Source of the DNA: an uncultured Gemmiger sp.
Lineage (GTDB): Bacteria > Bacillota > Clostridia > Oscillospirales > Ruminococcaceae
NCBI GenBank assembly: GCA_944388135.1
Contig: CALXHP010000003.1
Coordinates: 33,481 to 97,480 of the forward strand
Direction of reading: 5' to 3'
DNA length: 64,000 nucleotides
Shown here: positions 1-64,000 of the stretch, piece by piece
Layout: each line of letters begins with the position of its first letter
How positions within the stretch are numbered: position 1 is the first letter of the stretch
Translations under genes and position numbers: made by a program
Notes under the pieces: generated by a model
Seen by the model: only the letters and a program-made list of their open reading frames with translations
The model's database searches: none
Told to the model about the DNA's origin: nothing

Positions 1-1298
1 GGGAGGTGGAACGCCGCATCCTGCGCCCCTGGTCCGCCAGCCACTTCTGGTGGATGGGCAACGGGGAGGAGCCCATGTGCAACTGGACCACCTGGTGCAC
101 CCAGAATTGCCTGGTCGCCGTGGCCTTGCTTCACCCGGGCAGCACCCGGCGCATCCGGGAGGCGGTGCGTCAGGCCGCCTACAGCATCGACTGCTTCCTG
201 AAAGACTACGGCGAGGACGGCTGCTGCAGCGAAGGCGCCCAGTATTACCGCCACGCCGGGCTGACCCTTTACAACGCCCTGGAACTGCTCTGTGCCCTGG
301 CTCCCGGCGTCTTTGACACCGTGTGGCAGCAGCCCAAGATCCGCAACCTGGCGGAATATATCGCCCACATGCATGTGGCCGGCCCGTACTACCTGAACTT
401 TTCCGATTGCAGCCCGCTGGCCGGTGCCCGGGGCGTGCGGGAATATCTTTTTGGCAAACGGGTGGGCAGCACACCGCTGATGGCCCTGGCCGCCGCGGAT
501 TTTGTGGCCGACGAAGACCCCGACCGGATCGCCGCTGCCGATGACTCAGAGGGGATCAATCTGTTTTACATGGTCCAGACTGCCTTTGCCGAGGCCGAGG
601 TCCGCGCCTTTGCCGCCGGGGGGATCACCTGCGCACCGGAGGATGTATGGTACCCCAGCGTAGGGCTGCGGGTCTGCCGGGCCGGCGCCTTTGTGGCCGG
701 GCTGAAAGCCGGCAACAATGCGGACAGCCACAACCACAACGATACCGGCAGTGTAACGCTGTACAAAAACGGGCAGCCGCTGCTGATCGACGTGGGGGTG
801 GAGACCTACAGCAAAAAGACGTTCAGCCCCCAGCGGTATGAGATCTGGACCATGCAGTCCTGCTGGCATAATCTGCCCCGGTTCGTGGGACCGGAGGGCG
901 TCTACGACCAGCAGGACGGTGCCGCCTTTGCGGCCCGGGATGTTCAGCCCCTGCCCGGGGGTCTGGCTATGGACCTGGCCCCCGCCTACGGCAAGGTCCC
1001 GGGGCTGAACCGGTATCACCGGACTGCCCGCCTTACCGATGCCGGCCTGACCCTGACCGATGAGACCGATTTTCCCGGCGAAGTCCGATTGACCCTGATG
1101 AGCCGGGAGGCGCCGGTGGTGGAAGGCAATGCCGTACGTTTCGGCACCCTGGCACAGGCCCGGCTGGAAGGGAACCTGCTGGGCATTGAAACAGAGGCGA
1201 TTCCCATCCACGACGCCCGGCTGCGGCTGGCCTGGCCCGACACCCTGTACCGTACCGTGGTACGGTTTACCGGTCGGTTGCAGATGGAGATCGGGTAA
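1..1298 (+). CDS. Heparinase II/III-like polysaccharide lyase, 5' end outside window
   Basis: The reading frame is open to the left edge, so the N-terminus is missing. The visible part of about 430 residues starts with an alpha-helical, Trp- and Cys-rich region and ends in a beta-rich domain typical of the heparinase II/III superfamily. The motif SHNHNDTG followed by a glycine-rich strand near residues 235-260 matches the conserved His/Asn metal-binding stretch of that C-terminal domain. Such enzymes cleave uronic-acid polysaccharides such as heparin or alginate by beta-elimination; the substrate cannot be read from the sequence. No signal peptide can be judged. The next two genes follow within 5 and 12 bases and probably share its transcript. 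Confidence 0.72.
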   Translation, partial: EVERRILRPWSASHFWWMGNGEEPMCNWTTWCTQNCLVAVALLHPGSTRRIREAVRQAAYSIDCFLKDYGEDGCCSEGAQYYRHAGLTLYNALELLCALAPGVFDTVWQQPKIRNLAEYIAHMHVAGPYYLNFSDCSPLAGARGVREYLFGKRVGSTPLMALAAADFVADEDPDRIAAADDSEGINLFYMVQTAFAEAEVRAFAAGGITCAPEDVWYPSVGLRVCRAGAFVAGLKAGNNADSHNHNDTGSVTLYKNGQPLLIDVGVETYSKKTFSPQRYEIWTMQSCWHNLPRFVGPEGVYDQQDGAAFAARDVQPLPGGLAMDLAPAYGKVPGLNRYHRTARLTDAGLTLTDETDFPGEVRLTLMSREAPVVEGNAVRFGTLAQARLEGNLLGIETEAIPIHDARLRLAWPDTLYRTVVRFTGRLQMEIG

Positions 1299-1303
1299 CC
1301 GCC

Positions 1304-1909
1304 ATGGCGGTGTTTCTCTCTTTGCAGGGAGGCATGGCCGTGGGCAAAACCACGGCGGCCCGCTGGCTGGCCGCCCATGAACCCCGGGTCCGGGTCCTGG
1401 AAGAGGACATCACCCTGCCCGCCGCCGAAGTGCGCCGCCGTGGGCTGGACAAACACTGTTTCCGGGATTATATTGAAATTCAACGGCTGTTTATCCGCCA
1501 CGAGATCGCCCGCTGGAACGCAGCACAGGCCTTCCCCTGGGTGGTGACCGATCTGGGTCCGGGGGAGACAGAATTCTACACCCTGCACTATCCGGCCTCC
1601 ATCGGGCAGGACTGGCCGGTAGCCGAAGCCCTTGCCGGGGAGCTGGCCGCGCTGCGCCGCTGCAGGGCTGCGCACACCTTGTTTCTGGATGCTTCCGCGG
1701 CGGTGCTTCGCGCCCGCAAGGAAGCCGACACCACCCGTGACCGGGGCTTTTTTGACCACACCGTCACCTGTTTGCTGCCGGCAAAACGCGCCTGGTTTGC
1801 GGCCCAGCCCGGCACTGAATTTTTACCAACGGATACCCTGACCGCCGAACAACTTTGCGAGGCCGTTCATCACTGGGTGCTGCGCTGTATGGCCGGCACC
1901 CCCACATAA
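1304..1909 (+). CDS. P-loop kinase, thymidylate/deoxynucleoside-kinase-like
   Basis: The 201-residue protein begins almost directly with a Walker A loop (GGMAVGKTT, residues 9-17), so the ATG at 1304 is needed even though it has no clear ribosome binding site. It sits 5 bases after the preceding stop and is probably translationally coupled. VVTDLGPGETEFY near residue 80 resembles the substrate/Walker B strand of nucleotide kinases, and an Arg-rich lid region (RARKEADTTRDRG) lies near residue 135. It most likely phosphorylates a small molecule with ATP in the cytosol. The substrate is unknown; a role with the neighbouring polysaccharide lyase (for example a sugar or aglycone kinase) is only inferred. 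Confidence 0.6.
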   Translation: MAVFLSLQGGMAVGKTTAARWLAAHEPRVRVLEEDITLPAAEVRRRGLDKHCFRDYIEIQRLFIRHEIARWNAAQAFPWVVTDLGPGETEFYTLHYPASIGQDWPVAEALAGELAALRRCRAAHTLFLDASAAVLRARKEADTTRDRGFFDHTVTCLLPAKRAWFAAQPGTEFLPTDTLTAEQLCEAVHHWVLRCMAGTPT

Positions 1910-1921
1910 AGGAGACTTGTT

Positions 1922-2716
1922 ATGGAACTGATCAAATTGAAAGTGCTGGACGAGGGCGGCACCACGCTGCTGACCTGCCCCGCCGCCGAACAGCTGAGCC
2001 TGGTATACCGCGCCGCCTACCGCCCCGGCGACCGTATCTCGCTGGAGATCGGCACCCCCGGGCAATACGTGGTGGCCCAGTTTGAGGATACCATGGCGCC
2101 GGCCCTGCTCTATGTGGAAAAACGGGAGATCAACTTCCATATTCCCTTCGGCGAACAGGCCATCACCTACAGCCCCAAATCCTTTACCGGGGACTGCCAT
2201 ATCATCCGGGCCCGTTTTGCCACCCCCGAGGAGATCGCCGCCCGGCGCAACCTGGCTTTCAACCCCTATGACGAGCATGGCGATACCGGTTTCTATCCCC
2301 ACGCCAGCGCCAACGTCGAAACCCGGGGCGAGGCTGTCTTCGCCGCCCGCAACGCGGTGGACGGCCTGTATGAAAACGACGCCCACGGCGTCTGGCCCTA
2401 CCAGAGCTGGGGCATCAACCGTGACCCCAACGTCGCCCTGACCCTGGACTTCGGCCGTCCGGTGACTCTGGACGAACTGCGCCTCACCCTGCGGGCGGAT
2501 TTTCCCCACGACAGCTGGTGGACCGAGGCCACCGTTCTCTTCAGCGACGGCAGCAAGGAGGTACTTTCCCTGCAAAAATCCGCTGCTCCCCAGCGTTTTT
2601 CCATTGCCCCCCGCACGGTGACCCATCTGGTGCTCTGTGACCTGAAAAAGGCCGACGATCCCAGCCCCTTCCCGGCTTTGACCCAGATCGAGGCCTGGGG
2701 CACCGAGGCACAGTGA
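1922..2716 (+). CDS. Beta-sandwich, carbohydrate-binding-like protein
   Basis: This 264-residue protein starts at an ATG with a good AAGGAG site. It has no signal peptide or membrane segment. The C-terminal half (about residues 125-260) looks like an F5/8 type C (discoidin-like) beta sandwich: an RNAVDG segment, a WGINRDPNVALTLDFG strand pair and alternating hydrophobic strands to the end. The N-terminal half also looks beta-rich (for example YRPGDRISLEIGTPGQY). The gene lies 12 bases behind the kinase gene, in a short operon with the heparinase-like lyase, which suggests a role in handling glycan fragments. No catalytic motif was recognised. Confidence 0.5.
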   Translation: MELIKLKVLDEGGTTLLTCPAAEQLSLVYRAAYRPGDRISLEIGTPGQYVVAQFEDTMAPALLYVEKREINFHIPFGEQAITYSPKSFTGDCHIIRARFATPEEIAARRNLAFNPYDEHGDTGFYPHASANVETRGEAVFAARNAVDGLYENDAHGVWPYQSWGINRDPNVALTLDFGRPVTLDELRLTLRADFPHDSWWTEATVLFSDGSKEVLSLQKSAAPQRFSIAPRTVTHLVLCDLKKADDPSPFPALTQIEAWGTEAQ

Positions 2717-2780
2717 CCCCGCCTTGCGGAAATTTCATTGTATTTCACAACAAAAAGTAGTAACATAATACTGTAAAACT

Positions 2781-2818
2781 CGTGGCCAGGAACGGTTCCC
2801 GGCCACGGGTTTTCTTTT
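2781..2818 (+). terminator. Hairpin with T-rich tail before the terminase genes
   Basis: CGTGGCC (2781-2787) pairs with GGCCACG (2801-2807), with further pairing inside, followed by a T-rich run. It probably ends the operon upstream. An AT-rich stretch at 2725-2780 could hold a promoter, in which case the hairpin would be a leader attenuator for the terminase pair. Confidence 0.6.
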
Positions 2819-2841
2819 TATCCAAGGGAGGGATGCCATGC

Positions 2842-3033
2842 GTGAATGAACTGACGCCGGAACATGTTTTGGGGGAACTGGCTGCCGTTGCCTTTGCCGA
2901 ACCCGGCACCGAGCGGGGCGGCCAGGCCATCAAGGTGGCCGACAAGCTGCGGGCCCTGGAGCTGCTGTACAAGCACCTGGGCCTGGGCGACGGGCAGACC
3001 ACCGAGGGGGTGGTCATCGTGGATGAATCCTGA
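2842..3033 (+). CDS. Small terminase-subunit-like protein
   Basis: GTG at 2842 is chosen because AAGGGAGG lies about 9 bases upstream; ATGs at 2833 and 2838 are too close to that site or out of frame. The product is about 63 residues, with a helical NELTPEHVLGELAAVAF start and a KVADKLRALELLYKHLGL segment. The latter is typical of the C-terminal part of phage terminase small subunits, where it links DNA recognition to the large subunit. It lies 12 bases before the large subunit gene. It is shorter than usual small subunits, so the DNA-binding N-terminal domain seems to be missing. Confidence 0.55.
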   Translation: MNELTPEHVLGELAAVAFAEPGTERGGQAIKVADKLRALELLYKHLGLGDGQTTEGVVIVDES

Positions 3034-3045
3034 AGGAGGTGCGCC

Positions 3046-4290
3046 GTGCGCATACAGTTGAAGCAAGTCATACCGCCGGTGTTCTGGCCGGTGCATACCG
3101 CCATCCACAGCGGCACCGTGCAGGAGGTGGTGGCCAAAGGCGGCCGGGGTTCGGGCAAGTCCAGCTATCTTTCCCTGGAACTGGTCTACCAGCTGCTGCG
3201 CCATCCCGGCTGCCACGCGGTGGTACTGCGCAAGGTGGCCGGCACCCTGCGCAACAGCGTCTATACCCAGATTGTCTGGGCCATCGGGGTGCTGGGGTGC
3301 TCGGGATACTTCCGGTGCACCGTCAGCCCCATGGAGTGTACCTACCTGCCCACAGGGCAAAAAATCCTCTTCTTCGGCCTGGACGATGCAGGCAAGCTCA
3401 AAAGTTTGAAGGTGCCCTTTGGCTCCGTGGGACTTTGTTGGTTTGAAGAGCTTGACCAGTTCGACGGGCCGGAAGAGGTGCGCAATGTGGAGCAGAGCAT
3501 CCTGCGGGGCGGCGACTGGACCCTGACGCTGAAAAGTTTCAATCCCCCGGCCATGGCCCGCAGCTGGGTGAACCGCTATGCCCTGGAGTCCCGCCCCGGC
3601 AAGCTGGTGCACCACTCCACCTACCGGGACCTGCCCCGGAGTTTTCTGGGGGAACGGTTCTGGGCGGACGCCGAACACCTGCAAAAGACCAATCCCGATG
3701 CCTACCGCCACGAGTACGGCGGCGAGGTGGTGGGCAGTGGCTCGGCGGTGTTCGACAACCTCACCCTGCGGCCGGTGCCCGACGAGGAGATCGCCGCCTT
3801 CGACCGGTTCTACCACGGGGTGGACTGGGGCTGGTACCCCGACCCCTGGGCCTACAACGCCGTGTCCTACGATGCGGCCCGGCGCACCCTGGTGATCTTC
3901 GACGAGCTGACCCGCACCCGTACCCCCAACCGGGACACCGCCCGGCTGCTCATCGAGCGTGGGGTGGGCGGCGACGAGGGGGGCCCGCTTACCGCCGACG
4001 CTGCCGAGCCCAAATCCTGTGCCGACTACCGGGCCGCGGGACTGCCCTGCCGGGCGGCCATCAAGGGACCCGGCAGCCTGCGGGAGAGCATGAAGTGGCT
4101 CCAGGGGCTGGCGGCCATCGTCATTGACCCGGCACGCTGCCCGGCTACCGCGGCGGAATTCAGCGAGTACGAGTACGAGCGGGACGCCCGCACCGGCGAG
4201 GTACTGCCCGGCTACCCCGACGTGAACAACCACCACATCGACGCGGTGCGCTATGCGGTGGAATCCATCTGGCGTCGGCGGGGCGTATGA
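3046..4290 (+). CDS. Phage terminase large subunit (PBSX family)
   Basis: The 414-residue ATPase-nuclease starts at GTG 3046 behind a strong AAGGAGGT site. The Walker A loop GGRGSGKSS is at residues 32-40 and the Walker B-like LCWFEELDQF near residue 130. The C-terminal half has a nuclease-like HGVDWGWYPDP start, an ADAAEPKS segment with acidic residues, and a final NNHHIDAVRYAVES motif, all typical of PBSX-type terminases. In phages this protein packages DNA into proheads. Here no portal, capsid or tail gene follows: the gene ends at a strong terminator 4 bases downstream. It appears complete and is probably expressed only with the small-subunit gene. Confidence 0.88.
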   Translation: MRIQLKQVIPPVFWPVHTAIHSGTVQEVVAKGGRGSGKSSYLSLELVYQLLRHPGCHAVVLRKVAGTLRNSVYTQIVWAIGVLGCSGYFRCTVSPMECTYLPTGQKILFFGLDDAGKLKSLKVPFGSVGLCWFEELDQFDGPEEVRNVEQSILRGGDWTLTLKSFNPPAMARSWVNRYALESRPGKLVHHSTYRDLPRSFLGERFWADAEHLQKTNPDAYRHEYGGEVVGSGSAVFDNLTLRPVPDEEIAAFDRFYHGVDWGWYPDPWAYNAVSYDAARRTLVIFDELTRTRTPNRDTARLLIERGVGGDEGGPLTADAAEPKSCADYRAAGLPCRAAIKGPGSLRESMKWLQGLAAIVIDPARCPATAAEFSEYEYERDARTGEVLPGYPDVNNHHIDAVRYAVESIWRRRGV

Positions 4291-4294
4291 CGGC

Positions 4295-4334
4295 AAAAAA
4301 GAGGGACCACCCGTGGGGGTGGTCCCTCTTTTTT
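4295..4334. terminator. Strong bidirectional terminator
   Basis: An 18-base arm (A6 then GAGGGACCACCC, 4295-4312) pairs perfectly with 4317-4334, leaving A and T runs on both sides. It separates the terminase pair from the convergent membrane protein gene and can work in both directions. Confidence 0.92.
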
Positions 4335-4343
4335 GTTTGTGTA

Positions 4344-4997
4344 TCAGTCCATGCCGGTGATGCGCAGCAGCGGTTTCTTGCACAGGTAGTTGAAGGCGGC
4401 AATGGCCCGGCCAACACCCACCATCGAGATGAGGGTACCCAGCCCCACGCCCAGCAGCAGGTTGCCGAAGCAGAAGCCGATGAGCAGAGAAATGGTCACA
4501 CAGCCCAGGTCAAAGCAGTTCTTGCAGAAGCCCAGTTCCTTGCCGGAAATGCGGGAGATGGTGCCCACGATGCCGTCGCCGGGGTTGGGGATGAGCTGCA
4601 TGGCCACCGTCATGGCGGCCCCCACGCCGGTGAAGATGATGGCCACCACCAGCAGCGCCAGATCGGCGGGCAGGTTGCCGTTTTTATAGGGGATGACCCC
4701 CGCAAAGAGGTTCATGAACCGGGCGAATACAATGCTCAGCGGCACCTACAGCACATCGATCCACTGGCGGTTTTTGCCCTTGATGATAAACTGGGCCACC
4801 ACAAAGAGGCAGTAGACCACCAGGGTCAGGTTGCCGAAATTGAGCCCCGTTGCCTGGCTCACTGTAAAAGGCACCGACACAATGGCCGATGCCCCCAGGC
4901 CCGTCTTGGTGTTCAGCGTCAGGCCCAGTGCCAGCAGCACCATGCCCAACAGATAGAATCCCCAACGGGCGAACGTATGTTGTTTTGTTTGTTGCAT
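4344..4997 (-). pseudogene. YczE/YitT-type membrane protein interrupted by TAG
   Basis: One reading frame of 217 codons runs from ATG 4997 (AAGGAGTGG upstream) to TGA at 4344-4346, but it contains an in-frame TAG at 4746-4748 after codon 83. The two halves together encode a five- to six-helix membrane protein. GLGASAIVSVPFTVSQATGL in the first half and IPNPGDGIVGTISRISGKE in the second resemble YczE/YitT family proteins, whose transport role is poorly known. The residue before VPLSIVFARF is usually Gln in relatives as far as I recall, so CAG to TAG is a likely change. It is either a nonsense mutant or read through. Confidence 0.72.
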
Positions 4998-5013
4998 TTG
5001 TTTGCCACTCCTT

Positions 5014-5052
5014 ATCCTATTTAAGGATATACCCGGGCGGCAAAAATGTCAA
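5014..5052 (-). promoter_or_regulatory. Promoter with palindrome over the -10 (membrane protein gene)
   Basis: On the minus strand TTGACA (5047-5052) and TATCCT (5025-5030) are 16 bases apart. The -10 is one arm of a perfect inverted repeat TATCCT-N5-AGGATA (5014-5030), which suggests repression by an unknown dimeric regulator. The -35 overlaps the stop region of the upstream protease gene. Confidence 0.5.
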
Positions 5053-6578
5053 CTTACTGAGGTATCGGGCAAGGACGTTTCGACTTCCGTGAAGCTTTCC
5101 CCCGCCCGGATGTTCTCCACCATCTCCCCGGTGAAGGGCAGGCGGTCCTCCTCCCGGCAGGCCATCACCGCACGGGGCGCCACCAGCGTGCTGTCCGCCT
5201 TGACTTCAAAGTGCAGAAGGCTGCCGGTGCAGTATCCCGTACGCCCCACATACCCGATGAGGTCCCCGGCCTTGACCTGCTGGCCCGGGTCCACCGTGTA
5301 ACTGTCCAGATGGGCATAGAGGGTGGCCCAATGGCAGCCGTCCGGTCCGGTACCGTGGTCCAGCTGCACAAAGTTTCCCCAGGAGTAATGGTAGGTGGCC
5401 TCCGCCACGGTACCGTCCGCCGCCGCATAGACCGGGGTGCCCACCTCGGCCACCAGGTCGTCGCCCCGGTGGCCTTCGTACCCGCAGAATACACTGATAC
5501 GGGTATATTCCACCGGGCAGAGGAGCCGGGGACTGTTTTCCGGGTCGTTCAGGTCGGGCAGGCCCAGGGTATCCACGGCCGGGGCGGCGGGTTCGGGGTC
5601 CGTCGGAACGGCCGGGGCGACGACTACTTCGGTCACGGCGGGGGCGTCGGCCACGCGGGGCTTCACCATACAGGCGGTGACACAAAGCCCCACCACCGCC
5701 ACACAGGCCAGCAGCGCCCCGACGCCGATTTTGCGGTACCGCAGCAGATGGACGATGCGGGTCCTGACGCTGCCCTGCCCGAAGGCCAAAGCCCCCGGCG
5801 CCATCCGGTTTTGCAGGGCATACCGGAGAATGCTCTCACAGTAGGCGCTGCGGGCGGCGGCATCGCAATTTCTGACAGCCGCCTCGTCACAGGCAGCCTC
5901 CATCGCCTCTTCCAGCTGGCGGAAGGCCAGCCAGGCCAGGGGGTTGAACCAGTGGAGGCAGACCACCCCGTAAAAAAGCGGTTTTACCTGGGGGTCGTGG
6001 CGGCGCAGGTGGGTCCGTTCATGGAGCAGTACCGCCTGCCGGGTGGTCTCTTCCAGCCCCTTGGGCAGATAGATGCGGGGCCGCAGAATGCCCAAGGTAA
6101 AGGGCGCGGGCACACAGTCCCCGCTGTAGCAGCCGTCGTCGGTTTTGCAGGCGGTGGCCACGGTGCGGGCCAGACGGTGGTACCCCCAGAGGGCCCGTAC
6201 CGCCAGCACCACCACCCCCACCGCCCAGAGGGCAGCCAGCAGATGCCAGACCGTCAGGTGGGCATACCAGGGAGCCGCCGTGGCCGGAGCAGTGACGACA
6301 GAGGATTCCGCCCCGGGCAGCGCCATGGCAGCCGGGCTTTGGCCGATGGCCTGGACCCGGTCGGCGGCCTGGGCCAGCCGGGAATTTTCCGGCCGGGGCA
6401 AGGTCAGGGAAATGCCGCCGGGCCAGACGAACCGTAGCCCCACCGCCAGCCAGAGCCAGCAGAGCAGCCGGCTGGGGATATGGGCCCGGCGCAGCAGGGC
6501 GCTGATGGCCAGCACCCCCAGGGTGGCCGCGCCGCCCCACAGGCTGAGCAGCAGCCACCCCATCACCCAGGCTTCCAT
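5049..6578 (-). CDS. M56 (BlaR1-type) / M23 fusion peptidase, copy 1
   Basis: The 509-residue protein has an N-terminal membrane M56 metalloprotease domain with several helices and the zinc motif HERTH (186-190), plus the second conserved segment EAACDEAAVR near 227-236. A further helix lies near 285-305, then a Pro/Ala linker. A C-terminal M23 (LytM-type) domain covers about 345-475, with GHRGDD (His370, Asp374) and YAHLDSY (421-427). The usual HxH pair at the end of M23 is L454-L-H456 here, so one zinc or catalytic His is missing and cell-wall hydrolysis is doubtful. ATG 6578 has a GGAGGG site. It follows the copy 2 gene by 31 bases in the BlaI operon. Confidence 0.85.
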   Translation of the reverse strand: MEAWVMGWLLLSLWGGAATLGVLAISALLRRAHIPSRLLCWLWLAVGLRFVWPGGISLTLPRPENSRLAQAADRVQAIGQSPAAMALPGAESSVVTAPATAAPWYAHLTVWHLLAALWAVGVVVLAVRALWGYHRLARTVATACKTDDGCYSGDCVPAPFTLGILRPRIYLPKGLEETTRQAVLLHERTHLRRHDPQVKPLFYGVVCLHWFNPLAWLAFRQLEEAMEAACDEAAVRNCDAAARSAYCESILRYALQNRMAPGALAFGQGSVRTRIVHLLRYRKIGVGALLACVAVVGLCVTACMVKPRVADAPAVTEVVVAPAVPTDPEPAAPAVDTLGLPDLNDPENSPRLLCPVEYTRISVFCGYEGHRGDDLVAEVGTPVYAAADGTVAEATYHYSWGNFVQLDHGTGPDGCHWATLYAHLDSYTVDPGQQVKAGDLIGYVGRTGYCTGSLLHFEVKADSTLVAPRAVMACREEDRLPFTGEMVENIRAGESFTEVETSLPDTSVS

Positions 6579-6609
6579 GGCATTTTCCCTCCTTTTCCTG
6601 CGCTATGTT

Positions 6610-8556
6610 TCAGTTTCCGTTCCGGAAGGTTTCTTCCATCTGCTGGGCCGCCGCATCCAGCTGCTGGCGGGCAACTTCCTCCCCGGCTTCCAACGCCGGG
6701 TCGGTGCCCTCCGACTGGCTGGCGGCGATGTCCTGCTGCAGCTCTTCCATCTGGTCCCGGACCTGCTGTTCCGCCTGTTGCTGCTGGAATGCCTGGAGCT
6801 GCTGCTCCATGATCGGGATCTGTTCCTCCACCAGCCGGATCTGCTCCTCCGTGACCTGGATATCGGTTTCCATATTCTCCCGCAGCTGCTGCCGTTCTTC
6901 TTCGGTGCCGGGGAACTGGGAGCTGATCTCCTCCAGGGATGCCTGCAGCTGGTCCCGCTGGGCGGTCAGCCGGTCCCGCTGCTCCTGCAGGGAGGTCAGC
7001 GTTGCGGTCACCGACTGGATCTTCCAGGACAGGGGTTCATCCTCCTCTTCGGTATACTGAGCCGCCCGGTCCCGCAGTTCCTGAACATCTTCGGCAGTGA
7101 GGGGGTTGGTGTCCCCTTCCCGATAGGCGGTAAGCTGACTGGGCTGTGCCAGGACATTATCGTACTGGATCTCAAAGTGCAGATGGTTGCCGGTGGAATT
7201 GCCGGTGCTGCCCACATGGCCGATGACATCCCCGGCCTTCACCGTCTGGCCGCTGGCCACCGTGTAATCCTCCATATGGGCGTACAGGGTGGACCAGTGG
7301 CCGCCGTCCAGCCCGGTGCCGTGGTCCAGAACCACGCAGTACCCGTAGCTGTAGTGGAAATCTGCGTAGGTCACCACGCCGTCCTGGGCTGCATAGACCG
7401 GCGTGCCCCGCTGGGCCTTCAGATCGTCCCCCCGGTGGCTGCTGCCCTCATACCGGATGATGTAGGTATAGTCTGTGGGGCAGAGGAACCGGGGGCTGTT
7501 TTCGGGGTCATCCAGATTGGGCAGCCCCGCCGTGTTGGCGGTAAAGGTCACCGCCGTTTCGGGGGTGGACGGGGTTTCGGCGGCGGCTTGCGTCGGGGCC
7601 GTCTCGGCGGTCTCGGGGGTGGCTTCGGCCACTTCCGGTTTCATCATGCAGGCGGTGACGCTGAGCCCCACCGCCGCCACGCAGACCAGCAGCGCCCCGG
7701 CGCCGATCCTGCGGTAGTGCAAGAGATGGACGATGCGGGTTTTGACGCCGCCCTGCCCGAAGGCCAAGGACCCCGGCGCCATCCGCCCCTCCAGGGCATA
7801 CCGGAGCAGACTCTCACAGTAGGCGTTGCGGGCGGCAGCATCGCAGCCCCGGACAGCCGCCTCGTCACAGGCGGATTCCATCTCCCGTTCCAGCTGACGG
7901 AAGGCCAGCCAGGCCAGGGGGTTGAACCAGTGGAGGCAGGCCACCGCGTAAAACAGCGGCTTGACCTGGGGATCATGGCGGCGCAGATGGGTCTGCTCAT
8001 GGAGCAGCACCGCCCGCCGGGTCTGGCCGGTGAGCGCCGCCGGCAGGTAGATGCGGGGCTGCAGGATGCCCAGGGTGAAGGGGGCGGGCACGCAGTCCCC
8101 GCTGTAGCAGCCCTCTTCGGTCTTGCAGGCGGTGGCTACGGTGCGGACCAGATGACGGTACCCCCAGAGGGCCCGTACCGCCAATACCACCACCCCCACG
8201 GCCCAGACCGCAGCCAACAGGTGCCAGACCGTCAGCCAGGTATACCAAGGGGCCGCAGCAGCTGCGGCGGCGTCGGCAGGCGCCTGCACCGCGGGCAGTG
8301 CCGCCGGGGCGGGTCCTTCGGCCAGGGCCTGGACCGTGTCGGCGGCCTGGGCCAGTTCCTGGTTCCGGGGCCGGGGCAAGATCAGGGGGATGCCCCAGGG
8401 CAAAACAAACCGCAGCCCCACCGCCAGCCAGAGCCAGCAGAGCAGCCGACTGGGAATATGGGCCCGGCGCAGCAGGGCACTGACGCCCCATGCCGCCAGG
8501 GTGGCCACCCCGCCCCAAAGGCTGAGCAGCAAAAAGTGGAGCACAAGGTCACGCAT
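6610..8556 (-). CDS. M56 (BlaR1-type) / M23 fusion peptidase with C-terminal coiled coil, copy 2
   Basis: This 648-residue paralog of the next gene has the same layout: membrane M56 domain with HEQTH at 186-190, a helix near 285-305, a Thr/Ala/Pro linker, and an M23 domain with His374, Asp378 and an intact H458-L-H460. After the M23 domain comes a long Gln/Glu-rich coiled coil (about 515-648), as in proteins that bind or regulate peptidoglycan hydrolases. In BlaR1/MecR1 systems the M56 domain cleaves the BlaI repressor after a sensor domain binds a beta-lactam. Here the sensor is replaced by a peptidoglycan endopeptidase-like domain. ATG 8556 has an AGGAGGTG site and starts 3 bases after the blaI-like stop. 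Confidence 0.88.
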   Translation of the reverse strand: MRDLVLHFLLLSLWGGVATLAAWGVSALLRRAHIPSRLLCWLWLAVGLRFVLPWGIPLILPRPRNQELAQAADTVQALAEGPAPAALPAVQAPADAAAAAAAPWYTWLTVWHLLAAVWAVGVVVLAVRALWGYRHLVRTVATACKTEEGCYSGDCVPAPFTLGILQPRIYLPAALTGQTRRAVLLHEQTHLRRHDPQVKPLFYAVACLHWFNPLAWLAFRQLEREMESACDEAAVRGCDAAARNAYCESLLRYALEGRMAPGSLAFGQGGVKTRIVHLLHYRRIGAGALLVCVAAVGLSVTACMMKPEVAEATPETAETAPTQAAAETPSTPETAVTFTANTAGLPNLDDPENSPRFLCPTDYTYIIRYEGSSHRGDDLKAQRGTPVYAAQDGVVTYADFHYSYGYCVVLDHGTGLDGGHWSTLYAHMEDYTVASGQTVKAGDVIGHVGSTGNSTGNHLHFEIQYDNVLAQPSQLTAYREGDTNPLTAEDVQELRDRAAQYTEEEDEPLSWKIQSVTATLTSLQEQRDRLTAQRDQLQASLEEISSQFPGTEEERQQLRENMETDIQVTEEQIRLVEEQIPIMEQQLQAFQQQQAEQQVRDQMEELQQDIAASQSEGTDPALEAGEEVARQQLDAAAQQMEETFRNGN

Positions 8557-8559
8557 GAC

Positions 8560-8937
8560 TCACACCTCCTGATTGTGGGCAGCGTCCAGCAAGGCACGGA
8601 TCTCGGCGGCTTCGGCGTCGCTGATGGGCTTGGCGCTCAAAAAGGCCGCCACAAACCGGGGCAGGCTGCCGCCAAAGGTTTTGTCCACCACGGCGGCGCT
8701 TTCGGCACACTGGACGGCCTGCTTGGCCACCCGGCTGGTCACGGTGCCGCCATTGTTTTGCAGCACACCCCGCTCGCAGAGCTTTTTCAGCACCGTGTAG
8801 GTGGTGCTCTTCTTCCAGCCAAGGGCGTCGGCAGACAGTTTTACCAGCTCGCCGCTGGGCAGCGGTTCATGATCCCACACCAGGCAGGCAAAGCGGTATT
8901 CGCCTTCTGCCAGGCGCAGGGGTTCCTGTGCAGACAT
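8560..8937 (-). CDS. BlaI/MecI/CopY family repressor
   Basis: A 125-residue winged-helix repressor. The segment GWKKSTTYTVLKKLCERGVL (about 40-59) is the recognition helix region of the BlaI family, and the C-terminal third (SLPRFVAAFLSAKPISDAEAAEIRALL) is the usual dimerisation region. ATG 8937 has an AAAGGAGG site. It is the first gene of an operon with the two M56-M23 genes, the same order as blaI-blaR1. The promoter carries three copies of a 7-base half-site, so autoregulation is likely, with release by M56-dependent cleavage. Confidence 0.9.
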   Translation of the reverse strand: MSAQEPLRLAEGEYRFACLVWDHEPLPSGELVKLSADALGWKKSTTYTVLKKLCERGVLQNNGGTVTSRVAKQAVQCAESAAVVDKTFGGSLPRFVAAFLSAKPISDAEAAEIRALLDAAHNQEV

Positions 8938-8964
8938 AGGGAATCCTCCTTTCGGTCGATGGGT

Positions 8965-9011
8965 ATAGACTTTTGCATCTTTAGTCTATCACAATAGACT
9001 CGCTCTGTCAA
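8965..9011 (-). promoter_or_regulatory. BlaI-type operator and promoter
   Basis: On the minus strand TTGACA (9006-9011) and TAGACT (8983-8988) are 17 bases apart. The half-site ATAGACT/AGTCTAT occurs three times: 8965-8971, 8983-8989 and 8994-9000. The last two form a perfect inverted repeat around CACA that covers the -10 and part of the spacer, as expected for a BlaI-type repressor. Confidence 0.72.
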
Positions 9012-9012
9012 G

Positions 9013-9044
9013 AAAAAGCAGGGGCCGGTTCCGGTCCCTGTTTT
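9013..9044 (-). terminator. Terminator after the MFS gene
   Basis: A 10-base stem with one mismatch (9019-9028 with 9031-9040) is followed on the minus strand by T5 (9013-9017). It lies 10 bases after the MFS stop, and a T4 on the plus side may make it bidirectional. Confidence 0.75.
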
Positions 9045-9049
9045 GTGGA

Positions 9050-10195
9050 TTATACAAGGTGGGTGCGCCGCCGCCAGCAGACCAGCAGGCCCAAGGCCGT
9101 CAGCCCCGCCGCCGCGCCGAACCCGAAGGCCAGCCGCAGGTCCCACTGGGCCAGAGCGCCGAAGGCCAGGTTGCCCACAATGGCCACCCCGTCGATGATC
9201 ATGGCATGGATGCTGAGGGCTGTGGCCCGGTTCCGGGTACGGACCTGGCGGTTTTGCAGCTGGGTCTGGAAAGGCTGGAACAGGCTGTTGGACAGCTGCA
9301 GCAGCCAGATACCCCCCACCGAGAGCACCGCCCGGTCGGTGGCCACCAGCACCGCACAGGCCAGGGCGGGCACCAGGCAGAAGAGCACCGCGGCACGGCG
9401 GGCGCCGGTGCGGCGGGTGAACGCCGCCGACCAGACCCCGCAAAGCCCCAGCAGGGTGGCGGCAATATAGACGGCACCGATGGCGGTGCTGTCCATGCCG
9501 CAGCGCTCATACTGCAATTGATTGAGAAAGACCGTGACGGTCTGGTGGACCTCGGTGAGCAACCCCACCGCCAGAAGAAAGACCAGCAGGCCCGGCGTGG
9601 TCAAGGTGGAGCGCAGGGTGGCGGCAAAGGATTCCCGTTCTTTGGCCTGGGCCGGCGCGGGGTGCACTTCGGTGAGGCCCAGGCTGAGCAGCGCCGCTGC
9701 CCCGTAGCTGAAGACGGTGAGCAGGGCCGCCAGCCGGTAGTTTTCCCCCACAAAGAGGGTATACACCGCCGAAGCCGTCAGCAGCCCCGCCATGCCCAGG
9801 CTTTCGTAGACGCCAAAGACATGCTGGCTGTTTTCCGGCCCGGCACAAAGGTAGAGAATGCTGGTATCCACGCCGGACAGCCCGGCAATGACCACGCTGA
9901 GCAGCACCCGCTCGGCCAGGAAGCTGCCGAAATCCGACGCCTGCCAGAAGATGATCTTGGACAAAAAATACAGCCAGCAGCAGACCACCATGGTGCGCTT
10001 GTAGCCGATGCGGTCGGCCACCACACCCCAGGGCACTTCCAGGGCGATGCAGAGGGCATAGGAAATACTCTCGATGAGGGTGATCTGAAAGATGGTCACC
10101 CCCTGGGCCTGGCGGTAGAGGGTGGAGATAGCACCGTAAAACACCATGCCCTGCAAAAAGGTCATGGCATAGAGCAGATAGATATTGCGTTTCAC
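9050..10195 (-). CDS. MFS transporter
   Basis: GTG 10195 is chosen as start because GGAAAGGACG lies 7 bases upstream; the frame is open further but without a site. The product has about 381 residues and 12 hydrophobic segments. The loop between helices 2 and 3 has EVPWGVVADRIGYKRTMV (about residues 45-62), the GxxxDRxGxK motif A of the major facilitator superfamily. The start, MKRNIYLLYAMTFLQGMVFYG, fits the first helix of drug/multi-solute MFS carriers. Substrate unknown. It stands alone between the BlaI operon and arsC, with a hairpin in its leader. Confidence 0.85.
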   Translation of the reverse strand: MKRNIYLLYAMTFLQGMVFYGAISTLYRQAQGVTIFQITLIESISYALCIALEVPWGVVADRIGYKRTMVVCCWLYFLSKIIFWQASDFGSFLAERVLLSVVIAGLSGVDTSILYLCAGPENSQHVFGVYESLGMAGLLTASAVYTLFVGENYRLAALLTVFSYGAAALLSLGLTEVHPAPAQAKERESFAATLRSTLTTPGLLVFLLAVGLLTEVHQTVTVFLNQLQYERCGMDSTAIGAVYIAATLLGLCGVWSAAFTRRTGARRAAVLFCLVPALACAVLVATDRAVLSVGGIWLLQLSNSLFQPFQTQLQNRQVRTRNRATALSIHAMIIDGVAIVGNLAFGALAQWDLRLAFGFGAAAGLTALGLLVCWRRRTHLV

Positions 10196-10239
10196 AAAAA
10201 ATCGTCCTTTCCAAAAGAGTGCGAAACACACACGGCAAA

Positions 10240-10262
10240 CAGGCGCCGGGATGCGGCGCCTG
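10240..10262 (-). repeat. Perfect 8-bp inverted repeat in the MFS leader
   Basis: CAGGCGCC (10240-10247) and GGCGCCTG (10255-10262) frame a 7-base loop, 45 bases before the MFS start. No T run follows, so it is more likely an operator or mRNA-stability hairpin than a terminator. Confidence 0.5.
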
Positions 10263-10365
10263 AAGGTGCGTTTTCAATCTCTTTTAGATAGGACGATGCA
10301 TTGCAGTTTTTCCTGCCTTATTCATAAAAGGATACAGTCAGTATACCACGGCAGCGGGGTCGGCG

Positions 10366-10773
10366 TCAATCGTCGGCGCGCAGTTCCGCCCGCAATTGCA
10401 GTACCCGCCGCTGGATCTCGTCGATGACGGCGTGGAAGGCGGCATCCTCCTGCCCCGTGGGGTCGGGCAGACCCCAGTCCTCCCGCCGGGTGCAGGGCAG
10501 CACGGGGCATTGCACGTTGCATCCCATGGTGATGACCACATCCACCGGCGGCAGTTCGCTGAGGAGCTTGCTGTGCTGGGTGGCGGCCATATCCACCCCG
10601 TACCGGGCCTTCACCAGCCGCACGGCGTCGGGGTTGATGGCAGGTTTTGTCTCGGTACCGGCGGAGTAGCTTTCAAAGACATCGCTTGCCAGCAGGCGGC
10701 CCAGGGCCTCGGCGATCTGACTGCGGCAGGAATTGTGCACGCAGACAAAGGCCACTTTCGGTTTGGTGCTCAT
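10366..10773 (-). CDS. arsC: Arsenate reductase-like, low-Mr phosphatase fold
   Basis: The 135-residue protein has the active-site loop CVHNSCRSQ (Cys-x5-Arg, residues 11-19) of thioredoxin-coupled ArsC and low-molecular-weight tyrosine phosphatases, and GLPDPTGQ, the general-acid Asp loop, near residue 100. Cys residues in TMGCNVQCPVLPC near 83-95 match the redox cysteines of the arsenate reductase branch. It would reduce arsenate to arsenite with thioredoxin. It is the last gene of the arsR operon and overlaps the thioredoxin-like gene by 4 bases (ATGA), so translation is coupled. A phosphatase role remains possible. Confidence 0.85.
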   Translation of the reverse strand: MSTKPKVAFVCVHNSCRSQIAEALGRLLASDVFESYSAGTETKPAINPDAVRLVKARYGVDMAATQHSKLLSELPPVDVVITMGCNVQCPVLPCTRREDWGLPDPTGQEDAAFHAVIDEIQRRVLQLRAELRADD

Positions 10774-11066
10774 GCCTGGGCCCGGGCTTTCTCGATGAGG
10801 GCCTTGGCTTCCTCCTTGGTCAGCACCCGGCCGCTGGCCACTGCCTTGCCGTCCACCATCAGGGCCGGGGTGTGCATCACGCCGCAGGCCGCGATCTCAC
10901 CGAAATCGGTGATGTGGCCCACTTCCTGGGGCAGGCCCAGCTCGGCCAGGGCCGCCTTGGCCGAAGCCTCCAGGGCGTGGCAGTTGGCGCAGCCGCCGCC
11001 CAGTACCTTGACGGCCTCGTTGCCGGTTTCTTTTTGCACGGATTCTTTTTTGCCAAAGAGTTTCAT
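10770..11066 (-). CDS. Thioredoxin-fold redox-active disulfide protein
   Basis: ATG 11066 has an AGGAGG site 7 bases upstream, giving 98 residues. The fold is that of the small glutaredoxin/thioredoxin relatives called redox-active disulfide protein 2: KVLGGGCANCHALEASAK carries the CxxC site near residues 26-29, and GVMHTPALMVDG is the cis-Pro loop near 63-74. It likely provides electrons to the ArsC next door or carries a metal or metalloid to the permease. The gene sits between the permease (19-base gap) and arsC (4-base overlap). Confidence 0.82.
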   Translation of the reverse strand: MKLFGKKESVQKETGNEAVKVLGGGCANCHALEASAKAALAELGLPQEVGHITDFGEIAACGVMHTPALMVDGKAVASGRVLTKEEAKALIEKARAQA

Positions 11067-11085
11067 AGTACATACCTCCTGTAAA

Positions 11086-12087
11086 TTAAACCAATACAAA
11101 TTGCATGACGTTGAAAAGATAGCCCACGATCACAATGCCTACCACGCAGATGCCCACAAAAAGGGCCAGCAGCTTGGGTTTGACCACCTTGCGCAGCAGG
11201 ATCAGCGAGGGCAGGGACAGGGTGGTGACCGCCATCATGAAGGAGAGCACGGTGCCCAGCTGGGCGCCTTTGCCCAGCAGCGCCTCGGCCACCGGGATGG
11301 TGCCGAAGATATCGGCGTACATGGGCACACCCACGATGACCGCCGCCAGCACCCCGAAGGGATTGCCGGACCCCAGCACCCTTTCCACCCAGGCCTGGGG
11401 AATCCAGTTGTGGATGAGGGCCCCCACGCCTACGCCCACCAGCAGGTAGGGCAGCACCTTGCGGTAGGTGGAAAGAGCCTGGCCCTTGGCATACTGCAGC
11501 CGGTCGGCGGTGGTGAGGGTGGGCGCATCCAGGTCCACGCCGCCGCCCGCATGGGCCAGGGGCTCCAGATGCTTCTCCATGTGCAAAGCCTCAATGAGGG
11601 TGCCGCCGGCCACCGCCACCACCAGGCCCAGTACCACATAGGCGGCGGCCACCTTGATGCCGAAGACGCCGGTGAGCAGCACCAGACTGCCCAGGTCCAC
11701 CATGGGGGAGGAGATCAGGAAGGAGAAGGTGACCCCCAGGGGCAGCCCCGCTCCGGTGAACCCGATGAAGATGGGGATGGAGGAGCAGGAGCAGAAGGGG
11801 GTGACGGTGCCCAGCAAAGCCGCCACCGTGTTGGCCCCCAGGCCGTGGAATCGCCCCATGATGCGGCGGCTGCGCTCCGGCGGGAAGTAGCTTTGCACCC
11901 AGGAGATGAGGAAGATCAGCACCAGCAGCAGCACGGTGATTTTGATGGTATCATAGAGGAAGAACTGGACGCTGCCGCCCAGACGGCCGGCGGTATCCAG
12001 CCCGAGAACGGTGAGCAGATTGCCCACCAGGGTGTTGAGCCATTGCATGCCCAGCACCTGATTTTGGAAAAACAGCCAGAGATTCAT
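11086..12087 (-). CDS. UPF0718/ArsP-type permease
   Basis: ATG 12087 (after GGGGGA) gives 333 residues with about eight to ten membrane segments. TPFCSCSSIPIFIGF near residue 97 is the conserved Cys-Ser-rich stretch of this permease family, and SFLISSPMVDLGSLVLLTG follows. Family members near arsR export arsenite or methylated arsenicals, though others have unrelated roles. The gene is directly behind an ATCAA/TTGAT palindrome and ahead of the thioredoxin-like and arsC genes, which supports a metalloid-resistance job. The arsenic link is inferred from neighbours. Confidence 0.85.
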   Translation of the reverse strand: MNLWLFFQNQVLGMQWLNTLVGNLLTVLGLDTAGRLGGSVQFFLYDTIKITVLLLVLIFLISWVQSYFPPERSRRIMGRFHGLGANTVAALLGTVTPFCSCSSIPIFIGFTGAGLPLGVTFSFLISSPMVDLGSLVLLTGVFGIKVAAAYVVLGLVVAVAGGTLIEALHMEKHLEPLAHAGGGVDLDAPTLTTADRLQYAKGQALSTYRKVLPYLLVGVGVGALIHNWIPQAWVERVLGSGNPFGVLAAVIVGVPMYADIFGTIPVAEALLGKGAQLGTVLSFMMAVTTLSLPSLILLRKVVKPKLLALFVGICVVGIVIVGYLFNVMQFVLV

Positions 12088-12108
12088 CGGGAAGTCCCCC
12101 TTTTTCAT

Positions 12109-12124
12109 ATCAAGATTTTTTGAT
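12109..12124 (-). promoter_or_regulatory. ArsR-type operator before the permease operon
   Basis: The 16-base element ATCAAGATTTTTTGAT has the ATCAA-N6-TTGAT form of ArsR/SmtB operators. A near copy lies at 12491-12506 before the regulator, so both transcripts probably answer to the same repressor. Confidence 0.7.
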
Positions 12125-12164
12125 GTTTATGCCGCAAAAAAAACGCCGCACCGGGCGGCATCTT

Positions 12165-12476
12165 TCAGCGCTGGCAGCAGCCGCAGGCAGGCGCCTGGGC
12201 AGCCGGGGTGGTCAGGGCCAGCAGCCGTTCCACCGCCTTGGCCTGGCCGTCGGCGCTCAGCCGGTAGTGGGTCCATTTACCCTCCTGCCGGGCCAGCACC
12301 AGCCCCGACTCACACAAGATCTTCATGTGGTAGGACAGCCCCGACTGGGTCAGGGCCAGGGGTTCCTGCAGCTTGCAGGCGCACTTCTCACCGCTGCGCA
12401 GCTGTTCCAGAATGGCCAGCCGTTTGGGATCGCACAGGGCTTTGAAGATCTTGGCGTCCTGCTGGTAGGAATCCAT
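12165..12476 (-). CDS. arsR: ArsR family metalloregulator
   Basis: ATG 12476, 8 bases after GAGG, is preferred over the upstream GTG. The 103-residue product is a winged helix: ALCDPKRLAILEQLRSGEKC, then a CKLQEPLALTQSGLSYHMKI recognition region. Two Cys in GEKCACKL (around residues 30-33) fit the alpha-3 arsenite site type (CxC), and a C-terminal CGCCQR tail adds three more Cys that could bind metal. It is the first gene of the operon with permease, thioredoxin-like and arsC genes and has its own operator upstream. Confidence 0.9.
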   Translation of the reverse strand: MDSYQQDAKIFKALCDPKRLAILEQLRSGEKCACKLQEPLALTQSGLSYHMKILCESGLVLARQEGKWTHYRLSADGQAKAVERLLALTTPAAQAPACGCCQR

Positions 12477-12490
12477 GGTTTGCACCTCAA

Positions 12491-12506
12491 ATCAAAATTT
12501 CTTGAT
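12491..12506 (-). promoter_or_regulatory. ArsR-type operator before arsR
   Basis: ATCAAAATTTCTTGAT differs from the element at 12109-12124 at two of 16 positions and keeps both half-sites. It lies 15 bases upstream of the arsR start, so bound repressor would block arsR expression. Confidence 0.72.
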
Positions 12507-12568
12507 GTATAGTATAGGCACCTCGGTCCCTTTTGTCAAGGGGGCTCTGTAACTTTTTTGTGGAGGGA

Positions 12569-12597
12569 TTGTACCGGCCTTTCCCGGCGGGTATACT
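12569..12597 (+). promoter_or_regulatory. Promoter of the choloylglycine hydrolase gene
   Basis: TTGTAC (12569-12574) and TATACT (12592-12597) are 17 bases apart, 33 bases before the start codon, with a CAAGGAGG site in between. Confidence 0.6.
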
Positions 12598-12630
12598 GAA
12601 AGAAAACCCAACCGGCAAGGAGGCACTGCC

Positions 12631-13605
12631 ATGTGTACCAGCATTTCCTTTTGTGACCGCGGGCTGTATGGCCGCAACCTGGACCTGGAATACCATTTTG
12701 GGGAGCAGGTGGTCATCACCCCCCGGGATTACCCTTTCACTTTTCATCACCGGGCGCCGCTGCCCCACCACCATGCCCTGATCGGCATGGCCAGCGTGGC
12801 CCGGAACACACCCCTTTACGCCGAGGCCGCCAACGAAAAGGGGCTGTATATGGCGGGGCTCTACTTTCCGGGCAACGCCCATTACTTTGCGGAGCCGGAC
12901 CCGGAAGCGCTGAACCTGGCCCCCTATGAGCTGATCCCCCTGGTGCTGGGCAGCTGCGCCACCGCCGCCCAGGCCCGGGCACTATTGGAAACCGTCCGGC
13001 TGGTTGCCCTTCCCTTTGCGCCGGGGTATCCCCTGGCGGACCTGCACTGGCAGGTGGCCGGACCGGACGGCAGCTTCATCATGGAACCCCTGGCAGACGG
13101 GCTGCACTTCTACGACGATGTGGCCGGGGTGCTGACCAACAATCCCCCCTACCCCTACCAGGTGATGAACCTGAACAACTACCGGGGGCTTTCCCCCCGC
13201 ACGCCGGAAAACACCTTTGCCCCGGCCCTGGACCTGAAGGTATACGGCCAGGGGCTGGGCGGACTGGGACTGCCGGGGGATGCCTCCCCTTCGTCCCGGT
13301 TCGTGAAGGCGGCTTTCCTGCGTCAGAACGCGGTGTTCCCGGAGGACCGCGCCGCCCAGGTGACCCAGTTTTTCCATCTGCTGGACGCCGTTTCCATGGT
13401 GCGGGGCAGCGTGGCCACCCCCGAAGACCGCTGGGACGAGACCACCTACGCCTGCTGCTGCGATGTGCGGGAGGGGGTCTACTACTACCACACCTACGAC
13501 AGCGGCTGTATTCATGGGGTGCGGCTTACCGAGGAGGCCATGACCGGCGACCGTCTGGGAATCTTCCCACTGGCGGACAAGCCCCGGTTTGTGTGGGACA
13601 ACTAA
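12631..13605 (+). CDS. Choloylglycine hydrolase family (bile salt hydrolase / penicillin V acylase)
   Basis: The 324-residue protein starts MCTSISF, so Met removal exposes the N-terminal nucleophile Cys2 of the Ntn family. Other catalytic residues are in place: Arg15 and Asp18 in GRNLDLE, Asn in NEKGLYMAGL (about 69), Asn in LTNNPPYPYQ (about 169) and Arg in SSRFVKAAF (about 226). The enzyme hydrolyses an amide: glycine/taurine-conjugated bile salts, penicillin V or N-acyl homoserine lactones. In a gut clostridium bile salts are the likely substrate, but the sequence does not settle it. It has no signal peptide and stands alone with its own promoter and a terminator. Confidence 0.9.
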   Translation: MCTSISFCDRGLYGRNLDLEYHFGEQVVITPRDYPFTFHHRAPLPHHHALIGMASVARNTPLYAEAANEKGLYMAGLYFPGNAHYFAEPDPEALNLAPYELIPLVLGSCATAAQARALLETVRLVALPFAPGYPLADLHWQVAGPDGSFIMEPLADGLHFYDDVAGVLTNNPPYPYQVMNLNNYRGLSPRTPENTFAPALDLKVYGQGLGGLGLPGDASPSSRFVKAAFLRQNAVFPEDRAAQVTQFFHLLDAVSMVRGSVATPEDRWDETTYACCCDVREGVYYYHTYDSGCIHGVRLTEEAMTGDRLGIFPLADKPRFVWDN

Positions 13606-13608
13606 AAA

Positions 13609-13631
13609 ACGGGGACGTCAATCGTCCCCGT
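13609..13631. terminator. Terminator between convergent genes
   Basis: ACGGGGACG (13609-13617) pairs with CGTCCCCGT (13623-13631). An A6 run just before it gives a T tail on the minus strand. The arm overlaps the last codons of the anti-sigma gene. Confidence 0.65.
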
Positions 13632-14430
13632 GATGGCCGGCCCCGTGGTGGCCGTAGCCATTTTCTTCACCGTCCTCACAGCCGTAGCCGTACCCGTAAT
13701 AGGGTACCGAAGGCGTGGGTGCCGGTGTTTCGGCCGGTGCGCCTGCAGCGCTTTCCGCCGTGGCGGTGCCGCCCGACAGCGCCGCGATGCGGTCCCGGAT
13801 CTCCCGCATGGTCATCCCCTGGACTTCTTCCGGGGTGACAGTGGGGTCCAGCGCCGCCAGTTCCAGATAGGCCCGGTATTTGCCGTAGGAGAGCCCGCAG
13901 TCGTGGGCGGCTTCCACCTCGCCGGTGGCGGCCTGGTAGCAATGGGTGTTCCGGTGGCTTTCGGTGCAGCTTTCCACCCCCGCCAGGATGCGGGCACAGC
14001 GGGTATCGTCGTCCCCGATGACCCCGATCTCCACCACCGCATCCTGAGCCACCAGCGCCGTGATGGGTTCGCTTTGCAGGATGGTCTCCACCGCGTCGGT
14101 GTAGGTGAGATTCTTCACATCCACCGTCTGGGCCAGGGCGGTGCCGTCATCGTTCCAGCCTTCCACCGAGGCGACCCGGTCAAACCGGTTGACCCCCAGT
14201 TCCAGGGAAGGGTTGACGTCGATGCTGATATGGGCCGTGGGGGTCAGGTAGAGCCAGCCGCCCCCCAGCACCACCACCGCCGCGCAGGCCGCGGTGGCCA
14301 GAGCCAGACGCAGCGGCCTGGCCGGGCTTTGCCGCCGCCGGGCACGCCGGGCAACAGCCGCCCGGGCTGCCGCTTTCAGTTCCGGCTCGGCGTGGACGGA
14401 ATCAAAAGCGGCCCGGAATCTTTCATCCAT
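13618..14430 (-). CDS. RsgI-like anti-sigma factor
   Basis: ATG 14430 lies behind GGGAGGTGAGG and overlaps the sigma gene by 8 bases. The 270-residue protein has a short cytosolic N-terminus with Arg-rich RRARRRQ, one membrane helix (about 42-62), then the periplasmic-type signature ISIDVNPSLELGVNRFDRV of RsgI-family anti-sigma factors. It ends in a Pro/Ala linker and a Gly/Tyr/His tail (GYGYG, GHHGAGHHGDD). The His-rich tail may bind metal. It most likely holds the ECF sigma factor encoded just upstream and releases it on an outside signal. Confidence 0.78.
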   Translation of the reverse strand: MDERFRAAFDSVHAEPELKAAARAAVARRARRRQSPARPLRLALATAACAAVVVLGGGWLYLTPTAHISIDVNPSLELGVNRFDRVASVEGWNDDGTALAQTVDVKNLTYTDAVETILQSEPITALVAQDAVVEIGVIGDDDTRCARILAGVESCTESHRNTHCYQAATGEVEAAHDCGLSYGKYRAYLELAALDPTVTPEEVQGMTMREIRDRIAALSGGTATAESAAGAPAETPAPTPSVPYYGYGYGCEDGEENGYGHHGAGHHGDD

Positions 14431-14902
14431 CAACCTCACCTCCCAGTGCCTCCCGCAGCAGTCCCCGGGCACGGGTCAGCCGCGTGTAGATTGTGTTTAC
14501 GTTTTTGCCCAGAATCCCCGCGATTTCGGGGGCGGTGTACCCCTCATAATAATGGAGGTAGACCACATCCCGGTAGGCGGTGGGCAGCCCCTGGACCGCC
14601 CGCAGTACCTCCCGGTGTTCCTGGGCGGGAGCGGGCAGTTCCGCCACCTCCTCCAAAGAGACCGTGCGGCGGCGGAACACGCTGCGCAGCAGGTCCCGGC
14701 AGGCGTTGATGGTCACCCGGATGATCCAGGCACGCTCATGTTCCGACGAGGCAAAGGGTGCGTTGTGCAGCAGATATTTCACGAACACCGTCTGGAAAAT
14801 ATCCTCGGTGTCGGCATAGTTCTTCAGATGTACCAGGCAGATGCGCCGCACGGTATCGGCATACTGCTCCACCGCCCGGTTGACCTCTTCTTCGCTGCGC
14901 AT
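14423..14902 (-). CDS. ECF-type RNA polymerase sigma factor
   Basis: The 159-residue protein has region 2 (YADTEDIFQTVFVKYLL, about 29-45, then ERAWIIRVTINACRDLLR) and region 4 (LPTAYRDVVYLHYYEGYTAPEIAGILGKNVNTIYTRLTRAR, about 106-146) of ECF sigma factors. ATG 14902 is 18 bases behind the secreted repeat-protein gene and its stop overlaps the anti-sigma gene, so all three form an operon. Confidence 0.9.
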   Translation of the reverse strand: MRSEEEVNRAVEQYADTVRRICLVHLKNYADTEDIFQTVFVKYLLHNAPFASSEHERAWIIRVTINACRDLLRSVFRRRTVSLEEVAELPAPAQEHREVLRAVQGLPTAYRDVVYLHYYEGYTAPEIAGILGKNVNTIYTRLTRARGLLREALGGEVDG

Positions 14903-14920
14903 CGCAATCCCCCATCGTTT

Positions 14921-15244
14921 TTACGGCTGGCAGGCCCGGCCGTGGCAACCGTGGCCGCCGCCCTGGCAGCCGCCGGTCGTTCTGTTGTCGCAGATCCCGT
15001 CGCCGTTCTCATCGGTAAAACAGTACCCATAGTCGCAGACGCCATCCCCGTCGGTGTCATACCGGCAGGTGCCGTCGGCGGCATAGTCGCAGACGCCATC
15101 CCCGTCGGTGTCGGTAAACAGGCACTGCGCCGTGGTGCAGGTACGGTTTCCATGGGCGCGTCCGGCTCCGGCTGCCCAGACGCCGGTGGCGCCTACCGTG
15201 CAGGCCAATGCCGCGGCGGCGATCATCATAGCGGTTTTCTTCAT
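14921..15244 (-). CDS. Small secreted Cys-rich protein with calcium-binding-like repeats
   Basis: The 107-residue protein starts with MKKTAMMIAAAALACTVGAT, a clear signal peptide cut near AWA. The mature part has three Asp/Gly/Cys repeats: DTDGDGVCDYAAD, DTDGDGVCDYGYC and DENGDGICDNR. The DxDGDGxCD pattern is that of thrombospondin type 3 and EF-hand-like calcium loops. It ends with a Gly/His/Cys-rich stretch. Nine or more Cys outside the cell suggest disulfides or metal binding. The first two repeats are encoded by a perfect 30-bp DNA repeat. It is the first gene of the sigma/anti-sigma operon. Function unknown; an extracellular ligand for the anti-sigma protein is possible. Confidence 0.8.
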   Translation of the reverse strand: MKKTAMMIAAAALACTVGATGVWAAGAGRAHGNRTCTTAQCLFTDTDGDGVCDYAADGTCRYDTDGDGVCDYGYCFTDENGDGICDNRTTGGCQGGGHGCHGRACQP

Positions 15245-15345
15245 AGCAGGTTCCTCCTTTGCAGGTCAAGGTTGTTTTGCCTTTCACCTGGAATACGAAC
15301 CGGCGGGCCGAATCCATTCACCGCTTTGCAAATTTTTCTCTCTGT

Positions 15346-15374
15346 ATCTTAGCGCAGGGATGATATGCTGTCAA
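15346..15374 (-). promoter_or_regulatory. Promoter of the repeat-protein/sigma operon
   Basis: On the minus strand TTGACA (15369-15374) and TAAGAT (15346-15351) are 17 bases apart. This is a housekeeping-type promoter, so the sigma factor need not start its own operon. Confidence 0.7.
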
Positions 15375-15382
15375 TGGGCAGG

Positions 15383-15413
15383 AAAAAGGCGCCCCCGGCG
15401 GGGGCGCCTTTTG
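15383..15413 (-). terminator. Terminator after the PepSY gene
   Basis: GGCGCCCCCG pairs with CGGGGGCGCC around a tiny loop, with A5 before and T4 after, so it can end transcription from the PepSY gene on the minus strand. Confidence 0.8.
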
Positions 15414-15431
15414 CTGTATGGTTTGTACGGT

Positions 15432-16130
15432 TCAGTCGTCCTGTTCCTGGGAGTGGCTGAGGATCTCGCCGGTATCGGCGTCGATCTCGTAGTCGTATTC
15501 CGTGAAGCCTACCTTCCAGGAGAACTCATACACCGTGCGGCCATGATCCCGGTCCGTCTCCATCTCCATGGCGCGGGTGTCGCTTTCCGCCACACCGGCA
15601 TGGGCCAGGGCGATCTGCTTGGCCTGGTCCGCCGTGACGGGGCTGCCGGTGCCGGAGGCTGCGGTGGTGCCGTTCCAGTTTTCGGCGTCGTAGTCGTAGG
15701 AGAGGATCTCCCCGGTGGTGGCATCGATCTCGTAGTCGTATTCCGCGGCACTGCCCTCGGTATTGCGGATAAACTCCACATCGTAGACGGCCCGGCCGTC
15801 GTCATAGTCCAGCTTCACCCGCACGCCCTGCAGGTCGGTCTCGGCCACGCCCGCATGGGTGAAGGCGGCAGATTTGGCGGCTTCCTCGGTGATATAGCCG
15901 CTGTTGGGGTTGGCGCTGCCGGCGATCCCCGCCGTGGGTTCGCTGGCCGGGGCCGCCACCGGCGCCTGGGCCGTGGCCTGGGGAGCCGTCTCCCCGGTAT
16001 TCATCTCCCCGGTAAGAGGGGCTTCCGCGGTAACGTTGCGGCCATTGAATTCGTTTGCCTGGGCGCATCCGGTCAGCAGCAGGGCTGCCAGGGCGGCACC
16101 AATAACGAGAGACAGGGTATTCTTTTTCAT
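15432..16130 (-). CDS. PepSY-domain lipoprotein
   Basis: The 232-residue protein has a lipobox (LAALLLTGCAQ, Cys22), a long Thr/Ala/Pro linker, and two PepSY domains (about 80-145 and 163-228). Each ends in the same pattern, YDYEIDATTGEILSYDYD and YDYEIDADTGEILSHSQE. PepSY domains are often inhibitory modules at the cell surface. The gene follows the response regulator and sensor kinase genes on the same strand, with its own promoter that overlaps two regulator half-sites, so it is probably a direct target of this two-component system. Confidence 0.88.
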   Translation of the reverse strand: MKKNTLSLVIGAALAALLLTGCAQANEFNGRNVTAEAPLTGEMNTGETAPQATAQAPVAAPASEPTAGIAGSANPNSGYITEEAAKSAAFTHAGVAETDLQGVRVKLDYDDGRAVYDVEFIRNTEGSAAEYDYEIDATTGEILSYDYDAENWNGTTAASGTGSPVTADQAKQIALAHAGVAESDTRAMEMETDRDHGRTVYEFSWKVGFTEYDYEIDADTGEILSHSQEQDD

Positions 16131-16174
16131 CTGTATTTCCTCCTTTATGGGGTTGGTTTCCTTGTTGTGGTTCC

Positions 16175-16208
16175 AGTATACCCCCGCCAGATTAAAGCCA
16201 CATTAAAG
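16175..16208 (-). promoter_or_regulatory. Response-regulator site and promoter before the PepSY gene
   Basis: ATTAAAG occurs at 16191-16197 and 16202-16208, an 11-base period that fits OmpR/PhoB-type tandem binding. A TATACT -10 (16175-16180, minus strand) follows 10 bases later and no good -35 is seen, as at activator-dependent promoters. It overlaps the last bases of the kinase gene. Confidence 0.6.
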
Positions 16209-17567
16209 ATTTTCCGTTTTTTCACAGGGAAGGAAAAAAGTGAAGGTGCTGCCGGTACCGAGGGTGCTTTCCACCGTCACGCGGCCCCCGTGGGCCCGGG
16301 CGATCCACTGGACCATGGAAAGCCCCAGCCCGGCACCGCCGCCGCTGCGGGCGGCATCCGCCTGCCAGAAACGCTGCCAGATCTTGTCCAGGTTTTCCGG
16401 CGCTATGCCGATGCCGTTGTCCTGCACGGTGCCCACGGCGTATCCGCCCTGCCGCCCCAGGGTCAGCAGGACCCACCCGCCGGGGCGTCCGTAGTGGATG
16501 GCGTTTTCGGTCAGGTTGATCACCAGCCGCATCAGCAGCGTTTCATCCCCCTGCACCATCACCCCGGGCTCCAGCCGGGTCCGGACGGTGATCTTCTGTT
16601 TTTCGGCCTGCTCGGCTTCGGTCTCCGCCACCATCTGGACCAGTTCGCTCAGGTCCACCCGCTCCCGGTGCAAGGGCTGGCGGCCCTTGTCGGCTCTGGC
16701 CAGCATCAGCAGCTGGGAGAGCATCGCCGCCATCCGGGCGGCCTGGGCGTGGATGCTTTCCAGGGCGGCCCGGGTCTCCCCCGCCGGGTGGGTCTGTTCC
16801 AGGGCATACTCACTCTGGGACAGAATCACCGCCGTGGGGGTGCGCAGCTCGTGGGAGGCATCGTCGGTAAACTGTTTTTCCCGCCGGAAGGCATCCTCCA
16901 GTCGGGCGAACATGGCATCAAATTCGGCAGCCAGGGTGTGGATCTCGTCCCCGCTGCCGGCAAGCCCGATGCGGCGAGAAAGATCGCCCCCGGCACCGAT
17001 CTCCTTGGCGGTCTGGGTGATCTGCCGCACCGGGGCAAAGGCCCGCCGGGTGAGCAGGTACCCGCACACCGCCGCCAGTACCACAAACACCGGCAGCACC
17101 AGCAGGGCCCAATGCCACAGGGTGCCGATGGTAGCGTCCACCGCATCGGCTGCCGCCACGCTGCGCACCCAGACAGCCCCATACTCTTCCACCGTGATCT
17201 GCTCGTCGTAGAGGTACCAGCTGCGGCCGCCGCTTTCCACCGTGCGCAGGGTCCCGGCGTCAAAAACCACCGAATTGTCAAAGTCCCGGGGCACAAAGCC
17301 GTAGAGGGGCACCCCCGCCGTGTCGTAGAGCGAGAGGTAGACGCCATCGTCGAAGGCTTCCAGGTCCCGGTCGATCTCCAGTTCCCCGTCCTTGGCTTCC
17401 AGATTCCGGCGGCTGTCCTCCACCATCTGCTGCATCCGGTCCAGCCGGGTCTGCCGCGCCGACTGGGCCCCCGCGTGGAAAAGAAATCCCAGGGAAAGCC
17501 CCGCCAGCAGCACCATGAACAGGGTATACAGCAGGGTGACCCGCAAGGTAATGGAAAGGTGTTTCAT
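16203..17567 (-). CDS. Membrane sensor histidine kinase
   Basis: The 454-residue protein has two membrane helices (about 8-30 and 152-172) around a roughly 120-residue outer domain, a HAMP segment (RRAFAPVRQITQTAKEIG), the H-box DDASHELRTPTAVI (His near 241), an N-box NLTENAIHYG, and G-boxes DNGIGIAPE and GAGLGLSMV. It should autophosphorylate and pass phosphate to the response regulator encoded just upstream, whose stop overlaps its ATG by 4 bases. The signal is unknown. Confidence 0.93.
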   Translation of the reverse strand: MKHLSITLRVTLLYTLFMVLLAGLSLGFLFHAGAQSARQTRLDRMQQMVEDSRRNLEAKDGELEIDRDLEAFDDGVYLSLYDTAGVPLYGFVPRDFDNSVVFDAGTLRTVESGGRSWYLYDEQITVEEYGAVWVRSVAAADAVDATIGTLWHWALLVLPVFVVLAAVCGYLLTRRAFAPVRQITQTAKEIGAGGDLSRRIGLAGSGDEIHTLAAEFDAMFARLEDAFRREKQFTDDASHELRTPTAVILSQSEYALEQTHPAGETRAALESIHAQAARMAAMLSQLLMLARADKGRQPLHRERVDLSELVQMVAETEAEQAEKQKITVRTRLEPGVMVQGDETLLMRLVINLTENAIHYGRPGGWVLLTLGRQGGYAVGTVQDNGIGIAPENLDKIWQRFWQADAARSGGGAGLGLSMVQWIARAHGGRVTVESTLGTGSTFTFFLPCEKTENL

Positions 17568-18238
17568 ACTTCCTCCCGCAGAACATAGCCCACGCCCCGC
17601 ACGGTGTGAATGAGTTTGGGTTCCCGGCCATCGTCGATTTTTTTGCGCAGATACCGGATGTAAACATCCACCACGTTGGAACCGCCCTCGTAGTCATAGT
17701 TCCAGACGCCCTGGCTGATCCTCTCCCGGGAGAGGACCACCCCCGCGTTGCGGGCCAGATATTCCAGCACGGCAAACTCTTTGGCGGAAAGGGCAATACT
17801 CTGCCCGCCCCGGGAGGCTGTGCGGGCCATGCAGTCTACCTGCAGGTCCCCCACCGTGATCACATCGCTGACCTGATCGGCCCGGCGGCGGATGAGCACC
17901 CGCAGCCGCGCCAGCAATTCCTGCAGGGCAAAGGGCTTGACCAGGTAATCGTCGGCGCCGCTGTCCAGCCCCCGGACCCGGTCCTCGATCCCGTCCCGGG
18001 CAGTCAGCAGCAGCACGGGGGTCTTGTCCCCGGCAGCCCGGCGGCGGCGCAGTACCTCCAGCCCGTCCACCCCCGGCAGCATGATATCCAGCACCACGGC
18101 ATCGTATTCGCCCCCGGCCAGATAGTCCAGGGCATCGGTACCGGTCAGACAGCTGTCCACACTGTATTGGGCTGCTTTCAGCTGTTTGACCAGCAGGGCA
18201 TTCATCTCGGGCTGATCTTCCACCACCAGAATCCTCAT
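17564..18238 (-). CDS. OmpR-family response regulator
   Basis: A 224-residue protein with a receiver domain (VVEDQPEM at the start, phospho-acceptor Asp in VVLDIMLPGVDGLEV near 51, Lys in YLVKPFALQEL near 101) and a winged helix (KEFAVLEYLARNAGVVLSRE, VVDVYIRYLRKKI, VRGVGYVL). It pairs with the kinase gene (4-base overlap). The tandem ATTAAAG sites before the PepSY gene are its likely target. Confidence 0.94.
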   Translation of the reverse strand: MRILVVEDQPEMNALLVKQLKAAQYSVDSCLTGTDALDYLAGGEYDAVVLDIMLPGVDGLEVLRRRRAAGDKTPVLLLTARDGIEDRVRGLDSGADDYLVKPFALQELLARLRVLIRRRADQVSDVITVGDLQVDCMARTASRGGQSIALSAKEFAVLEYLARNAGVVLSRERISQGVWNYDYEGGSNVVDVYIRYLRKKIDDGREPKLIHTVRGVGYVLREEV

Positions 18239-18328
18239 GGTTCGGTCTCCTTTCCGGCTCCTTTCCTTCTATGATAGCACAAAAAGCGCCCTACAAAATG
18301 CGAACCGGCAACTTTTTTTGTACCGGCA

Positions 18329-18362
18329 TTACTTGACCTGAGCAAGTAAGCAATGCTATACT
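18329..18362 (+). promoter_or_regulatory. Promoter and operator of the first MarR-like gene
   Basis: TTGACC (18333-18338) and TATACT (18357-18362) are 18 bases apart. A perfect inverted repeat TTACTTG-N7-CAAGTAA (18329-18349) covers the -35, which fits autorepression by the MarR-like protein. Confidence 0.65.
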
Positions 18363-18391
18363 GGAATCCGTCAAGAAAGGAGCCTGCCTTT

Positions 18392-18823
18392 ATGTTCCGT
18401 ACCTTTTCCTATGCCTGTACTGTGCTGTACCGCCGTTTCACCCATTATACCTCCGCCCGGCTGGGCCAGTGGGGGCTGAGTTTCGGCACCCTGTTTTTTG
18501 TGATCTATGTGGGCAAACATCCCGGCTGTACCCAGAGCGAACTCACCGCCGGGCTGCATCTGGACTGGGGCCACAGCCAGCGCACCGTGGTGAAACTGGT
18601 GGAAAGCGGATTTCTGGTACGGCAAAAGGAGGGGCGGGTCTACCGCCTGACCCTGAGCGAAAAGGGGCAGCAAGCCTTTGCCGCCAGCCACCAGGTCTTT
18701 TTTGACTGGGACAAACAGGCGCTGGCCAACCTGGACCCCGCCGAGCAGGAACAACTGCTGACCCTGCTGTACAAGGCCCTGGGCCGCAGCGGAATGCCCG
18801 CCCCTGCCCGGAAAGAAGAATAA
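18392..18823 (+). CDS. MarR-like winged-helix regulator
   Basis: ATG 18392 lies behind AAGAAAGGAG, giving 143 residues. After a helical N-terminus, HPGCTQSELTAGLHLDWGHSQRTVVKLVESG (about 44-74) is the helix-turn-helix and RQKEGRVYRLTLSEKGQQA the wing, as in MarR proteins. It probably represses its own promoter through the CAAGTAA palindrome. No transporter or enzyme gene shares its transcript, so its other targets are elsewhere or it acts on the nearby rhaM. Confidence 0.75.
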   Translation: MFRTFSYACTVLYRRFTHYTSARLGQWGLSFGTLFFVIYVGKHPGCTQSELTAGLHLDWGHSQRTVVKLVESGFLVRQKEGRVYRLTLSEKGQQAFAASHQVFFDWDKQALANLDPAEQEQLLTLLYKALGRSGMPAPARKEE

Positions 18824-18834
18824 CGCCGCAAAAA

Positions 18835-18868
18835 GCCCCCGTATCGGACGATACGGAGGCATTTTTTT
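18835..18868. terminator. Terminator between MarR-like gene and rhaM
   Basis: CCGTATC (18839-18845) pairs with GATACGG (18850-18856), with outer GCC/GGC pairs and a T7 run on the plus strand (18862-18868). Confidence 0.82.
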
Positions 18869-18873
18869 ATTCT

Positions 18874-19191
18874 TCAATCCAGCCGGAACACCGGTTCCAG
18901 TTTGGGCTGGGCCCCGGTGACAGGGTCCATTTCCAGTTCCAGCACATCCTGCATGTAGTCGTTCCAGCGCTGGACCACCGGACTTTCGGCCTGGGTCTTT
19001 TCGGCAAAGGCCACGCCTTTTTCACACTCATAGTAGCCAAAAAGTTCCTCCCCACAGCAGAAGATGGAATAGTTGCAGATACCTGCCGCTTTGAGCACCT
19101 CCACCATTTCGGGCCAGATCTCGTTGTGGCGGCGGACATACTCTGCCTTTTTACCGGGTTTGATGCGGCCTTTCCATGCCATGCGTTCCAT
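18874..19191 (-). CDS. rhaM: L-rhamnose mutarotase
   Basis: ATG 19191 with GGAGG 8 bases upstream gives 105 residues, the normal family length. MERMAWKGRIKPGKKAEYVR, then RHNEIWPEMVEVLKAAGICN with the catalytic-site His and Tyr region, and YYECEKGVAFAEK match the dimeric RhaM fold. It interconverts alpha- and beta-L-rhamnopyranose. No other rhamnose gene is in this window, so the partner kinase and isomerase would lie elsewhere. Confidence 0.88.
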   Translation of the reverse strand: MERMAWKGRIKPGKKAEYVRRHNEIWPEMVEVLKAAGICNYSIFCCGEELFGYYECEKGVAFAEKTQAESPVVQRWNDYMQDVLELEMDPVTGAQPKLEPVFRLD

Positions 19192-19404
19192 ATCGTTTGC
19201 CTCCGTAGCCCGTGCACCGGCACGGGATTTTTTTGTTTTCAGTATACCCGTTTGCGACAAATTTTTCCATACATTTTCTGTATCCTTTTCAGGCACGGCC
19301 TGAAATTTTACAGCCTGGGCCGTCACAAATTCTTTAAAAGTTGTTTGGGGTTTGTTCAAAATGCTTTTATGCCTTGCACACAACCGGCGCGTATACTGAT
19401 AAGC

Positions 19405-19589
19405 GTCAACCAAACAAACGCGGGCAACGCCCGCACAATCCACACTGTGCCTTGGACCATGCGAGGGCAACCGCCCGGTCAAGGCCAGACAACCTACAAG
19501 GCCCCGTGCCATGATATAGACCCGGATGTTCCGGCGCGCAGTACTTCCGGCAAAGATCTCCCCACCGTTTTACGGTGCGGGAGATTTTT
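19405..19589 (+). ncRNA. Candidate structured small RNA with its own terminator
   Basis: This 494-base gene-free stretch between rhaM and the second marR has a TATACT at 19393-19398, then several hairpins: GCGGGC/GCCCGC with a 3-base loop (about 19420-19434), and CCTTG-GACC with GGTC-AAGG around an inner GGGC/GCCC. It ends in a long perfect terminator (ATCTCCC-CACCG, 19556-19567, with CGGTG...GGGAGAT ending 19585, then T5). No reading frame with a start fits. The -35 is poor. It does not match a riboswitch I know. It could also be a leader that regulates the MATE operon, but a separate TTGACA/TATACT promoter lies after the terminator. Confidence 0.42.
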
Positions 19590-19622
19590 GTTCCGGCATG
19601 TTCTTTTTCCCCGGCCAAGCCC

Positions 19623-19671
19623 TTGACACAGGTACGAAATCATACTATACTCTTTGGTACGAAATCGTACC
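19623..19671 (+). promoter_or_regulatory. Promoter with two MarR operators
   Basis: TTGACA (19623-19628) and TATACT (19646-19651) have a 17-base spacer. GGTACGAAATCGTACC (19656-19671) is a perfect palindrome and GGTACGAAATCATACT (19631-19646) a near copy 25 bases upstream. One covers the spacer and -10, the other the start of transcription. Confidence 0.78.
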
Positions 19672-19685
19672 GGCAGGAGGTTCCC

Positions 19686-20135
19686 ATGCATTCCACCACA
19701 CAGGACTCGCTTCAGCGTTTCAATTATCTTTTCGGGGAGACCGACGCCCTCTACCATGAACTGGCACTGAAGCTGGGTCTGAGCGACAGCGCCATGAAGA
19801 TCCTCTACGTCATCTGTGATACCGGGGAGCCCTGCCTGCTCCGGGAGATCTGCCGCCGCAGCGGGCTGAGCAAACAGACCCTCAATTCCGCCCTGCGCAA
19901 GCTGGAAGAGGAAGGCACCCTGTTCCTGGAGAGCGCAGGCCCCCGCAGCAAGCAGGTGCGCCTGACCCCCGCAGGCCGGGCCCTGGCCGACCATACGGCC
20001 AGGGAGATCATCCGGATGGAAAACGCCGTCTTTGCCGGCTGGCCCGAACAGGACGTGCAGACCTACCTGACCCTGACCGAGCGCTTTCTCACCGACCTGC
20101 GTGCCCGCGGAGCGGACATGGGCCTGCTGCCCTGA
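19686..20135 (+). CDS. MarR family regulator of the MATE pump
   Basis: ATG 19686 follows GGCAGGAGG, giving 149 residues. The winged helix is CLLREICRRSGLSKQTLNSALRKLEEEGTL (about 51-80) with the wing GPRSKQVRLTPAGRA. Its stop lies 18 bases before the MATE gene start, so the two form an operon under a double palindromic operator. Ligand-induced release of repression is the usual mode for this family. Confidence 0.9.
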   Translation: MHSTTQDSLQRFNYLFGETDALYHELALKLGLSDSAMKILYVICDTGEPCLLREICRRSGLSKQTLNSALRKLEEEGTLFLESAGPRSKQVRLTPAGRALADHTAREIIRMENAVFAGWPEQDVQTYLTLTERFLTDLRARGADMGLLP

Positions 20136-20153
20136 ACCGGGAGGACCTTGTAT

Positions 20154-21482
20154 ATGAAGATCCAACTTTCGGAGCATTTCACCTACTCCAAACTGCTGCA
20201 CTTCACCCTGCCGTCCATCATCATGCTGGTTTTCTCCTCCATCTACGGTGTGGTGGACGGCTTTTTCGTCTCCAACTTTGTGGGCAAAACCGCTTTCACG
20301 GCGGTGAACTTCATCTTGCCGGTGCTGATGATGCTGGGGGCAGCGGGGTTCATGTTCGGCACCGGCGGGGGCGCCCTCATTGCCAAAACCATGGGGGAAG
20401 GGGATGACCGCCGGGCCCGGGAGCTCTTTTCCCTTATTGTTTATGCCTCCCTGGGGTGCGGCGTGGTACTGGCCCTGGCCGGTACCCTGCTGCTGCGTCC
20501 CTTGGCCGTTGCCCTGGGGGCCGAAGGGGCCATGCTGCAGGACTGCATCACCTACGGTACCATCCTGCTGCCGGCCATTCCCGCCTATGTATTGCAGTAT
20601 GAATTTCAGTGCCTGCTGGTCACGGCGGAAAAGCCCGGCCTGGGGCTGGGCGTCACGGTAGCCGCCGGGCTGACCAATATGGTGCTGGACGCCCTGCTGG
20701 TGGCGGTATTGCCCTTCGGGCTGCAGGGCGCTGCCGCCGCCACCGCTCTGAGCCAATGTGTAGGCGGCATTCTGCCGCTGGTCTATTTTGCCCGGCCCAA
20801 CACCAGCCGCCTGCGCCTGGGCCCTGCCGCCTTTGACCTGCGGGCCCTGGTCAAGACCTGCACCAACGGCTCCTCCGAACTGATGAGCAACATCTCCATG
20901 TCGCTGGTAAGCATGCTCTACAATGTCCAGCTGCTGCGCTATGCGGGGGAGGACGGCATTGCCGCCTACGGCGTCCTGATGTATGTGAGCATGATCTTTC
21001 AGGCAATGTTCATCGGATATTCGGTGGGCACCGCCCCGGTGGTAAGCTTCCACTATGGTGCCGGGGGGCACGCCGAACTTCACAGCCTGCTGCGGAAAAG
21101 CCTGGCCGTTATTACCGGCCTTGCCCTGCTGATGTTCGCTGCCGCCCGGCTCCTGGCCGGGCCGCTCTCCCTTCTTTTTGTGGGCTATGACGAGGTGCTT
21201 CTGGCCCTGACCCGCCATGCCTTTTCTATTTTTTCCTTCAGTTTTCTTTTTTCCGGCTACGCCATCTTCGGGTCCTCCTTCTTCACTGCCCTGAACAACG
21301 GGCTGGTTTCGGCAGCTATCTCCTTTCTGCGCACCCTGGTGTTCCAGATCCTCTGCGTGCTGATCTTCCCTCTGTTCTGGCAGGTGGAGGGGATCTGGGT
21401 CTCCCTGGTGGCGGCGGAAGCGATGGCGGTTGCCGTCACGGCGGTATTCCTGCAAAACCGGCAGAAGGTTTATCATTACTGA
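20154..21482 (+). CDS. MATE family efflux pump
   Basis: ATG 20154 with GGGAGGA is preferred to the TTG 6 bases earlier; the product has 442 residues and about 12 helices. The pattern SIIMLVFSSIYGVVDGFFVS at the start, GTGGGALIAKTMGEGD near residue 80 and the repeated SMIFQAMFIGYSVGTAPVVS in the second half are typical of MATE transporters of the clostridial type. It should export drugs or metabolites using a sodium or proton gradient, under control of the MarR protein. Confidence 0.93.
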   Translation: MKIQLSEHFTYSKLLHFTLPSIIMLVFSSIYGVVDGFFVSNFVGKTAFTAVNFILPVLMMLGAAGFMFGTGGGALIAKTMGEGDDRRARELFSLIVYASLGCGVVLALAGTLLLRPLAVALGAEGAMLQDCITYGTILLPAIPAYVLQYEFQCLLVTAEKPGLGLGVTVAAGLTNMVLDALLVAVLPFGLQGAAAATALSQCVGGILPLVYFARPNTSRLRLGPAAFDLRALVKTCTNGSSELMSNISMSLVSMLYNVQLLRYAGEDGIAAYGVLMYVSMIFQAMFIGYSVGTAPVVSFHYGAGGHAELHSLLRKSLAVITGLALLMFAAARLLAGPLSLLFVGYDEVLLALTRHAFSIFSFSFLFSGYAIFGSSFFTALNNGLVSAAISFLRTLVFQILCVLIFPLFWQVEGIWVSLVAAEAMAVAVTAVFLQNRQKVYHY

Positions 21483-21507
21483 AAGGCCCCGCTCAGAAAT
21501 CTGCACG

Positions 21508-21539
21508 AAAAAAGAGCCTCCCGGCCGGGAGGCTCTTTT
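21508..21539. terminator. Bidirectional terminator
   Basis: AAAAGAGCCTCCCGG pairs with CCGGGAGGCTCTTTT, with A and T runs at both ends. It serves the MATE gene on the plus strand and the GH3 gene on the minus strand. Confidence 0.92.
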
Positions 21540-21585
21540 CTGTTGCATGGCGCCGTTCCCGGCAGCCGTTTTGGGGATACAGCCT

Positions 21586-24316
21586 TTATTGTCCGGCGGC
21601 TGCACTGCGCTTTTTGTAGCGGCGGGCAATGACAACACCCGCTCCCACGAGCAACACACAGACCACTGCGTCCGCTCCGAACAAAGCCAGCTTCCACCCG
21701 GCCAGACCGGTATCCTGGGCACCGTCCTCATACATCCAGCTGTTGACCACCGTATACATCACGTTTTTGCAGGCGCGGCGCATGTACTGTACCGAGGAGG
21801 CCGCTTCGGGGTCCTGCACCACATTGGGGCCGCCTGCGTAGGTGGACAGCATGGCATCCACGCCGTTGGCCAGGGCCATATCCGCATTCATGAAGCCGTG
21901 TCCGTTGTTGCGGAAGAAGTCGGTGAGGGCAAAGCCTTCAAAGCCCCATTCTCCCCGCAGGACGTTGTTCAGCAGGTTGCTGTTTTCTCCGGCCCACTTG
22001 ATGCCGATAAAGCTCCAGGAGACCATCACCGCATGGGTATCGCCCACCTTTACGGAAATTTCAAAAGGCTTGAGGTAGATTTCGCGGATGGACTGTTCAT
22101 TGGCCCAGGCGCAGACCATCTTGGCATTCATCTCATAGAGGGCCAGATGCTTGATGTAGGCATAGACGCCCTGGCTGGCCGCCCCCTGTACCGTAGCGAC
22201 CGAAAGATAACCGGCCAGGGTGCCGTCCTCTGAGAAATACTCGTAGTTGCGGGCGCCAAAGGCCGTGCGGTGGGTGTTCATGCCGGGGGCATACCAGCCG
22301 GCAATGTTCATCTCCCGGCACATCTTGCCCATCATGGCACCGTACTGTTCCGCCAGGTCCTGGTTCCAGGTGCAGGCCAGCATGACCTCCACCGGGAAGC
22401 CGATGGACCCGCCGCCGGTAAAGTTGTTGTTGATGGCCGCCGGGCCGTCGGCGTCCACCGTGGCCACCTTGCCCACCGATTCCATGGCGGGGGTCTGGTA
22501 GCCGGAAAGGGCGATCATGTTGCTCATCTCATCCACCGTCAGCTGGTCCAGCAGGGTGTCCCAGCGGGGATCGTCGTAAGCAGCCCCCCGCAGATCGGCC
22601 AGCTTCATACCGTTGTCGGCACCGGTGACCGGCATTTCCGCGTCGGGGTCAATGTAGGTCGTATAGTCAAAATTGCTGTTGAGGTGATATTGGGAGATCA
22701 GCTCATCGCTCATCACATCGGAAGCGGGCGCCGCCGTGGCCTGGTCATAATTGGCGAAGCCGTCCGCCCGGGACAGGTAGGTCACATCCCCCGCCGCGTC
22801 CCCGAACTGGTTGGTGGCCGCCACCTGGTCGCCGGCACGCTTGTTTTCCCCTTCATAGCGCACCGTCTGGTCCAGATGGTAGATCTTTTGATCCAGCACC
22901 GTATGGGAATCGCTGTTGATGGAGATCTGATAGTCTCCCGCGTCCAGCACATAGCAGCCGTTGCCGGTGGTGTCGTAGGAAGCCATCTCCTCCCGATCGA
23001 AGGAAACGGAAAGGGTCTGGGATGCACCGGGTTCCAGCAGATCGGTTTTGTCAAACCGGATCAGGTTGGCGGTGGCTTTCTCGATGCCGCCGTTCTGGTA
23101 GGGCGGATTGTAGTAGACTTCCACCACGTCCTTGCCGGCCACACTGCCGGTGTTGGTCACCGTTACTTCATTTGTACCCCACGTAGATGCCTTCCACGTA
23201 GTTCACAAAGGAGGGATAGTAGGTCTGGGCCATACCGGAGTTCATGCCCTCTACCGCCATGTCCTCCATATTGGAATAGTTGGTGCTTTGCCAGTTGTTC
23301 CACCAGGGGGCGGCGGTCAGGTCATAGACAAAGGTATCGGTGGTTTTGCCGGAGGGGTTCACCTCACCGTTCAGAATCTTGCCGATGGCTTCAAACCCGG
23401 TATGACCGGGTCCCTGGCACCAGAGGGCTGCACGGATCTGCGGATATTCCTCCACGAAGCCCAACTCCATGGGGTTGGCCGCGTTGTACAGCACAATGAC
23501 GTTGGAGAAATTCTCGCAAACCAGCCGGATCATATCCTCTTCCGTCCGGGAAAGCTGAAGGTAGTGTTCCCCCGGTTCAAAGTCGGCGTACTCGGTGGAG
23601 TTGTTGTCATAGGCCGCTTTGCTCACATCGGCGGGCATGTCGTTGTGCCCTTCACCGGCAATACGGCCCAGCACGATCACCGCCGTATCGGAAAAGGCCT
23701 TGGCATTGTCCATCAGTTCCTGAGAGTAGCTGGCCGCAGGGGGTTCCGGCAAGGTCCAGCTCTGCTTGGCCAGGGACATTTCGGGCTGGTCGGAGGTGTA
23801 GGCGGTATAGAAGTCCACCAGCTCCTGATTCACCGTAAAGCCGGCCTGGGTCAGGCTGTCGATGAGGCTGGTCTTTTCATACAATTCGTTCAGGCCGCCG
23901 GACCCGGTACCGCCATACACCGGATTGACGCTGGTCCAGCCGAAGAGGTTGAGATTATTGGTGTTTTGCAGAGGCAGCAGACCGTCGTTTTTCAAAAGGA
24001 CAGTGCCTTCCTCGGCGATCTGGTTGGCTACGGCAATGGCCTCCTGGGTGGTTTCGTCACTGACGGTTCCCTCCCCGGAGGAAAGGTCCAGCAGTGCGGC
24101 CATGGGACCCAGGCAGATCAGATTGGCCACTACCGCCAGGGACAAAACCATGCTCAGGGCCGCGTATCCGCGAACCATCTTTCGTTTGGGCACCTGCAGG
24201 GTACGTACAGCAACCAGGACGATGACCGCTGCGATCCACAGGACCCCCAGGGCGATCAGGTAGGGGGCACAGGTCTGTAAAACACCGATCACGTCTTCCC
24301 ATTGAATGGCAATCAC
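21586..24316 (-). pseudogene. Membrane-anchored, domain-swapped GH3 glycosidase, broken near 23165
   Basis: Two frames make one gene. The first (24316-23168) has two N-terminal helices and a GH3 C-terminal domain (ANQIAEEGTVLLKNDGLLPL) ending at YVEGIYVGYK-stop. The second frame resumes at NEVTVTNTG in a fibronectin-III-like domain, then has the GH3 barrel (VATVDADGPAAINN, WANEQSIREIYLKPFE, nucleophile Asp in FALTDFF) and a final membrane helix. The domain order is inverted compared with most GH3 enzymes, as known from Ruminococcus albus and Butyrivibrio beta-glucosidases. Relatives normally have some 60-70 residues (YPFGYGLSYT region) at the junction, so a deletion with frameshift is likely. 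The promoter region is AT-rich and divergent from tetR. Confidence 0.78.
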
Positions 24317-24465
24317 GTTTTTTCCTCCTTTTTTGCAGAACTTCCGTCATCCCAGACACGCCGGCCGTTTGTTGACATGCACAAAAGTTCTTGACATATT
24401 GTCTATAATTAATATGAGATGTCGTTAAGAAAAATTCAATCTACAGTTTTACGGAATGTCGTCGT

Positions 24466-24495
24466 TTCTTGACAGATTTCCGTTTTCGTCAAGAA
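24466..24495. promoter_or_regulatory. Inverted repeat before the TetR gene
   Basis: TTCTTGAC (24466-24473) and GTCAAGAA (24488-24495) are perfect inverted copies 14 bases apart, 22 bases before the TetR start. A related TTCTTGACATATTGTC lies at 24391-24406. These are candidate sites for the TetR protein controlling itself and the divergent GH3 gene. Confidence 0.5.
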
Positions 24496-24517
24496 TTTTT
24501 CCGGGGAGGTCTCCACT

Positions 24518-25159
24518 ATGGATGAGCAAAACAAAACCCTTCGCAAAACCGATCGCCGCACCCTGTATACCCGCCAGGTAATCAAGGATGCCCTGCTGGA
24601 AGCCATGCATAAAAAGCCCTTTGAACGCATCACCGTCACGGAGATCTGCCGCCTGGCAGAGATCACCCGTGCCACCTACTATCTTCACTATCAATCTCTG
24701 ACCGATGTACTGGATGATGCTCTGGATGACGCACTGCACATTGCAGAAAGCGAAACCGCAGACGAGACAGAAAGTCTTTTGGAATTGAGCCACCGTCTGG
24801 CCAGCATTCCTGCCGATCATCTGCAGGAAAGTGACAGCCTGATGCCTGTGTGCCAGCGGGCCGCTTCCCTGCCCAAATACAAGGTGCTGTTTCTGGATGA
24901 AACGATTTCCGGGTATGTGGTCAATCGTATTTACCAATCTCAAAAGCAGCGCTTTATCCACAGCTTTTCCCAGCAGTTTCACCTCAGCGAGAAGGAAGCC
25001 CAGCTTCTGGCCTTGTTCATCATCAATGGCAGCTTCAGCGTGAACAAGGCCCTCCACTGGCAGAAGGACGACACCTGGTACCGGATCCAGGCCTTGCTGC
25101 TGCGGTTCATCACCGCCGGGTATGACGGCATTCTGCCCGCCGATGCCCCTGCCCCGTAA
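24518..25159 (+). CDS. TetR family regulator
   Basis: The 213-residue protein has a TetR N-terminal helix-turn-helix: YTRQVIKDALLEAMHKKPFE, ITVTEICRLAEITRATYYLH (about 37-56), then a helical ligand domain. ATG 24518 has GGGGAGGT 7 bases upstream. It is divergent from the GH3 gene with about 200 bases between them, so control of the GH3 gene is likely. The C-terminal domain resembles the TetR/AcrR branch with a DUF-like core; ligand unknown. Confidence 0.85.
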   Translation: MDEQNKTLRKTDRRTLYTRQVIKDALLEAMHKKPFERITVTEICRLAEITRATYYLHYQSLTDVLDDALDDALHIAESETADETESLLELSHRLASIPADHLQESDSLMPVCQRAASLPKYKVLFLDETISGYVVNRIYQSQKQRFIHSFSQQFHLSEKEAQLLALFIINGSFSVNKALHWQKDDTWYRIQALLLRFITAGYDGILPADAPAP

Positions 25160-25176
25160 CCCTGCCGGGTGCCGGC

Positions 25177-26565
25177 TCAATGACCGTGTTCCATCAAGTC
25201 CTCCACAACAGGGTCCTGACAATGTACGCCTTTGGCCTTGAGTTGCTGAATCTTGCCATGGAACTGGGGCAGGTATTTTTCATGGGCCACCAGAAGTTCA
25301 TCCAACACCCGCTGGGTCTCGGCATTATTTTCTACCAGGGGATTCAGCACAAAGGCTTCCAGCGCCAGACCGTAGTCGCCGGTCAGGGCCGCCTGGATGG
25401 TGCATTCCTCCATGGCCTTCATCATCTGCAGCCAACCCTTTTCGGCAGCGGGCATGGGCCCCCAGGCCAGGGGCTGGGCCCCCGTGGCGGAAATGAGGCT
25501 GGACACCTCCACGATGGCGTCGTCGTCCAGGCAGGAAATGGCACCGTTGTTTCGGGTGCTCACCACCATATGGGTCTTGCGGTTGCCGTAAATGGCCCGG
25601 ATACACTCACAGGCCGCGTCGCTGTAATAGGCGCCGCCCCGCTTGTTCAGCTGGACCGGCTTCTCATGCAGTTCGGAATTTTTATAGATTTCAAACAGTT
25701 CTTTTTCTGTCTGCTTCATCTGCTCCGCCCGGGTGCCGCCCTGCCGGAACTCTTCCAGGGCGTGGTCCAGCATGGCCTGCTTCTGGTAGTAATACCGATG
25801 ATAGCCGCAGGGTAGCAGATTCATGCTGTGCAAAAGTTCCAGCGGGAAGGGTGCCTGATAGATGTTGGCCGGGGTACCGCCCCCCGGTTCGTTGATGTGG
25901 TCGATGAGTTCGGGGGTCAGGTCCTTGCCCTCCCGGTCATATACCTTGTGCCAGTGGAAATGGTTGAGTCCCGCAAACCGGTAGTTCAGATCCGAAAGGT
26001 CCTTGCCCAGGATCCTGGGTTCCGCCATCATGGCGATGGTGGGCACGTTGCACAGGCCGATGCATCTTTCCCACCCGAAATGTTTGATGGCGGCCTCGGT
26101 GACCATGCCGCTGGGGTTGGTGAAGTTGATGAGCCAGGCGTCGGGGCAGAGCTCCTTCATATCCTCGATGATCCGGCCGATGACGGGGATGGTGCGGAAA
26201 GCCTTGAAGATGCCTCCCGCACCGTTGGTCTCCTGCCCCAGCATACCGTGGAGCAGCGGGATGCGCTCGTCCTTGATGCGGGCATCCAGCAGCCCCACCC
26301 GGAACTGGGTAGTGACAAAGTCCGCATCTTTCAGCGCCTCCCGCCGGTCCAGGGTCAGGTGAACTTTCACATCGTAGGGAGACGCATCCCACATCCGCTG
26401 GGCCAATGCTCCCACGATCTCCAGCTTTTCCTTGCCATCCTCGATATCCACCAGCCAGATCTCCCGGATGGGAAGATCCTGGTAGCGTTTGATGAAACCT
26501 TCCATCAGTTCCGGCGTATAGCTGCTGCCGCCGCCGATGGTCACGATTTTGACCGGTCCTTTCAT
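25177..26565 (-). CDS. GH4 6-phospho-beta-glucosidase-like enzyme
   Basis: The 462-residue protein starts with the NAD-binding loop IVTIGGGSSYTPELMEGF (7-24). The GH4 metal site is Cys in GLCNVP (about 171-176) and His in LNHFHW (about 201-206), and FTNPSGM near 148 is the usual Asn/Pro loop. GH4 enzymes use NAD+ and Mn2+ to cleave phosphorylated glycosides by an oxidation-elimination path; this branch (CelF/LicH type) acts on 6-phospho-beta-glucosides. The RpiR-family gene upstream on the same strand is its likely regulator. No PTS transporter gene adjoins it. Confidence 0.9.
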   Translation of the reverse strand: MKGPVKIVTIGGGSSYTPELMEGFIKRYQDLPIREIWLVDIEDGKEKLEIVGALAQRMWDASPYDVKVHLTLDRREALKDADFVTTQFRVGLLDARIKDERIPLLHGMLGQETNGAGGIFKAFRTIPVIGRIIEDMKELCPDAWLINFTNPSGMVTEAAIKHFGWERCIGLCNVPTIAMMAEPRILGKDLSDLNYRFAGLNHFHWHKVYDREGKDLTPELIDHINEPGGGTPANIYQAPFPLELLHSMNLLPCGYHRYYYQKQAMLDHALEEFRQGGTRAEQMKQTEKELFEIYKNSELHEKPVQLNKRGGAYYSDAACECIRAIYGNRKTHMVVSTRNNGAISCLDDDAIVEVSSLISATGAQPLAWGPMPAAEKGWLQMMKAMEECTIQAALTGDYGLALEAFVLNPLVENNAETQRVLDELLVAHEKYLPQFHGKIQQLKAKGVHCQDPVVEDLMEHGH

Positions 26566-26619
26566 AACTAAACCTCCTGTTTACGGTTTGTTCTCCACAA
26601 ATCCGGAGAAAGGCTGCCG

Positions 26620-26641
26620 CATCGCAGCCCGGGCTGCGATG
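26620..26641 (-). promoter_or_regulatory. Perfect 22-bp palindrome in the GH4 leader
   Basis: An 11-base arm CATCGCAGCCC (26620-26630) is followed directly by its exact complement to 26641. It lies just after the GH4 promoter, so it may be the RpiR operator or a strong leader hairpin; no T run follows. Confidence 0.55.
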
Positions 26642-26661
26642 TCTGCCCTTGCGTTGGTTTC

Positions 26662-26690
26662 AGTATAGGGCTGTGCCGTTTTGCCATCAA
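26662..26690 (-). promoter_or_regulatory. GH4 gene promoter
   Basis: On the minus strand TTGATG (26685-26690) and TATACT (26662-26667) are separated by 17 bases, about 100 bases before the GH4 start. Confidence 0.6.
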
Positions 26691-26722
26691 TGGTTCTCTG
26701 CAAACCGGAGATTTTTTCCCCA

Positions 26723-26760
26723 AAAAAGTGCCAGAGGCAGCGTTGCCTCTGGCACTTTTT
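26723..26760. terminator. Strong terminator after the RpiR gene
   Basis: A 17-base arm (26723-26739, A5 then GTGCCAGAGGCA) pairs perfectly with 26744-26760 around a GCGT loop, with T runs in both directions. Confidence 0.93.
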
Positions 26761-26769
26761 GAAACTTTT

Positions 26770-27630
26770 TCAGGATTCCGGTTCCCGGTCATCCATAAAA
26801 TCCATGGACCGGGTCAGGTAATCGATATTTTTTTGCCGTTCTATGTTGTAGATACACCCGAACAGTACATCCAGCATATACTGCATGGCGATGTGGGAAG
26901 AAAACCGGGAGATGCGGTCCCGCAGATTCTCCTGCCCGCTGATGCTCAGGGCGTGGGTAACATGTTCCGGGAAGCGGTTGCTGCCCGCTTTGCCGATGAG
27001 GATGACGGGGACCTTTTTCTCATGCAGCACCGGCAGGATCGGCCGGATGAAGCTGGCCCGCCCGGAATAGGAAAGGATCAGAGCCACCCGGTCCGCCGTT
27101 GCGGCCAGCACGGTGGCCCGCTGGTTGTACGCCCCTTTGGGACAGTTCACCAACCGCCCTATGGTCAGCATCTTATCCTGGAAATTTTCCGCCACATTCA
27201 TGTTGTGGGCATGGGTGTAAACGTCGATCCCCCGGGCCCGGTTCAACAGCCGCGCCACCTGCTGGACCTGCACGAAGTCCATGCACCGGTAGGTATCCTG
27301 AATGGCGGTCTCATACAGCCTGGCCAGCTTCTGGGCCACCGGCTGGGGGCCGTCATTTTCCCCAAAGGGATAATTCACATCGATCCATGCACTGTTGGCA
27401 CGGGGCTCCGCCAATTCTTTGGCCACCGCCACTTTTACTTCGTTGAAGCCGCCGTACCCCAGCTTTTTGCAGAAGCGATGAATGGCCGACTTGGAAATAT
27501 GGGTCTGCGCCGACAATTCCAGAATGGACAGCCCGGGGATCGCATCCAGATGGCGCAAGAGATAGCTGCCCAGTTCACTCTCCGTGGGTGTGATATGCTC
27601 GGCCAACCGAATGGCATTTTCCAGCGTCAT
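26770..27630 (-). CDS. RpiR/MurR family regulator
   Basis: ATG 27630 has AAGGAGG 7 bases upstream, giving 286 residues. The N-terminal HTH_6 domain has THISKSAIHRFCKKLGYGGF (about 40-59) and the C-terminal SIS sugar-phosphate-binding domain covers about 110-240 (DVYTHAHNMNVAENFQDKML, LILSYSGRASFI). RpiR proteins sense phosphosugars; the GH4 gene downstream is the likely target. Confidence 0.9.
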   Translation of the reverse strand: MTLENAIRLAEHITPTESELGSYLLRHLDAIPGLSILELSAQTHISKSAIHRFCKKLGYGGFNEVKVAVAKELAEPRANSAWIDVNYPFGENDGPQPVAQKLARLYETAIQDTYRCMDFVQVQQVARLLNRARGIDVYTHAHNMNVAENFQDKMLTIGRLVNCPKGAYNQRATVLAATADRVALILSYSGRASFIRPILPVLHEKKVPVILIGKAGSNRFPEHVTHALSISGQENLRDRISRFSSHIAMQYMLDVLFGCIYNIERQKNIDYLTRSMDFMDDREPES

Positions 27631-27660
27631 TGTTTGTCTGCCTCCTTCCATCGCCTTGTT

Positions 27661-28035
27661 TCATCCGTGCTTTTCCCCGGATGGGCAGGCGATTTTCATC
27701 AGCTCCTCGATCATTTCATGGAGCAGCCTGGCCTGTTCCGTATCCGCGGCCGTATAATACACCTCTTTGCCCTCTCTGCGGTTGACGATCAGGCCGGCCG
27801 ACCGAAGCAGCTTCAGATGATGGGATACGGCCGGGCTGCTCATTGCAACCGTCGCCGACAGATCCACCACGCACGCCTCACAGTGGCACAATACCCAAAA
27901 GATCCGCAGCCTGCTTCCGTCGCCCAGCTGCTTGAAGATCTCCGCCAGGGTCTGGAAATTTTCCCCGCCGGGGGGATTCTGCCAAGTTTCTTTCCCGCTC
28001 CGGCCAGGGTCCTGCGGCAAATCCATCTTTTCCAT
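27661..28035 (-). CDS. ArsR/SmtB family metal-type repressor
   Basis: The 124-residue protein has the winged helix LGDGSRLRIFWVLCHCEACVVDLSATVAMSSPAVSHHLKLLR; Cys-His-Cys-x2-Cys in CHCEACVVDL is the alpha-3 metal-site pattern of CadC/CzrA-like sensors. ATG 28035 has GGAAGGTGAT upstream. It lies 53 bases after the sirtuin genes and 30 bases before the RpiR gene, on the same strand. A metal ATPase operon 5 kb away has an ArsR-type palindrome and may be its target. Confidence 0.85.
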   Translation of the reverse strand: MEKMDLPQDPGRSGKETWQNPPGGENFQTLAEIFKQLGDGSRLRIFWVLCHCEACVVDLSATVAMSSPAVSHHLKLLRSAGLIVNRREGKEVYYTAADTEQARLLHEMIEELMKIACPSGEKHG

Positions 28036-28088
28036 CCGATCACCTTCCTGTTGGGCTTATCATACCACAAACAGGGACGGATGGGAAC

Positions 28089-28931
28089 TCATGCCCTTCC
28101 CGACGCCGCCCGGAGTGCGGACAGGACCTGGCTCAAAGAGCCATCCAATCCGAAGGATTTGTCCCGTATCTTGTCGGGGATAAAAACCTCCCCCAGGTTC
28201 ACGGTGATATAGACAGCGCGGGGTTCCTGTTCCACCAGCTGCATCAGCGGCGCTTTGATAAGCCGGTTCCGCCAGCCCACCCCCAGTTCCAGTACCACCA
28301 GCCGTTTCCCGTGGTATCGTTCCAGAAAGGCCCGGTATCGCCGCGCGGCCCCCTCCCGGGGGATCATGGAGGGACCGGCCGCCATCTGGATCTCCATGGG
28401 GCCGCCGCAGTGGGGGCAACGGGGGATCAGACCGGAGGGCACCCTGCCGTTCCGTTCGGAAGCAGCCATCCGCTCCACCAGGTCCAAGGCAGGATACAGC
28501 CCCGGATGGCAGGGGCGGGCACACTGCATGGTCAGCCAGTTGCCCTCGATCTCCTCGATCTTTTCCGGAGCAAATCCGCTCATCTCAAAGTGGCATTCCC
28601 CGTTGGAGGTAACGATAAAATAGTCCTTGTCACCCACGAGGGCTTTCAGATCCAGCATCACCTGCGTGGGCTGATACCCACTGCAATATTGATGGATCAG
28701 CCGAGCCCAGAATGCCCACTTTTCTTCTTCCGACGGCCAGCGGGCCGCCATCCCCTGCAGCAGGCACCACAGGCCGTATTTTTTCTTGAAGTCACCGAAC
28801 CACCTTTCAAAAGCCGGATCATCCGCAAAAAGATGCAGGCCTTCGGTGATGGACAGTCCGTTGCTGGCGCCGATCAGAATGGCATCCGCTTCACGGATCT
28901 TCTCCGCGATGGGTTTGAGGTCACACACCAC
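28089..28931 (-). CDS. Sirtuin-like protein, class M type, copy 1 of the array
   Basis: This 280-residue protein has a Rossmann-type start ADAILIGASNGLSITEG (15-31), a TSNGECHF segment in place of the TQNID loop of sirtuins, and a zinc ribbon of four Cys (QCARPC and CPHCGG). The catalytic His-Gly of deacetylase sirtuins is IEGN here, so normal deacetylation is unlikely. Class M sirtuins (SirTM) lack this His and act as protein ADP-ribosyltransferases. Its start overlaps the stop of copy 2 by 11 bases. It is the most diverged copy (Glu instead of Gln at the key site). Confidence 0.8.
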   Translation of the reverse strand: MVCDLKPIAEKIREADAILIGASNGLSITEGLHLFADDPAFERWFGDFKKKYGLWCLLQGMAARWPSEEEKWAFWARLIHQYCSGYQPTQVMLDLKALVGDKDYFIVTSNGECHFEMSGFAPEKIEEIEGNWLTMQCARPCHPGLYPALDLVERMAASERNGRVPSGLIPRCPHCGGPMEIQMAAGPSMIPREGAARRYRAFLERYHGKRLVVLELGVGWRNRLIKAPLMQLVEQEPRAVYITVNLGEVFIPDKIRDKSFGLDGSLSQVLSALRAASGRA

Positions 28932-29802
28932 TGTATTCTCCTTTCTGTATCTGCCGCAGGGCTGCCAGCGTTTCCGCCAGATCCCCCTGAATGGACAGAC
29001 TCCGTTCTCTCAGGTATTCCGGCGCACCGGAAGCCGCCTGGTTCAGACAGGCATAAAACACCCCTTCATTTCTGGCCGTCAGTTCCCAGAAGGGCAGTTT
29101 GATGATGCCGGGCGTCATCTCCCCCACCCCCAGTTCCAGAAGGAGGAGCCGCTTTCCCGGCTGCTCCAACAGCCAGTGCCGCAGAAAATCATGGTAGCGG
29201 GTCAGGTTTTGCTGCCAGGCACTGCCTTCCAGAAAGGTATCGTCCCGCACCCAGGGCACAAGGATCCGGCCGCAATCGGGGCACCGGGGCACCTCACGTT
29301 CCGGCAGCCGCACCCCCTGCAGCCTGCGGGTCAGCCTTTCCACCAGTTCCCGGTTCTCCCACAGCTTGTCCTGGCAGGGCTGGCTGCACTGACAATACCC
29401 AAAATCCCCCTGAAAGGTACAGATCTTCTCTTTGGGGAACACCCGGGAGAACTGCCCGTCCACATTGGTGGTCAAAACAAAGACCGGTTTACCATCCACG
29501 ATTTCCTTCAGGTCAAGATACGGCTGTCCCGTGGGGGCCTCCCACATGGCGCGAATGTACTGGCTGTAGTAGCCCCATTGCTCTCCGTAGCTGGAAAAGC
29601 AATGATAAAACCCGGCAAAGGGAGAGGTAAATCCGTAATATGCCCGGAATCTTTTCAACGGGCGGGACAGTGCCGGTGACCAATGATAATGGTCGTACCC
29701 CGCCGCGCTGGACAGGCCCGAGCCGCCGCCGATGAGGATGGCGTCCGCCCGGTGGATCTGCCGGACCAGCGCTTCCATTTTATTCCGCTGCTGTAGATTC
29801 AT
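28921..29802 (-). CDS. Sirtuin-like protein, class M type, copy 2 of the array
   Basis: ATG 29802 (AGAAGG upstream) gives 293 residues. Features: HRADAILIGGGSGLSSAAGYDHY near the start, LTTNVDGQFSRVFPKEKI, then FQGD where deacetylases have His-Gly, and Cys pairs CQCSQPC and CPDCG for zinc. It keeps the TTNVD NAD-contact motif and the KRLLLLELGVGEMTP segment near the C-terminus. Gln in place of the catalytic His is the SirTM pattern. The start overlaps the stop of copy 3 by 23 bases, so translation is coupled. Confidence 0.83.
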   Translation of the reverse strand: MNLQQRNKMEALVRQIHRADAILIGGGSGLSSAAGYDHYHWSPALSRPLKRFRAYYGFTSPFAGFYHCFSSYGEQWGYYSQYIRAMWEAPTGQPYLDLKEIVDGKPVFVLTTNVDGQFSRVFPKEKICTFQGDFGYCQCSQPCQDKLWENRELVERLTRRLQGVRLPEREVPRCPDCGRILVPWVRDDTFLEGSAWQQNLTRYHDFLRHWLLEQPGKRLLLLELGVGEMTPGIIKLPFWELTARNEGVFYACLNQAASGAPEYLRERSLSIQGDLAETLAALRQIQKGEYSGV

Positions 29803-30700
29803 TCTTGCCTTCTTTCTGTTCCATGACCGCCACGGCATCCCGCAGCACTGCGGCAATGTCCTCCCGAATCGCCCATCCTTTCTGAGACAGTTCCCGGGGC
29901 AGCAGGGCGTCTTTGGGGTTGATGGTAATGTAATAGGCCTGCGGCAGGGAATAGGTCAGGTTCCAGAAGGGTTCCTGGATAAACATGGGGGTCATACACC
30001 CCACCCCCAGTTCCAGAAAAAGGAGCTTCCGTTCCCGGTTGGCTGTCAGAAATTCCCGGATTTTCCGGTATTCGTCCCGGTACTTTTTCCCCTCCAGGAA
30101 CGTATACCCCCGCACCCAGGGTTCCATTTCTGCCCCGCACCGGGGGCAACGGGGGATCAGCTCCGGCGGGATGCAGAGGTTTTCATCGATCGCCCGGTTC
30201 ATTTCATACACCATCTCTTGATTCCAGTAGATTTCGTCGTGGCACCGGCGGCTGCACTGATAATACCGGGAATCCCCCTGAATCGCGCTGAGCTTTTCTT
30301 CCGGGACCAACCGGGTGAACTGGAAATCCTGGTTCGTTGTCATGATATGAAAATTTTTCCCGCGGAGCAGACGCATCAGATCATAATAGGGCTTTCCCGT
30401 GGGGCACTCATATTCCATATAGGTCATACGGGCCAGAAAAGCCCAGCGGGCTTCCGGTGATGGGTAACGGTAATAAAATCCGTTGAACGCCCCTACGAAT
30501 CCATACTTTCGGTGAAAGTCCCCCAGATAGCGCTCAAACATGGCGTCGTTGTGATAAAAGAAGTCAAATCCGCAGGATGCGGACATGCCGGCCGCAGCCC
30601 CTACCAGAATTGCCTGCGCCCCGTCGATTTTGTCCAGCAGGACCTGCACATTCTGACGATGGGCAGAAGATTCCGCAGAACTTTTCCGATTCAGCAGCAT
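29780..30700 (-). CDS. Sirtuin-like protein, class M type, copy 3 (first in operon)
   Basis: ATG 30700, 11 bases after GGAGGG, is preferred to the TTG at 30709, giving 306 residues. The NAD loop is GAQAILVGAAAGMSASCGFDFF, followed by MTTNQDFQFTRLVPEEKL, then IQGD at the catalytic-His position, and zinc Cys in QCSRRC and CPRCG. LLFLELGVGCMTPMF is shared with the other copies. As first gene it follows an AT-rich promoter with a long inverted repeat shared with the divergent Rrf2 gene. Confidence 0.84.
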   Translation of the reverse strand: MLLNRKSSAESSAHRQNVQVLLDKIDGAQAILVGAAAGMSASCGFDFFYHNDAMFERYLGDFHRKYGFVGAFNGFYYRYPSPEARWAFLARMTYMEYECPTGKPYYDLMRLLRGKNFHIMTTNQDFQFTRLVPEEKLSAIQGDSRYYQCSRRCHDEIYWNQEMVYEMNRAIDENLCIPPELIPRCPRCGAEMEPWVRGYTFLEGKKYRDEYRKIREFLTANRERKLLFLELGVGCMTPMFIQEPFWNLTYSLPQAYYITINPKDALLPRELSQKGWAIREDIAAVLRDAVAVMEQKEGKNESTAAE

Positions 30701-30727
30701 AGTTGACAAAGCCCTCCATAGTTGTTA

Positions 30728-30777
30728 TTATAAAATTTACATGTTGCAATTCTATCATGTTATTTTATAAATTACAA
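30728..30777. promoter_or_regulatory. Divergent promoter with long inverted repeat (Rrf2 operator candidate)
   Basis: The arm 30728-30743 (TTATAAAATTTACATG) mirrors 30756-30770 (CATGTTATTTTATAA) with one indel. On the minus strand TTGTAA (30772-30777) and TAGAAT (30749-30754) are 17 bases apart, so the repeat covers the sirtuin promoter. A plus-strand TTGCAA at 30744-30749 may start the rrf2 transcript. The stretch is far more AT-rich than its surroundings. Confidence 0.68.
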
Positions 30778-30807
30778 GTTGGCGACCGATTTTTTTGAGG
30801 TGATACC

Positions 30808-31266
30808 ATGAAATATTCCACCAAGCTGAGTGACACACTCCATATTCTGGCCTTTCTGAGTATGGGTGCCAGCCAACGGATCACGAGCGCCAAAATTGCC
30901 GAAAGCGTAAAAACCAATCCGGCCTATATCCGGCAGCTGATGGCCGCCTTAAAAAAGGCCGGCCTCCTTACCAACACCCAGGGGCAGGCCAACGCGGAGC
31001 TGACCAGACCTCCCCGTGAAATCACCGTGCTTGATGTCTACCGGGCCATTGAAGGCACCAAGCCGCTGCTGCATTGGGATATCGATACCAACCCGGACTG
31101 CGGGGTGGGCATTTATGTGCAGCTGAGCATCGCCCACATGTATCAGGAAATCCAGCAGGCAGCCGAGCAGAAGATGCAGGCCATCACCCTGCAGGATATC
31201 CTCGACCTCTACCACCGGAAACTGGAGTCTGCCGCCCCGGAACGGGAGACGGAAGTGATTCCATAA
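30808..31266 (+). CDS. Rrf2 family regulator (sirtuin/patatin locus)
   Basis: The 152-residue protein has an Rrf2 winged helix (ITSAKIAESVKTNPAYIRQL, about 24-43) and wing (GLLTNTQGQANAELTRPPREITVLDVYRAIEG). It has one Cys (NPDCGVG, about 95), fewer than the three of FeS-type Rrf2 proteins such as IscR and NsrR, so an intact FeS cluster is doubtful. It is divergent from the sirtuin array and 13 bases ahead of the patatin gene; autoregulation and control of both sides are inferred from the shared palindrome. Confidence 0.85.
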   Translation: MKYSTKLSDTLHILAFLSMGASQRITSAKIAESVKTNPAYIRQLMAALKKAGLLTNTQGQANAELTRPPREITVLDVYRAIEGTKPLLHWDIDTNPDCGVGIYVQLSIAHMYQEIQQAAEQKMQAITLQDILDLYHRKLESAAPERETEVIP

Positions 31267-31279
31267 GGAGATGACCCAT

Positions 31280-32146
31280 ATGAACCCCCACAAAAAAACC
31301 GGCCTGGTCGTAGAAGGCGGCGGTATGAAATGCGCCTACAACGCCGGTATTCTGGACGCTTTTCTGGACGCACAGATCCAATTTGACTATTGCATCGGCG
31401 TGTCCGGCGGTTCCGGCAATCTGGCCTCCTATCTGGCCGGGCAAAAAGGGCGGAACCTGCGCTTCTTCACCGACCACATCCATTCCCCCGACTATTTCGG
31501 CCTGAAAAGCCTGTTCAAGACCGGAGATCTGTTCGGGCTGAAATACATCTACGGCGAACTGACCCGTGCCGAAGGAAAGGACCCCCTGGATTTTCCTGCC
31601 CTCAAAAACAATCCGACCCAATATGAGATCGTTGTCACCAATGCCCTGACAGGCGAACCGGAATACCATGGCATGGAACTGATGAAACAGGACGATTATC
31701 GGTTGATCATGGCTTCCAGCGCCATACCGGTGGCCTGCCACCCGGTGGAACTGAATGGCGTTCCCTGTTTTGACGGAGGCCTGACCGATGCCATTCCCGT
31801 TCGCCGCGCGCTGGCCCAGGGATGCGAAAAACTGGTGGTCATCCTATCCAAAAATCGGGGCTTCGTGCTGAAACCCCAGGGGATGCGCGGGTTATACCGG
31901 CAGGTATGCCGCCGCTATCCACGCATCGTGGACGCCATTGACCAAAGACACACGGTGTACAACCGGATCATGGGCCAGGTATTGGCCCTGGAGCAAAAAG
32001 GGGTGGCCTTTGTCTTTGCCCCCAGTGAACCGCTCCATGTGGGTACTTACTCTATGAAGGAAAAAGCCGAGCGGGAACTGTATGAACTTGGTCAGCGGGA
32101 TTTTGCTGCGCAAAAAGAAGCGCTGGCGGCCTTTCTCTCCAACTGA
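31280..32146 (+). CDS. Patatin-like phospholipase
   Basis: ATG 31280, 9 bases after AAGGAG, is preferred to the ATG that abuts that site; 288 residues. It has the oxyanion loop VVEGGGMKCAYNAG (about 10-23), nucleophile Ser in GVSGGSGN (about 43), and the catalytic Asp in FDGGLTDAIP (about 166). The family hydrolyses acyl esters of lipids (YjjU-like bacterial branch). No signal peptide is seen, so it acts in the cytosol or at the inner membrane face. It shares a transcript with the Rrf2 gene. Confidence 0.92.
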   Translation: MNPHKKTGLVVEGGGMKCAYNAGILDAFLDAQIQFDYCIGVSGGSGNLASYLAGQKGRNLRFFTDHIHSPDYFGLKSLFKTGDLFGLKYIYGELTRAEGKDPLDFPALKNNPTQYEIVVTNALTGEPEYHGMELMKQDDYRLIMASSAIPVACHPVELNGVPCFDGGLTDAIPVRRALAQGCEKLVVILSKNRGFVLKPQGMRGLYRQVCRRYPRIVDAIDQRHTVYNRIMGQVLALEQKGVAFVFAPSEPLHVGTYSMKEKAERELYELGQRDFAAQKEALAAFLSN

Positions 32147-32175
32147 TGCGACCGGATCGGCCTTCTTCCCCCACA

Positions 32176-32242
32176 GGTACGGTGTTTCGTACCAGGTACG
32201 GATATTCTGCGTACTTGAAACCGACTTTTTCCTTCGTATAAT
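32176..32242 (+). promoter_or_regulatory. Promoter of the radical SAM gene with GGTACG/CGTACC repeats
   Basis: TTGAAA (32215-32220) and TATAAT (32237-32242) are 16 bases apart. Just upstream are GGTACG-N6-CGTACC (32176-32193) and GGTACG-N9-CGTAC (32195-32214). The half-sites equal those of the MarR operators at 19.6 kb, with different spacing. Confidence 0.6.
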
Positions 32243-32325
32243 GATTCTATCGGCTTTGCCCGGGCCTGTGGCCCTCCTCTTCCGGGGGAGAACCGGCCCA
32301 TTCCAGGAAAGAAGGGGAAATTCCC

Positions 32326-33015
32326 ATGGCTGTGTGCATCAAATCCCAAATCCAGAATATGAATCTGGTCATCGGCTGTACCATCGGATGCAGCTATTGC
32401 TATGCCAGAAACAACGTACGGCGGTTCCATATGACCGAGGATTTTGAAAAGCCGGAGTTTTTTCCCGGCAAACTGCGTCTCATGGACAAAGCCCGCCCGC
32501 AGATTTTCCTGCTCACCGGGATGAGCGATTTTTCCGGATGGAAACCGGAATGGCGGGAACAGGTATTTGCCAAAATGGAACAAAATCCCCAGCACCAGTA
32601 TCTGTTCCTGACCAAACGGCCGGAGGAGATCCGTTTTTCCACCCCGCTGGACAATGCCTGGTTCGGGGTCACCGTCACTTCCCGGAAAGAGAAACACCGG
32701 ATCGACGATCTGCGGCAGCATATCCGCGGCGGACATTACCATGTGACCTTTGAGCCGATGTTTGACGACATCGGTCCGGTGGACCTGTCAGGGATCGAGT
32801 GGATCGTCATCGGAACCGAGACCGGCCACCGCAAGGGGAAATCCGTATCCAGGCCCGAATGGGTACGAAGCCTGACCGAACAGGCCCACGCCCTGGGCAT
32901 ACCGGTCTTTATGAAAGAAGATTTGCTCCCCATTATGGGGGAAGCACAGATGATCCAGGAATTGCCCCCCGAATTCCGCAGCGTTCTGGAAAAACAGCAA
33001 AAATGGCAGAAATGA
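32326..33015 (+). CDS. DUF5131-type radical SAM-like protein (phage Gp37/Gp68 family)
   Basis: The 229-residue protein has near its N-terminus NLVIGCTIGCSYCYARNN, a Cx3Cx2C cluster motif (about 18-25) that would hold the 4Fe-4S cluster used to split S-adenosylmethionine. The rest fits a partial TIM barrel (LLTGMSDFSGWKPEW, FLTKRPEEIRFSTP, FGVTVTSRKEKHRIDDL). Relatives occur in phages and bacteria and have no firm function. It has its own promoter after the patatin gene and ends at a strong terminator. A role linked to the sirtuin array is possible only by location. Confidence 0.82.
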   Translation: MAVCIKSQIQNMNLVIGCTIGCSYCYARNNVRRFHMTEDFEKPEFFPGKLRLMDKARPQIFLLTGMSDFSGWKPEWREQVFAKMEQNPQHQYLFLTKRPEEIRFSTPLDNAWFGVTVTSRKEKHRIDDLRQHIRGGHYHVTFEPMFDDIGPVDLSGIEWIVIGTETGHRKGKSVSRPEWVRSLTEQAHALGIPVFMKEDLLPIMGEAQMIQELPPEFRSVLEKQQKWQK

Positions 33016-33088
33016 TGGAAAACGGTTTTCCGCCCTTTTCCCTTTGGATCCGGCTCGCTTTCAGCGGGCGGCCCCCTCTGCCTTCCCA

Positions 33089-33123
33089 AGCCTTGTGCGG
33101 ACACGCTCCGCGCAGGGCTTTTT
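33089..33123 (+). terminator. Terminator after the radical SAM gene
   Basis: AGCCTTGTGCGGA (33089-33101) pairs with TCCGCGCAGGGCT (33107-33119) using two G-U pairs, followed by T5. Confidence 0.8.
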
Positions 33124-33193
33124 CTGTGTGGCCCTTTTCTTTGCCCAAAAAGAAAGATCCTTGGCCCAAACGGAAGGAAGTTTCCGCCAGCCC

Positions 33194-33252
33194 TTGACGG
33201 CTGAATCCGGAGTGGCTATGATGGATTTACAGTTAAACAGTTGCTTAACTGT
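33194..33252 (+). promoter_or_regulatory. Promoter and ArsR-type operator of the metal export operon
   Basis: TTGACG (33194-33199) and TATGAT (33217-33222) are 17 bases apart. Directly after the -10, ACAGTTAA (33229-33236) and TTAACTGT (33245-33252) form a perfect inverted repeat, and an inner AACAGTT-N4-AACTGTT is also present. Placement over the transcription start fits repression by a metal-sensing ArsR protein. Confidence 0.7.
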
Positions 33253-33286
33253 TCATAAATAAAAATCATAAAAAGGAGTTTTCACG

Positions 33287-33505
33287 ATGAAAAAGAGCTA
33301 TAAGATCGAAGTGGACTGCGCCAACTGTGCCAACCTGATGGAGGAGGCCGCACGCAAAACCGCCGGTGTCCAGGCGGCCACCGTCAACTTCATGACCCAG
33401 AAGATGATCGTGGAATTCCGGGAGGGCCAGGAGCCCGCCGGTGTCATGGCGAATGTGGTCAAAGCCTGCAAGAAGGTAGAGCCCGACTGCGAAATTTACC
33501 TGTAA
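33287..33505 (+). CDS. Heavy-metal-associated (HMA) domain protein
   Basis: A 72-residue protein made of one HMA domain. The metal site is CANCAN (CxxC, about 11-14), and the fold continues through VQAATVNFMTQKMIVEF to a final CKKVEPDCEIYL with two more Cys. It probably carries Zn2+, Cd2+ or Cu+ to the ATPase encoded 41 bases downstream, which lacks its own N-terminal HMA domain. AAGGAG lies 7 bases before ATG 33287. Confidence 0.9.
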   Translation: MKKSYKIEVDCANCANLMEEAARKTAGVQAATVNFMTQKMIVEFREGQEPAGVMANVVKACKKVEPDCEIYL

Positions 33506-33546
33506 AGACATCAGCCCACAAACCCTAGAGGAAAGGAAGAGGAACC

Positions 33547-35547
33547 ATGCAGGAACTGATTGTGAATATTCTGCTGGTGGTTGTGGCGCTGCTGGCGGCG
33601 GTGCTGCAGTGGATCGGCCGCAAGCCGGAAAGCGGCATGACCAAAAAGCAGAAGGTCATGCTCTGGCGGATCCTGGCTGCCACGGTATTGTTGCTGGCGC
33701 TCCAGTCGTTGGGGGCATCCGCCTTTGATGCGCTGGGTGCCGCAGGCCGCTGGGTGCGGCTGGCCTGCTATCTGGTGGACTACTGGATCATCGGCTATGA
33801 CATTCTGCGCAAAGCCTACAAAGGCATCCGCAACGGCCAGGTTTTTGACGAGAACTTCCTGATGGCCGTGGCAACGCTGGGTGCCCTGGCCCTGGCGATC
33901 TATGAAAACGGCGACTATCTGGAATCCATTGCCGTTATGCTGTTCTACCAGGTGGGCGAATGGTTCCAGAGCTACGCCGTGGGCAAGAGCCGCCGCAACA
34001 TCAGCGACCTGATGGACATCCGCCCCGATTATGCCAACGTGGAGCGGGACGGCAAGCTGGAGAAGGTGGACCCGGATGAGGTGGCCATCGGTTCGGTCAT
34101 CGTGGTCCAGCCCGGCGAGAAGGTGCCCATCGACGGCAATGTGGTGGAGGGCAGCTCCACCTTGAATACGGCAGCCCTCACCGGCGAATCCCTGCCCCGG
34201 GAGGTAGGCACCGGCGACGCCATCATCAGCGGCTGCATCAACATGACCGGTGTGCTGAAGGTCCGCACCACCAAAGAATTCGGCGAGTCCACCGTTTCCA
34301 AGATCCTGGACCTGGTGGAAAACGCTTCCTCCCGCAAGTCCAAGTCGGAGGATTTCATCTCCCGCTTTGCCCGGATCTACACCCCGGCCGTCTGCTATGC
34401 GGCGCTGGCGCTGGCCATTCTGCCGCCGCTGGTTCTTGGGTTTGGTCTGGGCCAGTCCCCTGCCTGGGAAACCTGGATCTACCGGGCCCTGACCTTCCTG
34501 GTGGCCAGCTGCCCCTGCGCGCTGGTCATCAGCATTCCCCTGAGCTTCTTTGCCGGTATCGGCGGCGCCAGCAAGGCCGGTGTGCTGGTCAAAGGCTCCA
34601 ACTATCTGGAGACTTTGTCCCAGACCCGCATCGTGGTCTTTGACAAGACCGGCACCCTGACCCAGGGCGTCTTTGAGGTCAACGGCATCCACCACAGCGC
34701 TATGGAAAACGCCAAACTGGTGGAGTATGCGGCTCTGGCGGAGTCGGCTTCCAGCCATCCCATCAGTAAGAGTCTGCAGAAAGCCTACGGCAAGGAGATC
34801 GACCGCAGCCGGGTGTCCCACATTCAGGAAATCAGCGGCAACGGCGTTGTGGCCAGGGTGGACGGCCACAACGTAGCCGCCGGCAACGACAAGCTGATGA
34901 ATCGGCTGGGCATTGCCTACATCAACTGCCATTGTGTGGGCACCATCATTCATATGGCCATCGACGGCCAGTACGCCGGGCATATCGTCATCTCCGATGT
35001 GGTCAAACCCACTTCCAAAGCGGCCATTGAGGCGCTGAAGGCCTCCGGTGTGCGCCGGACCGTCATGCTCACCGGCGACGCCAAGCGGGTGGCCGAACAG
35101 GTGGCTTCCCAATTGGGTGTGGATGAAGTATACAGCCAGCTGCTCCCGGCAGATAAGGTGGAGCAGGTGGAGAAATTGCTGGCCGGCAAACACAACAAAG
35201 AGAAGCTGGCCTTTGTGGGGGACGGCATCAACGACGCGCCGGTGCTGGGCAGGGCGGATATCGGTATCGCCATGGGCGCCATGGGTTCCGACGCCGCCAT
35301 CGAGGCCGCCGACGTGGTGCTGATGGACGACGACCCGATGCAGATCGCCAAGGCCATCAAGATCTCCCGCAAATGCCTGGGCATCGTCTACCAGAATATC
35401 GTGGTGGCCATCGGCGTCAAGCTCCTCTGCCTGGTGCTCATTGCGCTGGGATTTGCCAACATGTGGCTGGCGGTCTTTGCCGATGTGGGCGTGATGATCC
35501 TGGCGGTGCTCAACGCCATCCGGGCCCTCTTTGTCAAGAATCTGTGA
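33547..35547 (+). CDS. Heavy-metal-translocating P1B-type ATPase
   Basis: The 666-residue pump has the phosphorylation motif DKTGTLTQG (Asp near 367), the membrane metal site SCPCAL (near 320) typical of Zn/Cd/Pb transporters, the actuator TGES, SSHPISKS for the HP site, and GDGINDAPVL for the hinge. It lacks the usual N-terminal HMA domain, which is supplied by the separate upstream gene. The CPC site with no Cu-type extra motif favours Zn2+/Cd2+/Pb2+ export (CadA/ZntA type). It is likely induced by metal through an ArsR-type repressor. Confidence 0.94.
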   Translation: MQELIVNILLVVVALLAAVLQWIGRKPESGMTKKQKVMLWRILAATVLLLALQSLGASAFDALGAAGRWVRLACYLVDYWIIGYDILRKAYKGIRNGQVFDENFLMAVATLGALALAIYENGDYLESIAVMLFYQVGEWFQSYAVGKSRRNISDLMDIRPDYANVERDGKLEKVDPDEVAIGSVIVVQPGEKVPIDGNVVEGSSTLNTAALTGESLPREVGTGDAIISGCINMTGVLKVRTTKEFGESTVSKILDLVENASSRKSKSEDFISRFARIYTPAVCYAALALAILPPLVLGFGLGQSPAWETWIYRALTFLVASCPCALVISIPLSFFAGIGGASKAGVLVKGSNYLETLSQTRIVVFDKTGTLTQGVFEVNGIHHSAMENAKLVEYAALAESASSHPISKSLQKAYGKEIDRSRVSHIQEISGNGVVARVDGHNVAAGNDKLMNRLGIAYINCHCVGTIIHMAIDGQYAGHIVISDVVKPTSKAAIEALKASGVRRTVMLTGDAKRVAEQVASQLGVDEVYSQLLPADKVEQVEKLLAGKHNKEKLAFVGDGINDAPVLGRADIGIAMGAMGSDAAIEAADVVLMDDDPMQIAKAIKISRKCLGIVYQNIVVAIGVKLLCLVLIALGFANMWLAVFADVGVMILAVLNAIRALFVKNL

Positions 35548-35660
35548 GCCGGCGCTTCCTTCCACCCCTCAGATGTCGGGTTTCTAAGCTGTATTATTTC
35601 AAGGGTCTTGCGGTCCTTCTGTAAACACAGATGCAAAACCGAAGCGCAAGGGAAAACAGA

Positions 35661-35699
35661 AAAAGCGGCTATCTGCTTGTCGGGCAGGTAGCCGCTTTT
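35661..35699. terminator. Terminator between ATPase and NRPS-like genes
   Basis: AAAAGCGGCTA (35661-35671) pairs with TAGCCGCTTTT at the right arm, with inner CTGC/GCAG pairs. A and T runs allow use in both directions between convergent genes. Confidence 0.85.
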
Positions 35700-35774
35700 C
35701 TCTGTCTGTGGTTCCCGGTCTGCGCCGCTGCAGGGCGTTTGCCGGGCTTTTTAATCGGATATGGGGGGCAGGGC

Positions 35775-38700
35775 TCAGGACACGACCTGAGTGAAGTGGA
35801 TCTGTTTGGGCATCAGCACCGGTTCCACCTTTTCCTGGAGATAGGCGTTGAGCTTGTCCAGATCGGGCTGCTCCCGGCCGGTAATGTCGGCACACAGCTC
35901 CATGCGGTGCTCGAGCCCCCAGGTGATGTAGGCCTGGGCGGACTCCACCCCCTCATAGGCGCAGAGAACCCGCTCCAGCTTGCCCAGATCCAGGAAGTCC
36001 CGTCCGGTGAGGGTCTCCATCATGATGGTACGGCCGCACTGTTCCAGAATGTCCAGGCTGCCGTCCGGCAGAATGCGGGCATGCAGACCGGTCTGGTACA
36101 GCACACCGGGGCCGTAGGGGTTGGTGATCTTGTCGGTCCAGTTGGCGGTGGGATGGTCCATGATGTACAAGGCACCCCAGGCGCCCAGGGGCTGCTTGCG
36201 GCAGGTCTCGTCAAAGACGTAGGCTTTCACCTGCTCTTCCCCGTCCACATCCGGGAGGAGGGCACTGCCGGCAACGGCGTTCACGTCCGCCGCCTTCACA
36301 AAGTAGTGATGGGGGAACAGATGCTGGGGCAGGTGCTTTTTCAGCCGCCGCACCGAGGGCTCGGTGAGCATGGCCTTGACAATGACATCCATGCATTCCA
36401 TGAAGATCTCCAGCTGCTGGCGGTCAAACCGGTTGTCCCAGTACCGCAGCTCGTAGAAATAGAAGCCCTTGGCGTTGGACATGACCTGGAGATGGAAAGG
36501 CAGGGAGTCCAGCTGAATGTGTTCCCGGTGGGCGGGGGCGCCGCCGATCTCGTCCAGATTCAGGATGTCGCCCTGATACTGGAAGAACATCTCGTCGGAG
36601 TGCAGGCAGGAGATATGGCACCGCATGGTCTCCATGATCTGCCGGGCGGACCGGGAGAGCAGCTGGGGCACCGTCTCGTGGGCCAGGTTGGTGTACCGGA
36701 ACAGGTAGCTCAGGAAGAGCGGGCCTGCCAGCCGGGTCCAGCGGCTGTCGGTACGGCCGCTGTGGATGCTGCTGCTGACCACATCCTTCTCATTGCTGAA
36801 GATGGAGATGCAGTAGTTGAAGGCGGTGAGGAACATGACATTCTCGGACACCTTGTGCTTGGCGCAGAAGGCGTTGAGCTGGTTGGGGCTGACGGTGAAC
36901 CGCCCCTTCAGAGAAGCGTTTTCCCCTTTGTCCAGATCATGGAAGTCTTTGCGGTTCAGGATGCTCTTTTTGATGCGGGCGTCCTTCAGCAGTTCCCGAT
37001 AGTACTGAATATCCTGCTCCCGCTTGCCCTTCTTCTCCCGGGCCTTCTCGTCCAGCACGTACTCAAAGAGGGTGTAGCTCTCCTTCTCCACCGGCTCCCC
37101 GGCGTACAGACGGTTCAGGTCCTCAAAAAGGATCTTCAGGGTCATGCCGTCACCCACAATGTGGGCAATGTCAAGGAACAGATAGTTGGCGCTGTCGGTC
37201 TGGTAGATGCCCGCATGGTAAAGGGGCTCGCCCTTGCCGTAGAGGAAAGGTACCAGCAGATGCTCCCGGGTCTGGGCAAATTCCTCATCGCTCTGGCGGC
37301 AGATGGGCACATGCACCCGCAGTTCGTCGTGGCGGAAGCTCTTGTAGGCGCCCTCGTCCATCTGGATGATGGATTTCAGACCGGGATGGACGTCAAACAG
37401 GTCCTCCACGGCGGTCTGGAGCCGCTGCAGGTCCACGCTGGGGTCCAGATGGATGAGGGAGGGCAGGTTGGCGGTGGTGTTGCCACGCATGACGTAGGCA
37501 AAGTAGATCTGCAGGTTGGTGAGGGGGTACACCGCACGGACGGAGTAGTCCACCTTTTCCTCCTGCTGTTTTTCCTGGTAGTAGGCCTCCAGCTTTTCCA
37601 CGCTGGCATGGGCCATCAGGTCGTCCAGGGTGATGGAAAAATCCATCTTGTCGGACAGGTCGGTGAGGAGCATCACGCTGCCCATGGAATCCATGCCCGC
37701 CCGGTAGAAGTCGGTGTCGATGCCGAAATCCTGGTGGCCCAGCACCCCGGCCACGCAGTCATAGATCTTCTGCTGCAGTTCGTTTTTAGGCAGGATGCGG
37801 TTTTTCCGTTCCTCCTCCTCGGCCTGCTTCTGGCTGAAGTAGTGGGTACGCTTGATCTTCCGGGAGCTGGTCTTTTCAAAGGGGTTCTTGCGCACCCGGA
37901 AGTTGAGGATCCGCTTGAAGGTGGGCAGCTTCTGGTTGATCTTGGCAATGCTCTCCCCTACCGCGGCCTGGATGTCGGGGATGTCCATGTCCTCGGCGTA
38001 CCGGAAGTTGGGGTAGATCTCGGCGGTGATGGTGTCGTTCTCCTCAAACACCAGAATGTCCTCCACAATGGGCTCATCGTCGAACATGTTCTCGATCTGC
38101 TCCGGGGCCACATTCTCGCCGTTGCTGAGAACGATCAGATTCTTTTTCCGGCCGGTGAGGTAGAGGAAACCCTCCTCATCCAGATAGCCCAGGTCGCCGG
38201 TGCGCAGCCAGCCGTCCTCGGTCATGGCTTCCGCGGTGTTTTCCGGGTCTTTGTAGTAGCCCATCATCACGGAGGGGCTCTTGACCTGGATCTCTCCGTC
38301 CACAATGCGCACCTGGCAGCGGGCTACCACCTTGCCCACCGACGCCACCTTGTCGGGGCGGTCCCAGTCGGGGGCGGAGATGACGGGCGAGCATTCCGAC
38401 ATGCCGTAGCCCTGGCCGATGAGGATGCCCATATCCTGGTAGTTCTTGGCCAGTTCGGGGGTCAGGTAACCGCCGCCGCAGATGATTTTCCGCAGGCGGC
38501 TGCCGAAAACTTCCTCCTTCAGCTGCTGGGGGGTCATCTCGGGATGCTGGGTCTTGACCATCATATACCGGTTGAACAGGGCCTTGGCCACCATAGGCAC
38601 CGCCCGGAAGGAGGTGGGCTGGAACAGTTTCAGATGGTCCGCCAGCTTGCTCAGGTCCCGGTTGAGGCAGAGCAGCACCCCGTACCGCATGCCTGCCAGC

Positions 38701-39377
38701 ACATCACTGTTGATGCAGAATACATGATGGATGGGCAGGATGTTCAGGTACACCTCGTTCTCATCTTTGTAGGTGGAGGAGAAGGCGTTGTCGATGAGGT
38801 TCCGGTTGGACAGCATGACGCCCTTGCCCCGGCCGGTGGTGCCGGAGGTAAAGAGGATCATGGCACAGTCGTTCTCCGAGACATCGGGGGTGACCCGGCG
38901 GCCGGCGAACTCTTTCAAAATGTTGTCCGAGCAGGGCACATGCTTGCCGTGCTGCAGGGATATGTAGGTTTTGATCCGAGGGCAGGAAGCCTTGACCCCC
39001 TCCACCAGGGGCGCATGCTCCCAGTCATAGAACAGGATGTCCACATCGGAACGGGTCAGACAGTCCTCCAGACCCGCCACATCCAGCTGCACGTCCAGGG
39101 GCACCACCGTGTTGCCGTTGGCCATGACGCCCAGCATCACCGCCAGGTAGTGATGGCTGCTGCTGCCCAGCAGACCCACCTGGACTTTGCGGCCTGTCTT
39201 GGCATCCTGTTCCTTGACCCAGGCCGCAATGGCATGGCACTGCGCCACAAATTCCGCATAGGTCACATCGTAGACCACGTCGTTGTCTTCATATCGCAGA
39301 AAAACTTTGTCGCCGTATTCCTTGCCTGCATTTTCCACCAGATCATACACTGTTTTGGTGTTTTCGTAGGTAATCAT
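35775..39377 (-). CDS. Stand-alone NRPS-like protein: adenylation, carrier, condensation, partial adenylation tail
   Basis: ATG 39377 (AGGAGGGAG) gives 1,200 residues. Residues 1-550 are an AMP-binding acyl/amino-acid activating domain (LFTSGTTGRGKGV, GYGMSECSP, YLTGRKKNLIVLSNGENV). A carrier domain follows with phosphopantetheine Ser564 in AGMDSMGS. Residues about 640-1070 form a condensation domain whose HHxxxDG motif is AHIVGDG (catalytic second His739 kept). The last 100 residues resemble an adenylation C-terminal lid (LPDGSLDILEQCGRTIMMET). No thioesterase, transporter or tailoring gene adjoins it. The substrate could be a fatty acid or an amino acid. Function unknown. Confidence 0.85.
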   Translation of the reverse strand: MITYENTKTVYDLVENAGKEYGDKVFLRYEDNDVVYDVTYAEFVAQCHAIAAWVKEQDAKTGRKVQVGLLGSSSHHYLAVMLGVMANGNTVVPLDVQLDVAGLEDCLTRSDVDILFYDWEHAPLVEGVKASCPRIKTYISLQHGKHVPCSDNILKEFAGRRVTPDVSENDCAMILFTSGTTGRGKGVMLSNRNLIDNAFSSTYKDENEVYLNILPIHHVFCINSDVLAGMRYGVLLCLNRDLSKLADHLKLFQPTSFRAVPMVAKALFNRYMMVKTQHPEMTPQQLKEEVFGSRLRKIICGGGYLTPELAKNYQDMGILIGQGYGMSECSPVISAPDWDRPDKVASVGKVVARCQVRIVDGEIQVKSPSVMMGYYKDPENTAEAMTEDGWLRTGDLGYLDEEGFLYLTGRKKNLIVLSNGENVAPEQIENMFDDEPIVEDILVFEENDTITAEIYPNFRYAEDMDIPDIQAAVGESIAKINQKLPTFKRILNFRVRKNPFEKTSSRKIKRTHYFSQKQAEEEERKNRILPKNELQQKIYDCVAGVLGHQDFGIDTDFYRAGMDSMGSVMLLTDLSDKMDFSITLDDLMAHASVEKLEAYYQEKQQEEKVDYSVRAVYPLTNLQIYFAYVMRGNTTANLPSLIHLDPSVDLQRLQTAVEDLFDVHPGLKSIIQMDEGAYKSFRHDELRVHVPICRQSDEEFAQTREHLLVPFLYGKGEPLYHAGIYQTDSANYLFLDIAHIVGDGMTLKILFEDLNRLYAGEPVEKESYTLFEYVLDEKAREKKGKREQDIQYYRELLKDARIKKSILNRKDFHDLDKGENASLKGRFTVSPNQLNAFCAKHKVSENVMFLTAFNYCISIFSNEKDVVSSSIHSGRTDSRWTRLAGPLFLSYLFRYTNLAHETVPQLLSRSARQIMETMRCHISCLHSDEMFFQYQGDILNLDEIGGAPAHREHIQLDSLPFHLQVMSNAKGFYFYELRYWDNRFDRQQLEIFMECMDVIVKAMLTEPSVRRLKKHLPQHLFPHHYFVKAADVNAVAGSALLPDVDGEEQVKAYVFDETCRKQPLGAWGALYIMDHPTANWTDKITNPYGPGVLYQTGLHARILPDGSLDILEQCGRTIMMETLTGRDFLDLGKLERVLCAYEGVESAQAYITWGLEHRMELCADITGREQPDLDKLNAYLQEKVEPVLMPKQIHFTQVVS

Positions 39378-39668
39378 ATTCTCCCTCCTGAAAGTATCAC
39401 ACCATGTATCCAATCGCACATTTGATCGTCTGTCAATTTTTTCTCTTTCCTGCGCCCTTTTTTGCAGGGGCGCTATAGTTGAGTATACCACATAAAAGGG
39501 AAAATGCACCTTGACAAATGTACAAATTATCAAAATATGATCAATTTTCAGAGAAACGCAAAAAATTTACCTAAAAAAATGGAAATAATTCCGCAGGTTC
39601 CACAAAAATTTCAGGCCGGAAAAATCCTACAGAAAGGAGAAGTTTGTCAAAAAACTGAACAAAGGTTT
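39378..39668 (-). promoter_or_regulatory. Leader and likely promoter of the NRPS-like gene
   Basis: A TATACT on the minus strand (39482-39487) lies about 105 bases before the NRPS-like start, with no convincing -35. The rest of this AT-rich gap up to the terminator at 39669 shows no reading frame or clear structure. Confidence 0.35.
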
Positions 39669-39698
39669 AAAAAAAGCCCGGGCCGGAGCCTGGGCTTT
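39669..39698 (-). terminator. Terminator after the ferritin-like gene
   Basis: AAAGCCCGGGC (39673-39683) pairs with GCCTGGGCTTT (39688-39698), and A7 on the plus strand gives a T run for minus-strand transcripts. Confidence 0.82.
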
Positions 39699-39723
39699 GG
39701 AAAATCGGAATCGTTTTTGCGGA

Positions 39724-40983
39724 TCAGTTCTTGGCGGCATCGGGCAGACGGCCCAGCCGGGTGTTGTCGGTGGTGCGGTCCGCCAGAGCGGGAACGGGAT
39801 GCTTTTTGGTCTGGTACCGGTAGTCCTCCCCGTTTTTCTCCTGGTAGGTCCGGATGATGCAGTGGCTGGGCACCGCCTCAGGGCCGCCCTTGTTCACCGC
39901 CTCCTGGTAGCGGAAGAAGGGGGAATCGGGGTCAACCTGATCAATGGGCAGGTAGTCCTCCCCGGCGGCGGTAAGCTCCACCGTATTCTTCAGCACCTTG
40001 CGTACATAGTCGATCTGGGGCGCAAAGCGGAGCAGTTCCGGGAACTCCCCTTGGGGCAGTACCTGCTGCCACTCTTTGCCCTCGTACTTTTCCAGCAGCT
40101 GGGCTGCCTTGTGCAGGTGTCCCACCTCCATATCGAAATACCGCTCCCAGATCTTCTTCACCTCGTCGTCGGTCTCGGTCTCAAAGCAGGACCAGTAGAG
40201 GTAGCATTCGTTATACTCGTGGAGCAAAAGATTCTCCAGCCAGGTACAGCCGGGGTCCATGAGCGCTCCGTACTGGGTGACGTGCTGTTCCTCCACCATG
40301 CCGATCTCCTGGTAGAGCCGCCGGCCCAGGTCGTTGGGATAGAAGGCCCCCAGGTTCATATAGTAGTTCATGGTCTGCTGTTCTGCGGCGGTGATGGTGC
40401 AGGTATCCAGCATGGTAAGCAGATCGGCCTTCCTGAAATCGCAGGCCCGGCGGACGCTGTCCACAGGATGGCGGTGGTGGGCGATGGTGGGCCGTCCGGG
40501 CATGATCTCGGTGTAGCCCCCCACCAGCTGCTCCGCCCGGATGCCCTGCTCCATTTCCAGCAGGTCCGCATACCGGTACAGGTGGTCAAAGTCCTCCAGC
40601 AGGGCAAAGTTCAGCGCCTTCACCACATAAGGGTCCGGGTCCCGCTGGGCCAAAATGGCGGTCAGGTCTACCGCCAGCTGCTCGTAGGTGATGGTGGTCT
40701 CCAGCTGGGTCTCGTCGGCGGGCTTCAGGTAGGCCAGCTGATGCTGTTGCTGCTGCTCCTGCCGCCGGGCCACCGCCAGTTCCCGGCGCAGGTCGTTGTC
40801 GGTGCAGTGGCGATGGAACTGGTGGCCGAACCACACCGCCTCGTACTCGGCCCCCGTCATCAGGATGATGCGCACCTTGGTATAGGCGTCCGTCTCGTCC
40901 TTGCAGTAGGCTTTGGGATACAGACTTTTCCAGCTCTGGAACGCTCCGGCCTTCCGGGAAGGTTTCTCTTCAAAAGGATTCAT
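39724..40983 (-). CDS. Ferritin-like diiron-type protein of unknown function
   Basis: ATG 40983 (AAGGAGGAACAGGGT upstream) gives 419 residues. Helices with spaced Glu and His (LLEDFDHLYRYADLLEMEQG about 130, EIGMVEEQHVTQY about 225, LLLHEYNECYLYWSCFETETD about 248, YFDMEVGHLHKAAQLLEKYE about 281) fit a four-helix bundle with two ExxH-like sites, as in ferritin-like diiron proteins. No known subfamily motif was recognised. It may bind iron or manganese and take part in oxygen or peroxide handling. It stands alone, just downstream of mobile-element remnants. Confidence 0.62.
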   Translation of the reverse strand: MNPFEEKPSRKAGAFQSWKSLYPKAYCKDETDAYTKVRIILMTGAEYEAVWFGHQFHRHCTDNDLRRELAVARRQEQQQQHQLAYLKPADETQLETTITYEQLAVDLTAILAQRDPDPYVVKALNFALLEDFDHLYRYADLLEMEQGIRAEQLVGGYTEIMPGRPTIAHHRHPVDSVRRACDFRKADLLTMLDTCTITAAEQQTMNYYMNLGAFYPNDLGRRLYQEIGMVEEQHVTQYGALMDPGCTWLENLLLHEYNECYLYWSCFETETDDEVKKIWERYFDMEVGHLHKAAQLLEKYEGKEWQQVLPQGEFPELLRFAPQIDYVRKVLKNTVELTAAGEDYLPIDQVDPDSPFFRYQEAVNKGGPEAVPSHCIIRTYQEKNGEDYRYQTKKHPVPALADRTTDNTRLGRLPDAAKN

Positions 40984-41038
40984 ACCCTGTTCCTCCTTGC
41001 AGTTTCTCCTTTCGTAGTATAAGGCAGCCGGAGCCGGA

Positions 41039-41215
41039 TTATACACAGGCGGCACACTGAAAGAACCGGTGATCTTCCTGGATTTCCGCCACCTTGTCCT
41101 CCGGGTAGCGCTTGACAAACTGGGTATCCTGGTTGGTGGTCAGTACAAAGAAGTCCTTGCCCTCCACCAGCGCGTTCAAATCCTGATAAAGCCGACGCAC
41201 CGGAGTGGTCTGCCA
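41039..41215 (-). pseudogene. Fragment of a fourth sirtuin-like (class M) gene
   Basis: About 55 codons encode RLYQDLNALVEGKDFFVLTT, then NQDTQFVKRYPEDKVAEIQE and DHRFFQCAAC. This aligns with the middle of copy 3 of the array at 30 kb (LLRGKNFHIMTTNQDFQFTR, IQGDSRYYQC). N-terminal NAD loop and the C-terminal half are missing; the frame stops at 41039. Its upstream end joins the recombinase remnant at an inverted repeat. Confidence 0.72.
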
Positions 41216-41235
41216 ATGGGTCAACCACTCCGGTG
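41198..41235. repeat. Perfect 12-bp inverted repeat at a gene-fragment junction
   Basis: CACCGGAGTGGT (41198-41209) and ACCACTCCGGTG (41224-41235) frame 14 bases. It sits exactly where the sirtuin fragment meets the recombinase remnant and may mark an old recombination or deletion end. Confidence 0.6.
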
Positions 41236-41574
41236 CTTTACAGCTTTGTCCTGAAAGGCGATATCCGCCGGGTCGCCGTGGCGGAACTGATCGAACCAGA
41301 ACAGAATCTGTTCCCGGGTGATGGGCGGTTTTCCGATCTGCTCCTGCAGGATGCTGGGTTCCAGCGCTTCACGCTGCTGTTCCAGTTCCTCCATGCGTGC
41401 TTTGGTGGCGGACGTCAGGATGCCCCGCTCGATGGCCGCCAGCAGGTCGATGACCCGATCACTCAGCACCTTTTCCAGCGCCGCCTGCACCACAAACTGC
41501 TCCAGCGGTTCCTTGCACACCGGCTTCAGGCCGCAAGCCTCCTTGTCGCTGCGTTTGCGGGTGCCGCATTTTAT
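41221..41574 (-). pseudogene. C-terminal remnant of a large serine recombinase
   Basis: The frame, open from about 41574, encodes IKCGTRKRSDKEACGLKP with Cys residues of the recombinase zinc-ribbon region, then VVQAALEKVLSDRVIDLL, a Leu/Glu-rich coiled coil, and PPITREQILFWFDQFRHGDP. This is the C-terminal end of TnpX/Tn5397-type serine recombinases. The catalytic N-terminal domain is absent. It borders sdpI on one side and the sirtuin fragment on the other, marking the left edge of the mobile region. Confidence 0.75.
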
Positions 41575-42170
41575 TTTCTATGTGGGAAAAATTTCCGAAT
41601 GTAAAACACCCCGGAAATAAGAGCAGAAAGCCCTATCCATAAAACCACGAAAATGCAGAATGTCAACAATTTTACGTCATTCACATAGGGAACCAATGCA
41701 ATGTAAATAAAAGACAGCGGCAGCGACAAATAGCCCAGCATTCGATGGGCAACGATCCATGTCTGTTCATCAAGAAGTGTCCAGGGCAAGCGTAACCCCA
41801 AAAACTTGTTATAAGGAACTTTGGGCGACAGATTGCCAAACCCAACCATAAAAATGCAAATCAGAATGGGCGCTATCCATTCACTCCCCTGCGGAGATAA
41901 TACACCACCTATTGCAAGAAGCGCAGCAACAACACAAAGAATAAAGTAAATGAATCCTGCAACAGACAATTTTTTCAGCAGGGCAAATCTCGGACTGGTA
42001 TGATCCACGTCAATAATCGTTTCCATGTTTAAATAGAGTGTGATCATTGCTGCAAGAGACAAAAGGATCACCAAGCCAAATGCCAGGATCTGATTTTGTA
42101 CGGCCAGAGCAGCAATAACCGTAAATATTCCCAGCGTAATGATCAGGCCACGAATCATGTTATAAGACAC
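41571..42170 (-). CDS. sdpI: SdpI-like membrane protein
   Basis: GTG 42170 with GGAGG 8 bases upstream gives 199 residues and six hydrophobic helices. GNLSPKVPYNKFLGLRLPWT followed by DEQTWIVAHRMLGYL is the SdpI signature. In Bacillus subtilis SdpI gives immunity to the SdpC toxin and captures the repressor SdpR. The start overlaps the sdpR-like stop by 11 bases. No sdpC toxin gene was found, so it may defend against others' toxins. The gene is visibly more AT-rich than its neighbours, suggesting transfer. Confidence 0.88.
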   Translation of the reverse strand: MSYNMIRGLIITLGIFTVIAALAVQNQILAFGLVILLSLAAMITLYLNMETIIDVDHTSPRFALLKKLSVAGFIYFILCVVAALLAIGGVLSPQGSEWIAPILICIFMVGFGNLSPKVPYNKFLGLRLPWTLLDEQTWIVAHRMLGYLSLPLSFIYIALVPYVNDVKLLTFCIFVVLWIGLSALISGVFYIRKFFPHRK

Positions 42171-42474
42171 AAGACTCACCTCCAGATCCTTGAGGCCGTG
42201 TTTTTTCTTCTTTATCCTCAACGCGAAGCAACTTGATGATTTCAATTAATGATTCCTGTAATACCGAAAGATTCAACGAATACAACAAGGTCGTTCCCCT
42301 TCGCTCGGCTACGATGATATCCGCCTTTTTCAATACATCCAAGTGTCTGGAAACTGAAGGGGCAGAAATATCAAAATGGGATGCTATTTCTCCCGCGCTC
42401 ATCGAATTCCATTTCAACATTTCTATGATTTCGCGCCGGACAGGATTGTCCAGTGCATAAAACAGGGAAGTCAT
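42160..42474 (-). CDS. sdpR: SdpR-like ArsR family autorepressor
   Basis: The 104-residue winged-helix protein has FYALDNPVRREIIEMLKW and the recognition region ISAPSVSRHLDVLKKADIIV, then a wing ERRGTTLLYSLN. It lacks metal-binding Cys in the helix, as in SdpR. It overlaps sdpI by 11 bases, the same pair order as in Bacillus. ATG 42474 has AGAGGTG upstream. The upstream palindrome is a likely autoregulatory site. Confidence 0.86.
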   Translation of the reverse strand: MTSLFYALDNPVRREIIEMLKWNSMSAGEIASHFDISAPSVSRHLDVLKKADIIVAERRGTTLLYSLNLSVLQESLIEIIKLLRVEDKEEKTRPQGSGGESCVL

Positions 42475-42514
42475 CACTCTTATAACACCTCTATTCTTTA
42501 TGCAAAGGCCCCAT

Positions 42515-42550
42515 ATTTAGCAAATTTTCTAATTAGAGTATATGCTAAAT
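42515..42550 (-). promoter_or_regulatory. Inverted repeat before sdpR
   Basis: ATTTAGCA (42515-42522) and TGCTAAAT (42543-42550) are perfect inverted copies 20 bases apart in an AT-rich region, 40 bases before sdpR. It fits an ArsR-type autoregulatory operator. Confidence 0.6.
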
Positions 42551-42585
42551 ACGGGGTACTGTCAACACTTCACTTTTTCGTTTTT

Positions 42586-42690
42586 TCACTCTCCGGACAT
42601 TCCTTTTCTTTCTTCCAACTGGTAAAACGCCTGAATCCCGGTCAGCAGAGGCCGGGCAAACCTCCCCAGCCGGGCCCGGATCACCCCTGC
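42586..42690 (-). pseudogene. Remnant of the small mob-linked gene found at 48.5 kb
   Basis: The frame encodes LGRFARPLLTGIQAFYQLEE near its end, matching ERFARFLLPKIQAFYQSEE of the small gene at 48548-48784. The DNA also aligns (CTGGTAAAACGCCTG shared), with about four fifths identity over some 50 bases. Only the C-terminal part remains. Confidence 0.6.
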
Positions 42691-42735
42691 ATCCCTGTTA
42701 TTTTCCTTTTTCACATATCCTAGTGATGTGTACTG

Positions 42736-42777
42736 AACAAAATTTTGTTTGCTCCCCATGGCAAAACCCGCTATACT
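42736..42777 (+). promoter_or_regulatory. Promoter and palindrome before the second two-component system
   Basis: TTGCTC (42749-42754) and TATACT (42772-42777) are 17 bases apart. AACAAAATTTTGTT (42736-42749) is a perfect 14-bp palindrome touching the -35. Confidence 0.5.
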
Positions 42778-42808
42778 GGAACCAAAATCCATCCCAGGAG
42801 GGGTTCTC

Positions 42809-43480
42809 GTGAAGATTCTGCTTGTGGAAGATGACACCGCTATTGCCGGGGCGCTGGAAGCCTTTCTGACCCAAAAAGGCTGCCGGGTCAACGTCTGCCC
42901 CACCCTTTCGGTGGCCCGGAACCGGCTGGCAACCGACTTGCCCGATGTGGCCGTGCTGGACTGGAACCTGCCCGACGGGCAAGGCGCGGACCTTTGCCGG
43001 GAGCTGCGGCAGCGCTGGCCCCGGCTGCCCCTTCTGATGCTGACGGTGCGGGACGATACCCGGGATATCCTTGCGGGATTCGCCTGCGGCGCCGACGATT
43101 ATGTGACCAAACCCTTTGACCGGGAGGTGCTTTACGCCCGGCTGCTGGCCCTGGGGCGGCGCAGCCGTCCCGACGAGGAAACGGGGCTTTGCTGCGGCGG
43201 CATCCGGCTGGACCCGGCCCGGCAGACCGTCACCTGCCAGGGGGAACCGGTGGCGCTGGCACCGCTGGAATACCAGCTTCTCCATCTGCTGATGCAAAAC
43301 AAGGGCCGCACCGTGACCCGGCAGCAGCTGCTGGACGCCCTGTGGGACAAAAACGGTCACTTTGTCAATGACAACACCCTCACCGTGACGATGAAACGGC
43401 TGCGGGAAAAACTGGGCCGTCCCGCCTGCCTGAAAACGGTGCGCAGCTTCGGCTACCGATTGGAGGAACCCCAACCATGA
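42809..43480 (+). CDS. OmpR-family response regulator
   Basis: GTG 42809 behind AGGAGGGG is the likely start, giving 223 residues. Receiver: LVEDDTAI start, phospho-Asp in VAVLDWNLPDGQG (about 51), Lys in YVTKPFDREVL (about 101). Winged helix: PLEYQLLHLLMQNKGRTVTR and LTVTMKRLREKLG, ending VRSFGYRLEE. It overlaps the kinase gene by 4 bases. Its likely targets are the tandem TGTCACC sites before the ABC genes. Confidence 0.93.
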   Translation: MKILLVEDDTAIAGALEAFLTQKGCRVNVCPTLSVARNRLATDLPDVAVLDWNLPDGQGADLCRELRQRWPRLPLLMLTVRDDTRDILAGFACGADDYVTKPFDREVLYARLLALGRRSRPDEETGLCCGGIRLDPARQTVTCQGEPVALAPLEYQLLHLLMQNKGRTVTRQQLLDALWDKNGHFVNDNTLTVTMKRLREKLGRPACLKTVRSFGYRLEEPQP

Positions 43481-44634
43481 AACCTTCTTTTGTGCGCCGG
43501 ATGGCGGTTCCCGCAGTTTGTCTGCTGGCGGTGGCGGTAGTGACGGGCCTGCTGGCCTGCTGGTCCGCTGCGCGGCAGCTGGCTTTGCTGGACGGCTTCT
43601 GCACGGCCCTGGTGGCCCGTGCCCCCGAAACCGCCGATGCCGTCTACGCCCTGGTGAAGGAGGGGACCTTTGCCGGGCAGGCAGCCCCGGGCGTACTGTC
43701 GGAACTGGGGTACCGCCCCCGGGATTTTGCCGCCGGGACCGGGTGGCTGTTCGCCGTGGCCGGGGCGGCGCTGGCTTTGGGGCTCGCCCTGCTGGGCGGG
43801 GGATTTTTCCTTTCCCGCCGGGCCGCCCACCGGCAGCGTCAGCAGCTGATCCGCCTGCTGGAAGCCGCCCGCACCGGCCAGTCTCTGCCGCTGCTCACCG
43901 GGGACGGCATGGCCGAGGGCAGCTACGCCCGCCTGGCCGATGAGATCCAGAAAACCGTCACCGAGCTGGCCCTCACCCGGCAGGCGGCGGTTAGGGCCCG
44001 GGACCGGTTTGCCCAGAACCTTGCCAACATCGCCCACCAGCTGAAAACACCCCTCACGGCCCTGTCGCTGGCAGCCCAGAACGCCGGGGATGCCGGTGGT
44101 GCCCTGGCCGCCCCGCTGGAACGCCTCACCGGGCTGGAGGAATCCCTGCTGTTGCTGGCCCGGCTGGACACCGGGGCTCTGCCCTTGCACCCTGAACCCT
44201 GCGATCTCTACACCCTGCTGATGATGGCGGCGGACAACCTGGAATCCCTGGCCGAATCCGCCGGGGTGACGCTGGACATCCCGGAACTGGAGCCCATCCC
44301 GGTCACCTGTGACCCCGACTGGACGATGGAAGCCCTTTTGAACCTGATGAAAAACTGCGTGGAGCACGCCCCCGCAGGCAGCGCGGTCCGCTGTTCCTGC
44401 CGCCGCAACGCCCTTTATACCGAGGTGGTGCTGCAGGATGCAGGGGCCGGTTTCTCCCCGGCCGATCTGGACCATCTGTTTGAGCGGTTTTACCGAGGAG
44501 AGCACCCCAGCCCCCACAGCACCGGGCTGGGGCTGGCCATTGCCAAAGAATTGCTGGAACGGCAGAACGCCCTGGTCCATGCCGAAAACGCCCCCGACGG
44601 CGGCGGACGGTTTGTGGTGCGGTTTTACCGGTGA
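43477..44634 (+). CDS. Sensor histidine kinase linked to an ABC exporter
   Basis: The 385-residue protein has two membrane helices (about 8-30 and 90-112) with a 55-residue outer loop, H-box NIAHQLKTPLTALS (His about 188), N-box LLNLMKNCVEHAP, and G-boxes LQDAGAGFSPADL and HSTGLGLAIAKELL. It should phosphorylate the response regulator. With the ABC genes downstream it resembles peptide-sensing kinases that control exporters of antimicrobial peptides; the signal is inferred. Confidence 0.92.
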   Translation: MKPSFVRRMAVPAVCLLAVAVVTGLLACWSAARQLALLDGFCTALVARAPETADAVYALVKEGTFAGQAAPGVLSELGYRPRDFAAGTGWLFAVAGAALALGLALLGGGFFLSRRAAHRQRQQLIRLLEAARTGQSLPLLTGDGMAEGSYARLADEIQKTVTELALTRQAAVRARDRFAQNLANIAHQLKTPLTALSLAAQNAGDAGGALAAPLERLTGLEESLLLLARLDTGALPLHPEPCDLYTLLMMAADNLESLAESAGVTLDIPELEPIPVTCDPDWTMEALLNLMKNCVEHAPAGSAVRCSCRRNALYTEVVLQDAGAGFSPADLDHLFERFYRGEHPSPHSTGLGLAIAKELLERQNALVHAENAPDGGGRFVVRFYR

Positions 44635-44635
44635 C

Positions 44636-44668
44636 TGTCACCGGAATGTCACCTTGCGGTGGTAGAAT
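44636..44668 (+). promoter_or_regulatory. Response-regulator site and promoter before the ABC genes
   Basis: TGTCACC at 44636-44642 and 44647-44653 repeats with an 11-base period, followed 9 bases later by TAGAAT (44663-44668) and no normal -35. This is the geometry of OmpR-type activated promoters and the same as at 16.2 kb. Confidence 0.65.
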
Positions 44669-44690
44669 GGACGCCAAAGGAGGACATTTC

Positions 44691-45371
44691 ATGGAACTGC
44701 TGCGTTGTACCGATCTGAAAAAAGTGTACGGCAAGGGGGACACCGCCGTCTGTGCCCTGAACGGCATCGACCTGACGGTGACCCGGGGGGAATTTGTGGC
44801 TGTGGTGGGGGCGTCCGGTTCGGGCAAATCCACCCTGCTGCACCTGCTGGCCGGGGTGGACAGACCCACCGCCGGGCAGGTACGCATCGACGGGGTGGAC
44901 GTGGGCGCGCTGGACCCCACCCGGGCCGCTTTGTTCCGCCGCCGCAAGGTGGGGCTGATCTACCAGTTCTTCAACCTGATCCCCACCCTGTCGGTGGAGA
45001 AAAACATCGCCCTGCCCCTGCTGCTGGACAAGCGGACCCCCGACCCCGCCTTTTTTGACCAGCTCCTCGGCACGCTGGGGCTGAAGGAAAAGCGCCGCGC
45101 CCTGCCGGGGCAGCTATCCGGCGGGCAGCAGCAGCGGGTGGCCATCGCCCGGGCGCTCTGCTGCCGCCCGGCCCTGCTGCTGGCCGACGAGCCCACCGGC
45201 AATTTGGACCGAAAAAACAGCGCTGAGATCCTGGACCTGCTCCAGCTCTTTCACAAAAATCTCGGCCAGACCATTCTGCTGGTGACCCACGACGAAGCCC
45301 TGGCTGCCCAGGCGGACCGGGTCATCACCCTCAGCGACGGGCGGATCATCAGCGACCGCTTACGGGGGTGA
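44691..45371 (+). CDS. ABC transporter ATP-binding protein (MacB/LolD type)
   Basis: ATG 44691 with AAAGGAGG gives 226 residues. Walker A is GASGSGKST (about 40-48), Q-loop YQFFN, signature LSGGQQQRVAIAR (about 139), Walker B LLLADEPTGNLD, H-loop VTHD. The length and ADEPTGNLD pattern fit the LolD/MacB/BceA group that powers FtsX-type permeases. It overlaps or abuts the permease gene. Confidence 0.94.
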   Translation: MELLRCTDLKKVYGKGDTAVCALNGIDLTVTRGEFVAVVGASGSGKSTLLHLLAGVDRPTAGQVRIDGVDVGALDPTRAALFRRRKVGLIYQFFNLIPTLSVEKNIALPLLLDKRTPDPAFFDQLLGTLGLKEKRRALPGQLSGGQQQRVAIARALCCRPALLLADEPTGNLDRKNSAEILDLLQLFHKNLGQTILLVTHDEALAAQADRVITLSDGRIISDRLRG

Positions 45372-45376
45372 GGACT

Positions 45377-47593
45377 ATGTGGAAGAGTTTTTCCCGGGAC
45401 GATCTGGCCCACACCCCCGCCGCCGTCCGGACGATGGCCTTGTCGGCGTTGGCGGCTTCCTTTTTTCTGGCGCTGCTCTGCGGCCTGTTTTACAACGCCT
45501 GGACCTACGAGGTGGACCGTGTCCTGCGGGAGGAAGGCAGCTGGCAGGCCCGGCTGACCCTGACCGATGCGGGGCAGGCGGAAACGCTGGAACAGTTTGC
45601 CCAGGTGGATACCGTCACTCCCAACGAGGGGCTGTCCGGGCCGGACGCCCTGGTGGTGGAGCTGACCTTCCGGGACAAAACCGCTGTGTATGACACGCTG
45701 GACCGCATCCGGGACCGGCTGGGGCTGAACGACGACCAGATCCAGACCCACGATACCCTTTTGTCTCTCTATGGAGTCACCGATCCCGACCACCCGGCCC
45801 TGTTGCTTCCCTTCCTGGCCGGGGTGCTGGCGCTGCTGGTGGCGGCGCTGGTGCTTTTGCTGCGCAACGCCTTTGAGATCACCATGCAGGCCCGGCTCCA
45901 CCGGCTGGGCATTCTGGCCAGCGTGGGGGCCACGCCCCGTCAGCTGCGCCTTTGCCTGTTGCAGGAGGCCGCTGCCGTCTCGCTGCTGCCGCTGGCGGTA
46001 GGCACTTTGCTGGGCTTTGCCGCCTGCCGGGGAGTATTGGCGGCGGTCAATCAGGTGGCCGCCGGTCTGCCCGACCGGCAACCGGCGGTCTTTACCCTGC
46101 ATCCGGCGGTGGCGGCTGCGGCGCTGCTGGCAGCGCTGGTCACCGTCCTGCTTTCGGCCTGGCTGCCCGCCCGCCGGCTCTGCCGGATCCCGCCGCTGGA
46201 AGCGATGCGGGGCACCCTTCCACCCCAGGCGAGGGGAAAGGGCAAACGCTCCCTCACCACCCGCCTGCTGGCACGGTGCTTTGGCATCCGGGGGGAACTG
46301 GCAGGCAGCGCCCTGCAAGCCCAGAAAAAATCCCTGCGCATTGCCAACCTCTCCCTGCTGCTCTCGTTTCTCGGCTTCACCGCCATCCTCTGCTTTTTCA
46401 CCCTGTCGGGCATCAGCACCGACATGACCTATTTTGCGCGGTACCAGGACGCCTGGGACGTGATGGCCACCCTGCCGGATACCCGGCTTTCTAACTTTTC
46501 CCTCACCGGGGAGCTGGCCGACATTTCCGGCGTGGAGGACTGCCTGGTCTACGAAAAGCAGCAGGCCGCCGTCCTGCTGCCCGCCGAAGCCCAGAGTGAT
46601 GCCTTGCAGGCGCTGGGCGGGCTGGGCGCACTGGCCGGGGAGGAGGCCACCGTCATCCAGGACGGCTGGCTGGTGGAGGCGCCCCTGGTGATTCTGGACG
46701 ATACCGGTTTTCTCCGCTTCTGCGAGGAAGTGGGCATTGCCCCTTCGCTGGACGGTGCGGTGCTGCTCAACCGGGTGTGGGACAGCCAGCACAGCAATTT
46801 CCGCAACCGACAGTACCTGCCCTTTGTGCAGCCCGGCACCGCCGCCCTCACCCTGGCGGACGGGGACGGCACTGCGCTGGGGGAATTGCCTCTGCTGGGC
46901 CTGACCGATACCCCGCCCAACCTGCGGGAAGAATATGACCAGTATACCCTCGTCCTGTTCTGGCCCCAGAGCCTGTGGGAGCGCTGGACGCAGGAACATT
47001 CCCTGCCCACGCCGGCCCGGGAGCCGGAGGTAATGGTACGCCTGCTGGGGCGGGAGGGCATCTCCCAGGTAGAATGCGAAACGCTGCAGGAGGAAGTCAC
47101 CACCCTGCTGGAAGGAGCAGGCTATGCCTGCACCGTGGAAAACCGGCTGACCGAACGCGCCGACAACGACCGGATGATCCAGGGAGCCGAGGCCATTCTG
47201 GGGGCCTTCTGCCTGCTGGTGGCGGCCATTGGGCTGGCTAATGTCTTTCTCCACACCCTGGGCTTTGTGGAACAACGCCGCCGGGCCTTTGCCCGGTATC
47301 TCTCCTTGGGGATGACACCCCGGGAGCTGCGCAGTCTCTTCTGGATGGAAGGGGCGGTGCTGGCCTTGCGCCCACTGGTCATTACCCTGCCCCTCACCGC
47401 AGGTATGGTTGCCCTGATGCTCCGGGCCAGTTACCTGGACCCGGCCCTGTTTCTGGCCGAAGCGCCGGTATTGCCCGTTGCTCTTTTCGCGCTGGGTATC
47501 CTTTTCTTTGTGGCGCTTGCCTACGCCCTGGGTGCCCGCCGGGTCCTTTCCGCCGACCTGACCGGGCTGCTCAAGGATGACAGCCTGTTGTAA
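45377..47593 (+). CDS. FtsX-like ABC transporter permease
   Basis: ATG 45377 gives 738 residues; a GTG at 45368 overlapping the previous stop is the alternative. Helices are seen at about 20-40, then groups of three near 140-280 and 610-735, each FtsX-like (LRNAFEITMQARLHRLGILA and FVEQRRRAFARYLSLGMTPR are the typical cytosolic turns), with a roughly 230-residue outer domain between. Such permeases with MacB-type ATPases move peptides or lipoproteins, or confer bacitracin-type resistance. It ends at a strong terminator. Confidence 0.92.
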   Translation: MWKSFSRDDLAHTPAAVRTMALSALAASFFLALLCGLFYNAWTYEVDRVLREEGSWQARLTLTDAGQAETLEQFAQVDTVTPNEGLSGPDALVVELTFRDKTAVYDTLDRIRDRLGLNDDQIQTHDTLLSLYGVTDPDHPALLLPFLAGVLALLVAALVLLLRNAFEITMQARLHRLGILASVGATPRQLRLCLLQEAAAVSLLPLAVGTLLGFAACRGVLAAVNQVAAGLPDRQPAVFTLHPAVAAAALLAALVTVLLSAWLPARRLCRIPPLEAMRGTLPPQARGKGKRSLTTRLLARCFGIRGELAGSALQAQKKSLRIANLSLLLSFLGFTAILCFFTLSGISTDMTYFARYQDAWDVMATLPDTRLSNFSLTGELADISGVEDCLVYEKQQAAVLLPAEAQSDALQALGGLGALAGEEATVIQDGWLVEAPLVILDDTGFLRFCEEVGIAPSLDGAVLLNRVWDSQHSNFRNRQYLPFVQPGTAALTLADGDGTALGELPLLGLTDTPPNLREEYDQYTLVLFWPQSLWERWTQEHSLPTPAREPEVMVRLLGREGISQVECETLQEEVTTLLEGAGYACTVENRLTERADNDRMIQGAEAILGAFCLLVAAIGLANVFLHTLGFVEQRRRAFARYLSLGMTPRELRSLFWMEGAVLALRPLVITLPLTAGMVALMLRASYLDPALFLAEAPVLPVALFALGILFFVALAYALGARRVLSADLTGLLKDDSLL

Positions 47594-47600
47594 ATACATC

Positions 47601-47635
47601 AACAGGCCCGCTGATCAGCGGGCCTGTTTTTCTAT
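47601..47635. terminator. Terminator after the ABC permease
   Basis: AACAGGCCCGCTGA pairs exactly with TCAGCGGGCCTGTT (47601-47628), followed by T runs. Confidence 0.92.
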
Positions 47636-47659
47636 CCTCCAAGGGTTCATGTCCTGTTT

Positions 47660-48436
47660 TTATCCCGGATTGTAGGTGCCTAATGCATCGCTGAGCTCCA
47701 GAATCCAGTCGGGATAGGTCTGCCCCACACTGGGACTGATGATGCTCATCAGTTCCACTTTTCCCTCCCGGTACGTTCCCTTGCAAACGAACTGATACTG
47801 AAGGCCGTCATACCGGACCAGAAGGTCCACCTCCAGCCAGAGGAAGCCGTCATCCAGCCGGGTCTGCCAGAAATTTGCTTTTGCATTGCGAATCTCCATA
47901 CCATCGTCGCCCAATGCTGCCAACGCCGAAGCCATTCCCTCCGAATTTCCTATGTAGGTACGGATTGCTTCCGCTTCCCCTGTTTCAATGGCCCGGGCTG
48001 CCTTCTGTGCACACAGATAGGCCGGAATACACTGCCATGTGAATCCGTCTCCCCGTATCCACCCATTCAAGGTGGGAACGGCAAGCACCAGCAAAAAACA
48101 GGCGCAGAGAATCCACAGAACAGCTTTCTTCGCCAATGCCTTTTCCGTCTTTTCCAGCTGGCGCTCCGAATAATCCAGAACCGTCCTGGCTGCCGCATTC
48201 AATTCCGTCGTCTGCACTTTCGGAGCCATTCTCTCCCCCGAGAGCAGTTCCACAATGGTAACCCCCAGCGCAGAAGCCAACGGTTCCAACAGCGCGATAT
48301 CCGGAGCCGACAAACCTCGCTCCCACTTGGAGACTGCCCGATCTGTAACATGAAGCCGGTCCGCAAGCTCTTTTTGGGTCATCTTCTTCTCTTTTCTGCA
48401 GCTTTTGATAAAAGCCCCGGTTTTCAGGTTATCCAT
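47660..48436 (-). CDS. XRE-type regulator with a membrane segment
   Basis: ATG 48436 behind GGAGGTGGG gives 258 residues. The first 65 residues are a Cro/C1-type HTH (KEKKMTQKELADRLHVTDRA, SKWERGLSAPDIALLEPLA). A membrane helix (about 107-127, AVLWILCACFLLVLAVPTL) is followed by a roughly 130-residue domain, probably outside, with no known motif. A DNA-binding domain tethered to the membrane suggests a one-component sensor. Its targets may be the ABC genes next to it. Confidence 0.8.
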   Translation of the reverse strand: MDNLKTGAFIKSCRKEKKMTQKELADRLHVTDRAVSKWERGLSAPDIALLEPLASALGVTIVELLSGERMAPKVQTTELNAAARTVLDYSERQLEKTEKALAKKAVLWILCACFLLVLAVPTLNGWIRGDGFTWQCIPAYLCAQKAARAIETGEAEAIRTYIGNSEGMASALAALGDDGMEIRNAKANFWQTRLDDGFLWLEVDLLVRYDGLQYQFVCKGTYREGKVELMSIISPSVGQTYPDWILELSDALGTYNPG

Positions 48437-48547
48437 CTGTTTTCCCACCTCCTTTGTCTAAAATTATACCATACACCCCCGAAAATGCACCAAACTACCG
48501 GTTGAGTTTTATAAAAAGCACTCCTCCGGCTTTTGGATTATCCTTAT

Positions 48548-48784
48548 TTACCGTCGATTTTTTTTCCACTCCTCGAACAGCCGTTGTCCCTCTTCCGACT
48601 GGTAAAACGCCTGGATCTTGGGCAGCAGGAACCGGGCGAAACGCTCCAGTTCCTGCTGGGGTACGCCTTCCTCCCGGTGCTTGGCGGACGCCGCTGCCTG
48701 TGTGGTTTTCTTCTCCTGCCGATCTTCCGTAGCGGCTCCTTTCTGCAGGGCTGCCCCCTGCTGCCTCATGGTGTGTTCTGTCAT
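48548..48784 (-). CDS. Small mob-linked protein of unknown function
   Basis: A 78-residue, charged protein (ATEDRQEKKTTQAAASAKHR, then LERFARFLLPKIQAFYQSEE and a Lys/Arg end). Its ATG overlaps the MobV stop by 4 bases (ATGA), so it is made with the relaxase and may be a mobilization accessory. A partial second copy lies at 42.6 kb. No known domain. Confidence 0.6.
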   Translation of the reverse strand: MTEHTMRQQGAALQKGAATEDRQEKKTTQAAASAKHREEGVPQQELERFARFLLPKIQAFYQSEEGQRLFEEWKKNRR

Positions 48785-49965
48785 CGCTCCTGCCCCTTGG
48801 CCCGCTGGCGGCGCTGCTGACGGTTCAGCCGCTTTTCTTCCTGCTGGCGGCGGCAGATGCCCAGCACAAACGCCTGCACCTGCTCTGGTGCCACCCGCAT
48901 GGCTTCCCGGTAGGGCCGGGTCTCGTTGAGAACCGCATCCAGCTGTTCCTCACAGCGGTGGAGGCGCTGGCTCGATTCATGTTCCCTCATCGTACTTTGC
49001 TGCAACTGCATCCGCAGACTGCGGTTTTCCGCCTGCAACTTGCCGCCGGCTTTTGCCATCTCACACAGGGTCTGGAAGTCCTGCGTCATCAGTTCCACCC
49101 GCTTATCCAACACACCTTTGGTTTTGGCCCGCTGCTCGATGTCCGCCACATCACGGATCGACCCGGAAATGTTCTTCACCTGGGAGATAAGTTCCTTCCG
49201 TTGGCCCTGCAGCTGTTTGGTCTGGTCAGACAGTTCTGCCACTGTCTGTCGGTCCCTCTGGACCTTATACTCCAGTACGTTCAGGTGTTCGGCATCACTG
49301 CCCTCTATACCGCGCTCGAAGTCAGTGAATCCCGCCTGCCGCATGTGCTCAAAGAACTGGGTCTGCAACAGGCTGTAGGAACTCACCAACCGGGGCTTGC
49401 CGTTCTTTTTCAGCACAGGCTGCCCCTGCTCGTCGGTCATGGGGACCATCGGCCACTTTTTGCTGTGACTCACCTGCATGATCGTTTCCCGCACGGTGCC
49501 CCGCAGCGCCGGGTCCTTGCACCGTTTGGACCAGAGGATCTGCTTTTCCACCACCGGCAGATAGACAACATGAAGGTGATAGTGGAAAACATCCCTTCCC
49601 GGCCGGTCACTGGCTTCCCGGTTGCGCTCATCGGCGTGCATGACCGCCGAGATAATGTACTGTTCCCCACCTGCGATCTCCTTGGCCAGCTCGTACACCT
49701 CGGCGTAGAACTGCTTGGCGTACTCATAGCCGCCGTGGGTCTCAAAATAGTCAGTGTTCACATCAAACACCAGCTCGTCAAAGACGTAGGCGTCCGGTTT
49801 CAGTCCACGGGTGGAAACGACACCATCTTCCACCATTCGGTCAAATTGCTGGGCGTAAGTAGATGCCTCGCAGGCTTTGAAGATTACATTGTTGTGGTTG
49901 TATTCCAGCAGCACATCCGAGTTGGAGTACGCTTCGTTCTTGCGTTCATTGTGCCGCTCCCGCAC
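48781..49965 (-). CDS. MobV-family relaxase (Pre/Mob)
   Basis: From GTG 49965 the product has 394 residues. The N-terminus RERHNERKNEAYSNSDVLLE is the MobV motif with the conserved His and Asn, FHYHLHVVYLPV (about 125-136) the metal-binding HxH motif, and residues 230-350 form a coiled coil. MobV relaxases nick oriT and lead the strand in transfer. No ribosome site precedes the GTG and the family usually has a few more residues before RERHN. The frame is closed 16 bases upstream, so a small frameshift near 49970-49990 may have altered the start. An oriT-like region lies 105 bases upstream. Confidence 0.85.
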   Translation of the reverse strand: MRERHNERKNEAYSNSDVLLEYNHNNVIFKACEASTYAQQFDRMVEDGVVSTRGLKPDAYVFDELVFDVNTDYFETHGGYEYAKQFYAEVYELAKEIAGGEQYIISAVMHADERNREASDRPGRDVFHYHLHVVYLPVVEKQILWSKRCKDPALRGTVRETIMQVSHSKKWPMVPMTDEQGQPVLKKNGKPRLVSSYSLLQTQFFEHMRQAGFTDFERGIEGSDAEHLNVLEYKVQRDRQTVAELSDQTKQLQGQRKELISQVKNISGSIRDVADIEQRAKTKGVLDKRVELMTQDFQTLCEMAKAGGKLQAENRSLRMQLQQSTMREHESSQRLHRCEEQLDAVLNETRPYREAMRVAPEQVQAFVLGICRRQQEEKRLNRQQRRQRAKGQER

Positions 49966-50069
49966 CGAGATGGAATTTTACGGTAGCGCTCATTGCGCAC
50001 CACGGTCCGATGGATTTTACTGATAGGCGACTCCTTTCTTGGGTACGGTTCTGCAGCGGATGGGGAACG

Positions 50070-50128
50070 CAGATGCTTTGGAAAGCATCTGACCCACTAT
50101 GACACTTTCCGGCGCTGCCGGTAAAGTG
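50070..50128 (-). other. Candidate oriT with two hairpins
   Basis: CAGATGCTTT (50070-50079) and AAAGCATCTG (50082-50091) form a perfect hairpin. Twelve bases later CACTTTCCGG (50103-50112) pairs with CCGG-T-AAAGTG (50118-50128). Hairpins just upstream of a mobV gene, with an unpaired ACCCACTATGA between them, fit an origin of transfer. The nick site is not proven. Confidence 0.45.
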
Positions 50129-50346
50129 CCAGGGGGCCCGCTGCGGCGGGAGGGATTGGGATACGGCTGCCAGCCAAAACCGTTGTGCCAGCTTCCCGGT
50201 TGGGCCGCCGTCGTAACGGTTGTCATGTCTGTGGTTGCCTCTGGAAACCGGGCACCACAGTCCTTGTCCACCTTTTGCAAAACGCGGGGTGTGGAATTCT
50301 TTCTCTATTTCTCTTTTAGTTAGATAGTTCATTCTATCTTTATCGT

Positions 50347-50429
50347 GTCGGTTTTTCCGACGGGTCGGTGTCGGTAAATCCGTCAACTGCCTGTCCATTT
50401 TTCCGACAGGTCGGGGCGGAAATCCCGAC
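50347..50429. repeat. Cluster of four GTCGG-type hairpins
   Basis: GTCGG-N5-CCGAC (50347-50361), an imperfect GTCGG-N5-CCGTC (50370-50384), CCTGTC-N9-GACAGG (50390-50410) and GTCGGG-N8-CCCGAC (50410-50429) follow each other. They lie just after the end of the rep remnant and may be iterons, a plasmid origin element or rep-control sites. Confidence 0.6.
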
Positions 50430-50435
50430 GGGTGG

Positions 50436-50910
50436 TTACAGTTCGTTAGGTTCCTTGGGCCGGGGCAGATTGAGGTAATACCGCCGGGCCTTTCCGTTTG
50501 ACTGTCCCGGCACCGGCTCCAGCAAACCACAGCGCTCCAGAGCGGCAAACAATCCGGCAGCTTTCTCCCCAGCAATCGCCCCGCACTGGCCCGCGAGAGG
50601 CTCACACAGGGCCTGCCGTCGGCTTTCCAGCGCCCGGTGGTATCTCCTGGGCCGACAGCCGTAGTAATCCCAGCAAATGGCCGTACAGCAGCTTGTTTTC
50701 GCCGGGAAGTTCCCGGTAAGGTTCTTCCGAGAGAAGGCTGGCTGGGATCATCAGAAAGCTGTCGATGCGGTTCAGGTTTTCTTCTGCGGGAACGAGTTCA
50801 TGGTTCAGATGGCACCTCCTTGTGTTCTGGGTTGGTGGCGGACTTTGGCTTCTGGCATCCCTCTTTTCCGGTTGGTTTTGTCCTCGAAAAATGTTCGATA
50901 ATTTCGCCAT
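50436..50910 (-). pseudogene. RepA_N-type replication initiator, frameshifted
   Basis: The N-terminal frame encodes DSFLMIPASLLSEEPYRELP and NKLLYGHLLGLLRLSAQE, the RepA_N winged-helix region, and then runs into a stop at 50602. Another frame continues with RRYHRALESRRQALCEPL, GEKAAGLFAALERCGLLEPV and GKARRYYLNLPRPKEPNEL, the matching C-terminal part of that domain, to TAA at 50436. At least one frameshift, perhaps with a small deletion, lies near 50640-50660. The initiator is therefore probably inactive, and the element is now passive in the chromosome. ATG 50910 is a likely start. Confidence 0.7.
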
Positions 50911-51079
50911 GTATTCTTCCGACACATACAGCGTACAGCGTCTTGCGGTCAGTTTCAAGATGTGTTAGACTGTTTTCATGTTGGATGATTCACACGCTTT
51001 TCTTGGCTGTTCCTGAAACACAGAAAAACACAGAGCCATTTTACGCCCACTATGCTCCAACACAGGATGGTGACGAATT

Positions 51080-52327
51080 TTGAACTACCAGACGTACCTT
51101 TTCTTTGAAGGCCGCACCGAATATATCCAGGGCTACGACACGCCCCAGCACACGTATCCGCTGGGGTCCCTGGTGTTCGGTGTCCTGGACCTGGATGCCG
51201 CCCCCTATCTGGAGCGGGGCCGCACATTGCTGGAAAAATTCCGGGGCGTAAGTTTCCCGGAAGATCAGACCATGCAGCAGAGTTTGGCAGCCCCCGACAC
51301 CTGCGTATATTACCAGGTGGCTTCCTTCTACCATGACTTTGCCGCCGCTGTGCGGCAGGTTTCCCCTGCTCTGTTTGATCTTGTGGAAGGTTACACGCTG
51401 GCTACCTTCCGTCTCAATGAGCGGGAGCTGAAAGCTACCCAACATAGCGTGTTGCAATTTATACATACTGGAAAAAATGACAGTTCGTATACATTTGATG
51501 AATTGCGCGCCAGAATGTATCACCTCGGCGAGTTGACCATAACCAGTGACATCATGGAAGGGTTCTGCCGGAACTTTCCGGAGTACACCGACCCGATGAA
51601 GGTATTTATCCAGCGTGATACCGGGGACGCCTCCCTGTGCCGGACGGCGCTGTCGGTATTGGAATCCTTCGTGACGCTGCTGCAACAGTTGGTGGACGGC
51701 AAAACGGATCTGCACCAGCTGATCGAGGCAACACTGGTGGACGAGGACGGCCGCCCCAAAACGGAGCATGGCCAGCGGCCTTCGGAGCTGCTGGTAGAAC
51801 TGGCCGAAAATGGCGATTCAACCTACCAAAAATATCACAAGCTGGAGGACGAGATCCATATCCAGACCCGTTACAAACGGCCCACAGACAACAAAAAAGG
51901 CGGCATTTCTGCCGCCACGTTCTACGCGAGCGATACGCTGCCCGCGTTACTCTTTTTGGAATTTGTACAGATGTGCGCCCAGGATCTGCCGGTTGCCGTC
52001 TGTGAAAGCTGCCACCGGCTGTTTGTCCCTTTCTCCAGCCGCGCCAAGTATTGCGAGCGGGTGCTGGACCCGGAAACCGGCGCCACCTGCAAGGATATTG
52101 CTGCCAAGCTGGCCTACGCCGAGGAGCTGAAGGCCAACAAAGCCAAGGAACTCTATAACAAGATGCGCAACCGCTACCAGATGCGCTGCTCCCGCGCCCC
52201 AGGCAACCAAAAAATGCGGGATGACTACAACGCCTGGCGAAAGCAGGCGCAGATGGCATTGAGTAAGTACCAGTTGGGGAAAATGAGCTGGAAGGTGTTT
52301 CAAAAGATCATTATGGAAACGCCATAA
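51080..52327 (+). CDS. DUF6076-like zinc-finger protein of mobile elements
   Basis: The 415-residue protein starts at TTG 51080 (weak AGGATGG site). The first 270 residues are helical with no known motif. The C-terminal part has CESCHRLFVPFSSRAKYCER and a later Cys in GATCKDIAAKLAY, a treble-clef-type zinc site, followed by NRYQMRCSRAPG. Proteins of this type (DUF6076, recalled by memory) are common in clostridial mobile elements and have no known role. It is divergent from the rep remnant. Confidence 0.6.
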   Translation: MNYQTYLFFEGRTEYIQGYDTPQHTYPLGSLVFGVLDLDAAPYLERGRTLLEKFRGVSFPEDQTMQQSLAAPDTCVYYQVASFYHDFAAAVRQVSPALFDLVEGYTLATFRLNERELKATQHSVLQFIHTGKNDSSYTFDELRARMYHLGELTITSDIMEGFCRNFPEYTDPMKVFIQRDTGDASLCRTALSVLESFVTLLQQLVDGKTDLHQLIEATLVDEDGRPKTEHGQRPSELLVELAENGDSTYQKYHKLEDEIHIQTRYKRPTDNKKGGISAATFYASDTLPALLFLEFVQMCAQDLPVAVCESCHRLFVPFSSRAKYCERVLDPETGATCKDIAAKLAYAEELKANKAKELYNKMRNRYQMRCSRAPGNQKMRDDYNAWRKQAQMALSKYQLGKMSWKVFQKIIMETP

Positions 52328-52434
52328 GATATTATAGTATTTCCTCCCCATAGAGAACATTTTGTCTATTTTCTGTTTTACGTTTTACTAGTTTGCTTCG
52401 GCGGATTGAGCTGCTTTTGCTATTTGTTTTCTTA

Positions 52435-53196
52435 TCAAAGAAACAGTTCGCATTCCTTTCGCTGGGAGCAGACCTTTTTCAGCATCAAGCCTGCTGCAGA
52501 CAGCAACAGCGGATTGACCTTGCGGGCACCCTGCGGGCATACCGAAACGCAACGCATGCAGGAAATACATGCTTTCTCGTCCACCTTGGTGGGGTCATCC
52601 TTACGGATGGCCTGTACCGGACACTTTGCGGCACAGGCACCGCAGTGGTTGCACGCCTTGGTAGCCTTGGGCACCATGCCGGCGCCGCCTGCCTTTTTGT
52701 AGGGACGGTTGCCGGGGATGTCCGGCTCGGACAAGTCGCCCGCAGACAGTTTGGCCTGAATCTTTTCGCCAAAGGCGGCAAGCCGCGCTGCATCCTGCCC
52801 ATCCGGCCGTCCGGCGGCAAACTGCCGGACGATGGAGTGTTCCGCTACCGCCGCCACGGCAGCAATGACCCGGAACCCGGCTTTTTTGGCGGCATCTTCC
52901 AGTTCCACCAGGGTATCCTCATAGGCGCGGTTGCCGTACACGCAGACCAGCACGGCCCGGGCACCACTGGCCCGGATGGCGGACAACCGGTCCACCGCCA
53001 CCGCCGGGACACGGCCGCCGTAGAACGGCACCGCAATGACCGCCACATCCTCCCCGGTCAGCCGGACGGCGGAAAAATCCTGTTTGCTGTCAGTAAGGTC
53101 AATGTCCGCCGCTTCCCCGCCCAAGGCGTGGACCAGCAGGTCTGCCGCTTTCTGCGTGCCGCCCGTGGGGCTGAACACGATACTGTAGAGTTTCAT
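52435..53196 (-). CDS. EFR1-type flavodoxin-ferredoxin fusion protein
   Basis: ATG 53196 (AAGGGGGA) gives 253 residues. Residues 1-150 form a flavodoxin-like domain (VFSPTGGTQKAADLL, the FMN phosphate loop; VPFYGGRVPAVAVDRL). Two 4Fe-4S ferredoxin motifs follow: CNHCGACAAKCP (about 181-192) and CISCMRCVSVCP (about 208-219). It would move electrons between FMN and FeS proteins in the cytosol. It is the last gene of an operon with an oxidoreductase and a nitroreductase, both damaged. Confidence 0.92.
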   Translation of the reverse strand: MKLYSIVFSPTGGTQKAADLLVHALGGEAADIDLTDSKQDFSAVRLTGEDVAVIAVPFYGGRVPAVAVDRLSAIRASGARAVLVCVYGNRAYEDTLVELEDAAKKAGFRVIAAVAAVAEHSIVRQFAAGRPDGQDAARLAAFGEKIQAKLSAGDLSEPDIPGNRPYKKAGGAGMVPKATKACNHCGACAAKCPVQAIRKDDPTKVDEKACISCMRCVSVCPQGARKVNPLLLSAAGLMLKKVCSQRKECELFL

Positions 53197-53213
53197 ATAA
53201 AGATCCCCCTTTT

Positions 53214-54062
53214 TCAGATTTCTTTTTCGGCCTGCCAAGACAGGACGTAATGCATGGTATCGGGAAGGTTCCTGTCTGCCTGGGGTGCCGATACAAAGGT
53301 GCCAGTCAGCCCCAGTTCCAGGGCAGTCTGGTGGAAGTGGCACAGCGCAATGCCCAGATCCACCTGCTTGATCAGCTGCTCCGGCTCGGAAAGCCCTGAC
53401 TTATACGACGCGTAGAAATGATACAGATTCCCGTCCTTGCACACCCGCCAGGGCTGGGCGTTGGTGGCGGACGGTGCCAGCCGCACCATCTCCAGTGGCT
53501 GGGCGTAGGCCCCGGCCTCTGCGGCGGTGAGCGGCGTGCACAAGTCTTTCTGGAAGAATAGTTCCTTCCAGGGTTTGCGAGCGGAGGATTTCATGGTGGA
53601 GCGCATGAGGGTTTCCGCCAGGCTGCGTTTGGCGGCGGGATACCCTACCGGCGAAATCGCCGGGAAGAGTTCCTCCTGAGAGATGCCCATGGCCGCCGCA
53701 AAATGCTCCCGCTGAAAGGTGGCAGCCAGCCACACAGTGCCCAGCCCCAGATGGGTGGCATAGAGCAGCAGGGTTTCAAACTCATAACCGGCGGCCAGCG
53801 GTGCCAGGTCGGTTTTGGGGATGGAAACACCCAAAAAGGTGCTGGCTCCCTTAATCACACCGTAGGTGCCCAGCTTTTCCCCGGTGGCATCCACCTTTTT
53901 GTCCAGGATGTATTCGTGCACCTGGACACCGAAGGGATTGTCCAGCTTGTCCATACAGGCCACCAGGGCGTCCCGGTCCTGCACAGAAAGGGGCCTGTCC
54001 TCATAGGTGCGCACACTGTGCCGTTTCTAAATGGTCTGTACAACAGGAATGGATAGTTTCAC
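53214..54062 (-). pseudogene. Nitroreductase family gene with an early TAG
   Basis: The natural start is GTG 54062, 6 bases after GGAGG. Codons 1-11 read MKLSIPVVQTI, codon 12 is TAG (54027-54029), and KRHSVRTYEDRPLSVQDRDA follows in the same frame. The rest is a full FMN-dependent nitroreductase-like protein: RHSVRTYEDRP binds FMN phosphate, GLGTVWLAATFQREHF near residue 110, and LAPSATNAQPWRV near 195. Translation might restart at GTG 54014, giving 266 residues without the first FMN contacts. It is in one operon with the oxidoreductase and EFR1 genes. Confidence 0.78.
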
Positions 54063-54076
54063 AGGTCCGGCCTCCT

Positions 54077-55079
54077 TCACATCTCAATCATAACTTTGCC
54101 GCGGAGCGGACCCTTTGCCACCAGCTGCAGGGCCTCGTTCGCCTGCTCCAGGGTAAAGACCCGGTCATCCACAGCCGGGCGTATCTGCTGCTGTTCCACG
54201 ATTTCGGTGATTTTGCGCAGCTGGGCGCCGTCCGAACGGACAAAGACAAACCGGTATTCCTTCCCCTGCTTTTGGGCAGCCTTGTCGTATTTCCGGCCCG
54301 CCAGGGCAAAGAGTTGTTTTTTTCCATCCGGGGAACTGCCTGCGCTGGGCAAAGACCTTGTTGGGCCCGGTGCGCAGACTCACCAGCCGCCCGCCCTGTT
54401 TCAGCACCGACAGCTCATGGTCGAACTCCGCCGGGCCCAGTGTGTCGATCACCCCGTCCAGGCCGGACAGCTGCTCCCAGTAATTTTCCTGTTGGTAGTC
54501 AAGATACCGTTCCACGCCCATGGCCACAAACTGGTCCTTCGCCCGGGCGTTGCCGGTGACCAGGACCTGCAGCCCCAGGGACTTGGCCAGGGGCACCGCC
54601 ATCTGTCCGAAGCTGCCCGACCCGCCGGGAATCAGGATGGTCTGGCCCGGCTCTGCCTCCAGTTCTTCGGTGAGCGCCTGCCAGGCGGTGAGACCCGTCA
54701 GCGGGATGGCCGCCGCCGTGGCAAAATCGTAGCCTGCGGGCATTTTGGCGATCTCTTTCTCATCCACCGTCACGTATTCCGCAAAGGCGCCGATTTTATC
54801 GAGGGGCAGGCGGGCGTATACCTTGTCCCCTTTCTGGAAGTTCCGCACCTTGCGGCCCACCTGCTCCACGATCCCCGAACACTCATTCCCCAGGGTCAGG
54901 GGTTTGGGATAATCCTGGATCAGTTTGACACTCCCCGTCAGGATCAGAAGATCCACCGGGTTGACCGCTGCTGCCTTGACCCGGATCAGCACCTCGGTAT
55001 CGGAAATTTCCGGCACGGGTACCTCCCGCAGGACTGTCTGGATGGTTTTGGCGTAGCGATCGATCTGAACTGCTTTCAT
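54077..55079 (-). pseudogene. Zinc-type alcohol dehydrogenase-like quinone oxidoreductase with A7 frameshift
   Basis: ATG 55079 opens a medium-chain dehydrogenase: EVLIRVKAAAVNPVDLLIL, GNECSGIVEQVG, and NAD(P) loop ILIPGGSGSFGQMAVPLA (about 148-165). At about 54333-54339 a run of seven A on the coding strand shifts the frame; with six A the protein continues as KKQLFALAGRKYDKAAQKQG and ends EALQLVAKGPLRGKVMIEM at 54077, a normal family end. The whole would be about 333 residues. A homopolymer slip in the cell or a sequencing error are both possible. The upstream palindrome suggests control by the divergent Rrf2 protein. Confidence 0.8.
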
Positions 55080-55140
55080 GGAAGACCTCTTTCTATGGGG
55101 GAATTTCTCTTGCTTTTTTTGTGAGAATCAGTACAATGGT

Positions 55141-55165
55141 AGATGTAACATCTTTATTTACATCT
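55141..55165. promoter_or_regulatory. Rrf2-type operator candidate
   Basis: AGATGTAA (55141-55148) and TTACATCT (55158-55165) are perfect inverted copies 9 bases apart, between the oxidoreductase operon and the divergent Rrf2 gene. A weaker AGATGTAAT/AATTACACT pair lies at 55186-55209. Confidence 0.65.
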
Positions 55166-55247
55166 TTCACAGTGTAGCACGTGCTAGATGTAATGTCAAG
55201 AATTACACTGAAAAAATCATCTTTTCAGGAAAGGATTTACACGCACT

Positions 55248-55697
55248 ATGCAGATCAGCATGAAATGTTCCGTTGCGGTGCACTGCCTGATTTTTATCCA
55301 CGAAGCGAAAGGGGTTGCCAAGGTAACCAGCACGCTGCTGGCGGAAAGCACGGGGTGCAATCCCGTGGTGATCCGCAATATTCTCAGCGCCCTGAAAAAG
55401 GCAGGGCTCATCACGGTGCCCCGGGGCACCGGCGGCGCCGTGCTCTGCGCCGATTCCTCGGAGATCACCCTCTACCAGATCTATACCGCCCTGGAGCCGG
55501 AAGGGGTGACCTCCCTCATCGGGATTCATCCCTGTCAGGGACGCCCCTGCCCGGTGGCGCAGAACATCCGCCAGGTGCTGCAAAAACCCTACCATAAAAT
55601 CGAGGACGCCGTCAGGACCACCATGGAAAGCATCACGTTGCAATCCATGCTGGATGATTTTCATGACCTTGTACAAAAGAATGACACCACCTCCTGA
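55248..55697 (+). CDS. Rrf2 family regulator (redox operon)
   Basis: The 149-residue protein has an Rrf2 winged helix (VTSTLLAESTGCNPVVIRNI, about 26-45) and wing (PRGTGGAVLCADSSEITLYQ). Cys in the C-terminal part are HPCQGRPCP plus CADS, so a redox- or FeS-linked sensor is possible. It is divergent from the oxidoreductase/nitroreductase/EFR1 operon with a shared palindrome. It ends at a terminator. Confidence 0.86.
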   Translation: MQISMKCSVAVHCLIFIHEAKGVAKVTSTLLAESTGCNPVVIRNILSALKKAGLITVPRGTGGAVLCADSSEITLYQIYTALEPEGVTSLIGIHPCQGRPCPVAQNIRQVLQKPYHKIEDAVRTTMESITLQSMLDDFHDLVQKNDTTS

Positions 55698-55704
55698 CAA
55701 GAAT

Positions 55705-55732
55705 AGCCACGGCAGATGCCGTGGCTGTTTTT
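55705..55732 (+). terminator. Terminator after the Rrf2 gene
   Basis: AGCCACGGC (55705-55713) pairs with GCCGTGGCT (55718-55726), followed by GT6. Confidence 0.85.
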
Positions 55733-55735
55733 TCT

Positions 55736-55780
55736 CTCAGTCTGCTTTTTCTCAGTCTGCTTTTTCTCAGTCTGCTTTTT
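55736..55780. repeat. Three tandem copies of a 15-bp unit
   Basis: CTCAGTCTGCTTTTT is repeated exactly three times (55736-55750, 55751-55765, 55766-55780), directly after the Rrf2 terminator and 12 bases from the end of the HAD gene. It is a slippage-prone microrepeat. Confidence 0.85.
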
Positions 55781-55792
55781 CTCACGCCGGAT

Positions 55793-56578
55793 TCAGGCCC
55801 CGGCCTGACTGGCAGAAAGCAGCCGGTCGATCTCCCGGGCGACGCCATCCCGGGCATTGGATTCAATGACCCGCTCCGCCAGAGTTTGCAGGGCCTCGTT
55901 CCCGTTGCCCATGGCCCGAGTATGCGGGAAAGCACCGAAGAGGCTCCGGTCATTGCAGCCATCCCCGAAGACCAGCACCTCGTCCGGCGGGATGCCGTAC
56001 CGCGCTGCCATCCACCGGGCCATGGGCCCTTTTTGGGCGTCCCGCGCGGTGACCTCCAGATTCCAGGGCGCCGAAGCGGTCACCGTCACATCGGGCCGGG
56101 TTTGCAGCATCTGCCGGGCACGGGCCAGGGCATCGGGATTATGGGAAAAGGCAAAAATCTTGCGCACCTGCGGCTGCCGGGCCCAGAAATCCTCCATCTG
56201 CGGAAAGGGCTGCGCCGAGGGGCACAGGTCGGTATCGGTGGTGAAATCTCCCCCGTCGGTGTTGACTTCAAATCCCAGACCATACCGCCCCAGCACCGCC
56301 ACCGCCTGCCGGGCGGCAGCCGGCGGCAGCGAGACTGCCCGCAGCAGTTCACCCCGGGCGGTGCGGGCTTCCGCGCCGTTGAGCAGTACGAAGTCCGCCG
56401 CCACACCGGCCTCGGCCAGCAAGGGAGAAGCGGTTTTCCAGCTGCGGCCAGTGGCCACCAGCAGGGGGATGTCCGCCCGCCGGGCCCGCTGCAGGGCTTC
56501 GGCCGTTGGGAGTGTGATGCGTCCTTCCGGCCCCAGCAGGGTGCCGTCCAGATCGCTGATCAACATTCGGATGGGCAT
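55793..56578 (-). CDS. HAD-superfamily (Cof-type) phosphatase
   Basis: The 261-residue protein has the nucleophile motif DLDGTL (9-14), motif II LLVATGRSW (about 38-46), and motif IV GDGCNDRSLFGAF (about 207-219), with a Cof-type cap between. These cytosolic enzymes remove phosphate from sugar phosphates and similar small molecules. It is the last gene of the GH32-PTS-GH36 operon, 9 bases after GH36, so it probably acts on a phosphosugar from that pathway. Confidence 0.9.
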   Translation of the reverse strand: MPIRMLISDLDGTLLGPEGRITLPTAEALQRARRADIPLLVATGRSWKTASPLLAEAGVAADFVLLNGAEARTARGELLRAVSLPPAAARQAVAVLGRYGLGFEVNTDGGDFTTDTDLCPSAQPFPQMEDFWARQPQVRKIFAFSHNPDALARARQMLQTRPDVTVTASAPWNLEVTARDAQKGPMARWMAARYGIPPDEVLVFGDGCNDRSLFGAFPHTRAMGNGNEALQTLAERVIESNARDGVAREIDRLLSASQAGA

Positions 56579-56587
56579 GGTTCCTCC

Positions 56588-58765
56588 TCAGCTTTCCGCA
56601 CAAAGAAAGACAGTGCGCGTGACAAAGTCCTGCTTGCAGGGCGGCAGCGTCAGGCCCGCCTCCATCAGTTCGTCCCCGCCGTAGACCTGCCCCGTCCCGG
56701 CGTCCCGGTACTCCCGGGCGGGGTCGAGGCCGCAGAATTTGAAAACAGCCTGCTCTCCCAGCGGGTCGTAGAGGGTGCGGAAGATCACCGCCAGGCACCG
56801 GCTTTGATCGGCGCTGACCACCGACATCATCCGGTCGCCCGGGCGGGTCGCCGGGTGGCGCCAGAAGGTGCCCTGCAGCAGCCAGCTTCTTTCCTCTTTG
56901 GCCGCCGCCACCTGGGCAGCGATGGCAGCCCGTTCCTCCGCCGGGCAGTGGGTCAGGTCCAGCTCATACCCCAGGTTGAAGAGCCGCGCCACCGCAAACC
57001 GGGTTTCCAGCGGGGTGGTGCGCCCGGTCTGGTGGTTGGGGGTAATGCTTACGTGAGCCCCCAGCACCTCCGGCGGGTAGAGCAGGCTGAACCCGGCCTG
57101 AATCTCGGTGCGGTCCCGGGCGTCGGTGTTGTCGCTGGTCCAGTTCTGGGCAAAGTAAGCCAGCATGCCGGCGTCCAGCCGGGCCCCGCCGCTGGAGCAG
57201 CCCTCAAAGAGAACCTCCGGGTAGCTTTCGGTGATCTGCCGCAGAATCTCATACAGGCCCAGAATGTACCGGTGGGACGCTTCTCCCTGCCGGTCAGCCG
57301 GCAGAGCTGCCGAAGCCCCATCGGTCATGGGTCGGTTCATATCCCATTTGATATAGTCGATCTTGCCGGTTCCCAGATAGCGATGCAGCACCTCCAGCAG
57401 ATACTGCCGCACCTCTGCCCGGCCCAGGTCCAGAAGATATTCGTGACGGCCTTCCCGGGGTTCCAGGCCCGGCACCTGCAAGATCCAGTCGGGATGAGCC
57501 CGGTAGAGGTCACTATCCCGGCTGATGGCCTCCGGCTCAAACCAGAGACCGAATTTCAGACCCAGACCGTGGACCAGGTCGGCAGCAGCCTCGATGCCGC
57601 CGGGCAGCTTGGCGGTGTTGCAGGTCCAGTCCCCCATGGAGGACCGGCTGTCGTTGCCCTTGCGGAACCAGCCGTCATCCAGCACAAACAGTTCCATGCC
57701 CAGCTCTTTGGCCAGGCGGGCCTGGGCCTCGATCTTTTCCAGGCTCACATCGTAGTACATACCTTCCCAGGAATTGAGCAGGATGGGCCTTGTTACACCC
57801 CGCCAGCGGGGCGGCAGCAGGTGACGGCGCAGGGCGGTGTGGAAGTTCTGGCTCATCCCGTTAAGCCCCTGCCCGCTGTAGGTCAGCAGGGCTTCGGGGG
57901 TCTCAAAACTTTCCCCAGGTTTCAGGGTCCAGGTGAAACTCTCGTCCCCCAGCCCCATCTGGGCGCGGACCGCCCCGAAGGCGTCCTGCTCCACCACGGC
58001 GTTAAAGTTGCCGCTGTACACCAGCATACAGCCGTAGACAGCACCGGCGGTCTCGGTGGTTGCGGGGTCCAGCACCGCCCAGAAGGGCTGATGCCGGGGG
58101 CTGCTGGAACCATACCGGCTGCCCACCGCCTGTACGCCCTGGTAGAGGGGTACCCGGCTTTGCTGAGTCTCCTGGGCGTGACACCCATAGAGGGTCAGGA
58201 AATCATAGGATGCGGCGGGCAGGCAAAGGGAAACACTTTGCAGGTTGGTGATGCGCACCGGCGCCGGGCCGGTGTTGACAATCCGTTGCTGCCGGGCGAT
58301 GACATCTGCATCGGCAAAGATCGTGTAATAAAGGGTCAGGGTGACCCCCGATACTTCGTCGAAACAGTCCACCGCCAGGGTCTCGCTCTCCCCTGCCGCC
58401 GCAAAGGTTGTCGGCAGCGTATCGGACCCGGGCTTTTCGTCCAGAATCCGCCAGCCGCGGAAGACCAGCTCGGAGACCGGTGCACCGGTCTGCCCGGTCA
58501 CCGCAAAAGCGGGGCGACGGTAGTCGCCCCGGCCTGCCGCGGGGAATTCCCAGGGCAGGGCATCAAAATAGAGGTGGGTGTCGCCGTACTCGGTGGTATA
58601 GCTGCGCTTGGCGGGCTGGGGCACGCCGGTGCCCCGCCAGCGGCGCAGGACCGGGCCGAAGTAGCGGTGCAGCAGGTATCGGCCGTCCAGCAGCTGCATC
58701 ACATAGCTGATGCGGCCGTTGGTCAGGTGGACGGTACCCTGGGTTTCATCAAAGAGGATACTCAT
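56588..58765 (-). CDS. GH36 alpha-galactosidase
   Basis: The 725-residue protein is full length for GH36. The nucleophile Asp lies in IKWDMNRPM (about 473-481) and the acid/base Asp in NWTSDNTDARDR (about 541-552); LFVLDDGWF near 363 and EPEAIS near 417 are the usual substrate-loop motifs. It splits terminal alpha-1,6-galactose from raffinose, stachyose or melibiose. No signal peptide, so the substrate must enter the cell first. It overlaps the PTS gene by 4 bases. With the sucrose PTS and GH32 it completes raffinose-family sugar use. Confidence 0.94.
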   Translation of the reverse strand: MSILFDETQGTVHLTNGRISYVMQLLDGRYLLHRYFGPVLRRWRGTGVPQPAKRSYTTEYGDTHLYFDALPWEFPAAGRGDYRRPAFAVTGQTGAPVSELVFRGWRILDEKPGSDTLPTTFAAAGESETLAVDCFDEVSGVTLTLYYTIFADADVIARQQRIVNTGPAPVRITNLQSVSLCLPAASYDFLTLYGCHAQETQQSRVPLYQGVQAVGSRYGSSSPRHQPFWAVLDPATTETAGAVYGCMLVYSGNFNAVVEQDAFGAVRAQMGLGDESFTWTLKPGESFETPEALLTYSGQGLNGMSQNFHTALRRHLLPPRWRGVTRPILLNSWEGMYYDVSLEKIEAQARLAKELGMELFVLDDGWFRKGNDSRSSMGDWTCNTAKLPGGIEAAADLVHGLGLKFGLWFEPEAISRDSDLYRAHPDWILQVPGLEPREGRHEYLLDLGRAEVRQYLLEVLHRYLGTGKIDYIKWDMNRPMTDGASAALPADRQGEASHRYILGLYEILRQITESYPEVLFEGCSSGGARLDAGMLAYFAQNWTSDNTDARDRTEIQAGFSLLYPPEVLGAHVSITPNHQTGRTTPLETRFAVARLFNLGYELDLTHCPAEERAAIAAQVAAAKEERSWLLQGTFWRHPATRPGDRMMSVVSADQSRCLAVIFRTLYDPLGEQAVFKFCGLDPAREYRDAGTGQVYGGDELMEAGLTLPPCKQDFVTRTVFLCAES

Positions 58766-60156
58766 GCTTGCTCCATTTTGTAGCTGAAGCCGAACAGCCA
58801 GGTGAGCACAAAGGCCACGGCAAAGGCCACCACATTGACAAGGATGTAGAGGGGCAGCTGCTCATTGAGGTAGAGCAGGGTGCCGGGGATGCCGGTGATG
58901 GACATACCCGTGGCGCGCAGGCCGAAGAGGGAGGCCAGGAAGCCACCCACACCGCCGCCGATCATCGACATGACAAAGGGTTTGACAAAGCGCAGGTTGA
59001 CGCCGAAGACGGCCGGTTCGGTGATGCCCAGCAGGGCCGACAGGCAGGAAGGATAGGCCACCTGTTTGGTCTTGGCGGAAGTAGCCTTGATGGCCACCGC
59101 CAGCACCGCGCCCGCCTGGGCCACGTTGCCGCAGGTACCGATGGGGTTGAGGTAGTTCCAGCCATCCTTGGCCAGCATGCTGATCTCCAGGAAGTTGAGG
59201 ATATGATGGATGCCGAAGATGCCCAGCAGCTGGCCGAAGCTGCCGTAGATCAGACCGCCGATGCCCATGGGCAGGGTGAGCAAACCTTCCACCACGAAGA
59301 GGACGCCGTTTTCCACCATGTGCAGGATGGGTCCCAGCACGAACATAGCCATGAGGATGCCCACCAGCAGGGTCAGGAAGGGGGTGACAATGAGGTCGAT
59401 GGCGTCCGGTACATGTTTGCGCAGGAACTTTTCAAACTTGGCCGCCAGCACGCCGGTGGCGAAGGCGGGCAGCACCGAGCCCTGATACCCGGCCACCGGG
59501 ATGAAGCCGAAGAAGATCAGCGGCTCCGCCGCGCCGGAGCCCACGTCATAGGCGCTGGGCAGGCTGTTGCTGACCAGCATCAGTCCCAGCACAATGCCGA
59601 TGACCGGGCTGCCGCCGAAGTTCTTGAAGGTAGACCAGCAGACCAGGGCCGGCAGGAAGGCAAAGGCGGTATCGGTGAGGATCTGGGTGAAGAGCAGAAG
59701 CTGCTGGGGAATGTCATCGGGGGTCATGCCGAAGACGCCCAGCACCGCCTCCTGGGTGAGCAGCCCCCGCAGGCCCATGAAGAGACCGGTAGCCACCAGC
59801 ACCGGGATGATGGGCACGAACACGTCGGAGAACATCCGGATGGCCCGCTGGAAACGGTTGCCGGTGACCGGCTTGGCGGGTTTGTCATCCACAGCGGCCT
59901 CAGGCTGCAGGCCCAGTTCGTTCATGACCGCCTCATAGACGCGGTTGACCAGCCCGGTGCCAAAGATGATCTGGTATTGACCGGCGTTGAAAAAGGACCC
60001 TTTCACCTTGTCCAGGTTTTCTACTTCCTTGACCTGGATCTTGTCCTTGTCGCTGACGACGATGCGCAGCCGGGTGGCACAGTGCATCACCGAAACGATG
60101 TTTTCCCTGCCGCCCACCAGCGGGATCAGGGCCTGGGCAATCTCTTTCTCTGTCAT
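58762..60156 (-). CDS. scrA: PTS sugar transporter, IIBC component (sucrose type)
   Basis: The 464-residue protein has a IIB domain (1-80) with phospho-Cys in VMHCATRLRI (about 26) and a IIC membrane domain (about 105-460, PIIPVLVATGLFMGL, then SALLGITEPAVFGVNLRFVK with the conserved GITEP motif). There is no IIA domain, so phosphate must come from a IIA encoded elsewhere, as is usual for sucrose PTS proteins. It would import and phosphorylate sucrose or a related sugar. It overlaps the GH32 gene by 4 bases and the GH36 gene by 4 bases. Confidence 0.92.
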   Translation of the reverse strand: MTEKEIAQALIPLVGGRENIVSVMHCATRLRIVVSDKDKIQVKEVENLDKVKGSFFNAGQYQIIFGTGLVNRVYEAVMNELGLQPEAAVDDKPAKPVTGNRFQRAIRMFSDVFVPIIPVLVATGLFMGLRGLLTQEAVLGVFGMTPDDIPQQLLLFTQILTDTAFAFLPALVCWSTFKNFGGSPVIGIVLGLMLVSNSLPSAYDVGSGAAEPLIFFGFIPVAGYQGSVLPAFATGVLAAKFEKFLRKHVPDAIDLIVTPFLTLLVGILMAMFVLGPILHMVENGVLFVVEGLLTLPMGIGGLIYGSFGQLLGIFGIHHILNFLEISMLAKDGWNYLNPIGTCGNVAQAGAVLAVAIKATSAKTKQVAYPSCLSALLGITEPAVFGVNLRFVKPFVMSMIGGGVGGFLASLFGLRATGMSITGIPGTLLYLNEQLPLYILVNVVAFAVAFVLTWLFGFSYKMEQA

Positions 60157-61541
60157 TGTTTTTCCTCCTCCTTGGGGATAAAGCGATATAAATCTTCCAG
60201 CAGCAGGGCAAGCTGTGCCGGGCTTTCCTGGATCAGCCCCGCCGCCCGCAGGGATGGTTGTTCGGCGACGGGGAAAATGCGGGCCGAGAAAACCAGCGCG
60301 CCATCATTGAGGAACAATTCAGCGCTGGACTGATCGCACCAGAGTTCCAGCGAAGTGAGTGCCGACAGGGATACGGTGCGGGTATCGGTGCCCGTATCGG
60401 TCCAGCGGCGGCGCTGCACCGTGGCGGTGTGGGTGGCGGCATCATAGCGGAAGGACCATTCCCCGCCGTGCAGAGTAAGTTCCAGATCGCTGCCCGGTGC
60501 CAGGTTTTCCACCGTGAAGCGGAAGGCCCGTCGGGCCGGGCGGTAGAGGCGTCCGGTTCCGATGGTTTCGCCCGCCACAGGGGTGCCTGGCAATTCCCGC
60601 AGCTCCCGCACCGGCCGCTGACAAATCCGCTGCCCGCGGCGGAACAGTTCCCGGGGCATGGTCAGGCAATGGATGCGGGGTTCACCGGCTCCGAAGGCGG
60701 TTTCTTCCTCCCCTTCCAGCCGGGACATCCATCCAAACAGAACGCGGCGGCCATTCGGTGTGGGGAAGGTCTGGGGCGCGTAGAAGTCAAAGCCTTCATC
60801 CAGCCGCTGCCAGCCGGTGTCCAGATCCATGGGGCGGGCGGCATCCGGCCAATTGTCCAGAACCCGCCCTACCGAGAAGGAATCCCCACAGGCATCGGCG
60901 GCGTTGTCCCGATGCTGGGGGCAGTAGAGCAGGACCGGCGCGCCCTCAAGTTGGAAAAGATCTGGACACTCGATCATCTGGTATTCCCCGGATAACCCGA
61001 TTGCCCCGCCGGGCGCCCAGTGCATGCCATCCCGTGAGGTGGCCAGCACCACCGCACCCAGGCCGTTTTGCCGCTGGGCCCCCAGTACCATGGCATAACC
61101 CCCCTGAGGGTCATCCACCACTTTGGGGTCCCGGAAATGCTCGGTGTACCCTGCCGGGGTGGTCAGCACCGGGCCCATCTTGCGGAAGTGTTGGCCATCC
61201 TCGCTGACGGCCAGGCACTGGCGGCTGATGCGGTGTCCCTGCTGTTTGACGTTGCCGGTATAGTAGAGGCAGAGCTTTCCGTCCCTTTCCAGGGCGCTGC
61301 CCGAGTAGACGCCCTGGGCGTCGTAGGGCTGGTCGGGCAGCAGAGCGCTGCCCCGGAACTGCCAGTGCACCAGATCCGGCGAGGTGGCCAAGCCCCAGGC
61401 CTTGTTGGAATGGTCCTTGGCAAAACGATTCCACTGGAAAAAGGCATAGTAGTTTCCTTTATACCAAATCAAACCATTGGGATCGTTAAGCAGTCCCCAG
61501 GGCGGTTCAATATGCCAGCTTTGTTTTTTGGAGATAGGCAA
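60153..61541 (-). CDS. scrB: GH32 sucrose-6-phosphate hydrolase
   Basis: A TTG start at 61541 with AAGGGG 8 bases upstream gives 462 residues. The GH32 motifs are LLNDPNGLIW (nucleophile Asp, about 17-26), HFRDPKVV (transition-state Asp, about 140) and IECPDLFQL (acid/base Glu, about 190). A C-terminal beta sandwich follows. It cleaves sucrose-6-phosphate to glucose-6-phosphate and fructose, using the product of the PTS encoded next. It is the first gene of the operon, divergent from the AraC gene. Confidence 0.93.
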   Translation of the reverse strand: MPISKKQSWHIEPPWGLLNDPNGLIWYKGNYYAFFQWNRFAKDHSNKAWGLATSPDLVHWQFRGSALLPDQPYDAQGVYSGSALERDGKLCLYYTGNVKQQGHRISRQCLAVSEDGQHFRKMGPVLTTPAGYTEHFRDPKVVDDPQGGYAMVLGAQRQNGLGAVVLATSRDGMHWAPGGAIGLSGEYQMIECPDLFQLEGAPVLLYCPQHRDNAADACGDSFSVGRVLDNWPDAARPMDLDTGWQRLDEGFDFYAPQTFPTPNGRRVLFGWMSRLEGEEETAFGAGEPRIHCLTMPRELFRRGQRICQRPVRELRELPGTPVAGETIGTGRLYRPARRAFRFTVENLAPGSDLELTLHGGEWSFRYDAATHTATVQRRRWTDTGTDTRTVSLSALTSLELWCDQSSAELFLNDGALVFSARIFPVAEQPSLRAAGLIQESPAQLALLLEDLYRFIPKEEEKQ

Positions 61542-61569
61542 GGGTCAGTCCCCTTTCTTTGCTTGTTGG

Positions 61570-61600
61570 TGTGGTTTTTCCGTGCTTTTATTAAACCACA
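61570..61600. promoter_or_regulatory. Inverted repeat between scrB and the AraC gene
   Basis: TGTGGTTT (61570-61577) and AAACCACA (61593-61600) are perfect inverted copies 15 bases apart, upstream of scrB. It is a candidate operator for the AraC-type protein. Confidence 0.55.
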
Positions 61601-61662
61601 GCGGCAAGGTTTCCGCCATGGAAATAGCCCAGCAAGATATGGAAAAAACAAACTTTTTGTGC

Positions 61663-61668
61663 TATACT
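61663..61668 (+). promoter_or_regulatory. -10 element directly before the AraC gene start
   Basis: TATACT ends 6 bases before ATG 61675, no ribosome site lies between, and no good -35 is seen. The transcript may begin at the start codon (leaderless) or the true start may be the in-frame ATG at 61618. Confidence 0.4.
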
Positions 61669-61674
61669 AGTTTT

Positions 61675-62511
61675 ATGATCGAATACAAAGAGACCCGCCA
61701 CACCCTGCAGCAGAAACAGATTTCTGATCTGTCGCTGTACAGTGCGGGATACGAAGCCTGTGCACCGGGGCATCACTACGGCCCGATCTACCGTTCCTAC
61801 CAGCTGGTTCATTTTATCCTGTCCGGGAAAGGGGTACTGGAAATCGACGGACACACCTTCCAGCTGGGGGCGGGGGACGCCTTTCTGATCCCTTCCGGCA
61901 AGATTGCCTATTATGCCGCCGATACGGCCGATCCCTGGAGCTATACCTGGATCAATTTTCTGGGCATCAACTCCCAGATGTACACCTACCAGCTCATTGC
62001 CTCCTCCCCGGAGCCCTACGTTCTGCACGGGCTGGATACCGAAAAATACCGTGCCCTCATCGGGCAGGTGCTGGCCCTGGAAGGCGCCGCCACCGCCCGG
62101 TATTTCAAGGGCAACGGTATTCTGCTGCAGGTACTGGGAGAACTGTTCCAGGACGCCGGTTTCGACGAGCGGTACTGGGGCAAAAACTCGGTGGCTGACG
62201 AGGCCAAATTCTATCTGGATGTGAACTACTCCGAGAAGTTAAAGCTCAAGGAGGTGGCCCACAACCTGGGCGTTCACCCCAACTACCTGACCCGCGTCTT
62301 TCATGAAAAATACGGCGTAACCCCCAAACAGTATCTGCTGAACCTGAAATTGCAAAAAGCCTGTCAGCTGCTGCGCACCACCGACCTGCCGGTGTCTGTC
62401 ATTGCCGGTTCCATGGGCTTTGACGACGGCATGGCCTTCTCCAAACTGTTCAAGAAGACCTACGGATGTGCCCCCAGCGAATATCGTCACCGGGAAAAGG
62501 CTCTCACATAA
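61675..62511 (+). CDS. AraC family regulator of the sugar operon
   Basis: From ATG 61675 the product has 278 residues. The N-terminal cupin (about 20-90, VHFILSGKGVLEIDGHTFQL, GDAFLIPSGKIAYY) is the sugar-sensing domain. The C-terminal part has two AraC HTH units (LKLKEVAHNLGVHPNYLTRV about 186-205, and LPVSVIAGSMGFDDGMAFSK about 236-255). It lies divergent from scrB and is like MsmR/RafR activators of raffinose genes, so it probably activates the GH32-PTS-GH36 operon. An alternative start at 61618 adds 19 residues. Confidence 0.9.
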   Translation: MIEYKETRHTLQQKQISDLSLYSAGYEACAPGHHYGPIYRSYQLVHFILSGKGVLEIDGHTFQLGAGDAFLIPSGKIAYYAADTADPWSYTWINFLGINSQMYTYQLIASSPEPYVLHGLDTEKYRALIGQVLALEGAATARYFKGNGILLQVLGELFQDAGFDERYWGKNSVADEAKFYLDVNYSEKLKLKEVAHNLGVHPNYLTRVFHEKYGVTPKQYLLNLKLQKACQLLRTTDLPVSVIAGSMGFDDGMAFSKLFKKTYGCAPSEYRHREKALT

Positions 62512-62564
62512 AAAGGCGGCATCTTCCTTTTCCCGCGTTATGAAACATTTCTTTATAAGATCAG

Positions 62565-62612
62565 AAAGAGCCTTGCAGCGAGGAATTTTCCTGCCGCAAG
62601 GCTCTTTTTATT
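62565..62612 (+). terminator. Terminator after the AraC gene
   Basis: AAAGAGCCTTGC (62565-62576) pairs with GCAAGGCTCTTT (62596-62607), with an inner AGGAATTTTCCT hairpin and T5. Confidence 0.85.
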
Positions 62613-62633
62613 TCATTTTTATGGACTGCAGAT

Positions 62634-62682
62634 AAAAAGCAAATCCGAACGCACCTTCGAAAAGAAGTACGTTCGGATTTGC
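62634..62682 (-). terminator. Terminator for the minus-strand genes at the right edge
   Basis: GCAAATCCGAACG (62639-62651) and CGTTCGGATTTGC (62670-62682) pair perfectly; A5 at 62634-62638 gives the T run on the minus strand. It lies 72 bases after the KilA-N gene. Confidence 0.85.
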
Positions 62683-62753
62683 TCTTAATGGAACATCGCA
62701 ACACTATAGATGCCACGGCCTTCGCCCGTTCGCAAGCGTCCTGCCTATTATTT

Positions 62754-63098
62754 TTACTCCATAGGAGATAGTTTTCCGCTATGAGCCTCCAGAGCTTCGA
62801 TGCGGTGATCCTGTATCAAGATTTCCATCTGGCTGATGGCGATGGCATTGAGCTTTGCCAGCCGCTCGGCCTGACTCCTAAACGCATCGAATTCGACACG
62901 GTTAAAAGACGGGTTGTATAGAGATTCCCAAACACCCAGGAACTCAATCGTATTCCGGTTCCGCAGCCAGTTTTGGATAATGTAGCGAGGATTGTCGCTG
63001 TCCTTCAGCTTGGCGATGTCAGTCAAGCTGATAAAGTCATCTCGCTCGGAATTCCATTGTACACTAATTTCCGCTCCCTTGACAACCAGCTTGTCCAC
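62754..63098 (-). CDS. KilA-N domain protein with internal deletion
   Basis: The 114-residue frame starts with the KilA-N domain (FISLTDIAKLKDSDNPRYII, WLRNRNTIEFLGVWESLYNP) and switches after FNRVEFDAFRS to ERLAKLNAIAISQMEILIQD, which in full-length relatives lies at the C-terminal end. About 150 residues of the middle domain seem deleted without breaking the frame. KilA-N proteins occur in phages and mobile elements and bind DNA. GTG 63098 overlaps the phosphatase gene by 35 bases; no strong ribosome site is seen. It may still be made. Confidence 0.65.
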   Translation of the reverse strand: MDKLVVKGAEISVQWNSERDDFISLTDIAKLKDSDNPRYIIQNWLRNRNTIEFLGVWESLYNPSFNRVEFDAFRSQAERLAKLNAIAISQMEILIQDHRIEALEAHSGKLSPME

Positions 63099-63564
63099 TC
63101 GTCCGAACCTCTTTGCTGATTATTTTTTGGAGCAAGCCCCGGCAGCCTTCCTCCACATCCCGCCAGGTCGTGTCGAAATCGTCGGTGTACCACGGATCGG
63201 CTACCTCGCCGGGGCGGTCGGTAAAGTCCATCAGCAGGTGCATCTTGTCGGCAAAATCGCCGCCGCAGATCCGGTACATACTCCGCAGGTTGGCTCGATC
63301 CATGCCAATCAGAAGATCGTACTTCTCGTAATCGCTGTTCAGGAGCTGACGGGCTCTCTTGCCGGAGCAATCGATGCCATGCTCGGACAGCTTGCGGCGA
63401 GCCGGCGGATACACCGGATTGCCGATCTCCTCGGTGCTGGTAGCTGCCGACTCGATTTGAATGCTCTGCTCCAGACCGGCTTTCTTCACCAGATCCTTCA
63501 TGATAAACTCGGCCATCGGGCTTCTGCAAATATTGCCGTGGCAGAGAAAAAGTATCCTGATCAT
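63064..63564 (-). CDS. Low-molecular-weight protein tyrosine phosphatase
   Basis: ATG 63564 (GGAG 9 bases upstream) gives 166 residues. The P-loop is CHGNICRSPM (Cys8-x5-Arg14), and the general-acid Asp is in VADPWYTDDF (about 118-127), both typical of LMW-PTPs. YDLLIGMDRANLRSM fits the substrate loop. It dephosphorylates phosphotyrosine proteins in the cytosol. It ends in TAG, the only intact gene in this window that I saw to do so, and lies inside a decayed mobile region, so it may be acquired. Confidence 0.88.
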   Translation of the reverse strand: MIRILFLCHGNICRSPMAEFIMKDLVKKAGLEQSIQIESAATSTEEIGNPVYPPARRKLSEHGIDCSGKRARQLLNSDYEKYDLLIGMDRANLRSMYRICGGDFADKMHLLMDFTDRPGEVADPWYTDDFDTTWRDVEEGCRGLLQKIISKEVRTSGQAGCQGSGN

Positions 63565-64000
63565 GCTCCGTACACTCCAACTCGCTGCTATCGCACTCAG
63601 TATAGCACGGAATCTCAGATTCGTCGAGTTGGATTTCCAGATGGGCGTCAGAATCGATTTTTCTCTGGAGTTCTGCCTTTGACCAGCCGAAACGACCAGC
63701 AGCACGAAGATATCGTGTCCTATACATACCCAGTATGTGATGCCGCGCACAACCTTGCGACGAAATAGTGACTGGCAGTCGCCACATACTATTTTTTTCC
63801 GAAACGCATACGGACTGTTTTTCGTTAGGCTGACGGGGTCATGGCGGGGACAGCTTGCCAAGGCTGTCTTGGACTGAGTGGGTATCGCTCTGCACCTTAT
63901 TTGGCCGTCCTTTGATGCGGATATGCTCCGCACAGGTGGTCTTCGCGCACTCGGTCTGACGCTCTCCCGATCAGCTAAGGTATTCAAGTTGCCGGATATG
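63565..64000 (-). other. Decayed mobile-element sequence at the right edge
   Basis: Apart from the recombinase zinc-ribbon relic at 63712-63819, no intact gene is seen. Fragments in several frames (for example RIKGRPNKVQSDTHSVQD on the minus strand near 63870-63930) suggest an old, frameshifted element gene that I cannot name. Confidence 0.4.
63712..63819 (-). pseudogene. Serine recombinase zinc-ribbon relic
   Basis: About 36 codons encode NSPYAFRKKIVCGDCQSLFR followed by RKVVRGITYWVCIGHD. The CxxC and the later Cys with HD match the zinc-ribbon region that follows the catalytic domains of large serine recombinases. The frame loses similarity on both sides, so this is a relic. Confidence 0.6.

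Follow-up and report, generated by a model that had tools for sequence, protein, structure and literature searches.

Three overlapping minus-strand genes of a gut bacterium, located at positions 28089-30709 of the 64,000-nucleotide stretch of DNA analysed here (the window), encode sirtuin-fold proteins (Table 1). As far as the sequences go, it is safe to claim that these genes form a conserved array derived from SirTM (class M) sirtuins, that the array is free of macrodomain genes in nearly all of the stretches examined, and that it combines two kinds of active site. The three proteins P0001, P0002 and P0003 belong to three lineages, which we designate alpha, beta and gamma, respectively.

Table 1. 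Array genes and adjoining features in the window
Feature	Position	Strand	Details
P0001, alpha-type array SirTM	29780..30709	-	309 aa; model mean pLDDT 91.9
P0002, beta-type array SirTM	28921..29856	-	311 aa
P0003, gamma-type array SirTM	28089..28931	-	280 aa; predicted sirtuin fold, mean pLDDT 94.6; best solved match 5a3a
Rrf2-family regulator, divergent	30808..31266	+	Nearest solved structure YwnA (1xd7)
19-bp inverted repeat, operator-like, adjoining alpha start	30723..30741		Pattern match
Second 19-bp inverted repeat	30758..30776		Starts 35 bp from first
ArsR-family regulator	27661..28035	-	53 bp downstream of gamma, co-directional

Identity and active sites of the array proteins

The three overlapping genes of the original prediction were found as described, with the exception of the ATG start assigned to the first of them at 30700. 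A TTG at 30709 is the more likely start of P0001, because a GGAGG sequence sits a few bases 5' of it; several relatives carry an ATG at the position matching this TTG. The true start of P0002 may be an internal ATG at 29802, in which case 23 bases of its overlap with P0001 would be left. The motifs previously read from the proteins (TTN...IQGD in P0001, TTN...FQGD in P0002 and TSN...IEGN in P0003) were correct, as were the four zinc Cys of each protein, which align to residues 145, 149, 180 and 183 of SpySirTM. Active-site residues and SpySirTM numbering follow the report on SpySirTM and SauSirTM (Rack et al., 2015; PMC4518038).

Searches with phmmer placed SpySirTM (5a3a) at the top among solved proteins for the three array proteins, with E-values of 1.7e-43 (P0001), 1.2e-38 (P0002) and 2.9e-42 (P0003). 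The second-best solved match was in all cases the fungal macrodomain-SirTM fusion Mfs1 (8rsn) which, unlike the array proteins, carries a macrodomain fused to the sirtuin. The predicted structure of gamma, the only one whose fold was compared, matched 5a3a (E 1e-26), then 8rsn (2.5e-18) and then SIRT3 (1.7e-11). Although the array proteins share their overall fold with canonical deacylase sirtuins, the catalytic His of the deacylase HG motif was missing from all three in the alignment numbered on SpySirTM, none of them matched the Pfam SIR2 model at E-values up to 5, and matches to the NCBIfam deacylase models were weak and far under the cut-offs of those models. The SIR2 model, when searched against the own genome, retrieved one canonical sirtuin elsewhere, and the array proteins were not among the matches. 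The profile and structure comparison suggested along with the original prediction therefore places SpySirTM nearest to all three proteins by sequence, and to gamma also by fold, with the deacylases further away.

On their residues, the three array proteins are not equivalent. P0001 and P0002 have QG (Gln137) in place of HG, together with Asn118, Arg192, a Met at 233 and the TP of the GVGxxTP loop; P0003 carries EG, keeps Asn118, has an Ala at 192, lacks this TP and contains N34, H122, E137 and N234. None of the three strictly follows the class motif GVGx[NT]TP (GVGCMTP in P0001, GVGEMTP in P0002 and GVGWRNR in P0003). The likeness of the array proteins to SpySirTM and SauSirTM thus comprises the sirtuin fold, the four zinc Cys and Asn118, with Gln137 and Arg192 of SpySirTM common to alpha and beta, whereas the occurrence of three paralogue lineages in tandem and a gamma with Glu137 and His122 and without Arg192 set the arrays apart. 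The original assignment of all three proteins to class M is therefore supported in part: P0001 and P0002 keep the SirTM Gln and Arg, while the lineage of P0003 is a different one, in which Glu is invariant and Arg192 missing, so that a class M function is only putative for this protein.

A carboxylate facing the ribose could serve as a base, the role played by His in deacylases, and gamma might accordingly be seen as an NAD-dependent deacylase that uses its Glu in this way, with its paralogues as auxiliary proteins. We consider this distinctly improbable, since SirTM is the nearest relative of all three array proteins and since deacylase activity was reported as absent from SpySirTM and SauSirTM on the substrates tested (PMC4518038).

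Three lineages and the linkage of gamma to alpha

Scanning one genome collection with P0001 yielded 207 relatives, of which 79 loci were kept; some of these loci are near-copies, so that the locus counts given below are not independent. At least two full-length family genes were present in 70 of these 79 loci from other genomes, which, like the phmmer E-values above, is far beyond chance. The 195 sequences were reduced to 189 once identical ones had been merged, 17 ORF pieces with fewer than 230 matched residues were excluded from both the tree and the residue table, and the residue table was made without two class M rows that fell outside the groups (L059_12893 and L127_1651). A FastTree tree with 190 rows united the array proteins in a single group of 170 (support 0.884), made up of alpha (80), beta (22) and gamma (68) subgroups; when eight plasmid rows were added, the support for this group fell to 0.70. 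A second tree was built from 54 chosen rows, i.e., 36 array proteins, 17 macrodomain-linked proteins including SpySirTM, and one canonical outgroup. There, all 200 bootstrap trees (100%) separated array from macrodomain-linked rows; the branch between the two had a support of 93/74, and that of the outgroup was very long.

Intact gamma was found in 69 of the 79 loci, in one of which (L009) alpha is a piece, and gamma pieces in six more (L011, L042, L049, L050, L060 and L075); the remaining four (L057, L063, L069 and L080) come close to contig ends just past the array. Since alpha was the query of the scan, this result shows that alpha is accompanied by gamma and not the converse. We also compared the alpha and gamma distance matrices across the 60 loci with one of each, and obtained an r of 0.43 that none of 1000 permutations equalled, a correlation that linked inheritance would produce as well. 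The original prediction had proposed different targets or a multi-subunit system for the three copies; the close pairing of alpha with gamma speaks in its favour, and the complex itself is putative.

A search for gamma in 196 genomes of the class gave matches of about 230-268 bits that at first resembled lone gammas. We left such matches out of the gamma counts, because each of the seven loci returned from outside the own genome has QGD, finds its highest score with SpySirTM and contains a macrodomain match. In a further search, which like the others also gave weaker or partial matches, nine of the 11 non-centre loci had a macrodomain match, and none of the eight motifs read there had EG. Searches for relatives also gave one match in a Staphylococcus phage. 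A single open frame at L049:7926-9290 consists of a full alpha followed by what appears to be half of a gamma, the C-terminal one. Two alpha-gamma pairs were read from lactobacillar plasmids: gamma (L154:5965-7296 and L155:6022-7356) is fused at its C-terminus to a cupin-like domain of the Cupin_5 type, above the cut-off in L155 only, and the neighbouring alpha has lost the zinc Cys.

Inspection of the residue table revealed Asn118 and Gln137 in 80/80 alpha rows each and Arg192 in 79/80, the corresponding values for beta being 22/22, 21/22 and 20/22. All 68 gamma rows have Asn118, His122, Glu137, Asn234 and N258, and none of them has Arg at 192; Asn34 was found in 67/67 rows with a letter at that position. 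Asn34, His122, Glu137 and Asn234 were present again in all four of the plasmid gammas from Bacilli that were checked.

These data bear on whether gamma could be a catalytically dead regulatory or scaffold subunit, with all the chemistry being performed by alpha and beta on different targets. The activity of SpySirTM was reported to fall dramatically when Gln137 or Arg192 was mutated (PMC4518038), and gamma may therefore be inactive: its Arg192 is gone, its Gln137 is replaced and the TP of the GVGxxTP loop is missing, while the alpha-gamma pairing would fit a complex. However, decay is not expected to yield an invariant E137, H122 and N234 next to a fully kept N118 and N258, nor the recurrence of the new residues in plasmid gammas of Bacilli. 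This invariance disfavours simple decay, and we regard a dead gamma as somewhat unlikely.

Known SirTM partners and NAD-salvage neighbours

Linkage to a macrodomain gene gives class M its name, and the extended class M operon also contains GcvH-L and LplA2. Among the 79 loci and the window (locus lengths of about 3 to 17 kb), no match was obtained for GcvH or lipoate ligase, and a macrodomain match only in L059, where it adjoins a separate SirTM that groups with the macrodomain-linked rows. The lack of the known partner genes beside the array of the window, as originally noted, was thus confirmed. In the own genome, the assembly of which is 83% complete, searches for GcvH, lipoate ligase and macrodomain were all empty; lipoylated GcvH-L was therefore set aside as a target for this genome, and the role transferred from known class M systems looks inapplicable here. 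An ADP-ribosylglycohydrolase-family match elsewhere in the own genome (L173 on C56, an open frame of 1018 aa) makes a conventional eraser possible.

We extended these searches to 51 array genomes, a chosen subset of the genomes behind the 79 loci, and to 28 chosen among those 51. Full-length GcvH was present in three of the 28 and lipoate ligase in nine, which calls for a different acceptor. Some macrodomain match was obtained in 44 of the 51. Weak GcvH-family matches covering 35-48 profile positions in eight genomes were not counted as GcvH; we take them to be biotin-carrier-like domains. Macrodomain-linked SirTM rows, located away from the arrays, were obtained from 17 of the 51 genomes. These macrodomain/SirTM pairs are of the same superfamily as the array proteins, with Gln137, Asn118 and Arg192 in 18/18 rows (SpySirTM included). 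They differ from the arrays in their adjacent macrodomain and, unlike some arrays, had neither HD nor NAD-salvage genes matched in the control stretches.

The presence of such pairs, of lipoate ligase in some array genomes and of a macrodomain match in most of them would be compatible with an ordinary class M system whose lipoylated carrier is encoded elsewhere and whose modification is reversed by a distant macrodomain. Given the scarcity of full-length GcvH in array genomes and the empty searches for all three partners in the own genome, we judge this the least credible of the readings considered here, and highly improbable.

Genes related to NAD metabolism were found beside part of the arrays. 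Across 82 array loci (the 79 loci, the window and two plasmids), HD proteins were encoded in 17, nicotinamidase-like proteins in 10, NAPRT in nine and NadE in five (one of these five matches, in L152, is weak, with 41 bits), and only 19 of the 82 had at least one of HD, nicotinamidase, NAPRT and NAD synthetase. HD is fused to nicotinamidase in five loci, and two Bacillales plasmids have the gene order alpha-gamma-HD-NAPRT-isochorismatase. No HD, nicotinamidase, NAPRT or NadE gene lies beside the array of the window; NAPRT and isochorismatase-family genes are present in the own genome away from it. Solved structures gave no informative relative for the HD protein.

None of 45 control stretches, 36 of them with SirTM and macrodomain, matched the HD or NAD-gene queries; these queries were drawn from the array loci and the control stretches were mostly shorter (about 2-4.5 kb), and the comparison, although fair for HD because most HD genes adjoin the array directly, carries less weight for NAPRT and NadE. 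That NAD-salvage genes accompany some arrays hints, as a separate line of evidence, at NAD consumption by the array. The survey of neighbours put forward with the original prediction added two elements that it did not contain, an Rrf2 regulator beside the array and NAD genes beside the arrays of some relatives, both of which distinguish the arrays from the SpySirTM and SauSirTM systems.

The arrays are sporadic and also occur on plasmids, and a survey of the family detected clear gamma in only three of 197 genomes, the own genome included, each with three adjacent matches. Along with a likely use of NAD, this distribution is what might be expected from an anti-phage defence that depletes NAD like SIR2 effectors. 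PADLOC, however, gave no matches for P0001-P0003 at E-values up to 0.01, and the scan of four neighbours turned up two matches, both weak (E 0.0035 and 0.0013) and to families that look unrelated; moreover, the NAD-salvage neighbours point to recycling rather than depletion. A defence role is, in our view, improbable.

A putative NAD-consuming module and its probable regulation

The best explanation, to which we give about an even chance, is a regulated NAD-consuming ADP-ribosylation module with an acceptor other than GcvH-L, gamma as partner, recycling of NAD, and repression by the Rrf2 protein. It builds on what was established by sequence, namely the family, the three lineages, the residue changes, the linkage, the repeats and the known partners missing from what was searched; the mechanism, with NAD cleavage and a partner role for gamma, is what we infer from the active-site residues and from NAD-salvage neighbours that a minority of relatives possess, and the acceptor, the repression and its signal are likewise putative. 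Alpha and beta would split NAD and pass ADP-ribose to an acceptor different from lipoyl-GcvH-L. Gamma, as the regular partner of alpha and beta, keeps features of the NAD/ADP-ribose pocket, with a ribose face rebuilt by Asn34, His122, Glu137 and Asn234, and would most likely act at another step of this ADP-ribose chemistry. It might hydrolyse NAD, or it might take ADP-ribose off or transfer it again, a task for which other SirTMs depend on a macrodomain. Recycling of the nicotinamide freed would then fall to nicotinamidase, NAPRT and NAD synthetase, the genes of which some hosts carry next to the array.

More tentatively, gamma might represent a third sirtuin catalytic type, a built-in partner and possible eraser in an ADP-ribosylation cycle that runs without a macrodomain and has NAD recycling of its own. 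The sites would then be of three types, with His in deacylases, Gln in SirTM, and Glu plus a gained His in gamma, a scheme that we offer with the same reserve.

In a 2024 study (PMC11490716), GcvH-L is given as the only known SirTM target and the targets of other SirTM systems are left open, a question that the arrays make testable. Gamma is an example of a sirtuin pocket in which a Glu is invariant, and the array together with the NAD-recycling genes of some relatives points to a little-known NAD-consuming module. In the literature searched (titles and the starts of abstracts, with most subscription papers outside), no description of tandem SirTM arrays or of their link to NAD salvage was found.

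Concerning regulation, an Rrf2 homologue was present in 57 of the 79 other loci (58/80 with the window) and lies divergently beside the array in 53 (54/80). The pattern TGTWA-N9-TWACA was found in 45 of 48 Rrf2-array intergenic regions, with two copies in 21, compared with a mean of 0.125 and a maximum of two regions after shuffling; the pattern was drawn from these same 48 regions, so that the comparison is not blind, and gaps below 40 or above 320 bases were excluded from the count. The window carries two copies of the pattern (Table 1). According to the explanation favoured above, the Rrf2 protein would probably repress the array through the paired repeats, and a redox-type signal would lead to its release. 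A second TGTWA-N9-TWACA pair is located at 55144-55207 of the window, between ORFs 54165-55079 (-) and 55248-55697 (+), which from reading their sequences we take to be another Rrf2-like gene and an oxidoreductase-like gene; this arrangement hints at a redox signal. Allowing up to two mismatches, the repeat had 12 matches in the own genome versus six for a reversed control, and therefore a wider regulon is not evident.

The ArsR cluster was found in 19 of 80 array stretches, and it is uncertain whether this regulator is part of the array system. CGGC-domain proteins occur near arrays in 15/80 stretches, with C_GCAxxG_C_C in 4/80 (for example, L073:7052-7381 and L054:3059-3454). Elsewhere in the window, 35775-39533 (-) encodes a protein of 1252 aa in which AMP-binding, carrier and condensation domains were recognised, and a further SirTM fragment of 71 matched residues (44.6 bits with P0001) lies at about 41041-41227 (-), preceded upstream by what are presumably recombinase remnants.
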